A program made the position numbers and the translations under genes. A model generated the notes under the pieces. The model did no database searches and was not told the DNA's origin. It saw only the letters and a program-made list of their open reading frames with translations. Source: Nannochloropsis oceanica (lineage: Eukaryota; Sar; Eustigmatophyceae; Eustigmatales; Monodopsidaceae). From it: a stretch of 64,000 nucleotides of DNA. This document shows positions 1-64,000 of the stretch, piece by piece (the first letter of the stretch is position 1; every line of letters starts with the position of its first letter). The stretch lies in contig CP038128.1 of assembly GCA_004519485.1 (NCBI GenBank), positions 265,001 to 329,000 of the forward strand, given 5' to 3'.

Positions 1-132
1 GGGGGACAACTAAGAGAAAGAAAAAAGATAGAGAACGAAACAAAAGAGTGAGAGACAAAAGAAGCAAGCAACCAACACACAAGTTCGCGCCTCCTGCGGA
101 ACCGACCCGGAAGACTCAACAGAGGCAGGAGG

Positions 133-435
133 TCATCGAGCGGGCCATCCTAAAGAAAATGCATCCACGCCCCACATGTAAATTCCAAGCACGCCTTACA
201 TACAGCCGCAGGTTCTGCTGCTGATAGGACGTGGAGGGATTTTCGTCCCTCCCGTGCGTAAAGAGCAACCTTTCCAGACCGGAAGTGCCACTGCCACCAA
301 CCACTTAGCGAGTGCTTCGTCGCTTGACTGGTCTCCCTTCTTCTGGTACCCTTTCTCGAACCAATATCCCATTCGAACTACATCCACTCCACGCATCCAC
401 AGATTGACGGTAACTGGGTCGGCATTCCCTCTCAT
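133..435 (-). CDS. Possible small two-exon protein, unknown (60 aa)
   Basis: Seen: an ATG at 435-433 opens a frame rich in Trp, Lys and Gly. A possible donor follows at 269-268 (exon 435-270). A good pyrimidine-rich acceptor lies at 151-150, and the next exon closes in frame at a stop at 135-133. The predicted protein is 60 aa and ends PVWKGWPAR. It has no low-complexity sequence and one short hydrophobic stretch (WLVAVALPVW), as in small organellar membrane subunits, but I do not recognise a family. Its start lies only about 35 bp from the start of the divergent synthetase gene. The donor (GTTGCT) is weak, so the model is tentative. The alternative is 5' flanking DNA of the neighbour. Confidence 0.33.
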
Positions 436-469
436 CCGCCCTTACCTTGCTCTTTTTTAAGTGGAAAAA

Positions 470-3400
470 ATGGTGTCTGAGGGAGGCAAGCGTGGTCGCC
501 CCTTCGGGGGCGGGGCTAGCAGCAGCAAAAGCAATAATGCATCGGCATCCAAGGCCGCTAAGACTTCGAGCTCAGCCATATCGGGTGCATATGTAGGCAG
601 TCGCGGTGGGGGAGGAGGCGGGGCTAAGTCGTCAGCTGCTTTGCGGCACATTTCGCCCATCCCTTTGAGGGAGAGCTCCGAGGTAAGAGGAGACGGAGGG
701 AGGGAGAGAGGAGTGGCGGATGAACGCCAGTTGGAGAATTAGATGAGCTGATTGTCATTTGTTGTCTACCTTGGCTTCTTTTTGCTTGATCTGTGTGCAC
801 TACCACCTCTATACGCTGAACCCGCAAAAAACTCCATCCACGCAGTCAACCTTGTTACCGTTCTCACATTTCCTCCCTCCCTCCCTCCCTCCCTCCCCTC
901 CCCTCCCCTCCAGTTCAATGGCGACCAAGGCCTAGAGCTACCTCTTATTCGCCACGGTGATCCGGGGGCGCTGGTGCTGGCGGATGGCTCGGTGCATCAG
1001 GGTTTTAGTTTTGGGGCCAACGTGCCGGTGGCAGGCGAGGTGGTATTCAATACAGGCATGGTCGGATACCCGGAGGCCCTGACAGACCCTTCTTATCGCG
1101 GGCAGATTTTGGTGTTGACGTACCCAATGGTGGGTAATTACGGGGTGCCCGCGGAGGATGCCTTGGATGAACATGGGCTGCCGTTGTTCTTTGAGAGTTC
1201 GAAAATTCAGGTGGCAGGGTTGATTGTGGCGAGCTACTCGGCCGATCACTCGCATTGGAATAGTGCGAAGAGCTTGGGGAAATGGCTGCAGGAACATAAC
1301 GTGCCTGCGCTGTATGGTATCGATACCAGGGCGCTGACGAAGAAGATTCGGGAGACGGGTGCGATTTTGGGAAAGATTGATTTCAAGGCGGAGAAGGCTA
1401 CAGGAAAAGCGGGGAAAGGTGCGCAGGTGGCATTGGAGTTTATGGACCCGAACAAAACGAATTTGGTGGCACAGGTGTCGACCAAGGCGGTGAAGGTGTA
1501 TGGAAAAGGGAAGAGCCCGCGGATCGTGGCTTTTGATTGTGGGATGAAGTTCAACATCATTCGGTATTTCGTCAAATACCATGATGTTCAGTTTACAGTT
1601 GTCCCCTTCGACTATGACTTGAAAGCCAACCCAGCCAAGCTTGAATGGGAGGGAATTTTCATCAGCAATGGACCAGGCGACCCTACCATGTGTGAAGCGA
1701 CCATTGAGACGTTAAAGTGGGCAATGAACCTCGAGCACCCGAAGCCGATTTTCGGAATTTGCCTGGGGAATCAACTGTTGGCCTTGGCGGCGGGGGCCAA
1801 AACATTTAAGATGAAGTACGGGAACCGTGGGATGAACCAGCCATGCGTGGATATGAGGACCACCAAGTGTTATATCACGGCGCAGAACCACGGGTATGCG
1901 GTGGATTCGGATGGCCTGCCCCATGACTGGAAAACGTTTTTCTTGAATGCCAACGACTTTTCGAACGAAGGCATCATCCACGTCTCCAAGCCCTTTTTCT
2001 CCGTCCAATTCCACCCCGAAGCCTGCGGCGGGCCCACCGACACAGCCTTTTTGTTCGAGACCTTTATCAACCTCGTCCGTGGCTCCCCCCACCAGCTCTC
2101 CCTCCTCGACCCCTGCCTCTATCAACGCTTCAAATACAAAAAGGTCCTCCTGGTGGGCTCGGGGGGGCTCTCAATTGGGCAAGCCGGCGAATTCGACTAC
2201 TCCGGGTCGCAAGCTATCAAGGCCCTCAAAGAGGAAGGGATCGAAGTCATCCTCATCAACCCCAACGTGGCCACCGTGCAAACATCCAAGTCCCTCGGCA
2301 AAGCCTCCCCGGACAAAGTCTACTTTCTCCCCATCCGCCCGGAAGTGGTCCTCGAAATCATCAAGAAGGAGAAACCGGACGGCATCATGGTCAATGTCGG
2401 TGGGCAGACGGCCCTGAACGTAGGCATCAAATTGTGGGAGTCCGGGGATTTACAGAAGCACAACGTCCGCGTGATGGGCACGCCCATCTCCACCATTATC
2501 GCGACTGAGGACCGAGAGATATTTTCGGAGAAACTTCGGGAGATCGATGAGACGCTGGCCTTGTCGTTTCCTGCCACGAGTATGGAGGAGGCGAAGGAGG
2601 CAGCAAACAAGATTGGCTATCCGGTGTTGATTCGCGCGGCGTATGCGCTGGGGGGATTGGGCTCGGGTTTTGCAGAGGACGAGGCGGAGCTGGTTGCCTT
2701 GGCGGAGAAGGCATTTGCGTCATCTTCGCAGATTCTGATTGACCAAGACTTGAGGGGATGGAAGGTGAGAAAAAGGTGGAGAGAGGGAGGGAGAGAGCGG
2801 GGGGAATTTTTGCTAGTATATGATGTGCATGTGTGCAGCGTTAGCACCTTTGCGTGAATTTACACCCTCCCTATGTCTCTTCCGCTGCTCTTCCTCCTCT
2901 TTTCCTCCCTCCTATCGACGCTAGGTTGCATGAATCCATGACGACTTACTCTTTCCCTCGTTCTGATAGGCGGATTTTTTACGTAGAGCAACCCTATATC
3001 GCAGCTGCTCACGAATTTCTCAGTCTCTCACCCCCCCTTCCTCCCTCTCTCCCTCCCTCCCTCCCTCCCCTTCCCAGGAAATCGAGTACGAAGTCGTGCG
3101 TGACATCGAGGACAACTGCGTTACCGTCTGCAACATGGAGAACTTTGACCCTCTTGGGATTCACACGGGTGATTCCATCGTCGTGGCCCCCAGCCAGACA
3201 TTGTCGAATCAAGAATATTACATGCTTCGCTCGACCAGTATTAAGGTGATTCGTCATTTAGGGATCATTGGGGAATGCAACATTCAATTTGCTTTGCATC
3301 CGGAGAGTGAGAAGTATTGTATCATTGAAGTCAATGCCCGATTGTCTCGTTCCAGTGCTCTGGCCAGCAAGGCCACGGGTTACCCGCTGGCCTACGTGGC

Positions 3401-5681
3401 GACTAAGTTGTGTTTGGGGAAGGATCTGGTATCGATTCGGAATAGTGTCACCAAGACGACTACGGCGTGCTTTGAGCCTAGCTTGGATTATTGCGTGGTG
3501 AAGATGCCGAGGTGGGATTTGAGCAAATTCAACCGGGTAGAGACGCGCTTGGGGAGTAGTATGATCTCGGTGGGGGAGGTGATGGCCATCGGGCGGAATT
3601 TCGAAGAGGCAATTCAGAAGGCTGTGAGGATGGTCAATCCTAATCTCGATGGGCTGGATGGGAAATGTGCTGTATCTGCCGCCTTGGATAATCAGATTCA
3701 GATTCCGACACCTCATCGGCTGTTTGCGGTGCAGATGGCGTTGGAAAGGGGCTACAGCATCGATGCGGTGCACGCATTGACAAAGATTGATCGCTGGTTT
3801 TTGAGCAAATTGAAGAATATCAGCTTGATGAAGGCAGCATGTTCGAAGGGAAATCTGGAGAGCTTGAATGCTGTGTCTTTGAGGGCATTGAAATGCCACG
3901 GCTTCTCCGACCGGCAAGTCGCCAGGTACGTGAATTCGACGGAGGTGGTGGTGCGACGACGACGACTGCAGATGGGGATTCGCCCTTGTGTGAAGCAGAT
4001 TGATACCCTAGCGGCGGAGTTTCCGGCACAGACGAATTACTTGTATATGACTTACAATGGGTCGGAGGATGATCTCGACCCGGACGTGGACGGGGTGATG
4101 GTGTTGGGGTGTGGCCCTTACTGCATTGGTAGCAGCGTCGAGTTCGATTGGTGCGCTGTCTCGGCGGTGAGGCAGATCAGGGCGACGGGTATGAAGGCAA
4201 TTGTGGTCAACTGTAATCCAGAGACGGTTTCGACGGATTATGATGAGAGTGATCGCCTCTTTTTCGAGGAATTAACGTTCGAGCGGGTGTTGGACATTTA
4301 CGAGCGGGAGAAAGCGGTGGGGATCATCGTATCGGTCGGGGGACAGATTGCAAATAACTTGGCCAATCCTCTCTTTCAGCAAGGGGTAAATATCTTGGGA
4401 ACCGGTCCGGTAGACATTGATAAGGCGGAAGACAGGCACCAGTTCTCAGAGTTGCTGGATTCGATTGGGGTGGATCAGCCGTCGTGGCAGGAGCTGTCGA
4501 CGATTGCGGACGCAAAGATATTTGCTGATGAAGTTGGATACCCGGTGTTGGTCCGGCCGTCGTTTGTCTTGTCAGGTGCGGCGATGAACGTGGCGGCAAA
4601 TGCTCGGCAGTTGGAGAGTTTTTTGCAGGAGGCAGCGGATGTGAGTCAGGATAAGCCAGTGGTGGTGACGAAGTTTATTTTGAACGCCAAGGAGATAGAG
4701 TTCGATGCGGTGGCCAAGGCGGGTGATATCCTTAATTATGCGATTTCGGAACACGTGGAAAATGCGGGAGTGCACTCGGGGGATGCAACCTTGGTGTTGC
4801 CGGCGCAGAAGCTGTTTGTGGAGACGATTAGGAAGGTGAAGAAAATTTCGTCCGCGATTGCCAAGGCGCTGAATATCACAGGTCCATTTAATATTCAGTT
4901 GATGGCAAAGGATAACGACGTCAAGGTGATTGAGTGTAATTTGCGGGCGTCGCGTACCTTCCCTTTTGTCTCGAAGGTCTTCGACGCGAATTTTATTACC
5001 TTGGCGACAAAAGCCATGTTGGGGGTTCCGACAAAGGCTTACAATATCTCATTGATCGATATTGATTACGTGGCTGTGAAGGCTCCCATGTTTTCGTTCA
5101 CGCGTTTGCGAGGCGCTGATCCGACATTGGGTGTGGAGATGGCCTCGACGGGGGAGGTGGCGTGTTTTGGGCATGACGTGCATGAGGCATTTTTGGCAGC
5201 ATTGATCGCCTCCGGGTTCCGAATGCCTATCAAGACCAAAAATATTTTGGTGTCAATCGCGGAGGATAGTGAGAGGTTGGAGCTGTTGGCGGCAGTGACA
5301 GCGTTGTTAGGGATGAATTACACCGTGTTCTGCACGCCGGGCACGGGAGAGTTTTACGAGTCGCGGGGGTTGGAGGTTCAAATTTTGAGTAAGAAGCCGG
5401 GAGACAAAAAATATCCGCATGTGATTGATGCGATTAAGATGAATAAGGTGGATGTCGTCATAAATGTCCCAGAGGGAACGAAGAAAGATGAGGAGGTGAC
5501 AATCGGGTATGCTATGCGGAGGTCTGCGGTAGATTTTGGGGTGCCTCTAGTGACGAATATAAAGTGTGCGAATCTGTTGGTGGAGGCCCTGGCAAGGCAT
5601 AAGGGGATTAAAGTGCAGAGTGTGGAGTCATTTTATCGGATTCCCACTGTGGGCTGGCAGAGGGAGACTGAGATGTCATAA
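470..5681 (+). CDS. Carbamoyl-phosphate synthetase, glutamine-dependent, fused small and large subunits
   Basis: Makes carbamoyl phosphate from glutamine, bicarbonate and two ATP for pyrimidine and arginine/urea-cycle synthesis. Exons are 470-682, 914-2764 and 3078-5681; all junctions are GT-AG and phase 0, giving 1555 aa. The start is fixed by an in-frame stop at 458-460. Domains in order: a Ser/Gly-rich N-terminal tail (about 1-71); the CarA small domain; a class I glutamine amidotransferase with the nucleophile Cys at about residue 354 (GICLGNQ) and a later FHPEA; two ATP-grasp synthetase halves; and a C-terminal MGS-like allosteric domain. The Cys makes it glutamine-dependent, unlike ammonia-dependent vertebrate CPS1. 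There is no DHOase or ATCase, unlike animal CAD. The N-terminal tail is not a clear targeting peptide, so cytosolic versus mitochondrial location is open. Confidence 0.96.
871..912 (+). repeat. (CCCT)n tract at an intron 3' end
   Basis: Tandem CCCT units form the polypyrimidine tract just before the acceptor AG at 912-913 of synthetase intron 1. The opposite strand is (GGGA)n, which can fold as a G-quadruplex. Confidence 0.85.
3031..3074 (+). repeat. (CCCT)n tract at an intron 3' end
   Basis: Same motif as in intron 1 of this gene, directly before the acceptor AG at 3076-3077 of intron 2. Confidence 0.85.
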
Positions 5682-6403
5682 CGAGAAAGGATGGGATGGA
5701 AGGAGGGAGGTATGGATTGAGGATGGAGGATGGGAACATGGCGAGACCAAAGTAAAGCGTGTTACGTTTAAGTCAGAGAGAAAGAATTTTTCTTTGAGCG
5801 TATCATGAGTTGGTGAGGCAGAAAGAAGTGGATTGGAGTGAGGGAGAGGCATTGCATATAATAAATAATATCAATTACGAAGAGGTCCGAGAGAGGCACA
5901 ACCTGACACGCACACGTAAGCAGCAAGAAACTTTAGAGTGAGTGTGAGAGATAGGGACAGAGAGCGAAACAGAGAGATAGGAGAGACGAAGGGGTAAATA
6001 AATCGATTTCACTGAGCGCATTGTATACCTCCCTATTTCGTTTCAAGAGGATAGGGAGGGAGGAGGATAAGGATGAAATTAAAATACATAGGAAGTGCAC
6101 GATCCCCATGTTCCCTCTACGTGGTGAAACGAGTGAGAAGATCCGGAGGAGATGGACGAGGAGAGAACAAAGAAGCAAAAGAAAAGGTTTTTTTTTTTTG
6201 GAAAAGCGATCAAAAAAAGCAAGCTTGCGTCATCCCGACATGCAAAAAACAACAAAATCAGCAAAGGACGAAGAACGTTACAAGGAATATGCCGTAATCC
6301 ACAAGAAATACACCGACAAACTGCCCAAGTACACAATTTCCTCTTTTTTTCCATTATCTCCCCCTCTTATCCCTCACCCCCCCGTCTCCACCTCGTCCTA
6401 CTT
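5682..6403. other. Convergent 3' region
   Basis: Lies between the stop codons of the synthetase (+) and APC10 (-). It is purine-rich and AT-richer than the genes, with an AATAAA-like stretch near 5860 and an A/T run near 6188. I see no supported gene; the open frames here are low-complexity. Confidence 0.6.
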
Positions 6404-7090
6404 CTAACGCACTGTGGAAAACTGTGCCAATTCGGACGTCGTGAACTCAGGTACTGTACAAACGCCTCCCAAGTCCCTGTCCATTCCCACCCGGCTCTGT
6501 CCACAGAAAGCCGCTAACGGGGATCGAGGCCCGTAAATCTTGGCTTGCCGCACGTGCGTGTCCCGCCCGTTTTGATGCATGGCAATTATGCTTATTTGCA
6601 AGAAGAAAGCCCGTAAAAGACCTCCTTGTGATTCACCAGTGTCCATCCCCACGAGCGAGCCAGGGCCGTCTGGTCCGTAGGCATACGGGTTGCGCAGAGG
6701 CACCTTCACCCATCCTTGCGGCTCCTTCAAATTGACCACTTGGATCTCCACCAGGTCATGAAACGTGGTGCCAGCCTTCATGCTGATTTTTTTGGGGGTA
6801 TAAGATTCATCCAAACTGTAGTCCAGGTATAGCGCCACCTCCAAGATGGTCATTTTCTTGTGGAATTGCACGTTGATCAAGTGGGGTTGTGCTCCGTCCG
6901 ACTGCCAGTATGTGTCCATGTTGTCGTCTCGAATTTGCTCCACGCCGTTGCCAGGCTTGGCCGTCGACAAAGACCATACCGCCTCATGCCCAATCTCTCG
7001 CAGTTCCTTGGTGGAGATGAGCGCGGCCGTCGTGGTGCTGGTGCTAGTGCTGGCCTCAGCTGTCGATGCAGCATCCATGACGGCCGACAC
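6404..7090 (-). CDS. APC10: Anaphase-promoting complex subunit 10 (DOC1)
   Basis: Processivity and substrate-recognition subunit of the APC/C ubiquitin ligase, which recognises degrons together with Cdc20/Cdh1 in the nucleus. The gene is a single exon of 228 aa. Residues about 28-190 match the DOC jelly-roll domain; family hallmarks include the stretch around NMDTYWQSDGAQPH and a downstream YTPKKISMKAG. The first ~25 residues are a Ser/Thr/Ala tail, also seen in other APC10 proteins. The extreme C-terminus is Val-Arg, where the family usually ends Ile-Arg, the tail that docks on TPR subunits such as APC3. It lies head-to-head with the Myb-like gene, 262 bp apart. Confidence 0.95.
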   Translation of the reverse strand: MSAVMDAASTAEASTSTSTTTAALISTKELREIGHEAVWSLSTAKPGNGVEQIRDDNMDTYWQSDGAQPHLINVQFHKKMTILEVALYLDYSLDESYTPKKISMKAGTTFHDLVEIQVVNLKEPQGWVKVPLRNPYAYGPDGPGSLVGMDTGESQGGLLRAFFLQISIIAMHQNGRDTHVRQAKIYGPRSPLAAFCGQSRVGMDRDLGGVCTVPEFTTSELAQFSTVR

Positions 7091-7352
7091 AGCGTTGGGG
7101 AAAGGGGCGTGCTTCCAGAGGTAGACGCTAGCTGCTGCAAGGGGTCCCAGGCAGCAAGCCCCGAGTAGTAAACCCGCTCTCTGTGCGTGTGTTGAGGGGA
7201 CAGAGGGAGCGATTTTCGAGGTTGTGTTCGCAGGAGAAAAAGCAGCGGCAACTCCGTGGAAACCGAAACCATCGCCAGCTCGCTGAATTCAGCGCTCGAC
7301 ATGCGTCTTACAGCACACTACCGCCCCCAAGCATACACAGGGCGGCACAGTT
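7091..7352. promoter_or_regulatory. Divergent intergenic promoter region
   Basis: 262 bp between the start codons of APC10 (-) and the Myb-like gene (+). It must hold both 5' UTRs and start sites. I see no clear TATA box. Confidence 0.5.
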
Positions 7353-8120
7353 ATGCAGGCAGCCGCGTCACTCGAAGGCCAAGTCATCCTTCCTGCCGAC
7401 GATGAACCTTTCCCTTCCCAACCCTCGCCACCACGGCATCCCCCGCTCACCGCTGTCCCATCCCCAGCTTCAGACGTAATGATGCCAATGCTGGACTTGG
7501 AAGCCCCTGTCGTGGTAATGCGGCTGCCGGGCAAGCGGCCCCGATGCAGACCTTGGAGTCCAGCAGAGGAGGCGCGGCTGACAGACGTGTGCCAAAACTT
7601 CTGGCCGGACGTGAATTGTACGTAGAGAGACTTACCACGCCATGCTGTGTGTGGGGAGGTCGGTCGGAGGAAAGCTGGAATAGATGTCCTGTGCTCACCC
7701 CCTTTACCTCACACCCAATCTTGCGCGTCCATGCCTATATAGGGCCATTAGTAGCCGGAGAACTGGGCCGTGATGTCCGTGATTGCATCTCACGAAGTAC
7801 CTTGCTGCATCTCCAAGATCTACGCGGCGAGGCCCCTGTGTCATCACCCAAGGAATTCTCGCCGACACATTCGCAGCCTGCACAATCAGCAGAACAACAA
7901 TTGCAGAATGAGGATGACGACACCATGCCCACCGCGACAAGGACAATTGGGAAAGGTTTCAAGGACAAGGGTTTTCACATAGCTTCTGGTGGTTTACACA
8001 AAACAGAAGCCAGTAGTAATAACAGTAGTAGAAAAAGTAGTAGTAGTAGTAGTAGTAGGAGTAGTAGTAGTAGTTGTAGTAGTTGTAGTAGTAGTAGTAA
8101 TTATAATAGTAGTGGTGGTG

Positions 8121-8154
<34 letters not shown>

Positions 8155-9466
8155 CAGCAGCAGCAGCGTGATCAATAACCCATTACCTAGCCAGGTGGTA
8201 GCTCTGGCCTTGCAGCACCAATTTGATTGGGTGGCCGTTGGTACGTTTGTGTCTGAGATGGTGAACAACAACTTTCATATAGCCACAACGACTAATTGAA
8301 CATATTTCTTTATCTGAGCAGGCAGAGCCCTCAAGGCCGATCCTTGGGAGTGTTGGAAGACCTACGAGGCCTACACCCAAGGTAAGCTCCTCCACACCCC
8401 ATACTTTCTCCCTCTCTTTCCTCTCTCTATAACACCTCCCTTGCAATAATATTTCCCTCTCCACCCTCTCCCTCCTCAACCCCCAGAAAAAAACTTCCAC
8501 AGCGATGACACTGATGCAAGTCATGGGCCCACAACCATTTCATCTCTTGCCGATGACGTGGCCGCATTCCTGCCGTTTGCCTCCTCCCCCTCCCCTCTGC
8601 GAAGGAATCCTCGTGCTCCTCCCTACGACACCTTCAACCATCACCAGTCCCCCGTCGCATCCGCTACTACTGCAGCTGTTACTACTGGAGGCGAGGATGA
8701 CAAGGGCAGCAATAACCGCAGCAACATATGCAGCCCCATCTCTCCCCCCCCTTCTGCGCTTTCTCCACTCATGGGAGCAGGCGGTCCTTCCTTCCTCCTC
8801 CATCACTTCCCTCGACCCAACCCACGGTCACGGCTCTCCGTTTCTCCCCAGGCCCCTGCTAGCAGCACCGCAACTACCACTATCACCACCCCTGCTGCCT
8901 CCTTCCTTCGTTCCTTCTCTACATCCTCGTTTCAGCAGCCAGGCGTAAGCCCCAATGGAGGAGGAAAAGGGGGAGGAGGAGAAGGAGAAACACAAATGCA
9001 TCAGCCTGGAGGTCTGCAAGACAGTGTATATAGCACATTTTCTGGGATGGGGGGAGGAGGTGGAGGAGGGGCATCCATTTTCTTGCCAGGTTCTGAAAGC
9101 ATGAGCTTGTCGATGGTTCAATCGGCCATGTTGGACATGCCCTCTCTTTATCTCGGGCAATCCACCGCATTCGGTGCGGGCGCTTCTACATTTTTGGTCG
9201 GGGGGGGTTCGACCCTCTCTCCTCCCGGTGCTGCTGGTGTAGGTGCGCCTGGCGCTGATGTTGATGGCGGTGGTCCAGACGATCTCCTGCCACCGTTCCC
9301 CCCTCATACAGCCCCTCCATTTCTATCATCCTCCCCTGTGCTTCAACCATGGCCACGAGGCCTGACTGGACCGACGCACGCGCTTATACCGTCGACCATT
9401 ATTGAAGGGTCGGAAGCCGGCGGCTGTAGCACAGGTACTTTGGACCAGTCGGAATTGAAAAAATAG
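7353..9466 (+). CDS. Myb/SANT-like protein with a Ser-rich insertion and a low-complexity C-terminal tail
   Basis: Seen: exon 1 from ATG 7353 carries RPWSPAEEARLTDVCQNFW, the first helix of a Myb/SANT repeat, and has a donor at 7618. An exon ending at 8240 carries DWVAVG and joins 8322-8381 (acceptor at 8320-8321), giving DWVAVGRALKADPWECWKTY, the second half of the repeat with its spaced Trp residues. The last exon, 8487-9466, encodes a long Pro/Ser/Gly-rich tail. The first acceptor is unresolved; candidates in the right phase end at 7889 and 7982. With either one, a run of about 40 Ser/Gly residues lies between the two repeat halves. Inference: a nuclear DNA-binding or chromatin protein. 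Known Myb families do not normally split the repeat like this, so the exon 1-2 link needs transcript support. Confidence 0.62.
8036..8166 (+). repeat. (AGT)n/(GGT)n/(CAG)n trinucleotide repeat, probably coding
   Basis: Long Ser-coding AGT run, a short GGT run, then CAG/AGC units. It lies in the open frame of the Myb-like gene. Open frames in the other phases here (poly-Val, poly-Ala) are by-products of the repeat. Confidence 0.85.
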
Positions 9467-10440
9467 ACAGTAGAACAGAAGTGCAGGAATCAAAGTCAAT
9501 TGTAGGAATGTCACATCAAAAGCTTTCTTGTGCCTGTCTGATCTTGTCAAGACCCTTTTCCTTTCACTTTCATTGTTGTCAGTCCTCCAGCCAATCTACA
9601 AATTTGGTTTTTTGACAGGCGAGAGGGCGAAATTGATGCCCTCTCGAGCTTGAGTGAGTAAAATCGTTCCAGTCCTGACCAGCCCGCCTTTGGCTTTGTA
9701 AGGTCTAGAAGAAGTTGGCTCCACGAAAATTGACATCCCGAAGATTGACCATTCTTCGGAGTACCAAACAATTAACGCGATGGTCCTGCCTGTAGTGTCA
9801 CGCCAATATATTCGGTTGAGAGATGGGTAGACAAATATTGAGGCCGGCCAAGGAGTCATTTGTCTCAGGCAAGCAGCTTTTTCCAACACTCCCGAGGGGC
9901 GAGGGCTGCGACCGAGCCGCCAATGAGTCCGCGACCTTTCGCACCGAAGCAGCTACCGAGAGATACACCATGAGGTTGAGGCTCTCATCAGCAATCAAGG
10001 CAAGGCGATAGGCCTTTTGCGTCTGCAGGTCGAAATACGGTGGCACAGAAAGTAAATGAAGAAGTGTATCAAAATGAAATGTGTGTGCAAGAGTTGTAAA
10101 ACGAAAAGAGTGGTAGAATGAGGTGTAAACAAGCACGGCATGTGCGACACTCAAAACAGTAAACGCGGATGGTGTGTTGTGTGAAATTGTTCGCATTCTG
10201 GGAGGCGGGGGAAGTCGAACGCTCCCAGAGGACTATCGCCGTGTGAAAGAATATAAAGGAAATGAGCAATACTGTCACCGAACTTAAGCTACCATGCACT
10301 TGCCATCAGATCGTTACGTTTTAAAATATTGCTGTATCATTTGTAAATACCTTATCTTGCTTAATTACTATTGTCAACATCTTATGGGGCACATCTGGCG
10401 ACTCATTCTAGAGATTTTGGTGTCCCCGTTACGAGAAACA
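9467..10440. other. Convergent 3' region with unexplained minus-strand frames
   Basis: About 970 bp between the stops of the Myb-like gene (+) and glycerol-3-phosphate dehydrogenase (-). It is AT-richer than its surroundings. Two overlapping minus-strand frames (10196-9798, 132 codons; 9889-9596, 97 codons) have ordinary amino-acid mixes, not low complexity, but no family I recognise and no convincing splice link. Confidence 0.5.
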
Positions 10441-12037
10441 TCACAGGTCATTTACCAAAGTTCTTGGATGTCGCCCTCGAAATGCAATTTGGTACACTGT
10501 GGAAAACAAAGGAAAATCACCCACTACCCTCTTTCGCTCTAGTAGACTGTGGAGATTGGCCGCTGTCTTAGTCCCTTGCAAGTGTTGACCCCCCAATTGC
10601 TCCTTCTCGATGTCGTCCCACGACATGTTTCCGTCTGCCCGGGCGAAACGCTCGGCACACTTCCTGTTCCGCCCACCATAGCAGGTGGTAATAAGATCGG
10701 CCACACCACAGCTCTCGAAGAACGTGGCATCGCGAACATGGGGATCAAGGAGTTTGCAGAGCCGACGCATTTCTAGGAGGCCTCGGCGAATGACAGCTGC
10801 CTACGGAAAGAAGGAATGAGGGCATGACCAAAAGAGGAAACGAGCGACGAATGAATGGAAAGCACGGGATGAAGCGACGGTCAGCACTTACATCAACCTG
10901 TAACAATAATCAAATACCGGCATTTAAGCACGCACGAAAACAACATACCTTCGTATTCCCCCCCCAGCCCAGCCCATCGCAGAAGCCCGCCCCAAGGGCC
11001 ACCACATTTTTCAGGGCTCCGCACAGCTCGACGCCCATAGGGTCAGGCGCCACCTCCACTCGAAATCTCGGGCAATCGAATAGCCGCTGTACCAATAAAC
11101 CTGCCCCGGTCGTATCACGACACCCGACTGTGGCCTCGCAAAACTCATCGCGAGCCACTTCGTCGGCCACGTTGGCGCCCATCAAGACGCAAACTTCGAC
11201 ATCTCCGCCCAGGCCCTTCCGAATTAAGTCAGTGATAAGCACGGGACCATTGTCATCGAAGTCTAACCCTTTGATCAAAGAGACGGCTACGGCACCTTGC
11301 CGTATGCAGGACCGGAGGCGAGGAAGCACTATTCGGGGCGGAAGAGGGAATAGGTGGTGGGAAGAGAGGACGACTAAAAGTAAGGGATATCCAAGCACTA
11401 GTTGCTATAGGCTAAATGGTAAATGGAGAATATTAGAGATGGGGAGAACCTCTTTAATCTTAAAATCAACAAGCCAAAGCACGCGAGCGACATACACATC
11501 CCCGGCAATCGGGACATGTGCCCCCCTGGACACTTCACCCCCAGTCTTCTATCCAATTCCCAGTATGCAGAACTCACAGGTGGCACAATGTTGTTGCGGC
11601 ACGACCATAATGATGATTGATGCATCTCTTACCGCGACTTCCAAATCAGGGATTGCCCGTACATTGGAGGGTAGTCGGACCCCAGGCAAGTACTTGACGT
11701 TTTCATGCTCAGCATTAATGACCTCGCTCAACTTCCGACCGTCGGGCAGCTCCTCCTCAAAGACCCACATACGAATATCCGTCTCAAAGTGTTTGGGGTG
11801 TTGCAGGACATTGCGACCTAAGAGGCGGGCCACGGCGGAACCGAAGTTGCCGCTGCCCACAATCGATACCTTGTGGAGAGGCGATTGGCCCTTGGCCGGG
11901 TTGAGGACCATCAGCAGCACGATCGCCGCGGATAATAGTAAGTAGATACCGGATTTGCAGCTTGGTAGATGGCCAAGGGTGCTGGGTGGTTGGGTCATGC
12001 GCTCAAATGGAGGAGGAGGGCAGAGGAAGGGGGACAA
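10441..12037 (-). CDS. NAD-dependent glycerol-3-phosphate dehydrogenase
   Basis: Reduces dihydroxyacetone phosphate to glycerol 3-phosphate, the backbone for glycerolipids and triacylglycerol. Exons are 12037-11578, 11328-10949 and 10800-10441; phases agree, giving 399 aa. The N-terminal half has the Rossmann GxGxxG motif ([15 protein letters not shown]); the family signature [13 protein letters not shown]...GWGGN ends exon 2, and the catalytic Lys region is SLIKG. A hydrophobic stretch (about residues 31-46, [16 protein letters not shown]) before the Rossmann fold looks like a membrane anchor or signal sequence, so ER or plastid-envelope association is possible. A second ATG at 11998-11996 is an alternative start. 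It lies head-to-head with the C2 protein gene. Confidence 0.95.
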
Positions 12038-12712
12038 GGGTGGAGGAGGTAGGCGGAGTTTGGGGTGAGATTGGTTGGCTCAGGACCTGTGTGGCTGCGT
12101 TATGGATTGCATGAAAAAGAGGAAGGGTCTTAAAGATGATTTTACCAATGAAACCATATAGCTACCCGGGATACGCGTTACCTTACCGCTGCAAGCTTGA
12201 CTCTAGAAACGCAGGGGTGCCGAGAAAAAGTCGCGATCGCCGATCTAGAGTGCAATATCAATAGCATTTTACCACATCTTCTTATTCCTGTCATCCGCAG
12301 GAAAAGCACAGCAATCCTTTTACTCACATGTCTCATACACCAAACGAAAACAAGAAAGAAATCGCGCATGGCGTTTCTGGTTCTCACAACTCGTGTTGTG
12401 CTTCTCCATGATATCCATCCTGTCCTGGCACTCACAGCAATGATACGCCTTCCTGCCCGCGTATGATACCAGCGTGCGGGGCACATGCCATTCACGCCGC
12501 GGCCTCATAGAATGACCACAAGCTCGGGAACTCATGTCTCGCTTAAGTGCAAGCACTGGCGACTTTTTCCGCAGCGTATTTGGTCATTGGCCACTCCCTG
12601 CGCATGTCCCTACCTCTCCTCACCCAGCCAGAACAACATTTCCCTTCCTGACTACGCCACCACCAATATACAACTTAAGACAGGAAGGAAATAAATTTCC
12701 AGAAAGCAAGCC
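12038..12712. other. Divergent intergenic region
   Basis: About 675 bp between the start codons of glycerol-3-phosphate dehydrogenase (-) and the C2 protein (+). A minus-strand frame at 12556-12320 has a Cys/His-rich stretch (YHCCECQDRMD...H..SC), but a strong donor-like GTGAGT lies inside it and no matching acceptor was found. I do not call it a gene. Confidence 0.45.
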
Positions 12713-14023
12713 ATGTTACAATGCTCTTCCATCAGCTTGGTCGCTGTGTCTCTCCTCCTGTTGCAGCTCCTTGCCAAAACCTCCCCCCAACCCCATCCTG
12801 AGTGCGGCCTCGGAGAGACCCCGCTGTATATCCAAGTGCACGGCACAGATAAACTCACGGAATGCACCGATTACTTCGACGCCGTGGACCCTTACGCGGT
12901 CGTTACCGTCGGCCAAGGTAAGTTAGTGTGTTAGGGTGTTGGACAGGACTCTTGACTCGCACCTCCCTAGCCCCCCGCACATTTGGAATCCGGGGGGTGT
13001 TGTAGTTAAATTGCTACCCGCGATGCTTTCGATTTCCCCCATGACGACTCTCTTATCTTCATCTTATTCCTCAACCGCTCTTCCCTTCCTCCCCTCCCAC
13101 TTTTTCGTCCAGACCGCTACACCGTCTCCAAGGTCACCAAAACGATCAACAACGACGCCGATCCCACCTGGGATCAAGTCCTAGACTATGGCTGCCAGGT
13201 AGGAAACGCCAAAATCGTTTTTCGCGTGCGGGATCAGGATTACTTCGGGGATGAAGCCTGTCTCGGCCCACTCGGCATCGTTGGCCCGTGGCCCAAATCG
13301 GGCAAGCGCCAAGTCATGTGCACCAGACCAGCGCCCACCGCCACCCACGGAAGCTCCCCTGGGACGGGCTGCATCTCGTTCACCCTGTATTATGGTGCTG
13401 CTCTACCTCCTATCATCATAGCATCAGACGGAGCCGTGACCGTCACTTCAGCAGCCGAGGCCATGGCCCCCTCTCCCCCCTCCCCCCTCCCTTCCAAGCC
13501 CGACACCCCTTCCTCCCCCTTACCCACGGTCACTAAGCGCCCAGCAAACACCACCAGCACCCCCAAAGGCGTAGGCGAAAGTTCCGATCCGTCCATTCCC
13601 CCCACTCCTCGTGCTCCCAGCCGCCCTCCTCCTCCTTCCGACCCCACGCCACCCTTTGCGAATGTCTCTCGTCCCTCCCTCTCCCAAGGCCAGCGCAATG
13701 CCAGCCAGCCTGCTGCTTCTGCTCAGGCCAGGGAACGCCCTATGGTTCAGGCTCCCTCCCCCTTGGCTACTGGAACGGAGGGCGAGAAACGGAAGGAACA
13801 TGACAGGCAAAATGCGGCGAATGCAAGGAGAAAGTCCGCAGCCCTGGCTTTTGGGATTGTGGGGTTGCTTGCTGTTGCCGGCGTGGGGGTAGGGCTGTTG
13901 GTGAGTCGACGACGGCGGCTGAGGAGGGAGCAACACGGGCAGGACTTGGCACTAGATGAGGAGGGGGGGATGCGACGGGGAGCGGCAGGAGACTCCACCC
14001 CGGGGTCCGTGGCGGTGCTCTAA
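12713..14023 (+). CDS. Single-pass membrane protein with an N-terminal (luminal) C2-like domain
   Basis: Seen: exons 12713-12917 and 13113-14023 (acceptor AG 13111-13112; GAC codon split by the intron), 371 aa. Residues 1-23 are a signal peptide (SLVAVSLLLLQLLAK). A C2-like beta-sandwich follows at about 30-160, with the typical DPYAVVTVG strand, DPTWDQVLDYG and VRDQDYFGDE, which carries acidic calcium-loop residues. A Pro/Ser-rich linker precedes a hydrophobic segment near residues 325-345 (AFGIVGLLAVAGVGVGLLV), followed by RRRRLRR as a cytosolic stop-transfer. Predicted topology therefore places the C2 fold outside or in the lumen, which is uncommon. Inference: a calcium- or lipid-binding surface, vacuolar or secretory protein. 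No specific family recognised. Confidence 0.82.
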
Positions 14024-14781
14024 GAGGGGCGGGAGTGAGGAAAAAGGAGGACAAGGAGGGAAGGGGGATGACGAGATGGGACGAGAATTACGACCCCTGA
14101 TTCCGTGTCGATGCTCTCAGAGGTGGGTGAGGAGGAGGAATAGAAATTCCAGAAAAGGAGCGAGGCACGGAAAGAGGTGGATGGTGCAGACATATACATG
14201 ACATGAGCACATTTACATGTGGAAAAGAGAACACAAAGACATGTTGAAAAGAGAACGAAGAAATGGATTGATGATAAGATTGATGAAGAAACAAAAGAAG
14301 AAGAAGCATAAGCAAAAGGCGCAGGAAACGCAGGAGAATGATGGTTGTCATGAGAGAGGAAATGGAAGGATGAAGAAGGCTGTTGTGCGGCATAGGAGGA
14401 GAAAGACAGGTATGCCCAAGGCCCCTGAGTGTGCGTATGGGTTGGGTGCGAGAGCACAACCGCAAGAGCACCAGCCAAAAAAAGACAACGCAAGGTAGGG
14501 GGTGAAAGATAGAGGAAAGATATGCACAAAGGGGGAGAGCAAAAGGGAGAGGCAAAGAGGAAGAAAGGATACATACATGCTCAGAGGGCCACGAAAACGA
14601 CCTCACATACACAAGACCAACTGACGGACAAACAAACGTCAGAAAGCGAGCGATGGACCAGCCATGATATAGAAAAAGTAAACAATTCAGGGTCACAAAA
14701 ATCGATTGCCAACCCAGAACTAATTATCTTCCTCTCCCTTCATCTATTTACATGCCACGTCTTCTTCAAAAAATGCATTTG
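14024..14781. other. Convergent 3' region
   Basis: Between the C2 protein stop (+) and the coiled-coil protein stop (-). Purine-rich on the plus strand (GAAGAA/GGAGGA runs). No gene supported; the minus-strand frames here are Ser/Leu/His-rich shadows of the purine run. Confidence 0.6.
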
Positions 14782-15546
14782 CTACTCCATGGTGGTGCTA
14801 CCGTTGCTTCTGCTCCTCTTGCTTTCCCTCCGTGCAGGCGTACTTCCACTACCACTAGATCCTGCAGCCACGGCGGCCGCCCACGAAGCGGCTGCAGTCG
14901 CGGCAGCTATCTTCCGAACCACAGCCTCTTTTTCCTCTGCCTCTTGTTCCTTTTCGTCGTCCGCGATGATTTTGGCCGTGATTCGATGCTTGAGGGAGGT
15001 AGGAATGTGAACCACAGGAGGCCCCGGCGAAACTGTGCTGGGGATTCCCATTGTCTCTGTCAAGGTCTTCTTCGGCGGTCGGCGCTTCAGGAGTTTGCTG
15101 TCTTGCTCCTTTTGCCGCTCGAGTAGTCGGGCCTCTTTCCGCTCTGCTGCCATCTTGGCCAATGCCTCTGCTTCCCGACGCATTTTGTCATTTTCCAGAA
15201 TTTGGATGCGCTCCCAGTCAATCCTACGTTCTGCATCTTCCTTCAGGAAGCGGCGCCATCCCATATATGCCCCACTCAGCGTCGCGAAGGCGAAAGCTGC
15301 CCAGCCTGCGTTGACACTTTAAAGAGGGGTGCAGGAGATGGAGGAGATGATGGGGGTAAGATTGCGTTCGGGCGAATATGAAGGGGGGCATCGCATGAAA
15401 ATAGAAAGGGGATACACTGTCAAAGTCTACTACAACGCCACCTCCGACTGGGAGGGAGGGAGCATTCATATTTTTTTACGTCATGCGACCGGCTTGGACA
15501 GAGGGAGGCAAGCAAGCGCGCAAGCTTACCTTCGGACAGTATTCAT
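14782..15546 (-). CDS. Small single-pass membrane protein with a charged coiled coil, function unknown
   Basis: Seen: a 17-nt first exon, 15546-15530 (ATG plus four codons), a GTAAG donor, then an exon at 15316-14782 whose acceptor follows a pyrimidine stretch. The AGT codon is rebuilt across the intron, giving 183 aa. Residues about 8-25 (AGWAAFAFATLSGAYMGW) form one membrane helix. It is followed by a highly charged helix (about 27-75) rich in Glu, Arg, Lys and Ala, a Pro-containing middle, a second charged stretch, and an Ala/Ser/Gly-rich tail. No enzyme motif or family recognised. The short N-terminus plus TM and coiled coil would suit an organelle-membrane assembly or tethering factor, but that is a guess. 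It shares a 409-bp divergent region with TsaD. Confidence 0.65.
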
Positions 15547-15955
15547 GGCCCCTCGTCTTAAGAATGTCGTCAGACCTGTGTCGTGACTGCTCCGGCTTAT
15601 CTAGTCCTGTTCATGGTTGTCATGCTTGCGTTAGGTTGTGTGCGTGTCGGGACAGTCTCCCTCGAGGTTGCTGTAGATCGATGCCCCTGGGCGTCAGTCA
15701 TCAGGATGATTGACGTCAAGTCATCTCCCAAGCGAGCCTCAACCCTACCCTCTTATCACATGAGCCCGAAACCGCAGCACAATACCACAGCTTCAATTTC
15801 TTTCACACATTTGCACTACTATTTCAGGAAGGACGTTTTTGTGCTGGCAGTTCCTGGACCGACAGGCAAGGCAGCAACCACCAGACACTAGCTGGTGTAT
15901 AGGTGTATACGTACCCCATCTACTAGCCGTTCCCCATCGAGACAGAGATAGATAA
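15547..15955. promoter_or_regulatory. Divergent promoter region with a palindromic CRE site
   Basis: 409 bp between the start codons of the coiled-coil protein (-) and TsaD (+). It contains TTGACGTCAA at 15710-15719, a perfect palindrome around the bZIP/CREB core TGACGTCA at 15711-15718. Plus-strand frames here have no protein-like features. Confidence 0.5.
15710..15719. promoter_or_regulatory. CRE-type bZIP binding site
   Basis: Ten-base palindrome TTGACGTCAA, about 240 bp upstream of TsaD and about 165 bp upstream of the coiled-coil gene. Function is inferred from the consensus only. Confidence 0.45.
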
Positions 15956-17731
15956 ATGCCCGTGGCGGCCGTGAGTGGGCGCCACTTCCTCCTCTTGACA
16001 CACGCTTGCTTTATTGTCATGCTGCTGCGCCCCCCAAGCTCGACGCTGGCGCGGACGGGGCTTGGTGGCTTTTGTATCGCATTCCGGATACCACCACTAC
16101 CGCGCGCCGCCCATGCAGCATTCTTGCCCACCATTCCCACGGGACGAAGGGATATAATGTCTCCTTCGTCTCCCATCTCCTTTTTTTCATCGACTCCTGC
16201 CTCTTCCAACGAAGAAAGTAGCCCAAGAGCCCCACCTACTGAACACACTGGCACTAGCACGACACGCCGACGTAAACGATCCAAGAGCGGCGCGGGCGGC
16301 CCTAAGCTCTCCCGTGAGTTTGTGGGCATCGCAAAGGCTACCGACACCGGTCGTTTCCGGACGTATTCAGCCGATCAATTCAAAAAAGGCGCATCTGGCT
16401 TGCCTGTCACCAGTCCTGAGCGCCCTTATTTTACTGTGTTGGGTATTGAGACGAGCTGTGATGACACTGGTGTGGCCGTGGTGAGGTCCGATGGAGTTAT
16501 CCTCGGAGAAGCCCTCGCCTCTCAATACCAGATTCATGAGCAATGGGGTGGCGTGGTACCTGGATTGGCGAGAGACGCACATGCGTCCGTGATTGATAGC
16601 ATGGTGCAGGAGGCGTTGAGCAAGGCAGGCATGGCGTCGGTAGGGGAGGTTGATGCGATAGGGGTGACTGTTGGGCCGGGGCTGGAGATATGTTTAAGGG
16701 TGGGGTGTGAGACGGCCAAGGGGCTGGCAGAGCTACATAAAAAACCATTTGTGGCCGTGCATCACTTGGAGGCGCATTGTCTGATGGCGCGATTGGGGCA
16801 GCCGGTGGTCGAGGTCGAGGAGGTGGAGGAGGGGGCGCAGGTGGAAGGGAAGAAGGTCACTTCGCCTTCGGCTTGCTTTCCTTTTCTGGCTTTGCTTGTC
16901 TCAGGGGGACATTGTATGATTCTAGAGTGTGCGAATGTGGGTCGATACCGAGTCCTTGGGGGCACATTAGACGATGCATTGGGAGAGGCATACGACAAAG
17001 CAGCGCGACTGCTGGAGGTGGGCTCGGGGGCTGCCGGTGGACCTGCCATGGAGCTTTTAGCGAGGGAAGGAGACCCTACCGCGGTACTATTACCAGTCCC
17101 TATGAAGGGAAAGAAGGATTTGAATTTTTCGTATGCCGGTTTGAAGAATGCGTTCAGAATGGCCGTTACAAGGGTGATCGAATCCCAGAGGAAGGGCGAG
17201 GGAGGGGGGGAGAAAGGGGGGAAGTTGGACCACCAGACGAAAGCGGACTTGGCGGCATCGTTTCAGAGTGTGGCAATTGAACACCTGGAGGATCGGTTGG
17301 AAAGGGCGATGAAGGAGAGTGAGGGAAGGGGGATTCGAACATTGGCGGTGGTGGGAGGAGTGGCGGCGAATCACGCGATACGGACACGACTGTGGGCCTT
17401 GTGTGAAAAGAGGAGTGTAGCGAGGATGAGGGAGGTGGAAGAGAAGAGGGCATGGGTGGAGGAAATGGAAGGTGATGGAGATGCTGCTGCTGCGGCCGCT
17501 ATTGCTGTTGCGGATAAGTTGCCTGCGTGGGAGTTGGTGGTGCCTCCGCCACGATTGTGCACAGACAATGGGGTAATGGTTGCGTGGGCGGCAATTGAGA
17601 AACTGAGATTGGGCTTCTCGGATGTCTTGCAAGGACAGGACGTGCATGCGCGGTGGCCGTTTGCCAATTTGGATAAGAGGAAAGAAGATGAGATGGAGGA
17701 GCTGGTGGAGGGAGGAGGGGGTAGGCCATGA
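15956..17731 (+). CDS. Organellar tRNA N6-threonylcarbamoyladenosine synthase (TsaD/Qri7/OSGEPL1)
   Basis: Transfers threonylcarbamoyl to A37 of ANN-decoding tRNAs. Single exon, 591 aa. The catalytic domain starts near residue 160 (TVLGIETSCDDTGVA). It has the metal-binding HLEAH motif, LLVSGGH, the GTLDDALGEAYDKAAR nucleotide region, SYAGLKNAF, and the C-terminal DNGVMVAWA metal ligand. It resembles the bacterial/organellar TsaD branch rather than cytosolic Kae1. About 160 extra N-terminal residues include a hydrophobic stretch and RAAHAAFLP, which fits a stramenopile bipartite plastid presequence (mitochondrial import is the alternative). Two Glu/Lys-rich insertions (near residues 285 and 500) are not typical of the family. 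It is the first gene of the only head-to-tail pair in the window. Confidence 0.93.
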   Translation: MPVAAVSGRHFLLLTHACFIVMLLRPPSSTLARTGLGGFCIAFRIPPLPRAAHAAFLPTIPTGRRDIMSPSSPISFFSSTPASSNEESSPRAPPTEHTGTSTTRRRKRSKSGAGGPKLSREFVGIAKATDTGRFRTYSADQFKKGASGLPVTSPERPYFTVLGIETSCDDTGVAVVRSDGVILGEALASQYQIHEQWGGVVPGLARDAHASVIDSMVQEALSKAGMASVGEVDAIGVTVGPGLEICLRVGCETAKGLAELHKKPFVAVHHLEAHCLMARLGQPVVEVEEVEEGAQVEGKKVTSPSACFPFLALLVSGGHCMILECANVGRYRVLGGTLDDALGEAYDKAARLLEVGSGAAGGPAMELLAREGDPTAVLLPVPMKGKKDLNFSYAGLKNAFRMAVTRVIESQRKGEGGGEKGGKLDHQTKADLAASFQSVAIEHLEDRLERAMKESEGRGIRTLAVVGGVAANHAIRTRLWALCEKRSVARMREVEEKRAWVEEMEGDGDAAAAAAIAVADKLPAWELVVPPPRLCTDNGVMVAWAAIEKLRLGFSDVLQGQDVHARWPFANLDKRKEDEMEELVEGGGGRP

Positions 17732-18528
17732 CGGCTCGATATGATAGAATGGGTCCCAAAATTATCAGACGAGGGAATAATGTGACTTTTGAATTCTTAT
17801 ATAGATAACAACAAAGGAAACGAGCTAGAAGCTTGCAAAGTATGAAATGACGCAACAAACTACAGGGAAGGTCATTGTTTCCTACCCTCCCGAACATGTG
17901 ATTGAAGGCAATGCGTTGTTATGGTCCAACTGCTTCTGGCCACAGCATGTGTTCAAACCATAATAACCATGGTCTCTTGTTTTACGGCGGGCACCCCCCC
18001 CAATACAGGCACATAAGCCTTTGAAAAGTGTTTAGCCCAGGGTGGGCAAGGGACGGAGGTCCCGGAGAGGCCTAGTCTCGCCTCAGTGAGTTTTTTCACA
18101 GGACATGATTCGCGAGGTTTTCATCACAAACCTGCACACCTACACCACAGTATGCAGGGCATGAGATGCACACACCGGCTATGCTGCCATGCAAAATCTC
18201 CCATCACTCAAAGCGGGCATGCGGCAGTCAGCGAGTAGCTCGCCTCGCCGAGACCCATCTGCGCGCCAGAACACAACAATTCCCACAGCATGAAGCCTTA
18301 GCCTTGGCAACCCTACCTCTGCTTTTGATGCAAATGCTCACCATTTCTCCCCTAAACTCTTGTCTCCACGACCCACAGGAGAGTACGTGCATGACTGCAT
18401 CACTGGGGCAAACGGACCAGTGAGGCGAGAGCGGCAAGAGAGAGACAGGGCAGGAGAAGGGCCCCCTGATAAATAATTTAGAGCAGCAGCTATACAAGCT
18501 TCGTCCTACGCCTGCCAAACAAGCGAGC
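17732..18528. other. Intergenic region, tandem gene pair
   Basis: About 800 bp holding the TsaD 3' end and the upstream region of the ACBP giant. Near 18040-18090 there is a GC-rich stretch with several short inverted segments, but it does not fold as a tRNA I can recognise. No gene supported. Confidence 0.5.
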
Positions 18529-21500
18529 ATGTCAGACTCCGACCGTTCTGCCCGGCTCCTAGCCGTCTCTACCAACTTTCAGATGGCTGTGCGCCGGTCG
18601 CAGGAGTTGGAACGAAGTGGTACGTTTTTATGATGGATGGGCGCGATGAAAGGGAACATGGGCGTGGTGGAAGCCCTTGGGGGGAAGACAGGAGGAAGCG
18701 ACACGACGGATAGATCGATATCTGGGACCAGATCTGGTCACTTCCGCGTACAGCCTCCTCATTTGCACCTGCACACATGAGACGGGTACACGTATGCTAC
18801 CCCCCTTGACATCGTTTCTGATTGCTTTCACCCGCCGTGCTCAACGAGACATACATTCGAACTCACCTCCCTCTCTCTCCCTTTCCCCCCTTCAATCACA
18901 ACTTTAAACAGGCCAACTAAGCAGCAACCGTAGTGTGCACCTGTACGGTATCCTTATGCAGGCCACAGCCGGCGACTGCCGCGCTAGCAAACCCCCGCCT
19001 AGCTCCAGTGCCGGCCAAAGCGACGAGGGTCTAAAATGGATGGCGTGGAAAAAGAAGCAAGGCATGTCGAGAGAGCAGGCCATGGTTGCGTACATAGACC
19101 AGATGGACTTAATTGACGAAGAGCTCATGACGGGAGGCGCAGCCTTGATGGATAGCACAGGGGGAAACGCGGCGTTATACAGCAGCGATGGTCTGTATTC
19201 CTCCCAAGAGCCAGTGACAGCCAAGACGGGAGTGCTTTACAAACAACGAGATGTGTTCAAAGGGTGGAGGGCGAGGACCTTCGTACTGAAGGATAAGTTG
19301 TTGACGTATTATTTACACGATGATGACCCTGTGCCACGCAGTACTCTTATCCTGGATGGTTGCCGCGTGCAGCCGCTGAGGGACGGACATACGTACACTG
19401 TCAAGAAGGAGGGCACCGGGGAGAGCGTGCTACTATATCCATTTTCAATCACCCACCCTGATAGCAACCAGGCGTACCACCTCGCAGCGACCAGTCAGGA
19501 GGAAACGGACGAATGGATCCGAACTTTAAAAATGGCGGCAGCTGGTCCCCGCCGTGTCTCTCTGCGGAGAAAGCCCTCAGTGGACTCCCGCCTATGGCAA
19601 CAGCAGCAGCAACTGGAGGAAGGAGAAGGAGGGAGCAGACCGTCGTCATCGTTTGGTTTGCCCTTGCCGGAGGCAGGGGGGTTTCAGCCCATAGGGAATG
19701 CGGCATTGATCCCTCCAGAATTAGGTAAAAAGGTTTCACGAGCCATGCAAGCAGTGCTTGAAAATACCGAGGGCGGGAAGCAGGAAGGCTGGGAGGTGGT
19801 CTCCACGCGCTCCGACGTCCAGGTGCTAAAACGACCGGGGACGGTGACGTCTTTTAGAGGGGAAGGGAGGATTGCGGCCCACCCTGTGTCGGTATTGCTT
19901 GCTGTGATGGACTTGTCGCAGAGGCAGGCGTACGACGCTCATTTCGGTTTTGGAAGGAGGGTGAAAATGTACAATGCGCATACCTGGTTAGATTACCACC
20001 ACTACCGTGCTGTGTGGCCGACGTCGGCGCGCGATATGTACAATATAGTCCACTGGCAGGTGTTGGAGGGAGAGGGGGAGGGCGGGACCATTGTCGTGGT
20101 GGTGTTCGCGGATGAGGACCGGCACCCTGAGGAGGCGGGGTGTGTCCGGGCAGAGTGCCTCCTGGCAGGATGGGTGATTCGGCCGATTAACCCTGCTACA
20201 GGTGTTGCACCGGAACGACAGCCTTCTTCCCCTTCCTCCTCCTCGTCCTCCTCGTCCTCCTCGTCCTCCACTGACCGAGATCTTCCCCTCGAGTCCCAAG
20301 TGAGTTTCGTCCTTCAAACCGACCTCAAGGGCAATCTCCCCCACTCCGTCACCAACATGGTTTCAGAAGGCCAGCCTCTGATTATCGCTTCCTTGCGAAA
20401 ATTTCTCTTAGAGAACCAACGGACGTCCTCCGCCTCGTCCTCGTCATCCTTCGCTTCATCATCTCGACGACGACCAAGCCACTTGAGCAGTATCGGTACC
20501 GGCGCCGCTGGCGCAGCAGCAGCAGCAGCAGGAAGCGGAGTACATGGTGGTGGCTTGGGGTCAAGCGGGGGTTTAGGTGGAAAGGGTGTGATTGATTGTT
20601 ATTCCTTCAATGTGCTTTGTTACAGCAACCAGCAGGTGGAGCAAGCGATGGATCATCTCAATAGAAGGTTGTTGGCCATGGATGCCACGGCGAGCAGCAG
20701 CAGCAGCAGCAGCAGCAGCATCAACGGCAGCAATAGCAGCAGCAATAAGAGCATTGGTGCGAGATCTCTCATGCCTGCCTCCCCTGTGCATCTCCCCAGG
20801 GGGCGGTCGCTGATCAAGGGAGGGAGTGACGGAGGGAGGGGAGGAGGAGGGGGGTCATTGACTCCGGCCCGGAAGGCGGCTCATCAGCGATCCTTGACGA
20901 TGAAAGAGATTCAAAGCAGCTTAGCGCCACATATTAATGCGCAGGTGGAAGATGCAGTGTATGCAGCCCTGGAGAAAGAGGCTTCATTTCCTTTTGGGAA
21001 GGAAGGGAAGAGGAGGCGGGGTGGGGGGGATGGAGGAGTAGGAATAGGAGAGGGAGAAGGAGGTTTGAGTAATGGCGGTGGTACGCCAGTGGATGGTTGG
21101 GAGTTGTTTGATGAGCGGGAAGTGGAGGGCAGCGAGAGTAGCAGCAACAGTGGCAGCAGCAGTAGTAAGGATCGATCGTATTTGAACGAAAAAGACGCCA
21201 CAGACGTCAGTGTCTTGCAGGTGTGCTCGGAAGGGTTGATTAGACATCCGCCGGCCGCTGTTCTCAAAGCCTTGACTACTTTGGATTTGGTCAATATCTG
21301 GAGTAGCGCAGCTGAATTTTCTACACACGACGTTCTGTACAACGTGCATACATGGGTCACGTACCAGCGGCTCAAGGCCATGTTTCCCATGCCCACGAGA
21401 GATGTATGCCAATTGGTCCACTGGAGGGTGGTGGAGGAACAGGAAGGGCGTATAGTTGTGGTGGCTATGGACGACCCGAGTCACCCGGAGGAGGAGGGGT

Positions 21501-23978
21501 ATATCAGGGCGCATCAGCAGGAGCAGTGGATTTTGGATTCAGTAGGGGGCGGGACGGCTACGCGGGTCTTCTGCTTGTTCTCGCTTGACATCCAGGGGAT
21601 TATGACCAAGGCCGTGAGGAAGGAGTTGACCGATAAGCAGGCGAATGTGATCCCATCAGTGAGGAAATTCTTGGATGAGTATCTGAAGGTGGGAGGCGGT
21701 GGAGGGGCCGGAGAAGGGGGGGGGGGGAGGGGAAGAACTGGAGGGAGGCCCTCTGTTGAGGTCTGTGCAGATTTCCAACGCGGCGCTGCAGCCGTTAATG
21801 CTTGCCTGGAATAGGTGGAGCCCAAGCATGATACCCGACCGAATGCACATCTACCCAACGGCAGACGAGGTGCAAGCAGCTGTCGCGGCGCGGGATGGCC
21901 GCACGCCTTCCTCTTGCTCCCGCAGTCACCGTGGTGAGAATTGTGGGGGAGAAGGAGAAATTGGTACCCTTACCCCCCACATGGGAACCGCAAGAAATAC
22001 CGCCCTCGATCTGAGCAGGCCAGGTTTCGGTCGGCCCAGCTCTGCCCCAACCATCCCGCCCCCCCAGCAAAAAAAGGCTTTGCCTATGGCGGCCACGCCC
22101 CGATATACCCTTGCACCCTCCCCTCAGCCTTTCCCCCATTCATCCTCCTTCGTCCCCGGTCCGCTGCACCTGCAGCAGCAGCAGCAGCAGCAGCAGCCAA
22201 TGCAGCATATCGCTGGACCTCATTCATCCGGCTCTCGCTCTGCTACTTCCTCCCCCAAACCTCAGCAGCATCAGCGCCCGCCTCGGCATCGTTGGGGAGG
22301 AGGAGGAGGAGGAGGAGGAGGAGGAGGAGGAGGAGGAGGAGGTGGGTCTACGCTGCGATATCAGCAAGTTGGCAGCAGGGAAGGGGGACAGGGAGGAGGA
22401 AATGAAGGGGAGGGAGAGGAGGAGGGGGAGGAGTACGACGAGGAGGAAGAGCTACGTGGTGTGACCCCAAGTGTGCCGTCCTCCCCTGCTGGATCCATGC
22501 GTCGGTTCCCGTTAGAGTCAGCGGGAGGGACGGAGAGGAGTACTTTTACAGCCAGCCTGAATTATACCCCTCCTCGCTCCAGCCCTCATCCAGGGCGGAT
22601 CTCCACTATTAGCAGTAAAGCAGCAGCCTCTCCCTCCATCATCTTTCGAGGAGCCACACCAGCTGCTCTGCCAGCCACGGCCGAGCGTCCTTCTCCGGCG
22701 CATACCGCAGCAGCAGCAGCGCCTGCAGCTGCTGCATCACCGTCATCAGCAGCAGCACTGGCGAGCAACAATCCTTCACCCCTTTCTACTAGGTTCGCCT
22801 GGGGTGGCTCTACCCTACAATTTGCTATTTTTTTGCTGCCCGTCGTTCTGTATTACCTGGCCAGCATCAGTAGCAGCACTTCTTCCTTTATCAGCTACTT
22901 CCTCCCGTTCTTGCCGGCCTCCCTCATCACTACTACAACCATTAACATCAACAGTAGCAGCAGTATGCACCAGTTTCGTGGGTTATTGTTTGTGTTGGGC
23001 GTGTTGGTGGCTTTGCGGTATCTCGTTGCTGCACAAGCACAGGGGAGTAATCAAGTGGGAGGGGGGGAGGGTGTGCCTGCTCGACGAGTAACAGAGTGGG
23101 GGCAGGAAGGGATGAAAAATCGGGTAAATGTGCGATTTACGGTGGAGATTAAGAAGTTGAAAAGATATATCGATGCGCAACAAAGAGAGACGTGTGGAGT
23201 GGGGATCACTGTCTTGCATGTCGCAATGCGAGCCTTGGGGCTGGCGCTGCGAGAGGTGCCTGCATTGAATGGTCATCGGGTGTTTGGGGAATTCAAGCCT
23301 TCACGCACGACTGATGTGTCTTGTGAGCTAAGGTTGAGAGATGGCCGTTTTGCTCTGTTAAAGGTGGGGGAGGTGGATGTGAAATCCCTTGCAGATATCT
23401 CGAGGACGCTGTCGTTGAAATCACAGGCGTTGAGCCATGGTCGTGATGTGTTTTATAACCGGCGTTTGCTCATCTCACGGTGGTGTCCCTCATTCCTCCT
23501 TCCTTCTCTTGAAGCTTGTTTTACTGTCTTGGGGGCAGGGTTAGGATTGAGTCTGCCGTGGTTGGGCGTACGGGCCTTCCCACAGGGAGGATGTGTGGTT
23601 CTCACCTCTCCTGCTGTTACCGCTAGTAGGGGCTTCGCTTGCGAGGCTGATTTTGAAGTAACTCCTGCAGCGACGCCGAGCGCCGCGTTCCTCGCTCCTC
23701 TGGTTTTGACCATCGGAGCGATCAGTGCTGTTCCCAAGGCAGTGGGCGGGCCAAGGGGAGGGCAGCAGCGGCAGCAGCAGGAAAGGGAGGTGATTTTGTC
23801 GCCGGTGCTGAATGTGTCGATTCAGGCGCAGCTGCAGGGAGGGGCGTCGTCGTTGCAGCATGTACGGAGACTGACAGAGCTGGTTCACAAATATATGAAT
23901 GACCCGAGGTCATGCGAGGAGGACGCACTCAAGTCTGCTACGGCTGCTGTCACTGCGCCAGCAGCCGTATCTGTCTGA
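18529..23978 (+). CDS. ACBP-PH-START-START-transmembrane-acyltransferase-like giant protein
   Basis: Exons 18529-18619, 18912-21688 and 21771-23978; phases agree, 1691 aa. Domains: acyl-CoA-binding (about 8-100; LYGILMQATAGDC, then KWMAWKKKQGMSREQAMVAY); PH (about 135-238; GVLYKQRDVFKGWRARTF); START 1 (about 300-520); Ser/Gly-rich linker; START 2 (about 790-955). The last exon adds a low-complexity region, two hydrophobic helices (about 1305-1380) and a C-terminal domain (about 1400-1680) like the 2-oxoacid-dehydrogenase E2/CAT acyltransferase fold. Where E2 enzymes have the catalytic DHRxxDG, this protein reads QAQLQGG, so it is probably not catalytic. Inference: a membrane-anchored lipid or acyl-CoA transfer or sensing protein. 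The 82-nt intron at 21689-21770 explains the frame change next to a long G run. The E2-like call is the least certain part. Confidence 0.82.
22299..22343 (+). repeat. (GGA)n coding repeat
   Basis: Encodes poly-Gly inside the last exon of the ACBP giant. A CAG run encoding poly-Gln lies just upstream (22172-22195). Confidence 0.85.
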
Positions 23979-24492
23979 CACGGGGCAAGGGCAAAAGGAG
24001 GAGGAGAGGGAGGAGAAGGAGAAGGTAGAGGGAAGCAAATGTAATAGCAGTATTGTATGTTTTTTTTTTTGCATAATTAGATAAGGGGGATGGAAGAGAC
24101 AGGAGATAAGACCAAATGTTAGGAAGAAAAGCAATTTCAAATGGTTATGCACATGGCGACGTCAATAAGAGGTGGCTGTGCATGCATGCATGTCTCTTCG
24201 CTTTTCGTCTTCTTTTCGTTACACTTTTCCATTTGTTTTTTTTCCTTTCGTTTTTCCCCCCACGCACACCACCACAACCACAATCGAGACATCAGCCTAC
24301 AATTAACCTTGTGCGCCCCTCATGTTTTTTACTTGAACCCTCACGAAGGGCGAATTGTACATCGACAAAATAGACACTACCGCTACCAAAACATCTGCCA
24401 CTGCCACCACAATCACACACACAAACACGGGAATAGCCTCATACATACGAACATCACAGCAATACACCTACATTCTACTGCTCTTCCTCTCC
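23979..24492. other. Convergent 3' region
   Basis: Between the stops of the ACBP giant (+) and the CDF transporter (-). T-rich around 24060 and 24230-24260. No gene supported. Confidence 0.6.
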
Positions 24493-27093
24493 TCATCTTC
24501 CGCCTTCCCCACCATTCCCGGGCGAATGCAAAACCGCCGTCGCCGGCGACCCTGTACTAGTCAAATCCATGTGAACCTCCGCCCTCGTCACATCCTTAAC
24601 TCCCTCCACCAACACCTTCACCCTCCGGGCCACCTCCCCCGCCTCTCTCACACTCAATTCCGGGTCAATCTGCAATAAGACATCGACCGTAGGCGCCATC
24701 GATGTATAGTGAACGACAACCTTCCTCACCGCCGACACCAACGGCTCTTGTCTCGCCCATTCCGGGCCCAACAACGCCCGAACGTCTGCCTCAATCTCTG
24801 AGGGTTGTCTCAGCTCATTCGCCAGCGGACAAGGCAAGGGCTCAGTTTTGGTGCTCACCAACACTTCGCTGACGTTGGGGAAATCCCGTCGGATCCTCCA
24901 ACGGACTTGGTCTGCTACTTGCTGTGCCGCACTCGCCGATATCTCACTGTCCACCAAAATACGCAGGTCCACGAGGAGTTGGGGCCCCATGCGTCGTGCG
25001 CGGACATTGGATGTTTCTCGTACCCCTTCAACAGTGGCGGCAACGCGGTGGATTTGAGGGATGGAGTCACTTTCGACCGTGTCAGTAAGTTGGTTCATGC
25101 TGTCAAGGAAGATTTGCATGCCCGTCAGGCCGATCATGGCAGTGACCAGGATGCCTGAGGGGAAGCGGAAATGGGGTGGGGGAGGGGATAAGGAAAAAGG
25201 AAAAGCAAATAAGTGATGAGTGACTGCGAAGGTGAAGTGGCAGCGTATGGCTCAAGTAGGAAAACAACAAACCGCCTTTCCCACGTACACCTCCTCTCAC
25301 AGCCTCTCCCACCCTCCCTCCCTCCTTCCAACCTACCCGCCACCGGGTCCAGTGCTGCCAGCCCCGCCCTTGCCGCCACGATGCCTCCCAAGGCCATTAC
25401 CGATGAAATGGCATCCGAACGATGGTGCCACGCATTCGCCAGCAACACCTGGCTGTTATGCTTCAGACCTACGCTAGCCGTCACCTGATACAGTAACCTG
25501 AAGGAGGAGGGCAAGAGGGAGGAAGCAAGAAAAGAAAAGCGGAGAATGAAAGGGCAAGGAAATGAAATGAAATATCTGATTGGTATATTTCACGTCCAAC
25601 AACCAGAACAGAGTATACAACGCGCATCCACTTCCTCCGCTCCGGCGCTCTTTCCCTCCCTCCCTCCCCTCCGACTTACTCTTTCCTCCCTCCCCTCCGA
25701 CTTACTCTTTCACTACAATCGACGCCAACGCCGCACACACCGCAAGCGCCGACGGAGCCGCCGCACACGTCGATGCCATCTGTCCTCCCCTTGCAAATAA
25801 ACCCTGCATCCACGGCACAGATGATATGACCGCTGGGAAGCTCGACACGAAGGGGAAGGGCCCGAGAGAAGGGAGAAGGAGGGTGCATTGTAATTTGTCA
25901 TAGGCATGCGCAGCAATATGCCACGCCGTTAGGAGAAGCAGCGCCGAGACTCCTAATGAACCCACCGCTTCAAAACGTCCATGTCCGTAGGGGTGATCAT
26001 CATCAGGAGGCAAGGCACTCATACGCACTGCCCAGAGGGTCACCATGTCCGACACCAGATCTGACAGTGTGTGCCCTGCATCTGCTACCATGGCTGCACT
26101 CCGACCCACCACCCCGGCCGATGCCTTGATCGCAAACAATGCCAAATTCGCATATATTCCCAACCACGTAACCCTATCTGCCTCCTTCGCGCCTGCTCTC
26201 AAAATAGACACGGCGGGGCCACCTGCAGCCAAGGGGCGGTCGCTCTGCAAGAGCTGGAGGGAACGGTGCGCCCGCCAGCCGGCTGCAAGACTAGAAAGGT
26301 TTTCTCGGAGGGCTGTTAGGTAAGACTTGGTGCTTTCGACAGCGAGAAGGAAAGTAGCTACTAGCCCAAGGATACCTACGTCGGCGCTTGAGAATTTCCT
26401 CAAGCCTTTGTAGGACCGGACAGCGACCACGGCAATGGCCCCCAGGAGGACGCCGAAAATGGTTTGTTTCTTTTTTTGCAGGACCGTGATTAGGTAGGAA
26501 ACCAGGCCTTTCAAGCCGACTTTGGCTGGGGGGTGGGGGTGATCGTGGTCATGCTCGTCGTGGCCGTTAAAGTGGGAGGCGTCGCCTGACAGGCCGTGGC
26601 TAGGCGCCATGTGCATAGAGAGTGAAGTACGCGAGGGACACCTCTGCCGCCTTGCTGGGAGAGCGGCCATGAGAAGCCCATCACTTATCGAATCCTTACA
26701 CTTGCCTGCTTTTGGGGTGAAGGGGTTGAGGGTTAGAACGCCTTCACCTACTTGTGCTGCACAAAAGATGTCCTCGTGCTCGTGAATGAGGTGAGATCTC
26801 TTACACAGAAGCACCACTCTGACCCACCACCAGGGATACCTGCCACTGCAATCAAGCAAGCGATGCAGGAGTTAAAAGACTTAGAAAAAAGGCAACATCA
26901 CGCGACAAAATAGAGGTCTGTCTGCACTTCTACGTGTACACTTACCTGAGGCTGAGAGGGAGGCATACAAGGGTGCGGTAGGCAGTCTGAACGCCGTAGA
27001 AACTGAAGCGGCCATGCCAAGCACCAGGAAAACGTTCGAGCATGGCCGGCGACAGCACCTTGTCAAGCTTTGCTCATGTGGCCGTGGAGGCAT
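24493..27093 (-). CDS. Plastid-targeted cation diffusion facilitator (Zn/Fe/Mn efflux type)
   Basis: Proton-coupled divalent-metal exporter. Exons 27093-26946, 26756-25706, 25497-25337 and 25154-24493, all in phase, about 673 aa. The N-terminus has a hydrophobic stretch ending STAFRLP, an A-F junction typical of stramenopile plastid presequences. Then come a His-rich stretch (HDEHDHDHPHPP), extra helices, and the CDF core. TM2 carries HTLSD and TM5 carries HHRSD, the HxxxD pair forming the metal site. After TM6 there are two successive cytoplasmic-domain-like modules (around VDLRILVD and VDVLLQIDP) instead of the usual one. The first acceptor is ambiguous: AG at 26758-26757 or 9 nt downstream, both in frame. 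It is divergent from the CSRNP-like gene. Confidence 0.9.
25314..25330 (+). repeat. (CCCT)n tract inside a CDF intron
   Basis: Reads as (GGGA)n on the gene strand, just inside the donor of the third CDF intron (25336-25155). Confidence 0.6.
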
Positions 27094-27813
27094 GGTTTGC
27101 TGCGGTTGTCGCTTCTAGTTGCAGGACGGGTCGACAACGGATCGTCTTCGTCTTGTTCCCTTGTCAAATCAGTGGGTCATGGGACTAAGAATATGCCTGC
27201 AAAAGAGGGAGAATGAAAAGGAAGTCAGATGGCTGGTTAGAAAGCACGCGAAGTTATTATGTTGTCGTTGTAATCGTTGTTGTTGTCGCCGTCGTTGTTT
27301 GTCAAGGGAGTGTGCGCGGGGCGCGTGGCAAGTGCAAATGGACACTCTCCGCTTTGTCCGGTGCCACTATCATCAGAATTCTGAAAAAAAAGCTTCAACC
27401 GACCATAGGCAAAGTTTGCACTGTCTAGTTCTAGACCGTCTGGTTCCAGACCGCATTCCCATTTGCCTGTTGTGTCTTTTGTTCTAATTAAATATGCGCC
27501 TCAAACACTCCTTCTGGAATCTTTCCAATGCAGGCACGCGGGCTGCGCGACCGAACCAAGGCCTGGTCACCAAGCATCAGCAACCCCCGACACCACGCCT
27601 CAAGCCAGCGCCCACTCTCGCCACCTCATCCTCCGCGCACCAAAACCAGTACAAGCGCCACCTGGAGTACTCTGTGAAGATATCAAGGCTACTGTTCGGC
27701 TGCTCCAGGCCTAAGCCGGGTGGACTCTGAGCTTTCATGTGGACTAGCGCTAAGTCCTTCCTCACATCCGTGTTACCTCCCCGACTGTCGCGGTCTGTGA
27801 GCCTTTCCAGGAG
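27094..27813. other. Divergent intergenic region
   Basis: 720 bp between the CDF start (-) and the CSRNP-like start (+). Two near-identical 11-mers, GTTCTAGACCG at 27428-27438 and GTTCCAGACCG at 27443-27453, lie 15 bp apart and could be a tandem factor site. A plus-strand frame at 27494-27730 has no protein family and no clear link to the next gene. Confidence 0.45.
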
Positions 27814-28492
27814 ATGAAAGAAGCTGTCGGTGCCCACGATAAGGACAACGACATGTCAACAAATTGCCACGACATGAAGAAATCTCTGTATGGCGATTAC
27901 GAAATCGTCTCATCCTTCCACCCCTTCCACTCCTCGTCGTCCTCATCCTCTTCCTCCTCCTCGGATACAGACGGCGCAGCCAATGGCGCTCGATCCCCGT
28001 CAGATCATCGAATCGTGCGAAAAAAAAAGCACGAAAACGTGTCACGTGATAGAAGAGATCGTGAGAATGGGGACGATAGCGAGCGTGAGGTTGAGGAGGA
28101 GGAGGAGCAGGAGGACGAATGGCTGCAAGGAACGCCGGCGAGCAAGTTTCGTACCAACAAGGGTGGAAGTGGAGGAGGAGGAGGAGGGAAGAAGAAGAAA
28201 AAGGGTGGCAAGAAGAAGGTTGGGAATCGTGGTGGGAACGGAGGGGGGGGGATTGGAGCCACGGAAACTCTCTCTCCATCCACGTATGAGATTGCCTGCT
28301 CCTTGCCCGCCTCCATTGTTGGTTTTCTGAGCGAGGCCTCCAGAGCCTTGTCGCCTGAGAAGAGATCCAAGGCCAAAGCCGCCTTGAACCATACAAGGAG
28401 AAGCAGCAGTGGGTGCAGCAGCAGCAGTAGTGTTGACGAGACGAACAGCGTCATGACTTCGACCGCGGGAGCCGTGGGGGGAGAAGGAACAG

Positions 28493-28526
<34 letters not shown>

Positions 28527-29449
28527 GACAATTCAAGCCAAGGCAAAGCATAAAATTAAAATCGTGCAGTGGGGAGAGGTCGTGGTGCATACGTGCCGCC
28601 GCAAGCCCTCCCCTGATTCCGTTCCTGCCCATGGCGCTTGGCCTTTGGGTCTAGGTGCAGAAGACGGGCATCCACCACGATTAACGACGGTGGATAGATT
28701 TGAGGTCGCGAAGCAGGAAGAGTTGGAGAGGCGGTTACAGGAGTTACCAAAACGGTTGCGGAAGGCAACGGCTGCCGGGGGAGGAGGGTTGGAGACGAGG
28801 CAGTTTGACTATAAGAGCCCGGGGGAGAAGAATCCCTTATTTGGTCCCTTGGATGAACGGAGGCGGAAGTTGGTTCTGATCCAGGCATTGGAGCAGGGGG
28901 AGGGCGGAAAGGAGGAAGAGGGGTTGTGTGGGTCTCCCAGGAAGATGGGCATGGAGACAAGTGCCTATTTGAATCTGTACAATGCCATGGAAGAGCAGGA
29001 GGAGGCTCGAAGCAATGAGTTGGACGAATTACGTGCCTCGAGGAAAAAGATTGGGTGTTCGTGTCATCATACCAGCAAGGCGCCAGACAAACTGAGCTTG
29101 AAGAAGTTGAAGGAAGAACTGCATCGCAGGCACCTTAGTGCCCCAGGCACGGATAAGGCTATACTAGTCGAGCAATTAAAGGAGGTCTTAAAGGACGAAC
29201 GGCTCTGTAGTGCGGAAGGGGGGCCTGTCGAATGTGAATGTTTAACAGCAGGTGTTCCTTGCCATGCTGATGTTTGTGGGTGTTGCGCGGGGAAGAAGCC
29301 TGGAAGGGGGGGAGGAGGGGGGGGGGGGTAGGGCGTGTGAGAATCCCTCGGGGAATTTCTTGTACCAGGAGGCGAGTGTGAGGGGACATCGTATCCGTTT
29401 TTTGACGGCCACGCCGATGGGACAACGACAGCGGAGTTGCTCGATTTAG
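27814..29449 (+). CDS. CSRNP-like cysteine-rich nuclear protein with an inserted SAP domain
   Basis: Seen: one long frame from ATG 27814 to a stop near 29331, 505 codons. The N-terminal half is Ser/Glu/Lys/Gly-rich. From about residue 248 it follows the CSRNP/AXUD1 pattern: IVQWGEVVVHTC, a VPAHGAWPLGLG stretch, then an acidic/basic helix. The cysteine domain begins GCSCHH near 29065, is interrupted by a SAP motif (LSLKKLKEELHRRHLSAPG...), and resumes with ECECLTAGVPCHADVCGCC. The family's closing C-N-x-G segment (ACENPSGNF...VRGHRIRF) follows at about 29333-29449 in another frame, just after a long G run at 29306-29329. A homopolymer miscall or a real frame break explains this better than an intron. 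Inference: a nuclear DNA-binding regulator. The start could lie further upstream. Confidence 0.8.
28497..28523 (+). repeat. (GCA)n coding repeat
   Basis: Encodes poly-Ala just before the conserved CSRNP-like region. Confidence 0.75.
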
Positions 29450-29844
29450 GATGAGCAGGTGGCAGGGGTTGGAGAGAGGTAGGGATGCGTGTGGCTGTGT
29501 AAAGGAATGCCAGTATCTCGGCCTTGGTCCGTTAGTGGAGATAGTATTAACATGGATGATGTACACGAATGGGGGTAGTAAATGAAGACGGTAACGTGGA
29601 GAGAAATCGGTGCGACGAGCATAAAAGGGACAGCTATGACCCACAACACACAGCCCGGCCAGCAATGCACAACTATCAAATTAAGAGCACGGAATATACT
29701 TTGAAATTTTACACCCGAAAAAGTTGCCTCATATCACTTGTGTGTTTCTTCTTTGTCTCTCCCAACCAACCTTCATCGTCATCCTCAAGCGCATATACCG
29801 TTCGCACACAAACCACACGCCATCCCTCCTTCCCTCCCCCTCTC
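29450..29844. other. Convergent 3' region
   Basis: Between the CSRNP-like gene (+) and the DNAJC7-like gene (-). No gene supported. Confidence 0.6.
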
Positions 29845-31924
29845 CTAAAAAGGACCTCCCCTCCCTCTCCCTCCAAACCCTCCTCCCGCCCCTGCCTGCT
29901 GCTGCATGAACATTTGAAATAAAATATTCGGATCAATGCCCCCTCCCCCCATCCCCCCGAAGCCCCCTCCGCGCGACGGCCCATGCGCGTGCGGGTTATC
30001 CAAGTCTTCGATGTCCACTCCACTGTCATACCGTGCCTTCTTCTCCTTGTCGCTCAACACCTCATACGCCTCGGCCACGTTCTTGAACTCCTTCTCCGCC
30101 TTCGCCTTCTCCTCCTCGCTGCTGCTCGTATGCCTGTCCGGATGGTGCTTCAACGCCAACTTCCTATAAGCCTTCCTGATCTCGTCCTCCGTCGCATCCG
30201 AGGACAGTCCTAGCAAGCGATAGTAATCTTTCCTCTTTGCCCTCTTCAGCGCCACCTTGGCCTGGTGCATCTTCCGCGCATATTCTCTCTCCTCCTCCTC
30301 GGGCGCCAACCCCGCCGCTGTCTCGTAGTCACGTAAGCACTGCTCCAAATTCTCCTCCCCCCCCAGAACAAACAGGCTCTCGGCTTTTCTTTTGAGGGCT
30401 TTAAGGTATTGCGGATCCAGAGCCAAAGCCTGCTTGCAGTCCGAGACGGCATCGGCGTGTCTTCGCATCTTAGCGTAGGCGGTGGCACGGTTATTGTACA
30501 GCTTGGCACATATTTGCTTGTGAGTTGGGTCTACGGCAAGGGCCTCCGTCCATGCCTGAATCGCTTTTTGGTACTGGCCGTGCGTGAAAGCGGTGTCGCC
30601 TTCTTTTTTTTTGTTGTCTAACGAACGCACTTGTTTAAGGAGTGCCACGTAGGAGGCATTATCCGGGTCGGAGCGGACGGCTTGTTGGGAATGCTTGATA
30701 GAGTTTTCGAGGTTGCCTAGTCGGTAGAGGCATGTGGCCCGGAGGTGGAGGAGAGGGGCCAGGGAGGGGGCGAGGCGGAGCAGGTGGTTGCTGCTGTTGA
30801 AGGCGTCGTCGTACTGGCCAAGGCCCACTTGACATTCGAGCTTGAGGAGCTTGGCATCAAAGGAGGAAGGCGCGAGGGCGAGACATACGTCCAGCAGGGT
30901 GTTCGCTTGCAGAAAGAGGCGTTTCCTCGCGATCGCGTTGCTGCTGCTGCTGCCATTTCCCCCATTGGGCGACGGTCGGGCCTCTTGAAGTATGTCACGT
31001 GCTTTGTTCAGGGCTTTGACGGCTGTTTCCACCTCGGTTTTCTCGGAGTGGCCCTGCGCGTTGTTCGGATCTTGTTGGAGCCCCGCGCGGTAGGCAGCTA
31101 TGCTTTCGTCGAATTTGCCTTGGAAGGAAGGGAGGGAGAGGTCATGGAGATGAGTGCTCGTGAGCATTGCATCACTTTTTGTTCCCCCTCATATCGTAAT
31201 TCCTACCTTATCTACTTACCTAATATCGCCAACGCTTTGCCCTTCCGAAAGTACGCCTTGACCATCCCTGGACTCAATGCAATCGCTTTATCACAGTCCT
31301 CGATGGCGCTTTCATAGGCCAAGATCATCATGTGCGCCGCAGCTCGGTTTCCGTAGAATGAGGGCTCATCGGGAGCCTCGGCGATGGCCAGGCTATAGGC
31401 GTCGATGGCAGCCCGATAGTCGCCTTTTTTGTAAAACTCGTTACCTTCGTCTTTCCTGTGAGGTGAGCGTTTTAGTAGAAGGCAGGGAGGTAAGGATGAG
31501 AAGGAGACAAGGAGATGTCTTAAGAGCGAGCTGTTGTAAAACAATACAGGGAGTAGGCAGGGGAGTTGGATTTATGGCGTTTCGGACAGAGACAGAGTGT
31601 GTGTTGGAGATAGACATACGCGTGGTCAGTGGGAGCGGGCGTGTGGCGGAGAAGGAGCGAGGCGGGACTTGCCGGCAAAAAAGAGCCAAAAAGGCAAGAG
31701 CAAAAACACAGAAAGGTGCACCATATCCAGGTACTTTTCTGGTTCTACGCTATAATCTTCGTGTGCAACATGGGCATGCATGATGGAGGCCGCAGCCATC
31801 ATAATATACGAAGTTCGACAACGCATGGAGGTGTGGGGAGGCTATCAAAAAGTCTGAAGAAATGGATATGATTGACTTACCAGTGCACGGCCGTCTTGAC
31901 CAAGACAGGTTCTTCCTCCCCCAT
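29845..31924 (-). CDS. DNAJC7/TPR2-like co-chaperone (TPR repeats plus C-terminal J domain)
   Basis: Links Hsp90 and Hsp70 clients; the J domain stimulates Hsp70 ATPase. Exons 31924-31881 (44 nt, [14 protein letters not shown]), 31455-31220 and 31118-29845; phases agree, 517 aa. The first exon is supported because TGG rebuilt across the intron leads directly into [20 protein letters not shown], the first TPR. Further TPR units follow through about residue 385. The J domain ([20 protein letters not shown], with the HPD motif in KHHPDRH) spans about residues 400-470. The tail is Gly/Phe-rich with a Met/Gln patch. No signal peptide, so cytosolic. It lies divergent from the desaturase, 1.6 kb apart. 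Confidence 0.94.
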
Positions 31925-33546
31925 CAGGGTAGAGCGGGTGTGCGTCACCTAGGCTTGGCTGTCTATCGATGGTGAATAGTGTCAGGCACGGGAACGGCGA
32001 AAGAAGAAGGGGAAGAAGACGGGGCGGCTGTGAGCAACTGGCTTTCAGGAGGAAAATAGAAGTGGACAGTCGCCGCCAAGACAAGGAAAAGAGGCACCGA
32101 GTCGTGGCCAGGAGAGCGTCGCCCGACACAGATGGTAATGCTAGGCCTAAAGCCACCAGCCGGGGCCGTCATCACATCATCTCTCATCATCTCTTATACA
32201 ATATTATTACTGAAGATCTGCCGTTGGCGCACAATTTCCCAGAATTTACTTATTTGATTTGCCCCGATACAGGAAATCGACGCACCCAGCGCAAGTTGCG
32301 GACTCTAAGGAACTCTTACTTTTTCATTCATTCACATTCTTCCCTTAAAGCCCGATGCTTGTTTTCTGACGGCAAATGGAAGACTCTGGGTGCGTGGACA
32401 GGCCCTCATCTCCCTCCTCCCTTCGGGAATTTGACGTACAAAAGGCAAGAAATAGGCTGTCCAAAGGTGCTTGGATATCAGAAAACGAAGTGATCTTTGT
32501 GTATAGAAAGGTGTTTGGAGTCGTGGCGATTCAAAGTAAAAAGGGTGAGGAATGAGGGGCGGGTCGAGGGAAGTCTTTTTCCAGACAAGTGCATGAGGCA
32601 GTTGGAAAATTTGGCGAAAAGAGCACGAGCTGTCAGCGCAATGATAAAATCATGCGAGTTTATGAATCCAACGAATTTTAACTTTAAGGTGCGTTAAAGT
32701 TCTCGTCTAAGCTCATTATTCTTATAATCCCGCACCTCGTAGACAGGAAAGGGGAGGGAGCTTTCCCCAGCCATTGTCAAATGATAAGAGAAGATCGACT
32801 GTCTCGAATGACACCGTGCATAATTAAAAACTCTAAAAGATATTAAAAGAGATATAAAATGAGGCGTGATCTTGCTTACGACAAAGGCGTTCCACCCTCA
32901 CCATGAAATAACATGTAAAAATTGGGGAGCCATGCGCGGGACACGACAAATTGTCTTCTTCTGATGAGACTATCTATGTTGTTATTTAATGGCCAGGTGT
33001 CTCAGCCACACACTAAAACCTTACTTAACTCACATTTAAGGCCACAGTACGGCCATCAAGCCTTCTTTTTGATCTTATTCCCACGGAGATTCCCTTGTTT
33101 TACTACCGCCTCAACGGTCGATTTGAACGAGCTCTGCTCGTCTTCTTTTTTGCCCCACTTCTAGCACAGCCTCCCAGGGTGGGCTGTTCCGACCCTCGAC
33201 CCTCGCTGAGCAATCAACCACAGTCTCTTCCTTCAGTTCCTCCAGACGCTCCATATGATGGTGACACGCTTTTTTTTTTCTGCGGTCTTTCGACAAAAAA
33301 TTTCTCTTCTAGGCAAGGAAGTGTGCGGACCTCTCTCGCGCTACCGGTAAAGGTTGAGTGAACCAACATTCCTGGAGGGGATAGCAAGTCCCATGGTTGG
33401 AGATGCCATGTGCACTCCGGAGAAGCAACTCCCTTTTTGTTCCATGTCTTCCAAGCGCCACCCTGTCAAAGCCCGCCTCTCACACGCACCCTTACACTAT
33501 CCCTTCCGCACACATACAGGCAAGGCAAGCTACGCTCGCTTGTTCC
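31925..33546. other. Long divergent intergenic region
   Basis: 1.6 kb between the DNAJC7-like start (-) and the desaturase start (+), the longest gap in the window. AT-rich in 32200-33100, with an A/T block near 32820-32870 and a T run at 33270-33279. Plus-strand frames of up to 174 codons show no family or domain. It probably holds two promoters and 5' UTRs. Confidence 0.5.
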
Positions 33547-35821
33547 ATGGCGCCGCGCGATGTGGAGACCATATCTAGTCCCGCAACCAAGGACACCCTA
33601 GCGGAGGCTGTGAGTCAGATGAATCCGTCTAAGGAGGTGAATAAGAATAGGCTATGGTACATCCACGGCAAAGCCTACGACCTCACAGACTTCATCTACA
33701 AGCATCCTGGTAAGTGAGTGGTGTGGGGGCTGGCAGAGTCGAGAAGGGCTAAGAAATTGAGGGACATACCCGAGACTCAAAACCATGTACTGTGGCTCTC
33801 GGAGTTGGCTCCGAGAAGGGTTGAGGCGGAGGGAGGGAGGATGGGAGGGAGGATGGGAGGGAGGATGGAGGAAAGTGTGTTTACCACGGCCTTGTATCAA
33901 TCGCATGCCAAGAGATTCCTCTTTATGTGGCCTCCATTTGTCACTACACATGCTGCTGATGCATTCTGACGTGGTATGCTCCGAGTTGCTGACTCATTTC
34001 CACTTGCATGTACTCGCTCAACAAACTTGCCCAACAAGCAACCAAGCGCTCGCCCTCCGAGCCTCTCTAAGAGTCTGAGTCAGCAATGACAATCCTGTCA
34101 CCCACAACGCCTCGATCCAGCCCTATGATTGATCTCAGGCCATCGAGCACATACGCGCGACTAACTGCCTCTTTTCCTCCCACGCTCCCTTCCTCCTTCC
34201 TCCCTTCTTCTCTTGTAGGTGGACCTACCGTCCTCCTCAACACCCAGGGACGGGACTGCACGGCACTCTTCGAGGCTTTCCACCCCTTCACTGACCGACC
34301 CGCTACCATTTTGAGCAAAATGAAGGAGGTGTGTGCTTGCGCGAGGGAAGGAGGGAAGGAAGGAGGGAAGGAAGGAGGAAGGGAAGAAGGAGGGAGGAAG
34401 GGAGGGAGGGAGGGAGGGAGGGAGGGAGGGAGGGAGAGAGGTCTCATATCGATCAAGCCTAGCGCCAGGCGTAAATTTCTTCTTTCTTCTTGAATCCACC
34501 CTCTGATGCAAGCACTCTTCCCCCCTCCCTCCTTCCTCATATTCTCCTTCTTCAGGTGACCGTCTCCCCCGAGGTCCTCGCGGAGAAGTGCACGGACATT
34601 AGCAAGGGCAATTGGTTTTATCTGCCCGACGGGACCCCGGACCCGTTCTGGGCCGCGTTGAAGGAACGGTGTGGGAGATATATGCGGGAAAATAAGGTGG
34701 ACAGGACGATGAAATGGTCGACATTCTTGTTGCACGTCTTCTTGCTGTTAATCCAGCCGCCGATGTGGTGGTTTGGTTACGTGAATGCGTACCCGTGGTA
34801 TTCGCACGCGGCGGCCTTGGCGATGGGGGTGACGACCTGGATCGCGGGGAGGTTGGGCCATGACGGAGGGCATTTCGCGATTTCGCGCAAATACTGGGTG
34901 AACCGCGTGTTCGGAAACTGGGCAGGCTTGGGGTTGAGTAACATGAGCTATTGGGAAATCCTGCATAATGTGGACCACCACACGGACACCAACACGGAAA
35001 AGGATCCGGATTTGTACCACTACGTGATCTTCCTGCGGGACCATCCAAACTACCCGTGGTCCATCTTTCACCGGTTGCAGGTGGCGAGGGTGTATTGCTA
35101 CCTGGTGTGGAGCTTCACGACGGCGGGTCTCTTAATGATCGAGCCCATGAACATGCTGTTGACCGGATCAGGCACCCGCCCCCCGACGGTGAGGTTGGCA
35201 AATTTCCGGTTGTTCTTTTGGGTGAAACTCGTATTCCATATGCTCTTGTTCCCGACCGTGATGTTGGCAATCCCTATGTGGTTGACGTGGGACAGCTCGG
35301 AGAATAAGTGGGTGGTGTTTGCCATCCGATTTGCGAGTTTTGTGATTTATTGCGGGGTGACGGGCTTGTTGTTTGGGATCTTCTCGCAGGTGAATCACTT
35401 CTCCGAGGACTGCATTGCGGCCGCCAGTCGTGATACCTCCTGGGCCGTGCGCCAAGTAGAGACAGCGGCGAATTTCTGCGTGGATTCATCGTTTTGGTCC
35501 TTGATCACTGCGGGTATCCACATCCAGATTGAGCACCATTTGTTCCCTTCCTTGTCCTCGGATCGTGTCTTGCCCCTTGTTCCCATCGTGGAGGCGACGT
35601 GCAAGGAGTTTGGCGTTAATTACAAGAACTTCAAGACATTTCCTTCCATCCTGGACTCTGTCCATGCTTATATTGACACCTTGGCCTTCCCCAACAAGCC
35701 GGTGGTGGTGGCAGCGGAGGGGTCGACGGGGATGGAGGGAGGGGTGGAGGGAGGGGCAGAGGGAGGGGCGGAGGGAGGGGCGGAGTTGACGACAGTGACG
35801 TCGGAGGGGGTTAAGGCGTAA
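33547..35821 (+). CDS. Cytochrome-b5-fused front-end fatty acid desaturase
   Basis: Introduces a double bond between an existing one and the carboxyl end of a polyunsaturated acyl chain; acts in the ER membrane with cytochrome b5 as electron donor. Exons 33547-33709, 34219-34328 and 34556-35821; phases agree, 512 aa. The cytochrome-b5 domain (about 30-100) has the haem motif HPGG, split by intron 1. Three His boxes are present: HDGGH, HNVDHH and QIEHH; Gln in the third is the front-end signature. Hydrophobic helices lie between the boxes. The C-terminus is a Glu-Gly-Gly repeat tail that looks dispensable. In this algal group such enzymes feed eicosapentaenoic acid synthesis, but I cannot tell delta-5, -6 or -8 specificity from sequence. 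Confidence 0.94.
34343..34440 (+). repeat. (GGGA)n/(GGAA)n purine tract in desaturase intron 2
   Basis: Starts about 15 nt after the donor at 34329 and fills about 100 nt of the 227-nt intron. Confidence 0.85.
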
Positions 35822-37190
35822 GTGAAGCGAGGAGGGGAGGAAAGGAATATTGGGGGGATTAAATGCTGCGGATAGGAGGAAGTGATGAAAGAGGGACAAT
35901 GAGATGAAGAGAAGAAGACATGCACACACAACGACACACTGATACGCATGTCGGCGAGAGCAGAAGGAGCTTGTGGATGATTAACGGAGAGAACGGTAAG
36001 AGAGCGTACGCTCAAGGGACGAGGCTTTATTCCGTGCGAGAAGGAGGGGGAAAGCGAGGGCCGAAAGGGAAAAAAGGGAGAAAGTTGTACAGAAGAGTAC
36101 GTACAGCAAGGGAAGGGAGCAAAAGAGGCAGGCTATGTCGTAGCGTCTGTTTTCCACTCTCCTCTGAATTTTGGGAAGTCCTGCTTGTCATTAAGTTGAG
36201 TGTGATTTTTGTAGAGATGGAGCGCGCACACACACGCACGCAGGACTTATACAGGGTACGCTCCTAAAAACAAACAGGCGAACAGATAAATAGGAACCCT
36301 TTGATTGAGAAAAAATAAAAAAATAAAAACCAAAAAACAGAGGAATGAATGAGCATGGTTGGGTAGAGGAAAAGGATGTGATGGAGGGAAGGCACGCAGG
36401 AGAGCATGAGTTGTCTTGGATAAGCTGCCAGTCGCGTCCTGCTGAGGCCTTAATGAATGGGTCTGTCATTTGCCTCTCCACCGAAATATCATCCCGACTT
36501 TCCCAGAAAAAGTAAAACGAAAAGTTTGTTGCTTGGTATATAATGAGAGTGGCAGGGAGGGCCGTTATCTTTCTCCCTGTCTTGACTTTTGCTGGCATTG
36601 ATTCAATCGATATTCCTGCTTTGTTGTATGTGACATGACTGTTTGAGTGGCTTATTTTTTGAGTCTGCGATAAGAACAATAAGTGAGGAGGGCTGACAAA
36701 GGCGTACATGTTCGGCGCCGTGTAGGCCTGCTTCGGCACTCACCACATAAAGATCCTCCCCGAGGTACACTCATATGCTCGTTCAGAGGACAAGACCAGG
36801 CACGATACGGCAAGTAAAGGTGGTGTTCCTTCTGACCCTTTCCTGGCATTGAATGGAAGCAAGCGCATCTTCCCATTTTCGCCCTGCAAAGACCCGGCTG
36901 ATCGTAAGCATGCATGCCTTGTGTGTGTTCCCTTGCCATTCGTTTATATTTTGGCTTGGTCTTACACTTCTGTGAGGCTATTGCGCGTTATCTTGATCAT
37001 GAGTTATCTTTTTCTACATAATACTTGCCTTGGGTCTGCCATCTTTGATCGGCCCGGGAAACAAAGTTACATATTTATGTATGTACAAACATGCTAACGA
37101 GCTTGTTTCATCTTTTCGGAGGGCATTTTGTTCGTCGTTGCATGCCTCTATTCTGGCGAACGTCTCCAAAACCACGCCATGTCTCTCTTT
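35822..37190. other. Convergent 3' region
   Basis: 1.4 kb between the desaturase stop (+) and the six-hairpin-like stop (-). AT-rich with an A-rich stretch at 36308-36340. A minus-strand frame at 36739-36191 (182 codons) lacks any recognisable domain and is probably 3' untranslated. Confidence 0.5.
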
Positions 37191-39268
37191 TCAAGCCCAC
37201 TCCTCCTTCTCTCTTTTTTCCGTCCCCTCCCTCCCTCCCTCCCTTCCCACTTCCCTTCCACCCCCTGGCAATTCCAACACTTCCTCCCTGTCCAGCCTCA
37301 AGGACGCAATCGGGTCAAGTGCCGCAGCCAGCATCACCTTGTTAATGCTCCTCAACCCTCCCCTTTCCTCCTTCAGCCCTACCGGCGTGACAATCTCCAA
37401 CGCCCTCTCCGCCATTACCCCCACTGCCCTCCCTCTCTCTTCCCCCCCCTCCCGTCCACTTAACAACCTGGCCCCCATAATCGCACCATACAAACGAAAC
37501 GGCAGCATCATCCCACTTTCCACCGCCAACGCCCGGGGCGCTAGGACCTTCAAGCGTGTCCGAATCGGCTCAGCCCACGCACCTAATTTTTCAGTCTTCC
37601 ACCCCATGAGGCCCCACCCCAGGGGATCGCTCGTCACGTGCAACCCGTCTTTATGCCGCAGGTACGCAGATGCCAATCCCTCTAAATCAGCCTGTTCCTT
37701 GGCAATAGGGCTAAGGCTATCCTCTTCCCTCTCCTCGGCCTCCTCGTCCTCCTCCTCCTCGTCCTCCTCCTGCTGCTGCTGCTGCTGCCGCTGCTCTTTC
37801 CCTTTTTCTTCCCCTCCTGATCCTCTTCCTCCTCCCCTCCCCTCCACCTTACGACGAAAGCGACCTACCCGCTCCCCCTCCTGCTTTACAAGACTATACA
37901 CCACCCATCCACTCAAACAATCCTCACTGGGCCCGCGGATCTCCAAACCCCGAATACGCGACATATCAGGCCCCACCTTCCAATATATTCCTCCTTCCCT
38001 CCCTACCTGCCCTCCACGTGGCAATCGTATATCCCCCTGCCCTCCTTGCAGCTGCTGCTGCTGCTGCCCCGCCTCCTCCGGAAGCTGCACGAAGTAAGGA
38101 TGAATTGCCTTGATCAGCTCCTCAGCAAGGGCCAGATATTCCTCTCCTTGTCCTGGCCCCCGGAAAGCCTCGCAGGCCTGAGAAAGGCGGAGGAGGGCGA
38201 ATATCCACTATCGAAAAGAAAGAGGGAGGGAAAAGGGAGAGGTGATGATGACTTTAAATTAAAGGCATACAATTCCTTGGTCATCACAAACAAACAAGAA
38301 TCTCTACCACCCTCCCTCTTTTCCCCCTCCCCCCTCTTTCTCCTCACCTTATCCAGATAATGATAATACATGCCATCAAACGTCATTCCTGCGTCACTCC
38401 CCCCTCCCGGCAACGCCCTCTCCTTCCCAATCCTCAGTCCAATAAACCCATGTGGCGTCTTCACTTCCTCCTCCTTTCTCTCTCCCTCTCTCCCTCCAAC
38501 CATCCGCATGGGGTATGCATCCCCCCGCGGCTGTCCTAACGTTCCATGTACGCACTTGACCAACTTCTCCCCCGCTTCCAACAGTTGTTCCCTGCGGTTC
38601 TCGTCTCCATCTACAGACAAATCACAACGCATGGCTAGACTCACAAAGCACAACACACCCCACGCATCCGTCCATAGGTAGCGACGTTGGCATTTACCCT
38701 CCTTTCCGTAAGGCACCATGGAAGGTCCTGCTTCGGCGGCGGACAAGGGGATGGGAAAGTCCAGGGATGGATCTTCCCAGTTGCCGTAGACGTCCATAAG
38801 GAGTTGGTTCATGGCCTGGTTTTGGGGATGTTTTTGGTTTGGAGTATGCACGTTAAAGGGATCTGCAATGGCAAGCAAGTATAAATTGAAGATGTTTTAA
38901 AGCAAGCAGTCAATCTCTTTTTGCTTTCCACTTCTTTGAGAATAATTTGCCCTTCCAACCCTATTTTCTTTTTGTGTCTTTTTTCCTTGACGTACCTGAG
39001 CGCGCCCTGCATCCTTTTTCAAATTCGCAAGGGCCCCCACGTTGGCCGCCATGACAAAATTTGGGTTGGTACTAAATGGCAATAGGGCGTGGGATTGCTG
39101 CTGGGTGTGATTGCCGGTCGAACTGGAAGTTGATGGGAATAGGAAAGAGGGGGAGGTAGGCGCGGCTGCAGACGAAGGCAACTTTAAGGCAAGGAGAGAA
39201 GCAGACGCGGCAGTGGCAAATATGCTGACCTTCAGGCGCTTCAAGGCTGGCCGAGCATGCCACTGCAT
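37191..39268 (-). CDS. Six-hairpin-glycosidase-like (alpha/alpha toroid) protein, uncharacterised
   Basis: Seen: exon 38207-37191 (339 codons) joins cleanly to an upstream exon ending at 38348, rebuilding YYHYLDKWIFALLRLSQA. That exon begins at 38862, or at a CAG acceptor further in. It carries LWTDAWGVLCFVSLAM, a VHGTLGQPRGDA stretch, and GFIGLRIGKE, motifs I associate with bacterial and fungal proteins of six-hairpin-glycosidase fold. The first exon probably starts at ATG 39268 and encodes a hydrophobic, Ala/Ser-rich presequence (SIFATAASASLLALKL) with a donor at about 38994. That donor is phase 0, while the best acceptor at 38864-38863 needs phase 1, so this junction is unresolved. A Glu/Gln-rich insertion and a Gly/Glu tail are lineage-specific. 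No catalytic residues can be assigned; sugar substrate unknown. Confidence 0.6.
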
Positions 39269-40014
39269 TCACAGGCCTGTGCTTGTGCGGATGGGCTTGG
39301 GAAAGTTGTAAGTGTTCTGTTGTGCTGGCACATGGAGCGAAAGCTTGAAAAGGAATGCTCCTGTTTGGCCTGTTGGCGAGGCGCCGGAGCTCGCTGGCAA
39401 GCCTGATTTGACGCAAATGTATGTCGTCGTGAGGATACAGATGTCTTTCCCCCTCATGTGCCTCCCTAGCTCACCTTTATGCACAAATAGCTGTGCTGAT
39501 AGCGTCCGTGACGGTGCCGAGTGGGCTTTCTTCCTCAGGAGGCTCCAAGTCGTCGTTTTGCCCACTTTCTCATCTCGTTGAACTTCTCGGGGCCGCTCAA
39601 CCACACCTGTCATAATGTCTCTCGCACAGGCAATGAACATGCGATCGAAGACGGTAACAAGAATAAGGGAAAGCAACAGCCGACGGAGCGGGGCATTGAT
39701 GGTGGGGGCGGCAGCGCTTCTTGTGGGATGGCGGGCACCCGAGGCTCAGGTACGTACGCAATGACGACCGCCCACTCTCCCCCCGCCCTTCTAAAATGGC
39801 CTAATAAATATAGGATTGCCCGGCACTAGGAATACATACTCACGCTCGCGTGTTCTACACTCAATAACGCCAGGAGGTGGCCTCCTCTTGAAACTATGCC
39901 GCAATTTTGCACACGCCCCTTTTCCCTCCCCCCTTCCGGTGCTCCCTCCCTCCCTGTTTTCCTCTTAGCATCTCCTCCTGTCCCGTCCAACGGACAAACA
40001 ATGCTTGCATCCCA
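39269..40014. other. Divergent intergenic region
   Basis: About 750 bp between the six-hairpin-like start (-) and the unknown plastid protein start (+). Plus- and minus-strand frames here (up to 135 codons) show no family. Confidence 0.45.
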
Positions 40015-40956
40015 ATGTCACGTCGCCTTCTAGATCAACAATCATTCCCTCAAATTAATACCTCGTCATGCACGCGTATACAGAGGCTCTGCTGCCTTTC
40101 TTTTTCTACTCCGAGAGCAACCATCCTCTCACCCGTCCCTTTCCTCCTCTCCTCCATTTCCACCTCCCTACCCACACAGGCATTTACACTCAGCAACCCC
40201 ATTCACCAAAATCTCCAATCCCTGGCCCGCCATCACATCAGTAGCAGCTTTACCCCCCTTCATGGCTCCCTCCCCCCTTACGATGCGCCCTACTCCCAAC
40301 CGGAGGAAGAAAAGAACTTTTGGGGCAATGACTACGTACCTAAGGAGCGACATCCCGGAACAATGCCACCAGGGACAAGGTTGGAAGACAAGCCGATTGC
40401 AGAGTTGTCCCCTGTGTCGAATATTCCGTACCCGCACTTCCAGGAATGGCCCTATCATTACCGTTTCCCGGCCTACCAGCCCCGCAGGCTGGACTTCATC
40501 GAGTGGATGACACAGAGAGGGCTTATGGTGGAAGATGATGGGGACACACGGGGAGTGCGATTTTTGGGGAGGAAGAGGAGGTTTAGGGCGCAGAAGGCAC
40601 AGGCGGATAAGGCTGCGGCGGAGGGGAGTGACCCCATGACGGTCGATGAGAGGAAACAGGCAATGGAGGGGATCGACGGGGATTATTGGCGCTCGGAAAG
40701 CGCGGAGCTTGTGGAACCGGAGCCGTTTATTTTTGAACGAGCTAAGCAGAAACGGTTTAGGATTCCGTATATTGTGGGTGTAAGGGAGGAGAAGGCGGCG
40801 AGGCTGGCAGCGGAGGCGGCGGCGGGGGGGGGGGGGGAAGGAGGGTTGATGGGTGGGAGGGATGTGGTTAGTGGAGCATCGGCGCCAGAGGCAGGGGAAA
40901 AGCTAGCTAAGGGGAGGAAGACGGCCGCTAAGCCGCCGCCGACTGCCGAGATCTAA
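40015..40956 (+). CDS. Unknown protein with a probable plastid presequence
   Basis: Seen: single exon from the first ATG at 40015, 313 aa. Residues about 30-55 are hydrophobic and Ser-rich and end PTQAFTLSN, an A-F junction as in stramenopile plastid targeting. The mature part is acidic/basic, rich in Pro, Tyr and Arg, with a dense aromatic stretch (PHFQEWPYHYRFPAYQPRR), a basic RFLGRKRRFRAQKAQ stretch, and a Gly/Ala/Lys-rich tail. No transmembrane segment in the mature part and no catalytic motif. The balance of aromatic and basic residues recalls small organellar ribosomal or assembly proteins, but I do not recognise a family. It may be specific to the lineage. Confidence 0.7.
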   Translation: MSRRLLDQQSFPQINTSSCTRIQRLCCLSFSTPRATILSPVPFLLSSISTSLPTQAFTLSNPIHQNLQSLARHHISSSFTPLHGSLPPYDAPYSQPEEEKNFWGNDYVPKERHPGTMPPGTRLEDKPIAELSPVSNIPYPHFQEWPYHYRFPAYQPRRLDFIEWMTQRGLMVEDDGDTRGVRFLGRKRRFRAQKAQADKAAAEGSDPMTVDERKQAMEGIDGDYWRSESAELVEPEPFIFERAKQKRFRIPYIVGVREEKAARLAAEAAAGGGGEGGLMGGRDVVSGASAPEAGEKLAKGRKTAAKPPPTAEI

Positions 40957-41610
40957 GCAGGTGATCAGAGAGCATGTTGAGGGGATGGTAGGAAGAGAGA
41001 AAAAGCGGGGGGGGGGGGGGGGGAACAAGGAGAGGAAGGAAAGGGAGGTCTTCGAGTGACAACAAAAGAAGCAAGGAGCAAAAAGTATAGCTAAATCGTC
41101 TACTGAGCGATGTAAAGCGACGTGTTCCGTGGTTGTCTGGCTGAATTGGATGCTTGTCCTTCTCTGTCCCTCCCGGTTTCCACCATCCTCTTCCCCCCTC
41201 CATCTCCATCTCTCTACCCTCTATCGGCCTTTTCCCTTTCCTCTGTCATTTCATAATCTCTTCTTTCTCCCCTACCCCCCCCCCCCTCCCTTTCTGCTGG
41301 TTTTCTACTTTCTGTGCGATAGTGTCTTAGTCTCCTCACGCTGTCACCATCGTCAGTCATGCTACATCTTTACCTCCCCTCGTGACAAAAATGCGAAGCT
41401 GCGCGCACCATACTTTCCTACGAGTCCAACTCCCCCATAATCCATAATTTTTTTTTTCCCTTTCCTTTCAAGTGTAAAATTACTGAAAACCATTCCCCCA
41501 CATTTTCTTCTGCCTTCTGACTTCGGTAAATTGTGCTTACAACCGCTGCCATTCAAAATCAGTACAAAGCCTCCGTCCCTCCCTCCTTCCCTTATTCCCT
41601 CCATCCTTAA
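40957..41610. other. Convergent 3' region with G/C homopolymers
   Basis: Between the unknown plastid protein (+) and the thiolase (-). Holds a G run near 41008-41022 and a C run near 41275-41287. No gene supported. Confidence 0.6.
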
Positions 41611-43091
41611 TTAAACCCCCTGCAACAACACCGCTATTCCCTGCCCACCCCCAATACACGCACTCCCCATGGCATACCCTTTGCCCCCTCCCTCCTTCAA
41701 CTCATTGGCCAGACTGGCAAGAATCCTGGATCCCGACGCTGCCAATGGATGGCCCAACGCGATCGCCCCCCCATGCACATTCGTCTTGGCCATGTCCAAT
41801 CCCAACTCCTTACGACACGCCAAAAACTGTGCGGCGAACGCCTCGTTGATCTCCACCCGATCCAAGTCGTTCAACGTCAACCCCGCTACACTCAACGCCC
41901 CCTTGATCGCCTCTACGGGCCCTATGCCCATAATGCTGGGGTCACATCCCACCCTCGCCCACGACACAATCCTCGCAAGAGGTATCAGACCATGAGCTTT
42001 GATAACCTCTTCGGTCGCCAACACCAATGCACCGGCACCGTCGGCAATGCCACTTGCATTCGCCGCCGTGACTAGCCCCTCCTTCTTAAACACAGGGGAC
42101 AGTTTCGAGATCTTGGCCAAATCCACCTGCGGCCGCGGGTGCTCGTCAGTCGTGAACAACTCGATCCCCTTCTTAGTCTTCACTTCCACAGGGACGACCT
42201 CTGCGTCAAATTTCCCCCCCTCCTTTGCCTTGGCCCACAGCTGCTGAGACCTCACGCCGTACTCATCGCACTCCCCCCTCGTAATCCCGTACTTCGTCCC
42301 CAAATTTTCTGCGGTAATCCCCATCGGCGTACCGGCCAAGGAGTCTGTTAATCCCGACCAAAGCGAGTCCTTCATTTCCGGGCCTTTCCCCAGGGGCGTG
42401 CCCCACCTCACGCTATTCCCGTCCACGACAAAGGGAGCCGCGGACATGTTTTCTGTCCCTGCTGCCAAGGCCACGGAGGCCTGGCCGAGCTCCATAGCCT
42501 CGCAACCCATCGCTACTGTCTCAAAGCCGCTGCCGCAGAGACGGTTGATGGTCAGGGCTGGCACATGTTGGGGTACTCCTGCCTTGAGACCGACGTGACG
42601 AGACAGATAACAGGCATCGTTGGAAGATTGGATGACATTCCCGGCATAGACTACATCCACGTGCTTGGGGTCGATTTTGGCTTGGAGTAGAGCGCCTTTT
42701 GAGGCCAGGTAGGCGAGCTCAGTGGCGGAGAAGGACTTAAGCTTGCCACCAAATGCACCTGTGAGGGGAAGGATGATGGTGAGGCCGAGGCAAGTGCTGT
42801 GCTGATAGAATACAAAGCCTGGATGAGAAACAAGAGCAAAATTGAGATGCGAGAGGGTGAGAAACAAGAGCAAAATTGAGACGCGAGAGGAAGCATGCAG
42901 TCTTGATGGATGAAGGAGCAGATTGAAGGCATACGGACGGCACAGCTTGAGGGGATGGCTTGCTTGCATAAGTTAGCTCAGTCCTGGTTCAAGAATGACG
43001 ATACAATGAAATTCAAGAACGTACCAAAGGGCGTGCGCTTTGCACCCACGATAAAGAGGCCCTTGCGAGCGGCAAAGGCGGATGCGGCCAT
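41611..43091 (-). CDS. 3-ketoacyl-CoA thiolase (ACAA2-like acetyl-CoA acyltransferase)
   Basis: Cleaves 3-ketoacyl-CoA with CoA in the last step of fatty-acid beta-oxidation, or condenses acetyl-CoA. Exons 43091-43025 and 42758-41611, phase 1, 404 aa, the usual family length. The N-terminus reads ARKGLFIVGAKRTPFG and continues GAFGGKLKSF, as in mitochondrial ACAA2. Active-site features are all present: nucleophile Cys in NRLCGSG, GHPLAASG with the catalytic His, and ACIGGGQG with the second Cys. The intervening loop domain (about 120-250) is normal. The short Ala-rich N-terminus could serve as an uncleaved mitochondrial signal; no peroxisomal tripeptide is present (the tail is LLQGV). It is divergent from plastid glutathione reductase. 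Confidence 0.95.
42824..42891. repeat. 34-bp tandem duplication in the thiolase intron
   Basis: Two near-identical units beginning TGAGAAACAAGAGCAAAATT at 42824 and 42858, differing at one base near the end. Confidence 0.9.
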
Positions 43092-43931
43092 GCTGCTGTT
43101 ATTGCTGCTGTTGCGTGGACTGCTGCAAGGGGGAGTAAGGGATGGGGTGGAGTGAGAGAAAAAAGATGGTCAGTGCGTGAAAATGCGTGCGATCGACGCA
43201 GCGGGAGGAAGAAACGCTGTTGCAAGCACCAGGTTTCAACCGTGAAGCCGTGATGTGTGGGCAGTGCGGATCTGTGGTTGCGTGCAGGCGAGAGTCTGCC
43301 AGTGGTTGAAGACAAATGGTCAAGGTGCTTTGTTCTGCGGGCTGGTGCTTCGACACTTTATCCAAAGCTACAAACTCCATCGAAATTGATACGCCTGACA
43401 GTGACTCAACGCGCAGGAGCTTATCTGTCTTCCTATCCTTTGGTGGGGTGAATGGTCCAGAGCAAAGCGGGAATTTGGTGTGGTAAGTGGACGTACTGCA
43501 TGGCAGGGACGCTGCGTTTGGCGATTCTATCAGAAGGCCTTCGAGTGCCCGCGTCCGCTCACACAACAGATTGCAACAAACTACACCAGCTCAAGCATAC
43601 ACTGCCGGAGAGAGCGTTTGCGCCTAAGAAAACCACCTGCCTGTACCTAAAGCGCGACCTTAGTACGAAAGATGCCTGCCATTATGACCACACAAAAGGC
43701 ATGAGGCATGATATCGATCGTTCAAGCAATAAGCCGTCCGCCCGACCAAATGATTCCCGACCCTATTTTGTACGATTGGGACTTGCCCCACCCATTCGCA
43801 AAGATGAGGCTTATCTGTATAGATTGTGTAGCATGTCGTCTATCACAGACCTCCAGTGTTTCTCTCCCATTATCACACAAGCAGCAACTCGGACCTCCCC
43901 ACCCCAGTACTCTCCTCCCCTACCACCCGCA
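43092..43931. other. Divergent intergenic region
   Basis: About 840 bp between the thiolase start (-) and the glutathione reductase start (+). An open frame from 43452 runs into the reductase first exon, but its upstream part lacks protein-like features and is taken as 5' untranslated. Confidence 0.5.
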
Positions 43932-45855
43932 ATGCTGCCACTCGTGCGCGGCGGAGGGGCTTTGCTCCTTGCCGTGGTAATAAGCATTCTCGTCGACCAT
44001 GTCGCCCATGCCTTCCTGCCAATGCCGCGATGCATTATGGTAAGTTGATTTATTAAAGCATGGTTCCTTTCCTTCTAGAGGAAGAAGGTATCCCCTGTAT
44101 GTCTTCCGTCCTCATTATCCACAACGCCTGTGCTCTTCAATTGTGCGTCATTTCTCTCACCAATTTTATCAAAGTCTCCATCACAATGCTTTCCTATCCC
44201 AATCTCCTCCTTTCTCGCCTTGCTACGACACAGAAACACGCCTCCCGCCTTCCAAAACTGCGCGCCCGCCGCTCCCTCCTGAGCGCCTCCTCCTCTGCCA
44301 GTAGCGACAGTCCCACGCATTTCGACTACCTTGTCATTGGCGGAGGCAGTGGTGGCATCGCTTCGGCCCGTCGTGCTGCGTCTTACGGCGCAAAAGTCGG
44401 TGTGATTGAAAAGCAATACTTGGGTGGCACCTGTGTCAACGTAGGGTGTGTGCCCAAGAAAGTCATGTGGAACGCGGCGCATGTCAGGGAAATACTGGCA
44501 GGGGCCAAACACTTTGGGTTTGATTTGGACGGGCATGGTGTACCGTTCGATTGGCCGATGCTGAAGAAGGTAAGGGAGGAGGAAGGGAGAGGAGGGAGGG
44601 AGGGCGGGCGGGAGGACGGGCGGGAGGAAGGAAGGTAGGCGATGGTCAGGATTAGCAGTAGGTTCATTCATTGATCTCTCCCTCCCTTCCTCTCTCTCTT
44701 CCTCTCTTCACACAGGCCCGCGATGACTACGTCCAACGTCTCAACGGCATCTACGCCAAGAATCTGGGCGCGTCGGAGGTGGCGATCATTGAGGGCACTG
44801 CCTCATTCGCCGGTCCCAAGACCCTCCGTGTGGGGAGCACTGACTACACCGCCGAGCATATCCTCATCGCAGTGGGAGGACAGCCCAGGATGCTATCTAT
44901 TCCGGGGGCGAAGGAATTTGCGATTACCAGTGACGGTTTTTTTGATTTGCCTGAGATGCCGAAGAGAGTGGGAGTGGTAGGGGGCGGATACATCGCAGTA
45001 GAGCTGGCGGGAGTATTGAGTGAATTGGGCAGTGAGACGACGTTGATTTGTAGGGGGGAGTCGGTCTTGAGGGGCTTTGATAACTTGATCACCTCGACGC
45101 TGATGGAGGAGATGCAAAAGGCGGGATTGAAGTTCAGGGGCATGTCGACGCCCAAGGCGGTGGTAAAGGAAGAGGGAGGGTTGATGGTGGAGTTGGAGGA
45201 GGGAGGGAGGGAGGGTCCGTTTGATACGCTGTTGTTGGCGACAGGGAGATCCACGGCCATTACGAATTTGGGTTTGGAGGGGGCGGGGATTGAGACGGAT
45301 AAGGCCGGCTACGTGCAGGTGGATGAGTATCAGAACACGAATGTGGGGGGTGTGTACGCGTTGGGGGACGTGTGTGGAAGAGTGCAGCTGACGCCAATGG
45401 CGATTGCGGCGGGGAGACGGTTGGCGGATCGATTGTTTGGCTCGATCCCAGATGCGAAGGCGGATTATGATGGTGTCCCGACCGTGGTGTTCTCGCACCC
45501 GCCCATTGGTACGGTGGGATTGACGGAGCAGCAGGCGAAGGAGGAGCATGGAGAGGACAATGTGAAGATCTATAGCAGCAAGTTTGTGAATTTGTTTTAC
45601 GGTCCCTGGCGACTTGCACCTGAGGAGAAGCCCAAGACGGCGATGAAGCTTGTGTGCGTAGGACCGGAAGAGAAGGTGGTGGGCCTGCACGTGATAGGGA
45701 TGGGGGCGGACGAGATGCTGCAGGGTTTTGCGGTCGCGATGAAGATGGGAGCCACCAAGGCCGACTTTGACGCGTGTGTGGCGTTGCACCCGACGGCGGC
45801 GGAAGAGTTTGTGACATTGGCGCCGTGGGGGTTGAAAGGGAAGAGGAGCAGGTGA
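43932..45855 (+). CDS. Plastid glutathione reductase
   Basis: Reduces glutathione disulfide with NADPH; FAD flavoprotein of the pyridine-nucleotide disulfide reductase family. Exons 43932-44039, 44234-44569 and 44716-45855, all phase 0, 527 aa. Exon 1 alone encodes a signal peptide ([21 protein letters not shown]) ending in A-F (AHAFLPMP), the stramenopile plastid motif. The mature enzyme follows: FAD motif [14 protein letters not shown]; redox-active [13 protein letters not shown] with the CxxxxC disulfide; NADPH motif [18 protein letters not shown]; and the C-terminal HPTAAEE with the proton-relay His. The acceptor at 44232-44233 follows a long pyrimidine tract. One copy could serve only the plastid; a cytosolic form would need another gene or start. 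Confidence 0.93.
44575..44711 (+). repeat. Purine then pyrimidine (GGGA/CCCT) tracts in glutathione reductase intron 2
   Basis: A GGGA/GGGC-rich block follows the donor, and a CCCT/CTCT block precedes the acceptor at 44714-44715, so the intron could fold back on itself. Confidence 0.7.
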
Positions 45856-47340
45856 TTTGATGATTTGTGGGGGGGAGGGGAGGGAGGGAGAAAGGAAGCA
45901 AGGCAGGAAGGGCGGGTGGGCTGGGTTCTGCGGTAGGTGGAGGGTAGGTGGAAAAACGATAGCAAGTTACAAAAAGATTTCCGGTTAAGTTATCGGTGGT
46001 ATTTGCGTTAGGGGTCGAATCTCATTAAAAGATGACTAAAGAAATAAGCAAGAATCGTTCACAGAGAGTAGGGAGGGAGGGAGGAAGGAAGGAAATAACA
46101 GACGGTGACGGTCGATTGGATGCGAGGGAGTCGATCATTGTTCCTTTTTGGCCAGAGCTGGGAATTTGTTTGCTGTCCGCTCACTACCAGGCGTACATTT
46201 GACGGTTCGATGACATGGTACCCGGAAGCCCTGCCTTTCTCTTCGTCGTTGTCGACCATGCGGCGCTTCTTGCCGCAATCATTATCGCTCTTCGAACAGA
46301 TTCTCGCCCTCATCTAATCTATTCCCTTCTCCTCGCAATCCTATCCTGGCTTGCCCGTCTGCTAGCTCGTTTTCGTCGTACAAGTCTCTCTGTCTGCCTG
46401 CCAACACCCATACAACGCACAATCACACAAGCCTCCACCCTGCCGAAGAATTCAACTGATGAACTGCCCGACCCAGCCGAGCCACCACACCCTTCCCATC
46501 GTTCTTTCCTTCTCTCTCTCTCTTCCCTACTCTCCCTCCCTCCCTCCCTCCCTCCCTCAAGCTCTCCCTTTCGACGGTTTGTTCTCCGTCTGCTGTCTCC
46601 ATACCCCTGCCTCAACCGTTCTTTCCCCCACTCCTTCTTTTCTTCGTATTCATCTTTTATCTTCTCTCATACTTCTTTTCTACTCTTCGGGCTTCTCCTT
46701 CTGATCCATCTTCATGTTATCCTTCTTTCTTCTTCCTCTGCCTATCTCACCCCCTCCTCTCTATATCGTCGTCCTTACATCTACTACTCCTTCGAAGTAT
46801 GAAAAGAAATAATCTTTTAATTCCATATCCTCCCCTCATTCCTCCTGACTCTACTCCTCTTCCTCCCCCTTCCTCCTCCTCGACAGCACTTAAAAATTTG
46901 ACTGTCTCGTTCTTGTTGGGGGGGGGATGTGCTTTTCTATGATGCTGCTACTGCTCCTCCTGCTGATGCAGCCTTTTCGTAAGTTCTCCATAAATGCGCG
47001 TGTTTTTGCGTTGTCTCTGTTGCCTCTTCATCAGATCACAGCATGTACTTTCCCGTACTGATCTCTCCTATCTCCCTGTTTCTCCCTACCTCTCGCTAAG
47101 GTGCGTCCTCCTCCTCCTTCTCCTCGAAGAAGACTTCCCTTTTAATGTGATCCCTCATTCTCCCGCCCGCGAATGATGTCAGTCGCCGCAGTGCATGCCA
47201 AGTACAGACACTCTTACCTCCACTCCTCCTCTCGTCCTCGTCGTCGTCCTCCTCCTCCTCCTCCTCCTCCGTCTCTTCCATTCGTCCCATCCACGACCAC
47301 CAACCCTCTCATCTCTCCCCTTCTGTTTTCCTCCCTCCAC
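45856..47340. other. Convergent 3' region, pyrimidine-rich
   Basis: 1.5 kb between the glutathione reductase (+) and LSM14 (-) stops. Long C/T-rich stretches around 46500-46760 and 46820-46880 create Ser/Leu/Pro-rich open frames that I do not accept as genes. Confidence 0.55.
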
Positions 47341-48429
47341 TTAAGCCTGTACCGGTGCTCCTCCCCCGCCCTGGGCGGCCGGGGCGTATCCCCTCCCTCC
47401 CCCCCTCCCTCCCCTATACCCCCCACGACCCCTCCCCCCACCCCGTCCGCCCCCACCCCTGAAAGACCCACCACGGCCCCCTCCTCTCCCTCCTCCGAAC
47501 CGACGATTGTTGGGGTTGTGTAGCGCAGCCACGCCAAACGTGTCCATGTTCGTCTTCCTCTCCTCTGCCAGGGTCGGCCGCCCTCCCATCCCTTGTCCCG
47601 AGCTTAGGTCGTCAAAGAATGAGCTCTTGTTATATTTCTTTACTTCCGGAACCACCGCTGCTGCTACTGCCGCCGTCGTCGCACCCTCGATATTTCCGCC
47701 GCCCTCCGTGGCTCCCGCTCCACCTGCCTCGGTATCGTTGTTGCTGATGCTGGTGTTGTCGTCGTTAACAGCCAACTTCGAGAACTCCTCCTCTTTATTA
47801 AAACCCTGCAGCGCCTCTTGGAAATCAAACTCACCCTCCCCTCCCTCCGGTCCGCCCTGAGACGCTCCCTCAACCTTTCCTCGTCGGTTTAATAAATGCC
47901 CGCCTGTGCCAGGCAAAGGGCCGGAGACGGTGGGACGATCTCCTCCAATCCCTCCCCCTCGCCCTCCTCCTCGTCCTCCTCCTCCTCCTCGTGTGCTGTA
48001 TCGTCCTCCTCTTGGGGCTCCACGACCACCAGCACCCACTGGACGTTGCTGCTGATACTGCTGCTGCTGTTGTGATGGTGGTCTCGAAGCTTGTTGCGGC
48101 TGCGGCGGTGCTTGTTGCTGCTGCTGCTGTTGGGAAGCAGGAACGGCCTTGGGTGCGGGAGCAGAAGCGGCTGGGGTAGAGGGGGCGTCGTGGACGTGCA
48201 AGTCCTTGATGTCCGAAGCCTCGAATAGGATGTAATCGTACAAGGTGTCATCAGCCGGATACGCCTGTCCGTCTGCGGGGGTCCGGCCTTCGGTGCCGAG
48301 GCACTTGACTGCTTGCAAGGTGACGCAGGACTTCTCTTGGTCAATAGAGAAGAGTATGCCTTCGTACCGGATGTCCTTGTTGGAGATGAGGCTGATGTGC
48401 GAGCCGATAAGCTTGCCCGGTGCCGCCAT
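47341..48429 (-). CDS. LSM14: LSM14/Scd6/RAP55 mRNA-storage protein
   Basis: Translational repressor and decapping-linked component of P-bodies and stress granules. Single exon, 362 aa from ATG 48429. Domains in family order: N-terminal divergent Lsm domain (KLIGSHISLISNKDIRYEG...); a Gln-rich and RGG linker; FDF helix (EFDFQEALQGFNKEEEF, about residue 198); FFD box (YNKSSFFDDLSS, about 268); TFG box (RKTNMDTFG, about 290); and a long C-terminal RGG/GRG tail. An in-frame extension upstream to 49071 is hydrophobic and unlike the family, so it is taken as 5' UTR. It is divergent from the ankyrin gene. Confidence 0.95.
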   Translation of the reverse strand: MAAPGKLIGSHISLISNKDIRYEGILFSIDQEKSCVTLQAVKCLGTEGRTPADGQAYPADDTLYDYILFEASDIKDLHVHDAPSTPAASAPAPKAVPASQQQQQQQAPPQPQQASRPPSQQQQQYQQQRPVGAGGRGAPRGGRYSTRGGGGGRGGGRGGGIGGDRPTVSGPLPGTGGHLLNRRGKVEGASQGGPEGGEGEFDFQEALQGFNKEEEFSKLAVNDDNTSISNNDTEAGGAGATEGGGNIEGATTAAVAAAVVPEVKKYNKSSFFDDLSSGQGMGGRPTLAEERKTNMDTFGVAALHNPNNRRFGGGRGGGRGGSFRGGGGRGGGRGRGGYRGGRGGGRGYAPAAQGGGGAPVQA

Positions 48430-49624
48430 CTTATGAGAATAGGAGGAGGGGAGGGGAGTGTCGCAGAAGGAAGAGGTTTTTGTCGAAGTCCAGGCTTGCC
48501 AACGCAACGTGGGGACAAAGCCTTTTGTTGCTGCTGTAATTCCTCGCTCCTGTAACAAATCACAAGTGTGTGTGTCTGTGTAATGTAAATATGTGGGTGG
48601 GGGGATACGCGTGAGTGGTATTGAGAATAGAAGCGTTGCTATGCTTTGCTTGGTGTATCCAACGCAAGCGACGAAGATGAGAGCGGGGAGGAAGGGGAAG
48701 GAGAGGTGTGGGAAGAGTTTGGCCGCACTGCACCACCGGCTCCACCGCTTCAGCACCGAGACCGTTGCCAGGATCACCTGTGCGTGAGCTTGCGGACTGA
48801 TGCAACTTCGTGAAGCTGGTGAGGTGTACGAGAGGCGGGGGTGAGACAACGCCTGCAACACCATGAAAGACGAAGAAAGTGGTGTGGCTTTCATCACAGG
48901 GGGGGCCTCACGTAAGGAATTTGCCTCCCGTTCAAATTGCTGCGCTGTCCTCCTCCCGGCTCTACACCCCTCTTGCTGCACTGAGGGAGCCACGGCGGGA
49001 GGCATGCATCCCCTTCCATGTGCAGCATTTGATGAGTGCTTATGGCCGACTGCTGTTTCTTTTGCTCGCAACTAGCATCGACCACCCAGCCAACACCCAC
49101 GGCTTTAGCGAAGCCCTGCTCATGGTGTCGACGGAAAAGAAGGCAGAGACTGACGGGCACTATTTGGACTTGTCATCACATCCCATACTAATCAGAAATC
49201 ACGCCCCTGCCTTGACATTCTTCTACACATGCATAGGTGCCAGCGGGAGACGGCTGCCACGTGGGGGAGAAGGCAAAACCACAAGGCACCGAAGGAAGGA
49301 GGACACGGAAGGTCTCCTAGCCTCGTGGGTCCCGCTTCTTTTTCGTGTTGTTTGTGGCTCCACACGACGCGGACAACAACGCACCAGTCAGCCCTATTGC
49401 AGCAGGGCAGGATTAGGCGCAGTAGTGAGCTGAGTGTTTTGAGAACTCCGACGCGGGGGCTTTAAAGAAGCTGTTTTTTTGTGGCCAGATTCTGCGGTGC
49501 AGCACACGCTGAAGATCCTCTTTTTTCGACTGCAGCCGGGAGGCAGGCATCTAGCGAAGATTGTGCGCGGTGGCGGTCAGTGTCAACATCTCAAGGTAAA
49601 GCAACACTTACAGCAGCAGCAGAG

Positions 49625-49663
<39 letters not shown>

Positions 49664-49694
49664 CCTCCCTTTCAAGCATTGAAAGGACACCACA
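48430..49694. other. Divergent intergenic region
   Basis: 1.27 kb between LSM14 (-) and the ankyrin gene (+). Ends in a CAG run directly before the ankyrin start. Plus-strand frames of up to 184 codons lack any recognisable domain. Confidence 0.5.
49611..49665 (+). repeat. (CAG)n microsatellite in the ankyrin 5' leader
   Basis: About 15 CAG units with one early interruption, ending some 30 bp before the ankyrin ATG. It may be transcribed in the 5' UTR. Confidence 0.9.
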
Positions 49695-51146
49695 ATGGAT
49701 GAAAACAGCGTCGGCGCGCTCTTTTCCGCGGCCAAGCAAGGCCGGGTCGAAGAACTTGCCACCCTCCTAGACGAACACCCCGAGCTAGTACACGCTCGTA
49801 GCGACCCTTCTCACCATCACACCCTCCTCATCCTTGCGGCCTGGCATGGCCGCACCTCCGTCGCCACCCTCCTTCTCGACCGAGGCGCGGACCCGAACGC
49901 TGTCAACCTGGAAGGACGTACTCCTCTGTGGTTTTCTTGCTGTGGTGGGCACGTGGAAACTGCCTCGTTGCTATTGGCTCGTGGGGGAAAGCCCAGCGTG
50001 AGGAAGGAAGGGGGGTCGACGGCACTGATGGCAGCAGCCTGGACGGGGCATTTACCCGTGGCGAGGTTAATTTTGGACCACGCGGCGCGGATGGAGGCGG
50101 ATGCGAGGGATACCCAAGAGCAGCATCAGGACGAGGTACGGCGGTTGTTGGATGAGCAGAACAAGGACGGATGTTCAGGGTTGTGGTTTGCAGCGGGCCA
50201 TGGGAGGGCGGAGATGGTGGCTTTCTTATTGAGGCGCGGGGCAGATTTTCTGCAGGCGGATTGTGATGGGTACACGGCTTTGCACGTGGCACGGTTGAGG
50301 GGGTACGAGGATTGTGCGTTGTTGTTGGAGGACACAGAGAGGGCTTACTGGCTCTACCAGGCTCGGCGACTGTATGACGATGCCACGACGTTACGAACTT
50401 TGCCACGGGCGGGGACTCGGGCAAGGTTTCAACAGCGACGGCAGCAGCTGACACCAAAGTATTTGAGGGTAAGGGCGGATCAAGGGTTGGAGTTCCCATC
50501 GCCCCGGGTAGTGGGAGCGGAGATGGAGGCGCTTGAGGCAGCAGTTGCAGCAGCAGCAGCAGCGGGGATGCTTTCGCCCTCATCGCCGCCGTCGTGCTTG
50601 TCGTCCAGGGCGGTGGTAGAAGGAGAAGAAGCAGCTGATGCAGCACCAGCAGATGCAACTATGGGAGGCGACAATGATGATGGTGGTGGTGGGCCGGGAG
50701 ACTGTAGGAGGAGCGGTATGAGGAGAAAGGCTGCTCAGGAGGAGGAGGAATGTGGATTTGCGTCTTTGGATTCTTCCGCCTCGTCCTGCTGGAATAACAT
50801 ATCGGGAGGGGAAGGGACGAGTGGAATCGTTCGTGACGTATGTAAGCACAGGCGTGACCGAAAGCGAAAACGCTCGGGCTCTGCGTCGGATTCCTTTTCC
50901 TTTACCGGTGTATCCTCCTCCTCCACCTCCTCCTCCTCCTCTGCCTCCTCGAGCCTAGAAGCCGCCGGAGCAGCGACACCAACAGCGATGAAGTCCACAC
51001 CTACGTCCTCGGCGGAGGCGGCCGCAAAAGCAGCAGCCGCGGAGGAACGTCAGGAGGTCTTGCAATTTGTCGTCCAGGAGCTGAAGGGGGAGCTGTTCGT
51101 TGAACTGCTGGGGTTTGTCACGGCGGCCGCGCCGCAAGGGCCTTGA
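49695..51146 (+). CDS. Ankyrin-repeat protein with a conserved C-terminal helix
   Basis: Seen: single exon from ATG 49695, 483 aa. About five ankyrin repeats span residues 5-215, for example DGYTALHVARLRGYEDCALLL and EGRTPLWFSCCGGHVETASL, with typical T-P-L and GH motifs. A conserved-looking helix follows (YWLYQARRLYDDATTL). The middle is Ser/Ala/Gly low complexity with a basic HRRDRKRKRS nuclear-localisation-like stretch. The C-terminus has a hydrophobic amphipathic helix (LQFVVQELKGELFVELLGFV) reminiscent of the ends of other stramenopile ankyrin proteins. Ankyrin repeats bind proteins; partner unknown. Inference: a nuclear scaffold. Confidence 0.88.
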   Translation: MDENSVGALFSAAKQGRVEELATLLDEHPELVHARSDPSHHHTLLILAAWHGRTSVATLLLDRGADPNAVNLEGRTPLWFSCCGGHVETASLLLARGGKPSVRKEGGSTALMAAAWTGHLPVARLILDHAARMEADARDTQEQHQDEVRRLLDEQNKDGCSGLWFAAGHGRAEMVAFLLRRGADFLQADCDGYTALHVARLRGYEDCALLLEDTERAYWLYQARRLYDDATTLRTLPRAGTRARFQQRRQQLTPKYLRVRADQGLEFPSPRVVGAEMEALEAAVAAAAAAGMLSPSSPPSCLSSRAVVEGEEAADAAPADATMGGDNDDGGGGPGDCRRSGMRRKAAQEEEECGFASLDSSASSCWNNISGGEGTSGIVRDVCKHRRDRKRKRSGSASDSFSFTGVSSSSTSSSSSASSSLEAAGAATPTAMKSTPTSSAEAAAKAAAAEERQEVLQFVVQELKGELFVELLGFVTAAAPQGP

Positions 51147-52593
51147 GAGTTGGAGGGGAGAGGGGGAGAAGGGCATAAGAGATAAATGGTGGAAGGGGGC
51201 GTGATTTATCGAAAAAATGAGAGGAAGGAAGGAGAGGATGAAGGGAGGGAGGTAGGGGCAGCGATTCCAAATGTAGGAGAGGACGATGGCGTTGAAGGAC
51301 AATAAGGGACACAGAAGTTTGATAGTATGAGAGAAAACGAACGAGGGAAAAAGACAGAGGTACACGAGCCGAAATTTAGGGAAGTAGTGTGAGACATTGA
51401 GGGAGAGGAGTAGTGACCACATGCATGCACACAGCAACGCCACCACCAGAAATCTCCCCACGTTGATCTTCAAATTGAGATAGAAAACTGAGGTATAATG
51501 GAGGAGGAGGAAAAAGAGAAGGAGAAGAGGAAGAGGAGGGAGCGATGCACTGGGAAGAACAGGAAATATATATAAAGGAGAATCCGGAGATACAATGCGA
51601 TCTCTCCGGGGTCCACTGCACACACATCACAGCCACGGGCGACAAATACCATCGTCACCAACCAACAACCAAATGTTTGACTAGTAGGTAGACAAACGCA
51701 GATTGCGGGATGTAGCAGAAGCAGCGGCTGCTGCTGCTGCTGCCGCGAACAAAAGCAGAAATAGGTTCACACCTTTTAAAATGCCCGTATGAAAATTAAA
51801 TAGAAAGGGAAAGAAAGAGCAAAGAAATGAGAGAAAACGAAGAGAGATGGGAAGTCGGAAGATCAAGAGAGAGAGCGACAAGGACATGAATGGCCTGCAG
51901 GTACTTGGGAATAGGGCAAAAGAGTAAAAATTAGAAAGGAGAGACAGGTCGTTAAAGACAAGGGAGGGTCTTTGGTCTTTCACTTGTTGTACCACCACTC
52001 AGTCGGCGTGCATAGAAAGGAAAGAGAAAAAATATGCTCATCAATTAGGTGGTGTCAGTTTAACCCTAATCGACTCTTGTTTATTTTTATTTCCTAGTAA
52101 AAATTAGAAAGGAGAGACAGGTCTTTAAAGACAAGGGAGGGTCTTTGGTCTTTCACTTGTTGTACCACCACTCAGTCGGCGTGCATAGAAAGGAAAGAGA
52201 AAAAATATGCTCATCAATTAGGTGGTGTCAGTTTAACCCTAATCGACTCTTGTTTATTTTTATTTCCTGTTATACTCATCCCTTCCCCCCTACTCATCGT
52301 CTTTCCTTCCTCCCTTGCTTGTTTTCTTCTGCCTACCTCGATGCTGCTATTCCTACACGTCCCCTCCATCTCTTCTTTCTATCGGTGTGTGCGCTCGCCA
52401 GGATAGCGAAGACCCTAACCCTTTCCGGGCAGCCCCAACGATGGCCAGCAAATGCCACAATTAACTTTCTTTTGCCCAAGATATTTACAACCATCCTATG
52501 ATCTTCCTTCCCTCTCATGCTATTTCTGTCCTCTCAAGTTGAGGCCCATGTGCCTAGCCCAGGAAACGTTCCCAGTCCCGTTTATTTTTTAAT
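51147..52593. other. Convergent 3' region with a segmental duplication
   Basis: 1.45 kb between the ankyrin gene (+) and the ferredoxin-TPR gene (-). AT-rich, with Ser/Leu frames on the minus strand that are not accepted. Holds the 173-bp tandem duplication listed separately. Confidence 0.6.
51923..52268. repeat. 173-bp tandem duplication, two near-identical copies
   Basis: Copy 1 at 51923-52095 and copy 2 at 52096-52268 match along their length; I see a single difference (GTCGTTAAAG versus GTCTTTAAAG). Each copy begins AGTAAAAATTAGAAAGGAGA and ends TTATTTTTATTTCCT. Noncoding. The near-identity points to a recent duplication, an active satellite seed or an assembly artefact. Confidence 0.95.
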
Positions 52594-54190
52594 TCATGAA
52601 CACGCAAACACACCCAACGCATCCAGCGTTATCACAAGGCTCTCCTCCGAAACTCCCTGCTCACGTGCATTCGCCACATACCTCTGTACCTTTTCGAGAA
52701 GCTCTATTTCTTGTTCTAGCTCCTTAGCGGTGGAAGGATCGATCTTGACAACGACCTGGTAGCAGGCGATCGCGTCCTTGAATCGACGAAGGAACCGCAA
52801 GCCATGGCCTGAGGGAGGGCAAAGAGGGAAAGAAGGGAAGGAAAGAGGTAGGAGCGATGGAAGAACGAGTGAATGAGACGGTGAGTGGAATAAGGGATCG
52901 AAGTACGCCTCATTGGAGCAAGCGACAAGATACCTATCGAGATATCCCTCCCCCACTCACATCCGCAACCCACCATCCAAAGCCTACCTGCTCTGATCCA
53001 ACTCTTGGTGAAATTCGGCAATATATGCGTCGCAGTCAGTGCATCATGGCACGCCTTATGCACCGCGAATTCAAACAGCGAAAACTGGAACGTGGTCAAG
53101 CGGTATAACCGCCCCCGGGCCTCATACACCTGAGTAAGGCGCGATAAAATAGGGACAACAAGGAAGGGGGAGGAGGCATGTACGCGCTCCAACAAGCCAA
53201 AGACTGCCTGGTCGGGCAGGGGCTGTGCTATCTGGTCGACGAGCTCCCTAAATTGCATAAAGTGGGTGTAAGCCCTTTGGAGGTAAGCGGTCGAACGCAT
53301 GACACGTAACACGCCTTCCTGCCCTTTGTGAGAGAGGGGGATGGCCTTGTCGTAGCATCCAATAGCCTGATCGACCTCGTTTTTGTCCAAGTGGGCATTG
53401 CCTTGGAAGTTGAGCTTCAGGCAGTCGGCGGAGGATTGGTTGATGCTGATACCGAGTTGGGAGGTGAACACGTCATAGACCTGTGTGAGAGTGATAGGGA
53501 GGGGGGGGTGGGCATTGTGGGACGGGAGGAGGAATAGTTTGAGAAAATGGGCGATGGCCGTCAGTAGTAGACGAGAATGTATCTCTATTCATCAGCGCTC
53601 CTCCTTCATTTCATCCATAACCGACAACATGCTCTACCCTGTTCCGTCTCTCCCCCCCTCCGTCCCTCCCTCCCTCCTTCCCTCACCTTTTCCACCGAAT
53701 CAATGTAGCTCAGCTCTTCAAAGGTGCCATTCGATTTCAAGAGTCTTATATTTGGGCCCTTGTTACATCTCCCTAAACAATCAACACCCTGCACCCGCAT
53801 CTGACTCCCATATGGCGTTAAGCCGATAAAGCTCCCCATCGTCGCCCCGGCCCCTCGTTGCATACACCATCGATTCGTGCAGACGAACACCTGCTGGACC
53901 GACACAACTCCTCCTGAATCTGCTGCTCCTCCTTCTCCTTTAGAAACCGTGGCCGTCCCGCCACCACCGCCGCTGCTGCTTGAGGCGGAGGCGGCTGCAG
54001 CCGCGAGGAGATCTCCGCGGGGCCGTCTCGGGGATGATGATGGAGAAGGGGGCTGAAGCCGATTTAGACCAAACCGCCAGCCATCAGCGACGAGGGACAA
54101 GTGAACGAGAAGGATTAGGAGGGTAAGGACGACAAATGCGTTTGATTGAGGGCGTGCAGGCGCCCGTCTTGACGTTAGCGGTGGTGACAT
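52594..54190 (-). CDS. Thioredoxin-like [2Fe-2S] ferredoxin fused to TPR repeats
   Basis: Exons 54190-53687, 53480-52988 and 52808-52594; phases agree, 403 aa. Residues about 20-40 are a hydrophobic signal (VVLTLLILLVHLSLVADG) followed by WRFG, a possible plastid presequence. After a Ser/Gly/Ala linker comes a thioredoxin-like ferredoxin fold (about 95-165) with four cysteines in the NuoE-like spacing: FVCTNRWCMQRGA and, later, DCLGRCNKGPNI. The rest (about 175-400) is helical TPR-type repeats, such as GNAHLDKNEVDQAIGCYDKA and HGLRFLRRFKDAIACYQ. Known: such ferredoxins bind [2Fe-2S] and serve in electron transfer or complex assembly. Inference: a plastid redox or assembly factor with a protein-binding scaffold. 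It shares a 434-bp divergent region with MetRS. Confidence 0.85.
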
Positions 54191-54624
54191 GAGTTGAAGC
54201 TGAAAAATGCTTGACGCGAACTGGAAAGAAGGGAGGATGATTGTAGCTCTTCAGGTCTGTGGCTTGCCTGGTCCTGGCTCTACTACTAGACGCACATGAC
54301 GCCAAGCGCCGTGCGCTGCCTGTGATGCGTGGGAAGACGAGGTGATGCATATGAAGGCGCGTGTGCCAAGCAGGGATGTGTGAAGGGAAGCATCGGCGAC
54401 GCTTTCGCTCGATTTGCATTATGCCTTGCTTCCACACGTTTGCAAGTCCACCTAATAAATACTCAAGCGCGACACACATGCCTCGCTCCTTTCTTCTACT
54501 CGATTTGCTCGGTCTCATCATCTTCTGTCACTCTCACGATTTTCCCCCATAACTGACGCAGGAGCAAACATCGTCGAGGCCTTCACGTCACATACCCACA
54601 GCCGCACACGCCCTCGCTGGCCGA
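54191..54624. promoter_or_regulatory. Divergent promoter region
   Basis: 434 bp between the ferredoxin-TPR (-) and MetRS (+) starts. An upstream MetRS exon encoding a targeting peptide could lie here, but none is clear. Confidence 0.4.
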
Positions 54625-57623
54625 ATGAACACTCCATCCAAGGGCCTGGATCCAGACGGCCTGGCCTTCATTGCTGCTGATGAGGCCTCAAGCACTCTTC
54701 ACTTGCACCTCGCGAGCCTTGGCCTCCTTCCGTCCGCTGCCACCACCACCACAACCACCATCCTTAATCCCGCTGCTGCGGGTGCCACTGCTGCTGCAGC
54801 AGCTAGCAAGGGTCGAGGGCGTGGCAAAACTGGGGACAAACTCATCGTAATGGCGATTGTCGAAGACCCCAGAGCTCCGTTGATAGGCGAGCCAGGCGTG
54901 ACCTTGCCAGGGGGTCCCGCGGCGGGGGAGCGCTTTTATGTCACCACGGCGATCAACTACACCAACGGCAACCCCCACATCGGCCATGCCTACGAAGCTG
55001 TGACTTCTGATGTCATTGCTCGATATCAACGCATGGTGGGAAAACAGGTTTTTTTTCTTACGGGCACGGACGAGCATGGGCAGAAGGTTGCGACGACGGC
55101 GGAGGGGTCGGGGATGACACCTATAGAATTGTGTGATAAATATGCAGGGAATTTCCGGGCCTTGAATAAATGCTTGCGGATTTCGAACGACTTTTTCGTA
55201 AGAACCACCATGCCAGAGCATCACGTCTCGGCGCAGGAATTGTGGAAGCGATGTGCGGCAGCGGACGACATTTATTTGAGGTGAGCTCTGAGAAGAGGGA
55301 GGGAGGAAGGGAGGGAAGGAGGGAAGGAAGGATGGAGGAAGCCCAGCACCCATATTGTCTTGGAAGAAACATGTATTTCGTATCACTTTTAAGAACATCG
55401 TATCGTAACCCGCAGTCTTGACTCAACCCTCCATCCTTTCCCCTGCTCTCCCCACCTTACTCCTATGCTAACAGTAAATACACGGGATGGTACAACGTCC
55501 GCGAGGAAACTTTCGTCACGGAGAACGAGGCCATGCTCGCCGATTTCAAGGACCCTGTTTCGGGCCTCCCTCTGAAAAAAATGGAGGAGACATCCTACTT
55601 CTTCCGCATGTCCAAGTACCAGGCCCAATTGATCGATCACATTCAAAAATCGCCCGCTTTTATCTTGCCTGAGAGCCGGCGGAATCTGATCTTGGCACGG
55701 CTGGAGGAGGAGCTGACGGACTTGAGTGTCTCGAGAACGACCTTCGATTGGGGGATTCCCGTGCCAGACGGATTCGTGCCGGAGCACGTGCTGTATGTGT
55801 GGTTTGATGCCTTGAGCAATTACATGACGGGGATAAATTGGTTGGAGTTTGAGTCGTCCACCCTCCCTTCCCCGTCCTCGTCGGCGTTCTGGCCAGCGAC
55901 GGTGCATGTCATTGGGAAGGACATTATTTGGTTCCATTGTGTCATTTGGCCGACGATTCTAATGAGTGCTGGGCTGCCTTTGCCGAGATCGATATTTGCA
56001 CACGGATTTATCCATGACAAGGATGGAAGGAAGATGAGGTGAGTGAGCGTGATGATCAATGGAAGGGAGGAACGGAGAGAGGAGGGAGGGAGAGAGTGGG
56101 GATCTGTTGATTGTCGTAGCAGCGTGTACCCACCCCTACCTCTCTCCCTACCTCTTTCCCTTCCTCCCTCCCCCTCTCCATCCTCCCTTCCCTCTGTATT
56201 CAGTAAATCCCTGGGCAATGTAATAGACCCGCATGACATGATAAAGCGTTTCCCGATCGACACCTTCCGGTATTACCTGACCAAGGACCCATTTGGAGGC
56301 GATATCTCGTTCTCGCCCGAGGCGATGCTGCAAGCCCACAACAGCGAGCTGGCCGACGTTTTGGGGAACCTGGTTCATCGAGCGGTTAATTTGTGTCAGA
56401 AATTCTGCGAGGGAAAGGTGCCAGTGTTAAAGTGTCTGGAAGGCGGGAAAGGGGGAGGAAAGGAAGGGGGTTGGACGTACGCGCTGCCGATTGATTTAGA
56501 AGAGATGAGGGCGAAGGTGGCGAAAGGAATGGAGGGCTTTGCGCTGAAGGTGCTTTCGGACGAGGTAATGGGTGGGTTTCGGGATACGAATAAATTCCTG
56601 ACCGAAGCGGAACCTTGGAAGATGAAGGGAGACGAGATGGCGGAGGCACGGAGGGAAGTGGTGCGGTTGACGCTGGAAGCCGTTTATGTGCTGGCGCATT
56701 TCTTGGCCCCGATCATGCCTTATGCCGCGACGGAGATCTTTGAAAAGCTAGGGACGCCACCGCAGCCCATCCCTACCCTTCGGGCAGATTTGCGGAATTT
56801 GGATGTGGGAGCCACAGTGTCGGTGGGCAATATTTTGTTTATGAAGCTTGAGGGAGCAGGGGAGGGAAAGGGAGAGGGAGGGGGAATGGTGTTGGTGGAT
56901 GGAAAGCCGCCTAAGGAGGAGAAGGAGGGGAATGGGAAGAAGGCAAAGCAACCGGCCGCGGCTGGGAAAGAGGAAGGTAAAGGGGGAAAGAAGAAGGGAG
57001 GAGGAGGAAGAGGAGGAGGAGGAGGAGGAGGAGGAGGAGGAGGAGGAGGAGGAGGAGGAGGAGGAGTAAAGGGGGGGATCGCTGAGGGAGTGGACGTTGC
57101 TTACCCTGATGATTTTAGCAAGGTGGATATCCGCGTGGGAGGGATCGTGAGGGTGTGGCACCATGAGGCAGCGGACCGGCTGTTTTGTGAGGAGATAGAG
57201 GTCGGGGAGGGGAAACCGCGGCAGGTTGCCTCGGGTCTCCGAGAACATTATACTTTGGAGGAGATGGTGGGGAAGAAGGTCTTAGTGGTGTGTAATTTGA
57301 AGGCAGCCAAGCTGGCGGGATTTGAGAGTCAGGGCATGGTGCTTGCCGCATCTCTGACGGATGGCTCGGGGAAGGTGGTACTTGTCGAACCACCGGCCGA
57401 GGCGACGGTGGGGGAGAGGGTGGCTGTTGAAAGTGCGGGGTATGATATGTCACAGTATCCGCCGATGACCGCGACGCAGATGAAGAAGAAAAAGGCTTGG
57501 GAGGCGGTCGTGGAGGAATTGAAGACAGATCAGGATGGAGTGGCGATGTTTAGAGGGGCGAGACTGGTCACGGCGGCGGGGCCGTGCCGAGCGCTGGGCA
57601 TGGGGGAGGGGAATATCAGATGA
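54625..57623 (+). CDS. Methionyl-tRNA synthetase, bacterial/organellar type with a C-terminal tRNA-binding domain
   Basis: Charges tRNA-Met. Exons 54625-55280, 55475-56038 and 56204-57623; phases agree, 879 aa. Class I signatures: NPHIGHAY (HIGH, about 116-123) and KMSKS, whose codons are split by intron 2 (KM before, SKS after, then LGNVIDP). The connective insert reads WYNVREETFV with no zinc cysteines, as in the organellar/Bacillus branch. The anticodon-binding helical domain ends near residue 700. A Gly-rich linker coded by a GGA run then leads to an EMAP-II/Trbp111-type OB-fold (KVDIRVGGIVRVWHHEAADRL). The N-terminal ~70 residues are Ala/Thr-rich; targeting is unclear. Isolated organellar MetRS often lacks the Trbp111 tail, so this form is notable. 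Confidence 0.94.
55286..55335 (+). repeat. (GGGA)n tract in MetRS intron 1
   Basis: Purine repeat just after the donor at 55281. Confidence 0.7.
57001..57066 (+). repeat. (GGA)n coding repeat in MetRS
   Basis: Encodes a poly-Gly hinge between the synthetase body and the C-terminal OB-fold. Confidence 0.9.
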
Positions 57624-57857
57624 AGAAGGAAGCTAGGACGGGGAAGTGTGTTAGAAGGTGAAAGTGCATTGAAAGAATGATTTGGAGATTCGTTATTTTT
57701 TTTTTTTTATGTTGTCTTTTTTTTGTTCTTTTGCGTGCATTACATATTGTGTTTGTACACTTGCCACGTTTCTCCGCTCACTAAGTTTGGAAGTGCTCTT
57801 CGGCAGGAGCATCGCCGTCTCGTCTCCTTGTCTCTATGCACTTTGTTCTTCCCTCAC

Positions 57858-60800
57858 CTACACTACGACGTTTGATGTCCAGTCGAAACTATCTCCCGTC
57901 TCGGGCAGTAAGATATCTCCATGCTCATCTTTCCCACAACCGCTCTCACCACCGCCCGCACTGCTGCTGCTGCTGATGCTGATGCTTCTTCTCCTTCTTA
58001 TGCGACCGTCCTTATCCTCCCGCTCACCTTCCCGCGGGAGAGAATGAAACCACGCCATAGCCTGCTGCATCGTGGTTGTATACACTGACCATCGCCCAAA
58101 CGCTTCCTGCAAACATTCCCTCCTATCCCGCTCTGACCGGGCCTCCATCTCTCGTCTCCTGATCAACCGTCGTTCCCTCCTTTCCTCCCACAACCGATCC
58201 TTCAGGCGACAAAACCCCTTGGCCTTCCTAAAATGCTCCGCAAGCCCTTCATTAAACTCCTCACGGGCACGCTTCTCCTTCCGCGTCAGCACCAGCTCCC
58301 GCAACCGTCGAACGGACATCAAGCCCTGTCCCCGCGCACGGTGGACTTCGCCATATTTCCTCACTTCTCGGGCTTGAATCCGCAGCCCATACCAAGCCAT
58401 CCACGCCTGCCATGCCAGCTGCTTTTGGGCCGATGGGCAAAGACTGGCCAAAGCTCGGACCATCGTCGGTCTGGCTGCCCCCCAGGCCTGAATTCGCTCT
58501 ACCCACACCTCGTGTCGCTTGGCTCGTCCCGCATATCTACGCCAGTAGCCAAAGTAATGGGCTAAATGATACGCATCACATATTTTCTGCTGCCGTAAAC
58601 GTACACTTCGTGTATCCCATCGTCGCAAGACTTGAACTGCCCGCCTTTCAACCATAATCTGAACTGCTTCCTCCTCCCTTCTTGCAAGTCGAAATGCCTC
58701 CCCCCATCCTTCCAAACTGAGACGAAACAAACGCGTTGCCATTAAGGACTGCACCGTCTCCACTCTCTTTATCTCCTTCTTCTTTTCTCGCACCCATCGT
58801 CGCCAGGGCTCCCATCCCCGATACCGCAAAAACAGCCTCTCTGAGCGTCGCTCCCGACAAACGTCCTCATACGCTACCCTCCACCCAAACATCCACGCAC
58901 GCTGTAGAAGCCCCTCCTCCACCAACTGCATCACCTCCCTCGCCCGCATCTGCAGCTCCTTCCTCCGGTGAATCGACCCCCGCCATGCATGAAAATACTC
59001 GGCTCGACGTGCCTTCTGCGACACCTCTATCAACGCCGCCCGACGCACTGACTGCTGTGCGGTCCACCTCTCCCACGCACGCATTACTCCAGCCAGTAGC
59101 CACTCCTGGGATCGACGCTGAAATCGACGAAGGCCTTGAGCTATTTGAGTTTCACGTGTCCACATATGAAGAGACTGAAGAACCAACAGAGAGTGCTTGT
59201 GTTGTTGAACCTCCTCCACCCGTCGAGTCAAGATCCGAGCTCGTTCGAGCTGGCCCACGGCAATAATGAGTCGACGTGTTTCCCACTGCCCCTCTGCCAG
59301 CAGTGCTGTCTGCTCCTGCCTCTGCCGATCTCCCACACAGCGCGTATGACCCACCACCAATCTTCCCCACTCTCGGTGTAAGCACCACCTCCGTATAGCA
59401 CGCTCACGAAAAGCAGGAAGGACCACCGCCGACAAGCGCAGCCGCTGCAGTACCATCAGGCCCCGATGTAGTCGCCGTTGCCGATGAAAGTACTCGGCCA
59501 TCTTCCGTGTGTCCCCATCCAGCATCCTTCTTCCATGACATTTTGTGAACGCGAACAGACCCACTGCCTTTCCCCGCCGCTGCGCCCAATCCCCTGCATC
59601 TTCCTCCAGACACTGCCAGTGGTACCTTTCCTTACTTCCCTCCCTCCATTCCCTCAAGGCTGTATGGCATCGTCGTTCCTCCGCCCGCCTCCTCTGCTCG
59701 CTGGCAGCAATAATCCGCCTTTCGCCTAAGCGACGAGTCTCCGCCCACTTGAGCAATGCTGCAAGCCCCCGTCGGCCTATGGTACGCCTCCTGGCCTTTC
59801 CCCCTAGACCTGTCTCAATCCCACGCTGCAGTCGCTGTTGAGCGACTGCCAGGCGCCAGCGACGGAGGCCTCGTGCCATGTAGAGGCGTCGACGTTTTTG
59901 GAAGTGCATTGCTGCTGCAGTCCACCACTGGAGGCACTGTCTTTGTGATTTTGCCCGACGCCGACATGCGATCACTTGAGCGCTTCGGGAGATGTGTAGG
60001 GCGCGGTGGAAGGTTTGCAGCACTTGGCGGGCGAGCTTGGAATAGTTTAGAGTGTGGACTCGCTGGGAAGCAAGGTGGAGCAAATGGTACCGTATCCAGC
60101 GGAAGAAGAAGTCGAGAACCAGGGACCGATATCGTTGCTGCTGGTGCTGGATGACTAGGTCTCGTCGCTTGCTTCGTTCTCGTGCACAGGACTTCCATTC
60201 TTCCAGTCGCCGCCTTGCTTTTCTGAGCAAGACAACACCATGCAGTATCTTGGCGAGATGCCGGTGCTGGGCATAAAGCCTTAATTGTTGAAATGCTCCA
60301 GCTTGCCGTCGTCGCATCCTCTTCTCGCCGCCCTCTTGCGAAAGCTCTTCCATCTCCCTTGCTTGTCGCCCCGCCGCATGCAACCACCCCTTCAACGTTT
60401 TCCTCGCCAAATTCCTCGCTTCAAGCTCCATCGCCAACCCCCATGCCTGCCTTTCCTCCCTCCATGCTTGCAAATATCTCTGGAGCGCCCCCATCCCCCG
60501 CTTTGCAAGCGTCTGGTAGAAGATTGTAAAAGCCCATTCATCTCTTAAGCGCATAGTACGTCGTCGTCGACACCCCATCACCCACAATTGCCCCAAACTC
60601 CTTCGCATCCGCCGCACCGCCATAAGGTTTAAAGCAGCATTTGCCCGGCTTTTGAGTCGGTTGTGTTCCTTAACCATGGCGGAGATGGCTCTGCGGGCTC
60701 GTAAATTGATGGTGAGTGCTTCTAAGGATGCTCTTTCTGTGTAAATAGAGCCTTGCCACCGGAGGAAACAACGGATCAAGAGCTTGTTTTCCTGCCGGAG

Positions 60801-61742
60801 GAGATGCTGCTGGCACTTTTTGGTATTGTGCCAAACATAGATAGAAGTGTGAAGAAGGTGGAATTGTCGCTGTAGGGTTATGAGCTGGCCTCTACATCGG
60901 CATGTCACGCGACGAGTGAGCATGTGGATGAACTGCCGGGCGCGGCGTTGAAGGGTGGCTCGTTGTCCGTGCATTGACAGGGCCTTGCGGTAGTCGATTT
61001 GAACGAGACGACGCCAGGCCTTTTCGAAAAAAAGGCCTTGTGATAGAAAATTCGCGTGTCTCTTTGCCATGCTCATGCGTGGTTTGGTGTGGAGGGCTCG
61101 CTGCTTTAGGAGATCGAAAGCGACACGTATCCGGCGGTGAAGACGGACGGCGTGCCAACTTTTTTGCTTCCAGAGGCTAAAAATACGTTGTTGCAGATAA
61201 AAATCCGAGTCAAGGAGCAATTGTTGGATACTCGAGAGGTGAACTTCTAAGGCCGTGGTGCCGATGTTGGTATTGGTGGTGGGGAGGGAAGCCAGATGGT
61301 AGAAGGCTTCGTCATCGCTTGTGGACGAGGAGGAGAAAGACATAGAAGGGGAAGTGACTGACGATGACAGTGGGGAAGAGCACAAGGCCAAACATGCGTG
61401 TCCGTCTTCATCGTTTTTGTGGAATGCTGCTGGTGAAGGGGAGGCATGGCTACCGTCGTCGTCGTGTGCTGCCGCCAAGTCTTCCACTGGAAGGAGTGTG
61501 GCCGAAGAAAACGATGCTGATAAGAAGGAGGACGGCGATGCTGTGACGGTGGCCGAAACAATTGTATGCAGTTCTTCCAGCTGCTGCTGCAGCACCCGCT
61601 CGAGGCGGGCGGTGGCCGTGGATGATGAATAAGGCATCGTCGGCATAGTCGTGTTTTCTTTCTCGACGGCGGGTAGCACTAGGGTTGCTAGTCCCCCCTC
61701 TTTCTCTGTCACAGCGTCCCGCCGCCGATCAACAGGCACCAC
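57858..61742 (-). CDS. SFI1-like centrin-binding repeat protein
   Basis: Seen: single exon, 1294 aa. After an acidic, Ser-rich N-terminal 190 residues it is almost wholly alpha-helical and basic, with dozens of repeats spaced about 25-35 residues apart carrying aromatic anchors, often a Leu or Phe then Trp, such as LLIRCFLRWQGS, ALQRYLQAWREE, LDFFFRWIRYH, ARGLRRWRLAV and EKLW-like variants. This matches SFI1-type repeats, each binding a centrin C-lobe, which build the half-bridge or basal-body linker. Gln, Arg and Trp are very frequent. The C-terminus is Ser-rich and acidic. Inference: a centrosome or basal-body scaffold. It sits head-to-head with the axonemal RIB43A, only 162 bp apart, which supports a ciliary or centriolar role. 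Confidence 0.8.
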   Translation of the reverse strand: MVPVDRRRDAVTEKEGGLATLVLPAVEKENTTMPTMPYSSSTATARLERVLQQQLEELHTIVSATVTASPSSFLSASFSSATLLPVEDLAAAHDDDGSHASPSPAAFHKNDEDGHACLALCSSPLSSSVTSPSMSFSSSSTSDDEAFYHLASLPTTNTNIGTTALEVHLSSIQQLLLDSDFYLQQRIFSLWKQKSWHAVRLHRRIRVAFDLLKQRALHTKPRMSMAKRHANFLSQGLFFEKAWRRLVQIDYRKALSMHGQRATLQRRARQFIHMLTRRVTCRCRGQLITLQRQFHLLHTSIYVWHNTKKCQQHLLRQENKLLIRCFLRWQGSIYTERASLEALTINLRARRAISAMVKEHNRLKSRANAALNLMAVRRMRRSLGQLWVMGCRRRRTMRLRDEWAFTIFYQTLAKRGMGALQRYLQAWREERQAWGLAMELEARNLARKTLKGWLHAAGRQAREMEELSQEGGEKRMRRRQAGAFQQLRLYAQHRHLAKILHGVVLLRKARRRLEEWKSCARERSKRRDLVIQHQQQRYRSLVLDFFFRWIRYHLLHLASQRVHTLNYSKLARQVLQTFHRALHISRSAQVIACRRRAKSQRQCLQWWTAAAMHFQKRRRLYMARGLRRWRLAVAQQRLQRGIETGLGGKARRRTIGRRGLAALLKWAETRRLGERRIIAASEQRRRAEERRCHTALREWREGSKERYHWQCLEEDAGDWAQRRGKAVGLFAFTKCHGRRMLDGDTRKMAEYFHRQRRLHRGLMVLQRLRLSAVVLPAFRERAIRRWCLHREWGRLVVGHTRCVGDRQRQEQTALLAEGQWETRRLIIAVGQLERARILTRRVEEVQQHKHSLLVLQSLHMWTRETQIAQGLRRFQRRSQEWLLAGVMRAWERWTAQQSVRRAALIEVSQKARRAEYFHAWRGSIHRRKELQMRAREVMQLVEEGLLQRAWMFGWRVAYEDVCRERRSERLFLRYRGWEPWRRWVREKKKEIKRVETVQSLMATRLFRLSLEGWGEAFRLARREEEAVQIMVERRAVQVLRRWDTRSVRLRQQKICDAYHLAHYFGYWRRYAGRAKRHEVWVERIQAWGAARPTMVRALASLCPSAQKQLAWQAWMAWYGLRIQAREVRKYGEVHRARGQGLMSVRRLRELVLTRKEKRAREEFNEGLAEHFRKAKGFCRLKDRLWEERRERRLIRRREMEARSERDRRECLQEAFGRWSVYTTTMQQAMAWFHSLPREGEREDKDGRIRRRRSISISSSSSAGGGESGCGKDEHGDILLPETGDSFDWTSNVVV

Positions 61743-61904
61743 ATTAAACGTGCCTTCAGGATTTTTGTTTTCCTATGCCGAGGAGTACGACGTGTGGTGG
61801 TGTGAGGGTGCGTGTGATATTTGTGATTTGGTGAAGTATTTCAAGCAAAAACGGCAACCTGGCGGTTACTGGTGTTCTTCTGCGTTCCAAATGACCATAT
61901 TTAC
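61743..61904. promoter_or_regulatory. Compact bidirectional promoter of SFI1-like and RIB43A
   Basis: Only 162 bp separate the two start codons, so both 5' UTRs and core promoters must lie here or inside the genes. If the RIB43A start is the later ATG at 61959, the gap is 216 bp. Confidence 0.5.
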
Positions 61905-63171
61905 ATGAACGAAAATGTGCCTGGCAATCTGACCGACCCTAAAATCACCATAAGTACAATGATGCCCGAATCTGAGGCCCTGCAAGAGGAACACCTCGCG
62001 AAAGAGACCGCTCGGCTTGCCGCCAGGGCGCGACGGGATCAAGGTCGCCTAGCACGCTTGCAAAATGCCAACCGCACGACGATCGTGGACGTGACGGCCC
62101 TGGAATTGCAAATCGAAGAAAAGCGCCGCCTCAAGGAGCTGGAATTGCTGGCAGCAGCCCGGGAGGGAAAGCATGTGGCTGAGATGGTGCGACTGCGGGC
62201 GGCCCAAGAAGCGCAAGCAATTGCTGCCCGTCAGGCATTGGCGCGCACTGTCAAAGACGAGTGGGCATTGCAAGCTGCGGCATGCAAGGATAAGAACAAG
62301 AAGGACATAAACTTTACGGATTTGCCGGTTGCCAAATGTGGGCGTGGGGCTTTGCAAAAGCTTGATGGCGAGGACGAGGGGTATAGCGCACGTAAGAAGC
62401 AACAGGTAAATGAAGGGAGAAGGCGAAGGAAATACACAACAATCATTCTGTAAGCATGAAGCTCAATTCTCTTGTCTTCTACCTTCTTCAACCATCCGAA
62501 AGCATGCAGAGATGCGATCATGGACGCAAGCCCAGAGGCAAGAGCAGCAAGAGCGTAAATCGGCAGAGGCCCGCACCCGCGCTCAAGAAGCTGCCCAGTT
62601 GCGCCGCGTTTTGTCCCTGGCCGACCAGCAGGCAGAGGGTGAGGCAGCCCTTCGAACGTTTTTGACACGGCAGGTTCAAATTGAAAATGCAGCACAGATA
62701 GAGCGTCATTCTTTGGTAAAGATCCAGCAGCTGAGGCAGAGACAGGAGGAGGAGCAGGCGCTCTTGGCGCGCATGGGAGTGGACCCGATGCTTTCGGAGG
62801 TGAATGATTGCGTAAACCACGAGACAGGGCGTATTGTCTCTGATCGCTTCCGAGGATTTTCAAGTGCACAGCGGCACGCCTTGCTGGAGGAGAATAAAAA
62901 AGTTTTGCAGGAGAAGGCGGCTCGGCAGCAGCAAGAGCAGGAGGATGCACGTGCTTGGGTCAAGCAGCAGGCGCGGTGGAACGCGCTGATGGAGCAGCAG
63001 GAGGAGGAGGAACGTCATGCCCGGGCAGCACTGCACCAAGAGACTTATGCGACGCTTCAGCTGCAGAAGCAAGAGCACAAGGTGCGTGATGCCCGAAATA
63101 GGGCGGACGCTTTTGGTCGGATTGAGGAAGGGCAAGGATTGGTTAGCAAATTCGGGACGTCGCTGGCGTGA
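61905..63171 (+). CDS. RIB43A: RIB43A axonemal microtubule protofilament-ribbon protein
   Basis: Structural inner-lumen component of axonemal doublet microtubules. Exons 61905-62405 and 62512-63171 (donor at 62406; acceptor AG ending at 62511 just before ATG CGA TCA), phase 0, 386 aa, the usual family length. The whole protein is a long charged coiled coil with family landmarks: NRTTIVDVTALELQIEEKRR near residue 47-66; DINFTDLPVAKCGRGALQK; LDGEDEGYSARKKQQ at the exon join leading to MRSWTQAQRQEQQERK; then further Gln/Glu/Arg helices. A second ATG at 61959 is an alternative start. Presence of this gene implies the species can build a flagellum or keeps axonemal parts. Confidence 0.9.
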
Positions 63172-63770
63172 CGAAAAAGGTGAAAGAAAAGTGTCGGTGG
63201 ATGCGAGAGATGGGCAAATAACAGGTGTTGAAGGGTTTGGAGCGGCGGGAGAATAGAAGTATTGGGAAACTGAGAGAAAAAAATGCTTGAAGAAATATGA
63301 GAACGACGTAGTTGTTGCTCGCAAAAATAGGACATGTTTTCATCTGGCGTTTGTGTTCTTTCTGTTGCTTCTGTTGTGGGCTGCTGTGAGGGTGATCACT
63401 CCGACTTTATTATTGATGGACGAGTTTTCGCTTTCAGTCCCGTAAATGATACTGCTCCCTTTCTCCTCGCCCACAACAGGCGTTTCTTTCTTTGCCCTTC
63501 TACGTCTTTTTGTACCGTCTTGGGCGTAGAAACCAACGGCTTCTACTGCTATCATTCCCGCTATTACTGTGGTCCTTGTTCGTGTGAAAAAGGCATCCGC
63601 TCGTGTGTGTTGCTGCACCAGAATGAGAATGAGGAGTCAACTCCTAATGACTTAATCTTAACTCAATCTACTTCTTCATGATCTCACAGCAGCACCAAAA
63701 TGGAGTAACGTGCACACATCGACACCCACCTACACACACGACCAAGTCTTTCCCTCCACCCTCCTCCGCT
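63172..63770. other. Convergent 3' region
   Basis: About 600 bp between RIB43A (+) and the right-edge minus gene. AT-rich; no gene supported. Confidence 0.5.
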
Positions 63771-64000
63771 CTAAACCACCTCGCTCCTCCTTACCCCGCC
63801 TCCATCCCTTCCCCCCTTCCCTCCTGTCGCACCCGCCGCCACTCTCGGCTGCTGTTGTTTCAACCCACTCACCGTCTGGTACGTCGACCTCAACGCCTCC
63901 CCCCCCCTCCCCCCCTCCTTCCCTCTTACCACCTTCCTCTGCGCGTCCGCTTTACGCGCTGCCCACATATCCATCAATGGAATCACATACAATGATGCCA
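63771..64000 (-). CDS. Partial gene at the window edge, C-terminal fragment, unknown
   Basis: Seen: a minus-strand frame open to the right edge, ending at a stop at 63771. Coding is suggested by an ordered stretch near the edge (LYVIPLMDMWAARKADAQRK), then a Gly/Arg/Lys-rich tail. It fits the alternating-strand layout, being convergent with RIB43A. Too little is visible to name a family; the Gly-rich tail could also be 3' flanking sequence read as protein. Confidence 0.4.
   Translation of the reverse strand, partial: ASLYVIPLMDMWAARKADAQRKVVRGKEGGRGGEALRSTYQTVSGLKQQQPRVAAGATGGKGGRDGGGVRRSEVV

Follow-up and report, generated by a model that had tools for sequence, protein, structure and literature searches.

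Algae with secondary plastids must carry plastid-made fatty acids and ER-made lipids across several membranes, and to our knowledge many of the carriers for this crossing are unknown. A locus in the genome of Nannochloropsis oceanica (29.3 Mb, 32 contigs) raises the question of whether one protein could bind acyl-CoA, dock on a membrane, move lipids and transfer acyl groups. The window, by which we mean the whole 64,000-nucleotide stretch analysed here, lies on contig 3, and the original prediction was that a single gene in it joins an acyl-CoA binding (ACBP) domain, a PH domain, two START domains, two helices and an acyltransferase-like end. Our analysis confirmed the multi-domain fusion, with ACBP, PH, two STARTs, a helix pair and a CAT fold (Table 1); domains or helices take up 986 of the 1691 predicted residues (domain limits rounded). 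Relatives are numbered P0001 to P0014.

Table 1 Gene structure and domains at the locus (positions in the window; residues of the predicted protein).
Feature	Positions	Strand	Description
Exon 1	18529..18619	+	ATG start, N-terminal ACBP part; open frame, GTACGT donor at 18620
Intron 1	18620..18911	+	292 nt, GT..CAG, 81% pyrimidine at 3' end
Exon 2	18912..21688	+	Remaining ACBP, PH, START 1, START 2; open frame 18908-21814, Pfam
Putative intron 2, or coding Gly-rich linker with frame slip	21689..21770	+	82 nt; 12-G run 21716-21727
Exon 3	21771..23978	+	Low-complexity linker, two helices, CAT domain, stop TGA; open frame 21687-23978
ACBP domain	18571..19102	+	Residues 15-94, split by intron 1
PH domain	19223..19540	+	Residues 135-240; basic motif K-x(8)-R-x-R at residue 141
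START 1	19712..20422	+	Residues 298-534; closer to other algae's single START
START 2	20924..21688	+	Residues 702-956; common only to window, P0001, P0002 and P0003 among proteins found
Hydrophobic helices	22821..23033	+	Residues 1307-1323 and 1361-1377; probable membrane hairpin
CAT-fold (E2 acyltransferase core) domain	23100..23921	+	Residues 1400-1673; without HxxxDG

Since the exon 2 frame runs only to 21814 and exon 3 uses a different one, it was fair to suspect that two adjacent genes, with a boundary near 21770-21814, had been joined by prediction, and the weakness of the proposed intron 2 (see below) favours the same reading. Against it, P0001 (1564 aa) and P0002 (1621 aa), which start within the first ten codons of exon 2, are continuous through both STARTs, the helices and the tail, and P0003 (1143 aa), which begins inside the PH domain, likewise crosses the junction unbroken. 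Both ends are also held by P0004 and by P0005 (1016 aa), a single predicted protein named in EukProt as the complete ORF of GECG01016821 (presumably a transcriptome record, judging by its style) with Pfam matches to ACBP (43.3 bits), PH (47.6), START (50.0) and 2-oxoacid_dh (76.9), all above their cut-offs. A split near 21770-21800 had been named beforehand as the outcome that would count against a single fused protein; the relatives' proteins, which are predicted proteins and not transcripts, are contiguous there. With P0001, P0002 and P0003 spanning the junction and P0005 holding both ends, we rejected the two-gene reading as very improbable. The starts of P0001-P0003, together with an insertion in the P0003 tail that resembles a read-through intron, suggest that these three are unspliced open frames.

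The internal structure of the gene is firmer at its first intron than at its second. Joining exons 1 and 2 gave an ACBP match of 59.9 bits, versus 47.6 bits for exon 2 alone. Putative intron 2 could be removed in frame; its 3' end is just 33% pyrimidine and has no pyrimidine tract, a content compared with one other intron only, intron 1. At the same site P0001, P0002 and P0003 carry a linker that ends VDISN, VEISN and VEISN, respectively, and the exon 3 frame of the window reads SVQISN up to and across the putative splice site. We consider intron 2 doubtful because of its run of 12 consecutive G, the missing pyrimidine tract and the coding linker in relatives; a slip in the length of the G run, whether an assembly error or a true change in the organism, would explain the site equally well, as one G fewer or two G more would join the frames of exons 2 and 3. 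The domain order is unaffected by this question.

Pfam matches bore out the proposed identities of the lipid and acyl-CoA modules. The joined ACBP match lies well above the cut-off of 28.3 bits (PF00887) and places the domain in the family. For bovine ACBP, we take the acyl-CoA contact residues to be Tyr28, Lys32, Lys54 and Tyr73, and we assume that Met46 of the window protein stands at the position of Lys32; on this footing (alignments by eye), three of the four contact residues are kept and the Lys32 position is Met. By eye, residue 46 (LYGILMQATAGD) is Met in the window protein, P0001 and P0002 and Lys in P0005 and P0014. Because this methionine occupies the presumed CoA-contact lysine position, acyl-CoA binding by the window protein may be weak. 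Pfam found no ACBP in P0004, P0006 or the shortened P0003, so the domain may not be universal in the family; however, P0003 begins within PH and P0004 begins with a stretch resembling (by eye) the last ACBP helix, so both may be cut short.

The PH domain scored 49.6 bits (Pfam) and matched the KIAA0053 PH structure 1v89 (E 4.4e-11). Its basic motif occurs in five of the eight proteins examined; the PH domains of P0005 and P0014 gave no match to it. START (PF01852) matched at 66.2 bits in two stretches, and the copies taken separately scored 44.4 and 27.9 bits, each above the cut-off. The two STARTs foreseen for this protein are thus present in the window, but the second is no part of the plan in distant relatives: no second START was found in P0004, P0005, P0006 or P0014. 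Identity to the single START of other proteins is 27-38% for START 1 versus 19-28% for START 2, and in the START tree the four copies of START 2 group in one starred clade. Since the forks around P0004 and P0006 are open and the tree carries a long-branch warning, it does not date the duplication.

The two predicted helices emerged as a hydrophobic pair both in a hydropathy scan and in alignment with relatives. Their scores in the window protein are 2.12 and 2.45; three further places inside the C-terminal domain were flagged, one of them at 2.18, between the helix scores, while the helices of P0004 fall below the hydropathy cut-off that the window's CAT stretches exceed. The structure model of the helix region has a pLDDT of about 41-70. 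Because the pair precedes a folded domain and is aligned in P0001-P0006, we take it to be probably a membrane anchor.

A match of the C-terminal domain to the CAT fold had been set as a test of the original prediction, and it was found in a predicted structure model and by way of relatives. The fold is visible by those two routes only: exon 3 matched PDB sequences just in its low-complexity and hydrophobic parts (30 matches listed, up to E 1), and the CAT piece matched nothing up to E 5. Against PF00198 (cut-off 23 bits), the window protein scored 14.7; among the relatives scanned, P0002 (24.1) and P0005 (76.9) exceeded the cut-off, P0001 (17.2), P0003 (12.1), P0004 (17.2) and P0007 (18.6) fell below it, and P0006, P0009, P0010 and P0014 gave no match. 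The full P0005 model has a mean pLDDT of 55.8 and a pTM of 0.33, and given this low overall confidence only its CAT- and START-part matches were used. Within the N. oceanica genome, the tail had no match elsewhere better than E 0.02.

An active acyltransferase at this end was not supported for this species, since the catalytic histidine column is leucine in the window protein. Across the window protein and P0001-P0014, HxxxDG is present only in P0005 (HRYMDG at 977). In alignment A3 the column is His in 1 of 11 sequences (P0005), Thr in P0006 and Leu in the window protein, P0001, P0002, P0003, P0004, P0007, P0008, P0010 and P0011; the count omits P0009 and P0012 (gaps), P0013 (Q, at an end that resembles intron read-through) and P0014, whose sequence stops short of the motif and is not part of A3. 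The Asp column is Ser in the window protein, P0001, P0002, P0003, P0007, P0008, P0010 and P0011 and is Asp in P0004, P0005 and P0006. These substitutions indicate that the tail is probably a pseudoenzyme, catalytically dead in this species, and the common leucine suggests an old, fixed change and not recent decay. In P0009 to P0013, the tail either begins immediately before the LNGH stretch or has an insertion there, which suggests an intron at this site in other species; the window is open through that place.

A similar domain order occurs in other algae: P0004 (Pinguiococcus) and P0006 (the diatom Seminavis), both ochrophyte stramenopiles, have the order PH-START-helices-CAT. The P0004 tail matched the window's group at 99.6%. 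The P0006 tail matched the P0005 tail at 0.5% and the window's group alone at 1.7%, and the combined profile at 96.2% (E 2.3e-9), versus at most 1.9% for 12 reversed or shuffled controls; because only the combined profile recognised it, it is less securely assigned to CAT. P0004 and P0006 together matched the genome's E2s at only 11.4%. Searching proteins with the seven-row alignment A1 recovered P0005 itself and added a single new protein, P0014. This protein shares 52% identity with P0005 over 73% and carries ACBP-PH-START-helices, stopping at the first tail residues; it is the nearest relative of P0005, itself the sole intact-motif member found. Protein searches scored the 8000 candidates sharing most words, so the taxonomic spread is a lower bound. 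A1 pattern matches in viral contigs (11) and prokaryote genomes (54) yielded no relative confirmed by tblastn; these scans used patterns drawn from the START stretch and are uninformative on the origin of the CAT tail.

We read the locus as a single gene; its product would be a lipid-transfer protein of the PH-START kind, anchored in a membrane and belonging to ochrophyte-type algae, with an acyl-CoA binder and a probably dead E2-type core. We put this reading at about an even chance, since we infer its functions and the parts would suit a sensor or scaffold almost as well. The helix pair would form a hairpin in one membrane, probably the ER, leaving PH/START and CAT on the same cytosolic side. 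Across the long low-complexity linkers, the PH domain would reach a phosphoinositide-bearing partner membrane, and the START domains would ferry a lipid between the two. The ACBP domain may hold acyl-CoA, whether as cargo or to signal its supply. The CAT core would perform no acyl transfer here and might instead serve as an assembly (trimer) or ligand-binding platform. Its ancestor would presumably have been an active CoA-dependent acyltransferase, and P0005 still shows the motif.

The same parts could form a membrane-bound sensor or scaffold in which ACBP and START read acyl-CoA and lipid levels and the dead CAT brings in or controls enzymes of lipid synthesis, with no net transfer. We consider this possible and on balance unlikely, as transfer proteins of contact sites, such as CERT and the GRAM-VASt proteins, are built in this way, from PH-type plus START-type domains with long linkers and an anchor. 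A bolder, doubtful extension is an alga-specific machine in which the membrane-recruited catalytic core of a mitochondrial-type E2 enzyme receives acyl-CoA from ACBP and lipid acceptors from START, with capture, transfer and acylation on one chain at a membrane contact; in the P0005 lineage it would still be active, and in the window's two-START lineage it would have turned into a regulatory pseudoenzyme. That the tail is itself an active acyl-CoA dependent acyltransferase in N. oceanica, working through other residues with donor from ACBP and acceptor from START, is improbable: the CAT fold in the model, the motif kept in P0005 and an ACBP on the same chain speak for it, but the shared His-to-Leu and Asp-to-Ser changes stand against it. 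The core fold would also suit an E2/E3BP-like subunit of a mitochondrial 2-oxoacid dehydrogenase that bears odd extensions; a Pfam scan of the window protein found no lipoyl or subunit-binding family, ACBP, PH and START stand before the core, and four other genes in the genome match the E2 family. We rejected this scarcely credible option on domain content.

Returning to the lipid-transfer reading, one close comparison is CERT (STARD11), which likewise has PH followed by START and is matched by the P0005 START sequence (E 0.003); the window protein adds ACBP, a second START, hydrophobic helices and the CAT core. No strict or relaxed FFAT-like motif was matched by regular expression in the window protein, a search that a divergent motif could escape. 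GRAM-VASt (VAD1) proteins also combine a PH-type domain, one or more START-like domains and a membrane helix, and their Lam/GRAMD1 members have a contact-site role; by Pfam, in contrast, the window protein has PH and START, not GRAM and VASt, with ACBP and CAT added. We regard CERT and the GRAM-VASt/Lam proteins, the GRAM-VASt proteins being treated in PMC4082322, as the nearest working analogues. EDR2 (PH-START-EDR2_C) shares PH-START with the window protein, which has no EDR2_C match (Pfam) and carries the CAT core in its place. Compared with the E2 dihydrolipoyl acyltransferase core (PF00198) and the non-catalytic E3BP, the window protein showed no lipoyl or subunit-binding domain and no HxxxDG, and lipid-binding modules and a hydrophobic helix pair precede the core on its chain. 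Multidomain ACBP proteins (e.g. ACBP-ankyrin) similarly fuse an N-terminal ACBP to other modules, though their partner modules differ.

Each module is known, and we file the combination as a variant of START lipid-transfer proteins. The architecture was not described among the matches listed from full-text literature (mostly outside subscription journals), nor in passages of PMC10543664 and PMC4082322. Uniting on one chain a binder for acyl-CoA, carriers for lipids, a module for docking and a probable anchor, the protein would be a direct candidate for a carrier. An E2 acyltransferase core employed away from 2-oxoacid dehydrogenases, and behind a probable membrane anchor, would be unusual as well, and the intact-motif relative P0005 is at hand for comparison with the motif-less tails.

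Ordinary members of these families exist beside the fused gene, as ordinary START and ACBP genes were found in the genome. Outside this gene START matched four times, on C7, C20, C8 and C17; the two inspected are an EDR2-type PH-START-EDR2_C gene (C7) and a START gene (C20). ACBP matched elsewhere on C16 and C25, and the C16 match, the one inspected, adjoins an ankyrin exon, making an ACBP-ankyrin gene probable.

The neighbouring genes in the window are of other kinds. Upstream, at 15956-17731 (+), lies a TsaD-family tRNA threonylcarbamoyltransferase gene (229 bits), whose N-terminal extension, more than 100 residues long as judged by eye, may serve as an organelle presequence. At 24493-26859 (-), two open frames resemble exons of one cation-efflux zinc transporter: Cation_efflux matched at 25702-26859, and the frame at 24493-25251 holds two ZT_dimer stretches.
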